From NCBI GenBank assembly GCA_023150835.1, contig JAKLKB010000211.1:1-10254 (forward strand): a DNA stretch of 10,254 nt. Direction: 5' to 3'. A program made the position numbers and the translations under genes. The notes below the pieces were generated by a model. It searched no databases. It saw nothing but the letters and a program-made list of their open reading frames with translations, and was not told the DNA's origin. Shown here piece after piece: positions 1-10,254 of the stretch. Each line of letters begins with the position of its first letter. Within the stretch, counting starts at the first letter, position 1. This stretch comes from Myxococcota bacterium. Its GTDB lineage: Bacteria; Myxococcota_C; UBA6777.

Positions 1-240
1 AGCAGCCTTACCCAAGGACTGTCCGCGTGTCGCGCAGAGGCATCGGACTGGAGAAGCATCCGACTGTGCCTCTCTATTCTCTCCCAACGTTTCCTCCACC
101 AAAGTTTCCCTCGGCTTCTGGGGGCGGGTCAACGGGGCTTTCCGAAGCAAGCCCGCTCCATGTCGGGGCGGGTCGTTGACCCTGCGGTTCTCCTGTCGTC
201 GTTGCGCGCTGTTTCGCTGCGCGGTGGAAGTGAGGGGCGT
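1..240. other. Non-coding region downstream of the J-domain gene
   Basis: No convincing gene is visible here. The short open frames lack recognisable domains and overlap the end of the J-domain gene. The stretch holds a nested inverted repeat (described separately) and a 10-base direct repeat GGGGCGGGTC at 121-130 and 165-174. Near the left edge is an imperfect direct repeat (GCATCGGACTG / GCATCCGACTG, about 41-67). I see no hairpin followed by a T-run that would be a classical terminator for the leftward operon. Confidence 0.5.
126..182. repeat. Nested inverted repeat (possible RNA structure) 3' of the J-domain gene
   Basis: The outer arms GGGTCAACG (126-134) and CGTTGACCC (174-182) are perfectly complementary over 9 bp. 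Directly inside the left arm, GGGCTT (135-140) pairs with AAGCCC (149-154) around an 8-base loop, leaving a 19-base one-sided bulge. In the leftward transcript this lies about 60 bases after the J-gene stop, so it may act as a 3' stabilising structure or a weak terminator. It has no adjacent T-tract. The pairing is read directly from the sequence; the function is inference. Confidence 0.45.
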
Positions 241-741
241 TTACTTGGCGCTTTCCCACTCGCGGAGGCGTTTTTGAAAGAACACATTTTTGCTCTCAAA
301 CGTCGAGGCCATGCGAAGGGTCTGGATCGCTTTGACCCGATCCCCCGACTGATAGAGGCGTTCCGCTTCTTGGTAGAGCTTGCGTCCTTGGGGGGTTGTG
401 CCACCTGCGGCCACTTTGTTCTCTCGCAAACGCTTCTCGTCTTCGTCCGTGTATCGTAGCCTTTTCTGGGGTGCTGTCAAACCTTCGTTGTAGAAGGCGC
501 GCTTGTCGTCGTCGCGCAACACAAGATAAGCCTCCGTCACGCGCTTGTATACCCGATCAATCGCGACTTTGAGTTGTTCGTCTGTGCTTTCGAAAAACAA
601 ATCGGGGTGCAGCGTACGTGCGCGGCGATGATACGCCACGCGGATATCGCCGCTGTTTGCGTTGCGTTGTAGCCCGAGCAGTTGGTAATAGTCCAACTCG
701 TCGATCCGCGACGCAAGAGCCATAAGTTTCTGAATATCCAT
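241..741 (-). CDS. Small J-domain (DnaJ-like, class C) co-chaperone with TPR-like tail
   Basis: A 166-residue protein. A J-domain occupies about residues 16-85: it opens with LDYYQLLGL and carries the essential HPD tripeptide (H45-P46-D47), which in this family stimulates Hsp70 ATP hydrolysis. The glycine/phenylalanine region, zinc finger and C-terminal substrate domains of DnaJ are absent, so it is a class C (type III) J protein. Residues about 118-160 (GRKLYQEAERLYQSGD and on) look like one or two helical TPR-type hairpins, a possible client- or partner-binding tail. The ATG is preceded by TTTAGGAG three bases upstream, with a second GGAGG further up. It lies 109 bases after the Hsp70-like gene in the same orientation and is most likely its dedicated partner in one operon. 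The J-domain call is secure; the TPR reading is tentative. Confidence 0.93.
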   Translation of the reverse strand: MDIQKLMALASRIDELDYYQLLGLQRNANSGDIRVAYHRRARTLHPDLFFESTDEQLKVAIDRVYKRVTEAYLVLRDDDKRAFYNEGLTAPQKRLRYTDEDEKRLRENKVAAGGTTPQGRKLYQEAERLYQSGDRVKAIQTLRMASTFESKNVFFQKRLREWESAK

Positions 742-850
742 CCGCTCCTAAACCTCCGCCTTTCCCCTACACATCGAACCGATCCATCCGCCAACTTGTT
801 CCCATCCTCTCGGCGCTCGCAAGAGACCGTACCGCCCCTGCACACCGCGC

Positions 851-2443
851 TTATCCATTCGCCAACTCCATCCCTGCGCCGCGTTGGCTGAGTCGTACCA
901 CTTCGTCCTCGCTTAGCGCGCTTGAGAGCGCAACCGTCATGCGTTGGCGCAAGCCTGTTTCGAGATCTCGTGCCGTCACATGCACCAGCCCCGATGCGTC
1001 GATACTAAACGTCACTTCGATCCGCGCTTGCCCCCGATAACCGATGCGGAAACCTTCAAAATCAAAATACCCCAGCAAGACATTCTCTTCTTCGCGATTC
1101 GATTCGCCCTGATACACCCGAATATTCACCCGCTCTTGGCCGTCTCGAACCGTCGTAAAGATCCGCGAACGCTCGATCGGGATCGGCGTATTCCGCTCGA
1201 TCAACATCTCCGTGTATCCCCCCACCGTCGCGATCTGCAACGACAGCGGTGTGACGTCCAGCAAGTGCGCTGCTCCGATGTGCCCGCCTCGTGCCGCACC
1301 GCTTTGGATCAAGCTGTGCGCATGAATGGCTGCTCCCAGCGCCACCACTTCGTCCGGGTTCAACGAGACGTTCGGCGGTTGCCCAAAGTAGTACTGCACC
1401 GCCTCCCGCACCAACGGAAGCCTTGTCGGCCCACCCACAAGGATCACCCCATCCAACTCTTTTGGATGCAACCTCGCTGCCCCCAACGCTTCATCGCAGA
1501 CCTTGAATGTCCGTTGCACAAGGTCCGTCACCAAGCTATTGAACTCTTTTTGCGAGACCATGTACTCCAAACTCATGCTGCGACCGCGATCCACAAAGAT
1601 ATCTGGGATCGACACCAACACTTCGGGATGCACCGACAACAGCTTTTTCGCCTCTTCACAGGCTTCTCGCAGCTTTTGCAGGCTCTGCCGATTTTGACGC
1701 AGATCCACCCGCGTATCCCGCAGATAACGATCCACCAAATACTCTGTCATCCGCATATCAAAGTCGTCACCACCCAGATACGAGTCTCCCGCCGTCCCCA
1801 ACACCTCGAAGATATCGCCGTCGATCTCCATCACCGACAAGTCAAATGTCCCGCCGCCCAGATCGTAGATCGCCACCCGCTGACGCAACTCTCGACCATA
1901 ACCGTACGCAAGGGCCGCTGCCGTCGGCTCGTTGATCATCCGCAACACATTCAGTCCTGCGATCCGCCCCGAGTCCAACGTCGCTTGGCGTTGGTTGTCG
2001 TTAAAGTACGCAGGCACCGTCACCACCGCATCCACGATATCGTCTTGAACATACGCCGACGCGAGGTTGCGCATCTCCCGCAAGATGAATGCGGAGATCT
2101 CTTCGGGAGAAAAAAGCTGGCCATCGATCATCAAGCGGATCGCGTGGTTGTCTGACTCGACGATCTGGTACGCACAAAACGTCTGCGCCTTCTTCACTTC
2201 GTGCGAAAAGCTCTTGCGACCGAGGATCCGCTTGACCGACCACACCGTCCGATCTGGATCGAGGATCACGTGCCGCTTCGCTTCGTTTCCGACGATCACG
2301 CGGTCGCCACCGGGAAAATGCACCACCGAGGCATGCAAGTTGTCTCCCCACTGATTCGGTACCACGATCGGTGCGCCGTTGGCCACCACTCCAACGCAAG
2401 AGTTTGTCGTTCCCAAGTCGATGCCTATGGCGTGTTTTCCCAT
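851..2443 (-). CDS. Hsp70 family protein (DnaK paralogue) lacking the C-terminal lid
   Basis: A 530-residue Hsp70. The nucleotide-binding domain has all signature segments: [10 protein letters not shown] (6-15), catalytic-type lysine in SVKRILGR (K71), [11 protein letters not shown] (171-181), [10 protein letters not shown] (194-203, T199) and [14 protein letters not shown] (334-347). The interdomain linker region is [10 protein letters not shown] (393-402). The beta-sandwich substrate-binding domain follows to about residue 505, including [19 protein letters not shown] (475-493). The chain stops at 530, about 20 residues after the sandwich, where DnaK (about 638 residues) continues into its alpha-helical lid, so almost the whole lid is missing. 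The ATG is one base after the stop of the upstream acyl-CoA dehydrogenase (TGAGATG), implying translational coupling, and a J-domain gene follows. It is probably a specialised chaperone, not the housekeeping DnaK: no grpE or full-length dnaJ is adjacent. Confidence 0.95.
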
Positions 2444-2444
2444 C

Positions 2445-3599
2445 TCAGCACCCCAACAAACGTGCGATCACCATACGCTGGATCTCCGAAGTCCCTTCGC
2501 CGATCTCCAACAGCTTTTGATCGCGGTAAAAACGTTCGACGTGGTATTCGTTGATCAGCCCGTAGCCACCGTGTATCTGCACCGCATCCGCCACCACCCG
2601 CTTCATCACTTCTGAGCAATATAGCTTGGCCATCGCTGCTTCTTTCTTGAAGTCTCGCTTGTGGTCGCACAACCAGCACGCCTTGTACAATAGATTGCGC
2701 GCTGCTTCGATCTCCATCGCCATATCCGCCAACTTGAACGAGATCGCTTGGAACTGACTGATCGCTTTGCCAAATTGCTTGCGTTCTTTCGCATAGTTCA
2801 GCGCCATCTCAAACGCCCCTTGCGCCCCTCCCAAGCCCATCGAACCGATGCTCAAACGTCCCTTGTCCAACGTCGCCAACATCTGACGAAAACCATCCCC
2901 TCGCCGACCCAACATCGCACTCTCTGGCAGTTCCACATCCTCAAAATACAACTCTGCTGTATTCGAGGCACGCCACATCATCTTGCCGTGGATACTGCGC
3001 GACGTAAATCCCGGCGTTCCTTTCGCGGGCATCAAGAAATTCGAGTATTCCTTCTTTCCTCCCACCGAGTCCTCCGTCACCGCTTGCACCACGATCACCT
3101 CGGTCATCTCGGTCGCGCCGTTCGTAATAAAGATCTTGCTCCCGTTCAGCACCCATCCCTTGTCCGTCTTGCGCGCCCGTGTTTGCGTCCCTCCCGCGTC
3201 CGATCCCGCGTTCGGCTCCGTCAATCCAAACGCAGCCAACCCTTTTCCCTCCGCCAACATCGGCAACCAACGCTCTTTTTGCTCCTCGTTCCCAAAATAC
3301 GCGATCGGTCCCACACCCAATGAATTCGCCGCCGCCACCGTCGCGGCATGCGAACCATCCACTCGTGCGATCTCTTCTACTGCCAACACATACGTCAGAT
3401 AATCCGATGCCATCCCACCATATTGCTCAGGAATCAAAAAGGCAAACATCCCCAACTCGCCCATCTTCCGGGTCAACTCAACACTAAATTCTTCTTTGGC
3501 ATCCAACGCTATCGCACGCGGCTTGATCTCGGCTTCTGCGAATCGACGGATCTGTTGGCGAAACTCTTCTTGCTCGGGACTCAGATCAAAGTTTAACAT
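2445..3599 (-). CDS. Acyl-CoA dehydrogenase (short/branched/butyryl-CoA type)
   Basis: A 384-residue FAD flavoenzyme catalysing alpha,beta-dehydrogenation of an acyl-CoA (fatty-acid or branched-chain amino-acid breakdown), passing electrons to ETF. The N-terminal helical domain begins [15 protein letters not shown]. The middle domain has [14 protein letters not shown] (124-137) and [14 protein letters not shown] (168-181). The C-terminal helical domain has [20 protein letters not shown] (273-292) and [20 protein letters not shown] (341-360). The likely catalytic base is Glu368 in GEGTSEIQR, the usual short/medium-chain position. I chose the ATG at 3599: AGGAGAAGG lies just upstream, and the longer in-frame start at 3686 falls at the -35 element of the predicted promoter and would add a non-family extension. 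It is first in the operon with the Hsp70 and J genes. The substrate cannot be told from sequence alone. Confidence 0.95.
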
Positions 3600-3657
3600 C
3601 TGCCTTCTCCTGCCCTCTCTCGCGGCTTTGGGGGACTGTTGCGAAACATACGCCGCT

Positions 3658-3686
3658 ATGATAGCCAACTCCCCCCCGCTCGACAA
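3658..3686 (-). promoter_or_regulatory. Predicted sigma70-type promoter of the acyl-CoA dehydrogenase-Hsp70-J operon
   Basis: On the minus strand TTGTCG (3686-3681) and TATCAT (3663-3658) are separated by exactly 17 bases, giving 4/6 and 5/6 matches to the sigma70 consensus. The expected transcript start is near 3651, leaving a leader of about 50 bases before the ATG at 3599. The element lies in the 128-base divergent gap. The -10 core reads as a -10-like hexamer on the other strand too (TATGAT, 3657-3662), but that strand lacks a good -35. Confidence 0.5.
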
Positions 3687-3727
3687 TAGAAGTCTTTCAC
3701 GAATTCAAACAAAGGACACTCACGCTG

Positions 3728-4858
3728 ATGATCCCACACACACACCGCTCTCTTTCTCCTCTGTTCATCCAACCCATCCACCGCTCTCTTTCGCTCTTTC
3801 TTCTCCTTGCCTTTCTGCTCGTACCACCCCTTCGACCCACCACTCCCCTCGCCCAAACTCCTCCTCTCCCCAAGATCCGTATCCTCCCCGAACCTCCCCT
3901 CTGGAGCTTCCATGCCCAACAAGCCGTCCTACACCTCGATCTCCACCTCCAAAGTACTCCCCAAGAACCCCTCTCCTTGCGCTTCGCCCAACTCTACGCC
4001 GCTTCCAAAGGCCAAACCCTTCACATCCACGTCTTTTCCAAAGACACCCTTCTCGCTTATGCCCGTCGCTTCGACTCCCAACAACGCGCTTGGCTCCCCC
4101 ACCACTCAACCGACCTCCCGCCCTCCAGCGATCTTGTCTTGTCCCTCCCTCCCCTCCGTTATCCACGCCATCAAACCCCCGATTCCTTGCTCCTCCGCCT
4201 TTACTTCCAACAAGGCCCCCGCGCCCTTCAACGCACCCTTTCCATCCAACCCCAGTCTCCCGCTCTTCCTCACCTCCGCTTTCCCGTCCGTGGCCGCTGG
4301 TGGGTCGCCAACGGACACGGACCCGCCGCACCCCACCGTCATCGGCTCCGCGAACCCTCCGCTCCCTTCCTTGCCCCCCAACGCTTTGCCCTCGATCTCT
4401 TGCGCATCGACCACAACAACCGCATCCATCGCGGCGCTCCCCACCAAAACGAAAGCTTCCTCGGATTCTCCGAACAAGTCTATGCCCCCGCTGACGGACA
4501 GATCCACTCCATCGAACGCCACCACCCCGACCCCCACCCCGGTCGACCCGACAAACAAAATCCCCTCGGAAACTACATCCTGATCCAACACACACACCAA
4601 CTCTTTTCCTTGCTCGCCCACCTCAAACAAGGCTCCATCCAAGTCGAACCCAAACAATCCGTTAAAGCTGGACAATGGATCGCCCGCGTCGGAAACAGCG
4701 GCGACGGCTCCACTCCCCACCTCCATTTCCAACTCCTGCGCTCCCCACAACCCGAATCCGCACCCTCTCTCCCTCCCCTCTTCTGGGGACTCTCCGCACC
4801 TCTCGGTACCTTCTCTCCCTTCTGCCCCCAAGACGGACAAATCGTCCTCGCTTTCTAA
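3728..4858 (+). CDS. Secreted M23 (LytM/lysostaphin-type) zinc metallopeptidase
   Basis: A 376-residue exported protein. The N-terminus has basic/histidine residues, a hydrophobic stretch about 20-33 and a likely signal-peptidase site near PLAQ (40-43). Residues about 50-190 form an unassigned domain. The M23 domain runs from about 190 to 335: an NGHG...HRH...QRFALD segment (195-223) supplies the usual first zinc ligands (H203 or H205, and D223), then VYAPADGQI (251-259), LLAHL (295-299, H298) and GNSGDGSTPHLHF (322-334, HxH at H331/H333). It probably cleaves peptidoglycan peptides in the periplasm or envelope. ATG 3728 follows AAAGGA by about 11 bases. It is the only intact long plus-strand gene and is divergent from the dehydrogenase. 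Composition is odd: by my count 49 Pro and 27 His, matching the C-rich plus strand. Confidence 0.9.
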   Translation: MIPHTHRSLSPLFIQPIHRSLSLFLLLAFLLVPPLRPTTPLAQTPPLPKIRILPEPPLWSFHAQQAVLHLDLHLQSTPQEPLSLRFAQLYAASKGQTLHIHVFSKDTLLAYARRFDSQQRAWLPHHSTDLPPSSDLVLSLPPLRYPRHQTPDSLLLRLYFQQGPRALQRTLSIQPQSPALPHLRFPVRGRWWVANGHGPAAPHRHRLREPSAPFLAPQRFALDLLRIDHNNRIHRGAPHQNESFLGFSEQVYAPADGQIHSIERHHPDPHPGRPDKQNPLGNYILIQHTHQLFSLLAHLKQGSIQVEPKQSVKAGQWIARVGNSGDGSTPHLHFQLLRSPQPESAPSLPPLFWGLSAPLGTFSPFCPQDGQIVLAF

Positions 4859-4876
4859 CCTTATACGATCTCCAAG

Positions 4877-4897
4877 CGATGCGTGATCAAAGCATCG
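4877..4897. terminator. Possible weak terminator hairpin between convergent genes
   Basis: CGATGC (4877-4882) pairs with GCATCG (4892-4897) around a 9-base loop in the 28-base gap between the M23 gene stop and the FkbM gene stop, and it overlaps the latter stop codon. The position suits bidirectional termination between convergent genes, but the stem is only 6 bp and no T-run follows on either strand. Treat it as a candidate only. Confidence 0.2.
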
Positions 4898-5798
4898 TCC
4901 CATACACATCGATACGCGGCGCACCCTGCAATCGCTCCCTCACCCTTTCAACATCCCTCACAAACAACGCATTGTCACTCGAAACCCCCTCCACTTCCAC
5001 CGCGCCCATCTGGTCTCCCAATGCGTACAGCGTCCGATTCATCGGATTGTACGCATACGCACCAAATCCCAAAGACAGCATATACCGAAACAATTCTCCC
5101 TCGTCATAACCATACCGTTCTCCCGCTCCCCCCAGTTCCATGATCACCGAATGCAGGCCGGGCTCTCGAAAAGTCTTCTCTCCCCCCCTCACCACCGCCG
5201 TCTCAAAACCTTCCACATCGATCTTGATCACCGACGGCACCGCTCCCCCCAAGATCCCATCCAAGGTCCGTACTTGCACCGACACCGTTTCTTTTCCCTG
5301 ATCCTCTAAACCTGCCACCCGATTCATCGTGTTCTCCGAGCGCGTAAACAACATCTCCCCCTCTTTCTCCGCCAATCCAATGTTCAGCGCCGTCACCCGC
5401 TCGCTCAAATCATTCAAACGCACATTCGCCGACAGCCTCGAAAAGGTCTCCGGCACAGGCTCCACACAAATCCCCCTCGCCTTCCTCCCCCCACACGCCA
5501 ACAACGTGTACGAACCCACATTCGCCCCGATATCCACAAACAGGTCTTCCGAACCCAACGTATGCAGCACGTACCCCATCGACGAAAATTCATGCAAACC
5601 ACAATACACATTCCCCGTCAGGCCCGTCTCTCTCGAACGCAGCAAAAACTTGAGCCCCATGATCCAATCATACGCCAACTCGCCCTGCACCAATCGCCCA
5701 CCCACCTGCCAACGCACATAACGAGACAACGCATCCAGCCGATGCTCCCGATTGATCGGATGATTCCACAAAAAACGCAACGTCGATAACAATCCCAT
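4887..5798 (-). CDS. FkbM family S-adenosylmethionine-dependent methyltransferase
   Basis: A 303-residue protein with a class I SAM methyltransferase fold of the FkbM family, which O-methylates hydroxyls on sugars, lipids or secondary metabolites. The SAM-binding motif I is LFVDIGANVGSYTLLA (86-101). The acidic ribose-binding segment CVEPVPETFSRLSANVRLN (111-129) follows, and the hallmark FkbM motif IKIDVEGFETAVVRGG lies at 191-206. There is an N-terminal extension of about 60 residues and a C-terminal tail after about 280. No signal peptide is evident, so it is probably cytoplasmic. ATG 5798 has AAGGAG six bases upstream, a strong start. It is convergent with the M23 gene and isolated from the lysC gene by a 468-base repeat-rich gap, so it is probably its own transcription unit. 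The acceptor is unknown, and no glycosyltransferases lie next to it. Confidence 0.93.
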   Translation of the reverse strand: MGLLSTLRFLWNHPINREHRLDALSRYVRWQVGGRLVQGELAYDWIMGLKFLLRSRETGLTGNVYCGLHEFSSMGYVLHTLGSEDLFVDIGANVGSYTLLACGGRKARGICVEPVPETFSRLSANVRLNDLSERVTALNIGLAEKEGEMLFTRSENTMNRVAGLEDQGKETVSVQVRTLDGILGGAVPSVIKIDVEGFETAVVRGGEKTFREPGLHSVIMELGGAGERYGYDEGELFRYMLSLGFGAYAYNPMNRTLYALGDQMGAVEVEGVSSDNALFVRDVERVRERLQGAPRIDVYGTML

Positions 5799-5841
5799 TG
5801 ACCGCTCCTTACTGCGGATAGAAGTTTTCTGTTCCTTTCAC

Positions 5842-5861
5842 GTCGATCATTTCTGATCGAC
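5842..5861 (-). promoter_or_regulatory. Perfect hairpin (GAAA tetraloop) upstream of the FkbM methyltransferase gene
   Basis: Arms GTCGATCA and TGATCGAC (8 bp, no mismatch) enclose four bases. Read as RNA on the minus strand the loop is GAAA, a stable GNRA tetraloop. It ends 44 bases before the FkbM start codon, so it is either an operator-like palindrome at the promoter or a structured 5' leader. There is no T-run after it on the minus strand, so it is not a simple intrinsic terminator. Confidence 0.45.
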
Positions 5862-5927
5862 AAGGGGTCATTCGCTCTCCGTTGATGCTCCGCCCCCCAA
5901 GGGGAATAGAAGTCTTGCTTTGCTTGG

Positions 5928-5944
5928 ATGGGGCGCTGCCCCAT
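5928..5944. repeat. GGGGCGCTGCCCC palindrome, copy 1
   Basis: ATGGGGC and GCCCCAT pair perfectly over 7 bp around the loop GCT. The first 15 bases (5928-5942) recur exactly at 6188-6202 in the same orientation, flanking the C/G-rich hairpin pair. Confidence 0.6.
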
Positions 5945-6019
5945 AGGCGTTAGGTTAAGGTGAAAACCTCGTAGAGTCGGTCTTGATCGCCTTTTCTTTT
6001 GTTCTCCCCCCCCCTCAAT

Positions 6020-6037
6020 CCCCCCGTGAACGGGGGG
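6020..6037. repeat. REP-like C/G palindrome, left member of inverted pair
   Basis: CCCCCCG (6020-6026) and CGGGGGG (6031-6037) form a perfect 7-bp stem with loop TGAA. It is preceded by a C-rich run with CCCTCAAT and resembles, in reverse orientation, the hairpin at 6122-6145 (shared core CCCCCGTGAAC). The design recalls REP-type intergenic palindromes present in many copies per genome; copy number cannot be judged here. Confidence 0.6.
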
Positions 6038-6121
6038 AAGTTGGAACGGGCAGCGTCTGCATTTCGTGCATACAGCGTGCGTCATGAAAAAACAAAATCC
6101 CCGAGGCTTCCGACTTTCGCT

Positions 6122-6145
6122 CCCTCCCCTGTTCACGGGGGAGGG
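6122..6145. repeat. REP-like C/G palindrome, right member of inverted pair
   Basis: CCCTCCCCTG (6122-6131) pairs with CGGGGGAGGG (6136-6145), a 10-bp stem with a single G-T wobble and loop TTCA. Its reverse complement shares CCCCCGTGAAC with the left member at 6020-6037. The flank continues with G-rich sequence to about 6161. The two members face each other across about 85 bases. Confidence 0.6.
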
Positions 6146-6187
6146 CAGGGCGGGGTGGGGGGCTTTCCTCCGCTTCACAAGGCGCGT

Positions 6188-6202
6188 ATGGGGCGCTGCC
6201 CC
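6188..6202. repeat. GGGGCGCTGCCCC palindrome, copy 2
   Basis: An exact 15-base direct repeat of 5928-5942. Here the right arm continues as CCCCCC, so the outer two base pairs of copy 1 are lost. Confidence 0.6.
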
Positions 6203-6294
6203 CCGCACTCAGCGCATCCGCCCACTCTGCCCCTAACCACCGCACTCAGCACTTCCGCCAACAGCATCAACCGATCGCAGGCAGCGCATCCGCC
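6203..6294 (-). repeat. Degenerate short repeats derived from or resembling the lysC 3' end
   Basis: Read on the minus strand, GGCGGATGCGCTG occurs inside the end of lysC (6294-6282) and again, identical over 13 bases, at 6222-6210. A third, variant copy GGCGGAAGTGCTG lies at 6259-6247. The two copies outside the gene share a longer 20-base frame ending GAGTGCGG, spaced 37 bases apart. This looks like slipped duplication at the 3' end of lysC. Confidence 0.5.
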
Positions 6295-7691
6295 GACGTC
6301 ATCTGGCGATCTGCGTACACCGAATCGCTCACAAAAAACGCCTCATGCAACGCCTTCATCGCCTCGATCGCGTAGTTGGGTTCCGTCACCAACGTCACGT
6401 TGATCCGCGAAGCTCCCTGCGAGATCATGTGCAACGGGATCTGACGATCCCCCAACATCGCAAAGATCCGACCCAACAACGACGAATCTTGCCGCAGCCC
6501 CGAACCCACCAAACACAACAGGCTGCGCTCTTTCTTTTGCTCGACATTCGCAAACGCCGATATCTCCGCAATCGCCGCGTCCAGATCTCCTTCCCAATAA
6601 TCGAACGTCATCGAAACCGACACTTCGCTCGTTGTGATCGCATCGACAGACACTTGATGCCGCGACAAGATCTCGAAGATCCGCGACAAAAACCCCGGCG
6701 CTTCCAACATCCCCAACGAACGCACCAACAGCGAACGCACATTCTTGCGCAGCGCGATCGCACGCAACGGCTCGCTCGGGGCCTTGTCGTCGATCAACGT
6801 CCCTTGCAGATATCGCGGATCTGGATCGTTTGGATCGACATGAAACGTCCCCAACACCCGCACCGGAATCCCATTGCGACGCGCTGGTTCGATCGTTCGC
6901 GGATGCAGCACCTTGGCCCCGAAAAACGCCAACTCCGCTGCTTCTTCAAAACTCACCGCCGGCACCAACGAGGTATTCCCCACCACTCGCGGATCCGCTC
7001 GCAAGATCCCCGGAACATCCGTCCATATCTGGATCTCATCCACCTTCGCCGCCGCACCAAACACCGCTGCTGAAAAGTCCGATCCTCCACGACCCAACGT
7101 CGTGATCTCGCCCTGAATCGACCGCGCAATAAACCCCGTCACCACCGCGATCTCATCCGATTGCAACCGCGCCACCGCACCCTCGATCTCAGGATAACAC
7201 TCCGGTAACACTCCCGCCCGCGTATACCGCTGATCTGTACGCATCCCCAATTCCCAACTGTCCCACGCCTTCGCTGGATGCCCCATCTTCCGCAACGTCG
7301 CCGCCAACAACCTCACACTCATCCGCTCCCCAAGCGATGCCAACATATCCCGCACCCTCGGACTCACCTCCCTCAACAAAAAAATACCCCCCAACACCCG
7401 ACGCAGCTCCTCATACTGCGCTTCGATCAAACCAAAACCCAAACCCAGCTTCTCGATGATCGCATCGTGCCGCCCAATAATCTGCTTCTCTAATTCCTGA
7501 TACGCCTCCCCTCTTTGCGCTTGCTCCGCCACCTCCAACAGCATATCCGTCACACCGCCCAGCGCCGACACCACCACGATCGGCCAGCGCGTCTCCCGCG
7601 CTACCAACTGCGCCGTCCTTGTCATCGCCTCAGGCGTCCCCACACTCGTCCCACCAAACTTCATCACCACTTTTCCTTGATGCCGACTCAC
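6267..7691 (-). CDS. lysC: Aspartate kinase (aspartokinase), monofunctional
   Basis: A 474-residue enzyme phosphorylating L-aspartate, the first step to lysine, threonine and methionine and to diaminopimelate for cell wall. The amino-acid kinase domain starts with the nucleotide-binding motif KFGGTSVG (11-18). It continues with SLGERMSVRLLAATL (119-133), TTLGRGGSDFSAAV (197-210), DVPGILRADPRVV (225-237) and the FFGAKVLHPRTI segment (256-267). Two ACT regulatory domains follow, about 315-385 and 390-452, typical of feedback-inhibited enzymes; the effector cannot be read off. No homoserine dehydrogenase is fused. The assigned start is GTG 7691 with AAAGG nearby. ATG 7664 (residue 10) with AAGGA upstream is an alternative, but kinases of this family usually have a few residues before KFGGTS. 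It lies 100 bases downstream of lysA, same strand, likely one operon. Confidence 0.96.
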   Translation of the reverse strand: MSRHQGKVVMKFGGTSVGTPEAMTRTAQLVARETRWPIVVVSALGGVTDMLLEVAEQAQRGEAYQELEKQIIGRHDAIIEKLGLGFGLIEAQYEELRRVLGGIFLLREVSPRVRDMLASLGERMSVRLLAATLRKMGHPAKAWDSWELGMRTDQRYTRAGVLPECYPEIEGAVARLQSDEIAVVTGFIARSIQGEITTLGRGGSDFSAAVFGAAAKVDEIQIWTDVPGILRADPRVVGNTSLVPAVSFEEAAELAFFGAKVLHPRTIEPARRNGIPVRVLGTFHVDPNDPDPRYLQGTLIDDKAPSEPLRAIALRKNVRSLLVRSLGMLEAPGFLSRIFEILSRHQVSVDAITTSEVSVSMTFDYWEGDLDAAIAEISAFANVEQKKERSLLCLVGSGLRQDSSLLGRIFAMLGDRQIPLHMISQGASRINVTLVTEPNYAIEAMKALHEAFFVSDSVYADRQMTSADALPAIG

Positions 7692-7725
7692 TTATGCCGC
7701 CTTTCTTCCGTGTCCTTGACTTTTT

Positions 7726-7793
7726 ACATACAGCCTCTTCGCTGCGCTTCTTTCTTTGATGCCCACACATACGGACTCTTCGCTTCGCTGCTT
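7726..7793. repeat. Imperfect direct repeat between lysA and lysC
   Basis: The stretch ACATACAGCCTCTTCGCTGC (from 7726) recurs, with mismatches, as ACATACGGACTCTTCGCTTC (from 7767), a 41-base offset. Each copy is about 27 bases and contains CTCTTCGCT followed by a pyrimidine-rich tail. The right copy touches the lysA stop codon. It appears to be a small tandem duplication in the spacer; no function is assigned. Confidence 0.5.
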
Positions 7794-9207
7794 ATTCGCC
7801 TTGGCGTTTCAACGATGCTGGGATGCAATCAAGCCGCAACATCGATGCGGCATCTTCGCGCATAGCCAACAACTCCGCCCGTCCTTCGGAGACCATCACC
7901 ACCGCAGGACGCGCCACCCGATTGTACTGGCTCGCCATGCTGTATGTGTACGCTCCCGTTGACAAGAACGCCACAACATCATCCACCCGAATATGCGGAA
8001 GATACACATCTTTTTGCAACATATCCCCCGACTCACAACAACGACCCGAGATCGACCACAGCGTATCGGGCTTTTCATTCATCCGATTTGCCAAGGCCAC
8101 TTGGTATTTGGCGTTGTACAGCGCAAAGCGCGGATTGTCCGTCATCCCGCCATCCACGCTCGCATAATTGCGTACACCCTCGATCTCTTTGATGCTCTGC
8201 ACCGTGTACAACGTGACACCCGCTCGACCCACGATCGAACGCCCCGGCTCATCGCACAACAACGGCGGTTCCACCTCGTACTCTTCCGCCAGTTCCATCA
8301 CTCGCCGGCGCATCCGCGCAAGATGCTCGCCCACCGATGGCGGGACATCATCCTCCGTATAACGAATCCCGATCCCTCCCCCCATATTCAACTCATCCAA
8401 CGGCGCTCCCAACTCTTTTTGCACATACGCATAAAACCGCATCATCGACTCTACCGCCACCGAAAACGGCTTCAAATCGAAGATCTGCGAACCGATATGA
8501 CAGTGCAAACCCACCAGCCTCAATCGCGGATATCGCAAGATCTTCAACACCGCTTGTTCTGCCGCACCGCTCGCCAAATTAAACCCAAACTTCGAGTCCA
8601 CTTGTCCTGTCTGGATCGCTTGATGTGTCGAAGGCTTTACCCCGGGCGTCACCCGAATAAACACCCGCGCCTCTTTCTCCATCGCTTCCGCCATCTCCCC
8701 CAATCGCTCGATCTCTGCAAGGTTATCGATCACGATCCGACCGATCCCCATCTCCAACGCCAGCCGCAGATCCTCTCGCGTCTTTGCATTCCCGTGCATC
8801 AAGATCCGCTCCGCTGGAAAACCCGCCGCCCTCGCCGTCTCCAACTCCCCCCATGACGCCACATCCAAACCCATCTCTTCTTGTTCCATCAACCGACAAA
8901 AGCCTGTCGTCAAAAACGCCTTGCTTGCATAATACACCCGCGCTCGCGGATACTGCTCGATCTGCTGCTTGTACGCTCGGCAATTCCCCCTCACCACTTC
9001 TTCCAACAACACCACCAACGGACTCCCAAATCGTACCAGCAGATCCCGCACATCATGGCCCGCCAACGTCATCACTCCCGACTCATTCACCCCATAAATC
9101 GGCGGCTCCGTATACACCATCTCTTCCATCATCGCCCATATCCCTTCGTCTCTCTGTGGCCTCGCTCTCAAACGCGCTGCCTCCCTGCTTTTTCTTGCAA
9201 CCATCAC
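7792..9207 (-). CDS. lysA: Diaminopimelate decarboxylase
   Basis: A 471-residue PLP enzyme converting meso-diaminopimelate to L-lysine, the last step of lysine synthesis. It is a fold-type III decarboxylase: the alanine-racemase-like barrel carries the Schiff-base lysine in YYASKAF (K96), HCHIGSQI (235-242), LNMGGGIGI (273-281) and CDEPGRSIV (318-326). The C-terminal beta domain has CESGD (391-395; the cysteine reaches the partner active site in dimers of this family) and GAYTYSMASQYN (418-429). The start GTG 9207 (or ATG 9204) has GAGGA six bases upstream. This gives a basic N-terminal extension of about 30 residues over the usual length near 420. ATG 9132 (residue 26) is the alternative and would remove it. 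The promoter at 9229-9257 fits the longer form with a very short leader. Gene order lysA-lysC on one strand suggests co-transcription. Confidence 0.96.
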   Translation of the reverse strand: MMVARKSREAARLRARPQRDEGIWAMMEEMVYTEPPIYGVNESGVMTLAGHDVRDLLVRFGSPLVVLLEEVVRGNCRAYKQQIEQYPRARVYYASKAFLTTGFCRLMEQEEMGLDVASWGELETARAAGFPAERILMHGNAKTREDLRLALEMGIGRIVIDNLAEIERLGEMAEAMEKEARVFIRVTPGVKPSTHQAIQTGQVDSKFGFNLASGAAEQAVLKILRYPRLRLVGLHCHIGSQIFDLKPFSVAVESMMRFYAYVQKELGAPLDELNMGGGIGIRYTEDDVPPSVGEHLARMRRRVMELAEEYEVEPPLLCDEPGRSIVGRAGVTLYTVQSIKEIEGVRNYASVDGGMTDNPRFALYNAKYQVALANRMNEKPDTLWSISGRCCESGDMLQKDVYLPHIRVDDVVAFLSTGAYTYSMASQYNRVARPAVVMVSEGRAELLAMREDAASMLRLDCIPASLKRQGE

Positions 9208-9228
9208 TTCCCGTCCTCAGCGACGCGC

Positions 9229-9257
9229 AGCATAACTCCCCACTCCACCACCGTCAA
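9229..9257 (-). promoter_or_regulatory. Predicted sigma70-type promoter of lysA-lysC
   Basis: On the minus strand TTGACG (9257-9252, 5/6 match) and TATGCT (9234-9229, 4/6 match) are 17 bases apart. The expected start is near 9222, about 15 bases before GTG 9207, with the GAGGA ribosome-binding site at 9218-9214. I see no lysine riboswitch fold in this short leader. The promoter sits just beyond the 3' end of the broken ATPase gene. Confidence 0.45.
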
Positions 9258-9273
9258 TCTCAACTTCTTCGCT

Positions 9274-9765
9274 TCAACCGACTAAATCCGCCGCATCCAA
9301 GCGCTTTAAGAGGCTTGCGCCTTTTTCTCGCTCCACCACGACGATCTCTTCTGGCTCGAAAAGATCCAAGAATGTCGAAGATTGCGTCGCAAACAGAATC
9401 TGCGTGTGTCTTGACACAAAACGGGCAAGTTCCGCCACCATCCGAATCGCCTTGGGATGCAAGCCAAGTTCCGGCTCGTCGATACTCATCCACCTCGGCA
9501 AAGAACTTGGCTTCGCTCCATCTTCGCAAGGTACGCAGCAAGATTCCCTCCGTCCGTGTGGAGCCGCTGATCGTCTTCCACTCGTGCGTATGTCCTCAAT
9601 GCAGAATTCACCGAAGTATCGTAGAAATGAACAAAAGGTCATCGCATTTAGCCAATCCCAAAACGCAGCAACAACCTGATCTTGCGATGCGGCCTCTTCC
9701 AACGCGCTCTCTCCCAACCCCGCACGGCTTGACTGTGAAATCCTTTCAACCCCATCCACACCCAC
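9274..9765 (-). pseudogene. Broken AAA-family ATPase (AAA_21/COG4637-like), frameshifted and internally deleted
   Basis: Remains of an ATPase of the RecF/SMC-like AAA_21 type. The frame ending at 9274 carries a Walker B and following segment, SIDEPELGLHPKAI, then ILFATQSSTFLDLF and EEIVVVEREKGASLLKRLD, all as in intact members. The frame upstream of 9640 holds GESALEE...FWDWLNAMT. The family block FVHFYDTS...DDQRLHTDGGNLAAYLAKM sits in a different frame (9638-9486), so a one-base slip at the T4 run 9636-9633 is needed. Between NLAAYLAKM and the Walker B region the usual 100 or so residues, including the LSDGT-type signature, are missing. A GCGAAG repeat (minus strand; 9527-9522 and 9516-9511) marks the probable junction. 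The N-terminal Walker A part is absent and the C-terminus ends early. The ATG at 9765 is not an original start; recognisable similarity begins near 9717. Family assignment is from memory of conserved motifs. Confidence 0.8.
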
Positions 9766-9779
9766 CCTCTCCCCCTCAG

Positions 9780-10052
9780 ATCGAACGGATCGAACGCGGC
9801 ATGAACCTCACAGGCGTGGAAACCAATATCGTTGTCTCCGTCAAATCCATCTTCTTGATCGCCCCTGATGTTTGGGAACTCACCTACCGCTTGCCCGATG
9901 GCTCTACCCGCGAACAGATGATCCGTAGAGAAGACGAAACACGCATTGAGATCGCCGAAAACGAAAGACCCTTCACTTTTGACGGCGATCCCGCCCGCCT
10001 TCGATCGATCTTGATCGGCTCCAAAGACTCTTGGAACGCGGGTTCTTGTTGA
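9780..10052 (+). pseudogene. N-terminal stub of a large SF2/SNF2-type helicase
   Basis: The plus-strand frame (with an internal ATG at 9801) reads IERIERGMNLTG, then SVKSIFLIAPDVWELTYRL, REQMIRREDETRIEIAENE and RPFTFDGDPARLRS. This matches my recollection of the N-terminus of bacterial helicases whose next conserved blocks are a RLxxEAxRI...LFDP segment and the PLPHQ-type Q-motif, a DISARM DrmD-like/DUF3883-associated group. Similarity stops at about 10003, the frame ends at 10052, and no helicase motor motif is present, so only about 75 residues of a protein normally near a thousand remain. The similarity appears to begin before ATG 9801. It is adjacent to a DprA-like fragment in another frame and head-to-head with the broken ATPase. 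The helicase assignment is moderately sure; loss of function is near certain. Confidence 0.6.
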
Positions 10053-10192
10053 GCCAAGCCGTCGAACAATGGCGCACCCGTGCGATCTGGGTTCTCAGCC
10101 GCGCAGATGCAGATGGCTCATGTTGTGTTTTGAGGTCTTTTTCGAAAAACGTGGTATCATCGGGCTTCATGGCTTGTTTGCCCTTGACATGA
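10004..10192 (+). pseudogene. Internal fragment of a DprA/Smf-like DNA-processing protein
   Basis: The frame opening at about 10004 reads IDLDRLQRLLERGFLLSQAV then EQWRTRAIWVLSRADAD (to about 10114). This resembles the region in DprA/Smf-like proteins that precedes the ssDNA-binding Rossmann core, where intact proteins continue with YPxRLK and then the VGSR motif. Here similarity breaks off after RADAD and unrelated residues run to a stop at 10190-10192. There is no start codon and no Rossmann core, so it is a relic of about 37 recognisable residues. It begins almost exactly where the helicase stub ends, in a different frame. Confidence 0.55.
10130..10160 (+). promoter_or_regulatory. Possible promoter for the gene entering at the right edge
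   Basis: TTGAGG (10130-10135) and TATCAT (10155-10160) are separated by 19 bases. The -10 is good (5/6) and the spacing is longer than ideal. It lies between the end of DprA-like similarity and the candidate start at 10219. A lone TTGACA at 10184-10189 has no fitting -10 downstream. Confidence 0.25.
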
Positions 10193-10218
10193 GAGGTCTC
10201 AGAGGAACGTCTCGCGAC

Positions 10219-10254
10219 ATGACAGTTGAAGAAAACAACGAAAACTCTCGGGGG
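10219..10254 (+). CDS. Start of an unidentified gene, cut by the window edge
   Basis: ATG 10219 opens a frame reading MTVEENNENSRG to the last base. GAGGAA at 10202-10207 lies 11 bases upstream, and a promoter-like element is about 60 bases upstream. A second in-frame ATG at 10189 would add ten residues. The residues are hydrophilic and acidic, as in many real N-termini, but twelve residues are too few to identify a family. Confidence 0.35.
   Translation, partial: MTVEENNENSRG

Follow-up and report, generated by a model that had tools for sequence, protein, structure and literature searches.

Content of the locus

The window, that is, the whole stretch of DNA analyzed, comprises the entire 10254-bp contig C179; the genome to which it belongs is 7.56 Mb long, in 239 contigs. 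The comparison set consisted of five genomes of the phylum, including the source genome; G001 was the sole congener. The genes to the left of the region of interest are ordinary, with Pfam matches to a DnaJ-domain protein, Hsp70, an acyl-CoA dehydrogenase, an M23 peptidase, an FkbM methyltransferase, and lysA. The M23 peptidase gene is overlain by long open frames at 3496-4494 (plus strand) and 3765-4595 (minus strand), which are probably a shadow of base composition. The features at and near the right end of the window are as follows.

6267-7691: aspartate kinase gene (ask), read from the translation of the open reading frame
7792-9207, minus strand: lysA, diaminopimelate decarboxylase, intact, the left flank (Pfam PF02784, 1.9e-58; PF00278, 1.4e-16)
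9277-9501, minus strand: 3' part of an AAA_21/HEC-01A ATPase gene, corresponding to residues 270-344 in a homologue of 367 residues (HEC-01A, 1.1e-26; AAA_21, 2.9e-9)
9519-9629, minus strand: central part of this ATPase gene, in another frame, residues 157-193 (tblastn with three intact homologues, 35-41% identity)
9777-9995, plus strand: 5' end of a gene for the SNF2-type helicase HmaA, residues 2-74 of 1170 (HmaA model positions 3-78 of 1176)
9986-10114 (start approximate), plus strand: internal piece of a gene for the DprA-like protein PsyrA, joined in a different frame to the end of the HmaA piece (PsyrA model positions 59-103)
10115-10254, plus strand: left end of a dispersed noncoding repeat, inside which the contig stops (32 matches in the source genome)

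Homology of the three fragments

Between the start of lysA (9207) and position 10114, three dead gene fragments occupy about 840 bases on both strands. PADLOC models matched the minus-strand open reading frame (HEC-01A, 1.1e-26), the plus-strand open reading frame (HmaA, 2.7e-14), and a shifted frame behind the latter (PsyrA, 2.9e-6 for the window piece and 7.1e-9 in the six-frame search of the genome). Intact homologues taken from plasmids were mapped back onto the interval, with tblastn used for the ATPase, and scored 73.9 bits (AAA ATPase), 65.5 bits (HmaA), and 64.3 bits (DprA-like). The best score that any of 16 queries reached in 500 first-order Markov shuffles of the interval was 27.7 bits, and the homology of all three fragments was therefore deemed to lie far above chance. 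The preliminary description of three broken genes from defense families, within 900 bases and on both strands, was thus borne out by the profile matches, the mapping of homologues, and the shuffle control. All three are homologous to defense families, and the labels required correction, from SMC-like to AAA_21/HEC-01A, from DrmD-like to HmaA, and from DprA-like to PsyrA.

The ATPase remnant extends over about 9277-9629 and lacks both ends. Its 3' piece spans the Walker B motif (IDEPELGLHP) to near the C terminus and is 48% identical to Ideonella WP_151124348.1 (48-51% across HEC-01A homologues). About 76 residues are deleted between the two pieces, and the Walker A half is absent. HEC-01 is a PADLOC candidate system composed of an AAA ATPase and a DUF4276 protein; the remnant shares Walker B and the C-terminal part with HEC-01A, but the system requires a complete ATPase with both Walker A and Walker B.

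The HmaA piece is 42% identical to R. rhizogenes WP_200985538.1, which itself scores 2077 bits on the HmaA model. Hma, consisting of a helicase, a methylase, and an ATPase, was put forward as a candidate defense system (PMC8565338). The fragment retains the first 74 residues of HmaA, whereas 94% of the protein, including the motor domains, is gone. A search of 386 genomes with the HmaA piece gave distant helicases only (28-41% identity), so no close donor was found. An open frame of 1175 codons with HmaA-like helicase matches is present elsewhere in the source genome (contig C7, 3784-5733) and may be an intact member of the broad helicase family.

The PsyrA piece joins the HmaA piece in a frame-breaking fusion, the contact being located to within about 10 bases. 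It is 72% identical to residues 61-103 of a DprA-like protein of S. meliloti (numbering of the translated stretch) and 56% identical to residues 73-104 of Nostoc WP_104902325.1. The closest PsyrA relative was found on S. meliloti pSymB (L081, 9807-11233), with 77% identity over 39 residues; that gene, too, is split between two frames and carries no annotation, and it adjoins an annotated RecQ helicase gene with transposases nearby.

A working protein cannot come from any of the three fragments, the ATPase being without Walker A, the helicase without its motor motifs, and PsyrA without its central Rossmann part.

The dispersed repeat and the continuation of the contig

The right-hand end of the window belongs to a repeat with a 24-bp terminal inverted repeat, GGCTCATGTTGTGTTTTGAGGTCT; two-ended copies (L007:1505-1984, 480 bp, and L002:1501-2043, 543 bp) finish with its reverse complement. 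The copies of 10115-10254 in the source genome are 91-100% identical, and a full copy used as the query gave about 70 matches. The repeat contains no gene and is made up of nested repeated units; many copies lie at contig ends, and some are partial. The short reading frame at the end of the window, MTVEENNENSRG, is part of the repeat, and stops interrupt this frame in other copies. The ends of the repeat were not found in the four remaining genomes of the set, of which the congener has interior pieces only. Short length, absence of a gene, terminal inverted repeats, and multiple copies are shared with MITE-like and other short interspersed bacterial repeats, but the present repeat differs in being filled with nested repeated units. 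No consistent target-site duplication was seen in the two two-ended copies. The interval had been described as flanked by housekeeping genes; this holds on the left, where lysA lies, but what was taken for the next gene on the right is the left end of the repeat, and the housekeeping neighbor on that side, an aminotransferase gene, lies on a different contig.

Contig C231 is strongly supported as the continuation of the window contig. Its final 94 bases overlap window positions 10161-10254 with 100% identity, and from there the repeat runs from 35049 down to 34731, reaching position 356 of about 480. Directly after it lies the 3' end of psyrA (34733-34254; PsyrA model positions 261-397, 4.3e-19). 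The two psyrA ends match, in order and 470-471 bp apart, one gene each in S. meliloti (CP090106) and Nostoc (CP026685), and both match PsyrA (PDLC03927) as parts of a broken gene only. About 157 psyrA codons and the right end of the repeat are missing at the junction. An aminotransferase gene follows about 2.4 kb beyond the psyrA 3' end; in G003, a single contig carries the order aminotransferase, SEC-C, lysA, ask, and the aminotransferase is 62% identical to its C231 orthologue. The join spans a repeat common to several contig ends and was made from gene continuity and synteny rather than from reads; the repeat alone would be no proof, and the two contigs were taken as neighbors because continuity and synteny agree. 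The repeat was likewise deduced to sit in a dead psyrA gene because C231 has the repeat followed by the psyrA 3' end and because the aminotransferase gene lies near lysA in G003.

Short tandem-like repeats (CTGAACGCCTTCGAGCG...) were observed after the psyrA 3' end, at about 3900-4260 of the segment C231:30000-35049 (L030), and the noncoding part of the interval therefore extends past the window.

Searches of the interval and of C231 for partner genes gave no match above chance for three DUF4276 homologues (HEC-01) or for the Rhizobium HmaB (DUF1156 methylase) and HmaC (ATPase) proteins. PsyrTA, which PMC8790059 enters as a RecQ toxin-antitoxin pair, pairs a RecQ helicase with the DprA-like PsyrA; no similarity above chance to the upstream RecQ-family partner was found in the interval or in 5 kb of C231. 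The remnant thus differs from PsyrTA in lacking RecQ and in having the central ~157 codons of PsyrA replaced by the repeat, and it is nonfunctional. Pieces located elsewhere could account in part for the missing partner genes.

The same position in relatives

Orthologues of lysA, 61-73% identical, were present in G002, G003, and G004, which belong to other genera; neither lysA nor the aminotransferase gene was found in the G001 assembly (86% complete). Beside lysA, G003 carries a SEC-C gene, and G002 and G004 carry an ABC transporter gene (names read from translations). No counterpart of the SEC-C gene was found in the interval or on C231. No defense gene lies beside lysA in any of these three relatives.

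These data bear on the suggestion that the position is an integration hotspot that repeatedly takes up defense cassettes, the window copy being a decayed occupant. The content beside lysA does vary, from the dead defense genes in the window to SEC-C or ABC transporter genes, and the interval is not the same short stretch in all relatives. The variation can nevertheless be accounted for by ordinary rearrangement between genera, every lysA-bearing relative is without defense cargo at this position, and neither a tRNA nor an Rfam family or other structured RNA was found within the window, nor was an integrase seen in the interval. A hotspot is thus unsupported rather than disproved, and we regard it as unlikely. 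The broader proposal that the lysA side is a recurrent landing site for defense genes in the phylum, and that the repeat spreads by inserting into and deleting such accessory genes, appears quite improbable.

Origin of the remnant

The intact homologues of the three fragments occupy three different operons, one with the AAA ATPase and DUF4276, one in which methylase and ATPase genes accompany HmaA, and one with RecQ and DprA, and the PADLOC models recognize representatives of all three intact systems. The interval was therefore interpreted as a graveyard of several known modules rather than the ruin of one new system. The alternative, that an HEC-01-type ATPase, an HmaA helicase, and PsyrA were parts of one multigene cassette, possibly undescribed, would fit the placement of three pieces within 900 bp and of the HmaA and PsyrA pieces on one strand. 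In every intact neighborhood examined, however, the genes stand in separate operons with other partners; moreover, the ATPase lies on the opposite strand, and the contact between HmaA and PsyrA is a frame-breaking fusion. PsyrTA of Acinetobacter merely lies inside a BREX island, which illustrates how such neighbors arise. One cassette is accordingly very unlikely, and of the earlier claim that a defense cassette once stood here, the decayed defense genes stand, whereas the single cassette gives way to three systems whose partners left no detectable trace. An assembly artefact, either a chimeric contig or sequencing errors in intact genes, would suit a fragmented genome and a contig that stops at a repeat, but it is highly improbable: the genes are broken by large deletions and by a fusion rather than by single-base frameshifts, a second copy of the HmaA fragment was not found in the genome, and whatever else matched the ATPase and PsyrA pieces was either a distinct paralogue or the piece on C231.

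The interval is thus very probably a nonfunctional remnant of horizontally acquired defense genes from at least three separate known modules, cut by deletions and by the repeat. HEC-01-type ATPase, Hma, and PsyrTA modules would once have stood between lysA and the aminotransferase gene, and their intact genes presumably gave phage defense there. Successive deletions would have taken most of the three modules and fused the first 74 hmaA codons to the inside of psyrA. The repeat would have inserted into psyrA, and a deletion would have removed the ~157 psyrA codons along with the repeat's right end. This order, and loss by deletion, fusion, and repeat insertion, is read from the anatomy observed, namely, the homologies, truncations, frame breaks, fusion, and repeat. 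The three fragments could also have arrived already broken.

The suggestion of an undescribed system was not upheld, the pieces belonging to the known Hma, HEC-01, and PsyrTA; the locus points to no new defense system and is a fairly ordinary gene graveyard. It also cautions that a contig edge can pass for a next gene. For this barely sampled lineage, the locus indicates that three defense modules were present and then lost, and it provides a clear example of defense-gene loss through stacked deletions and the insertion of a repeat.
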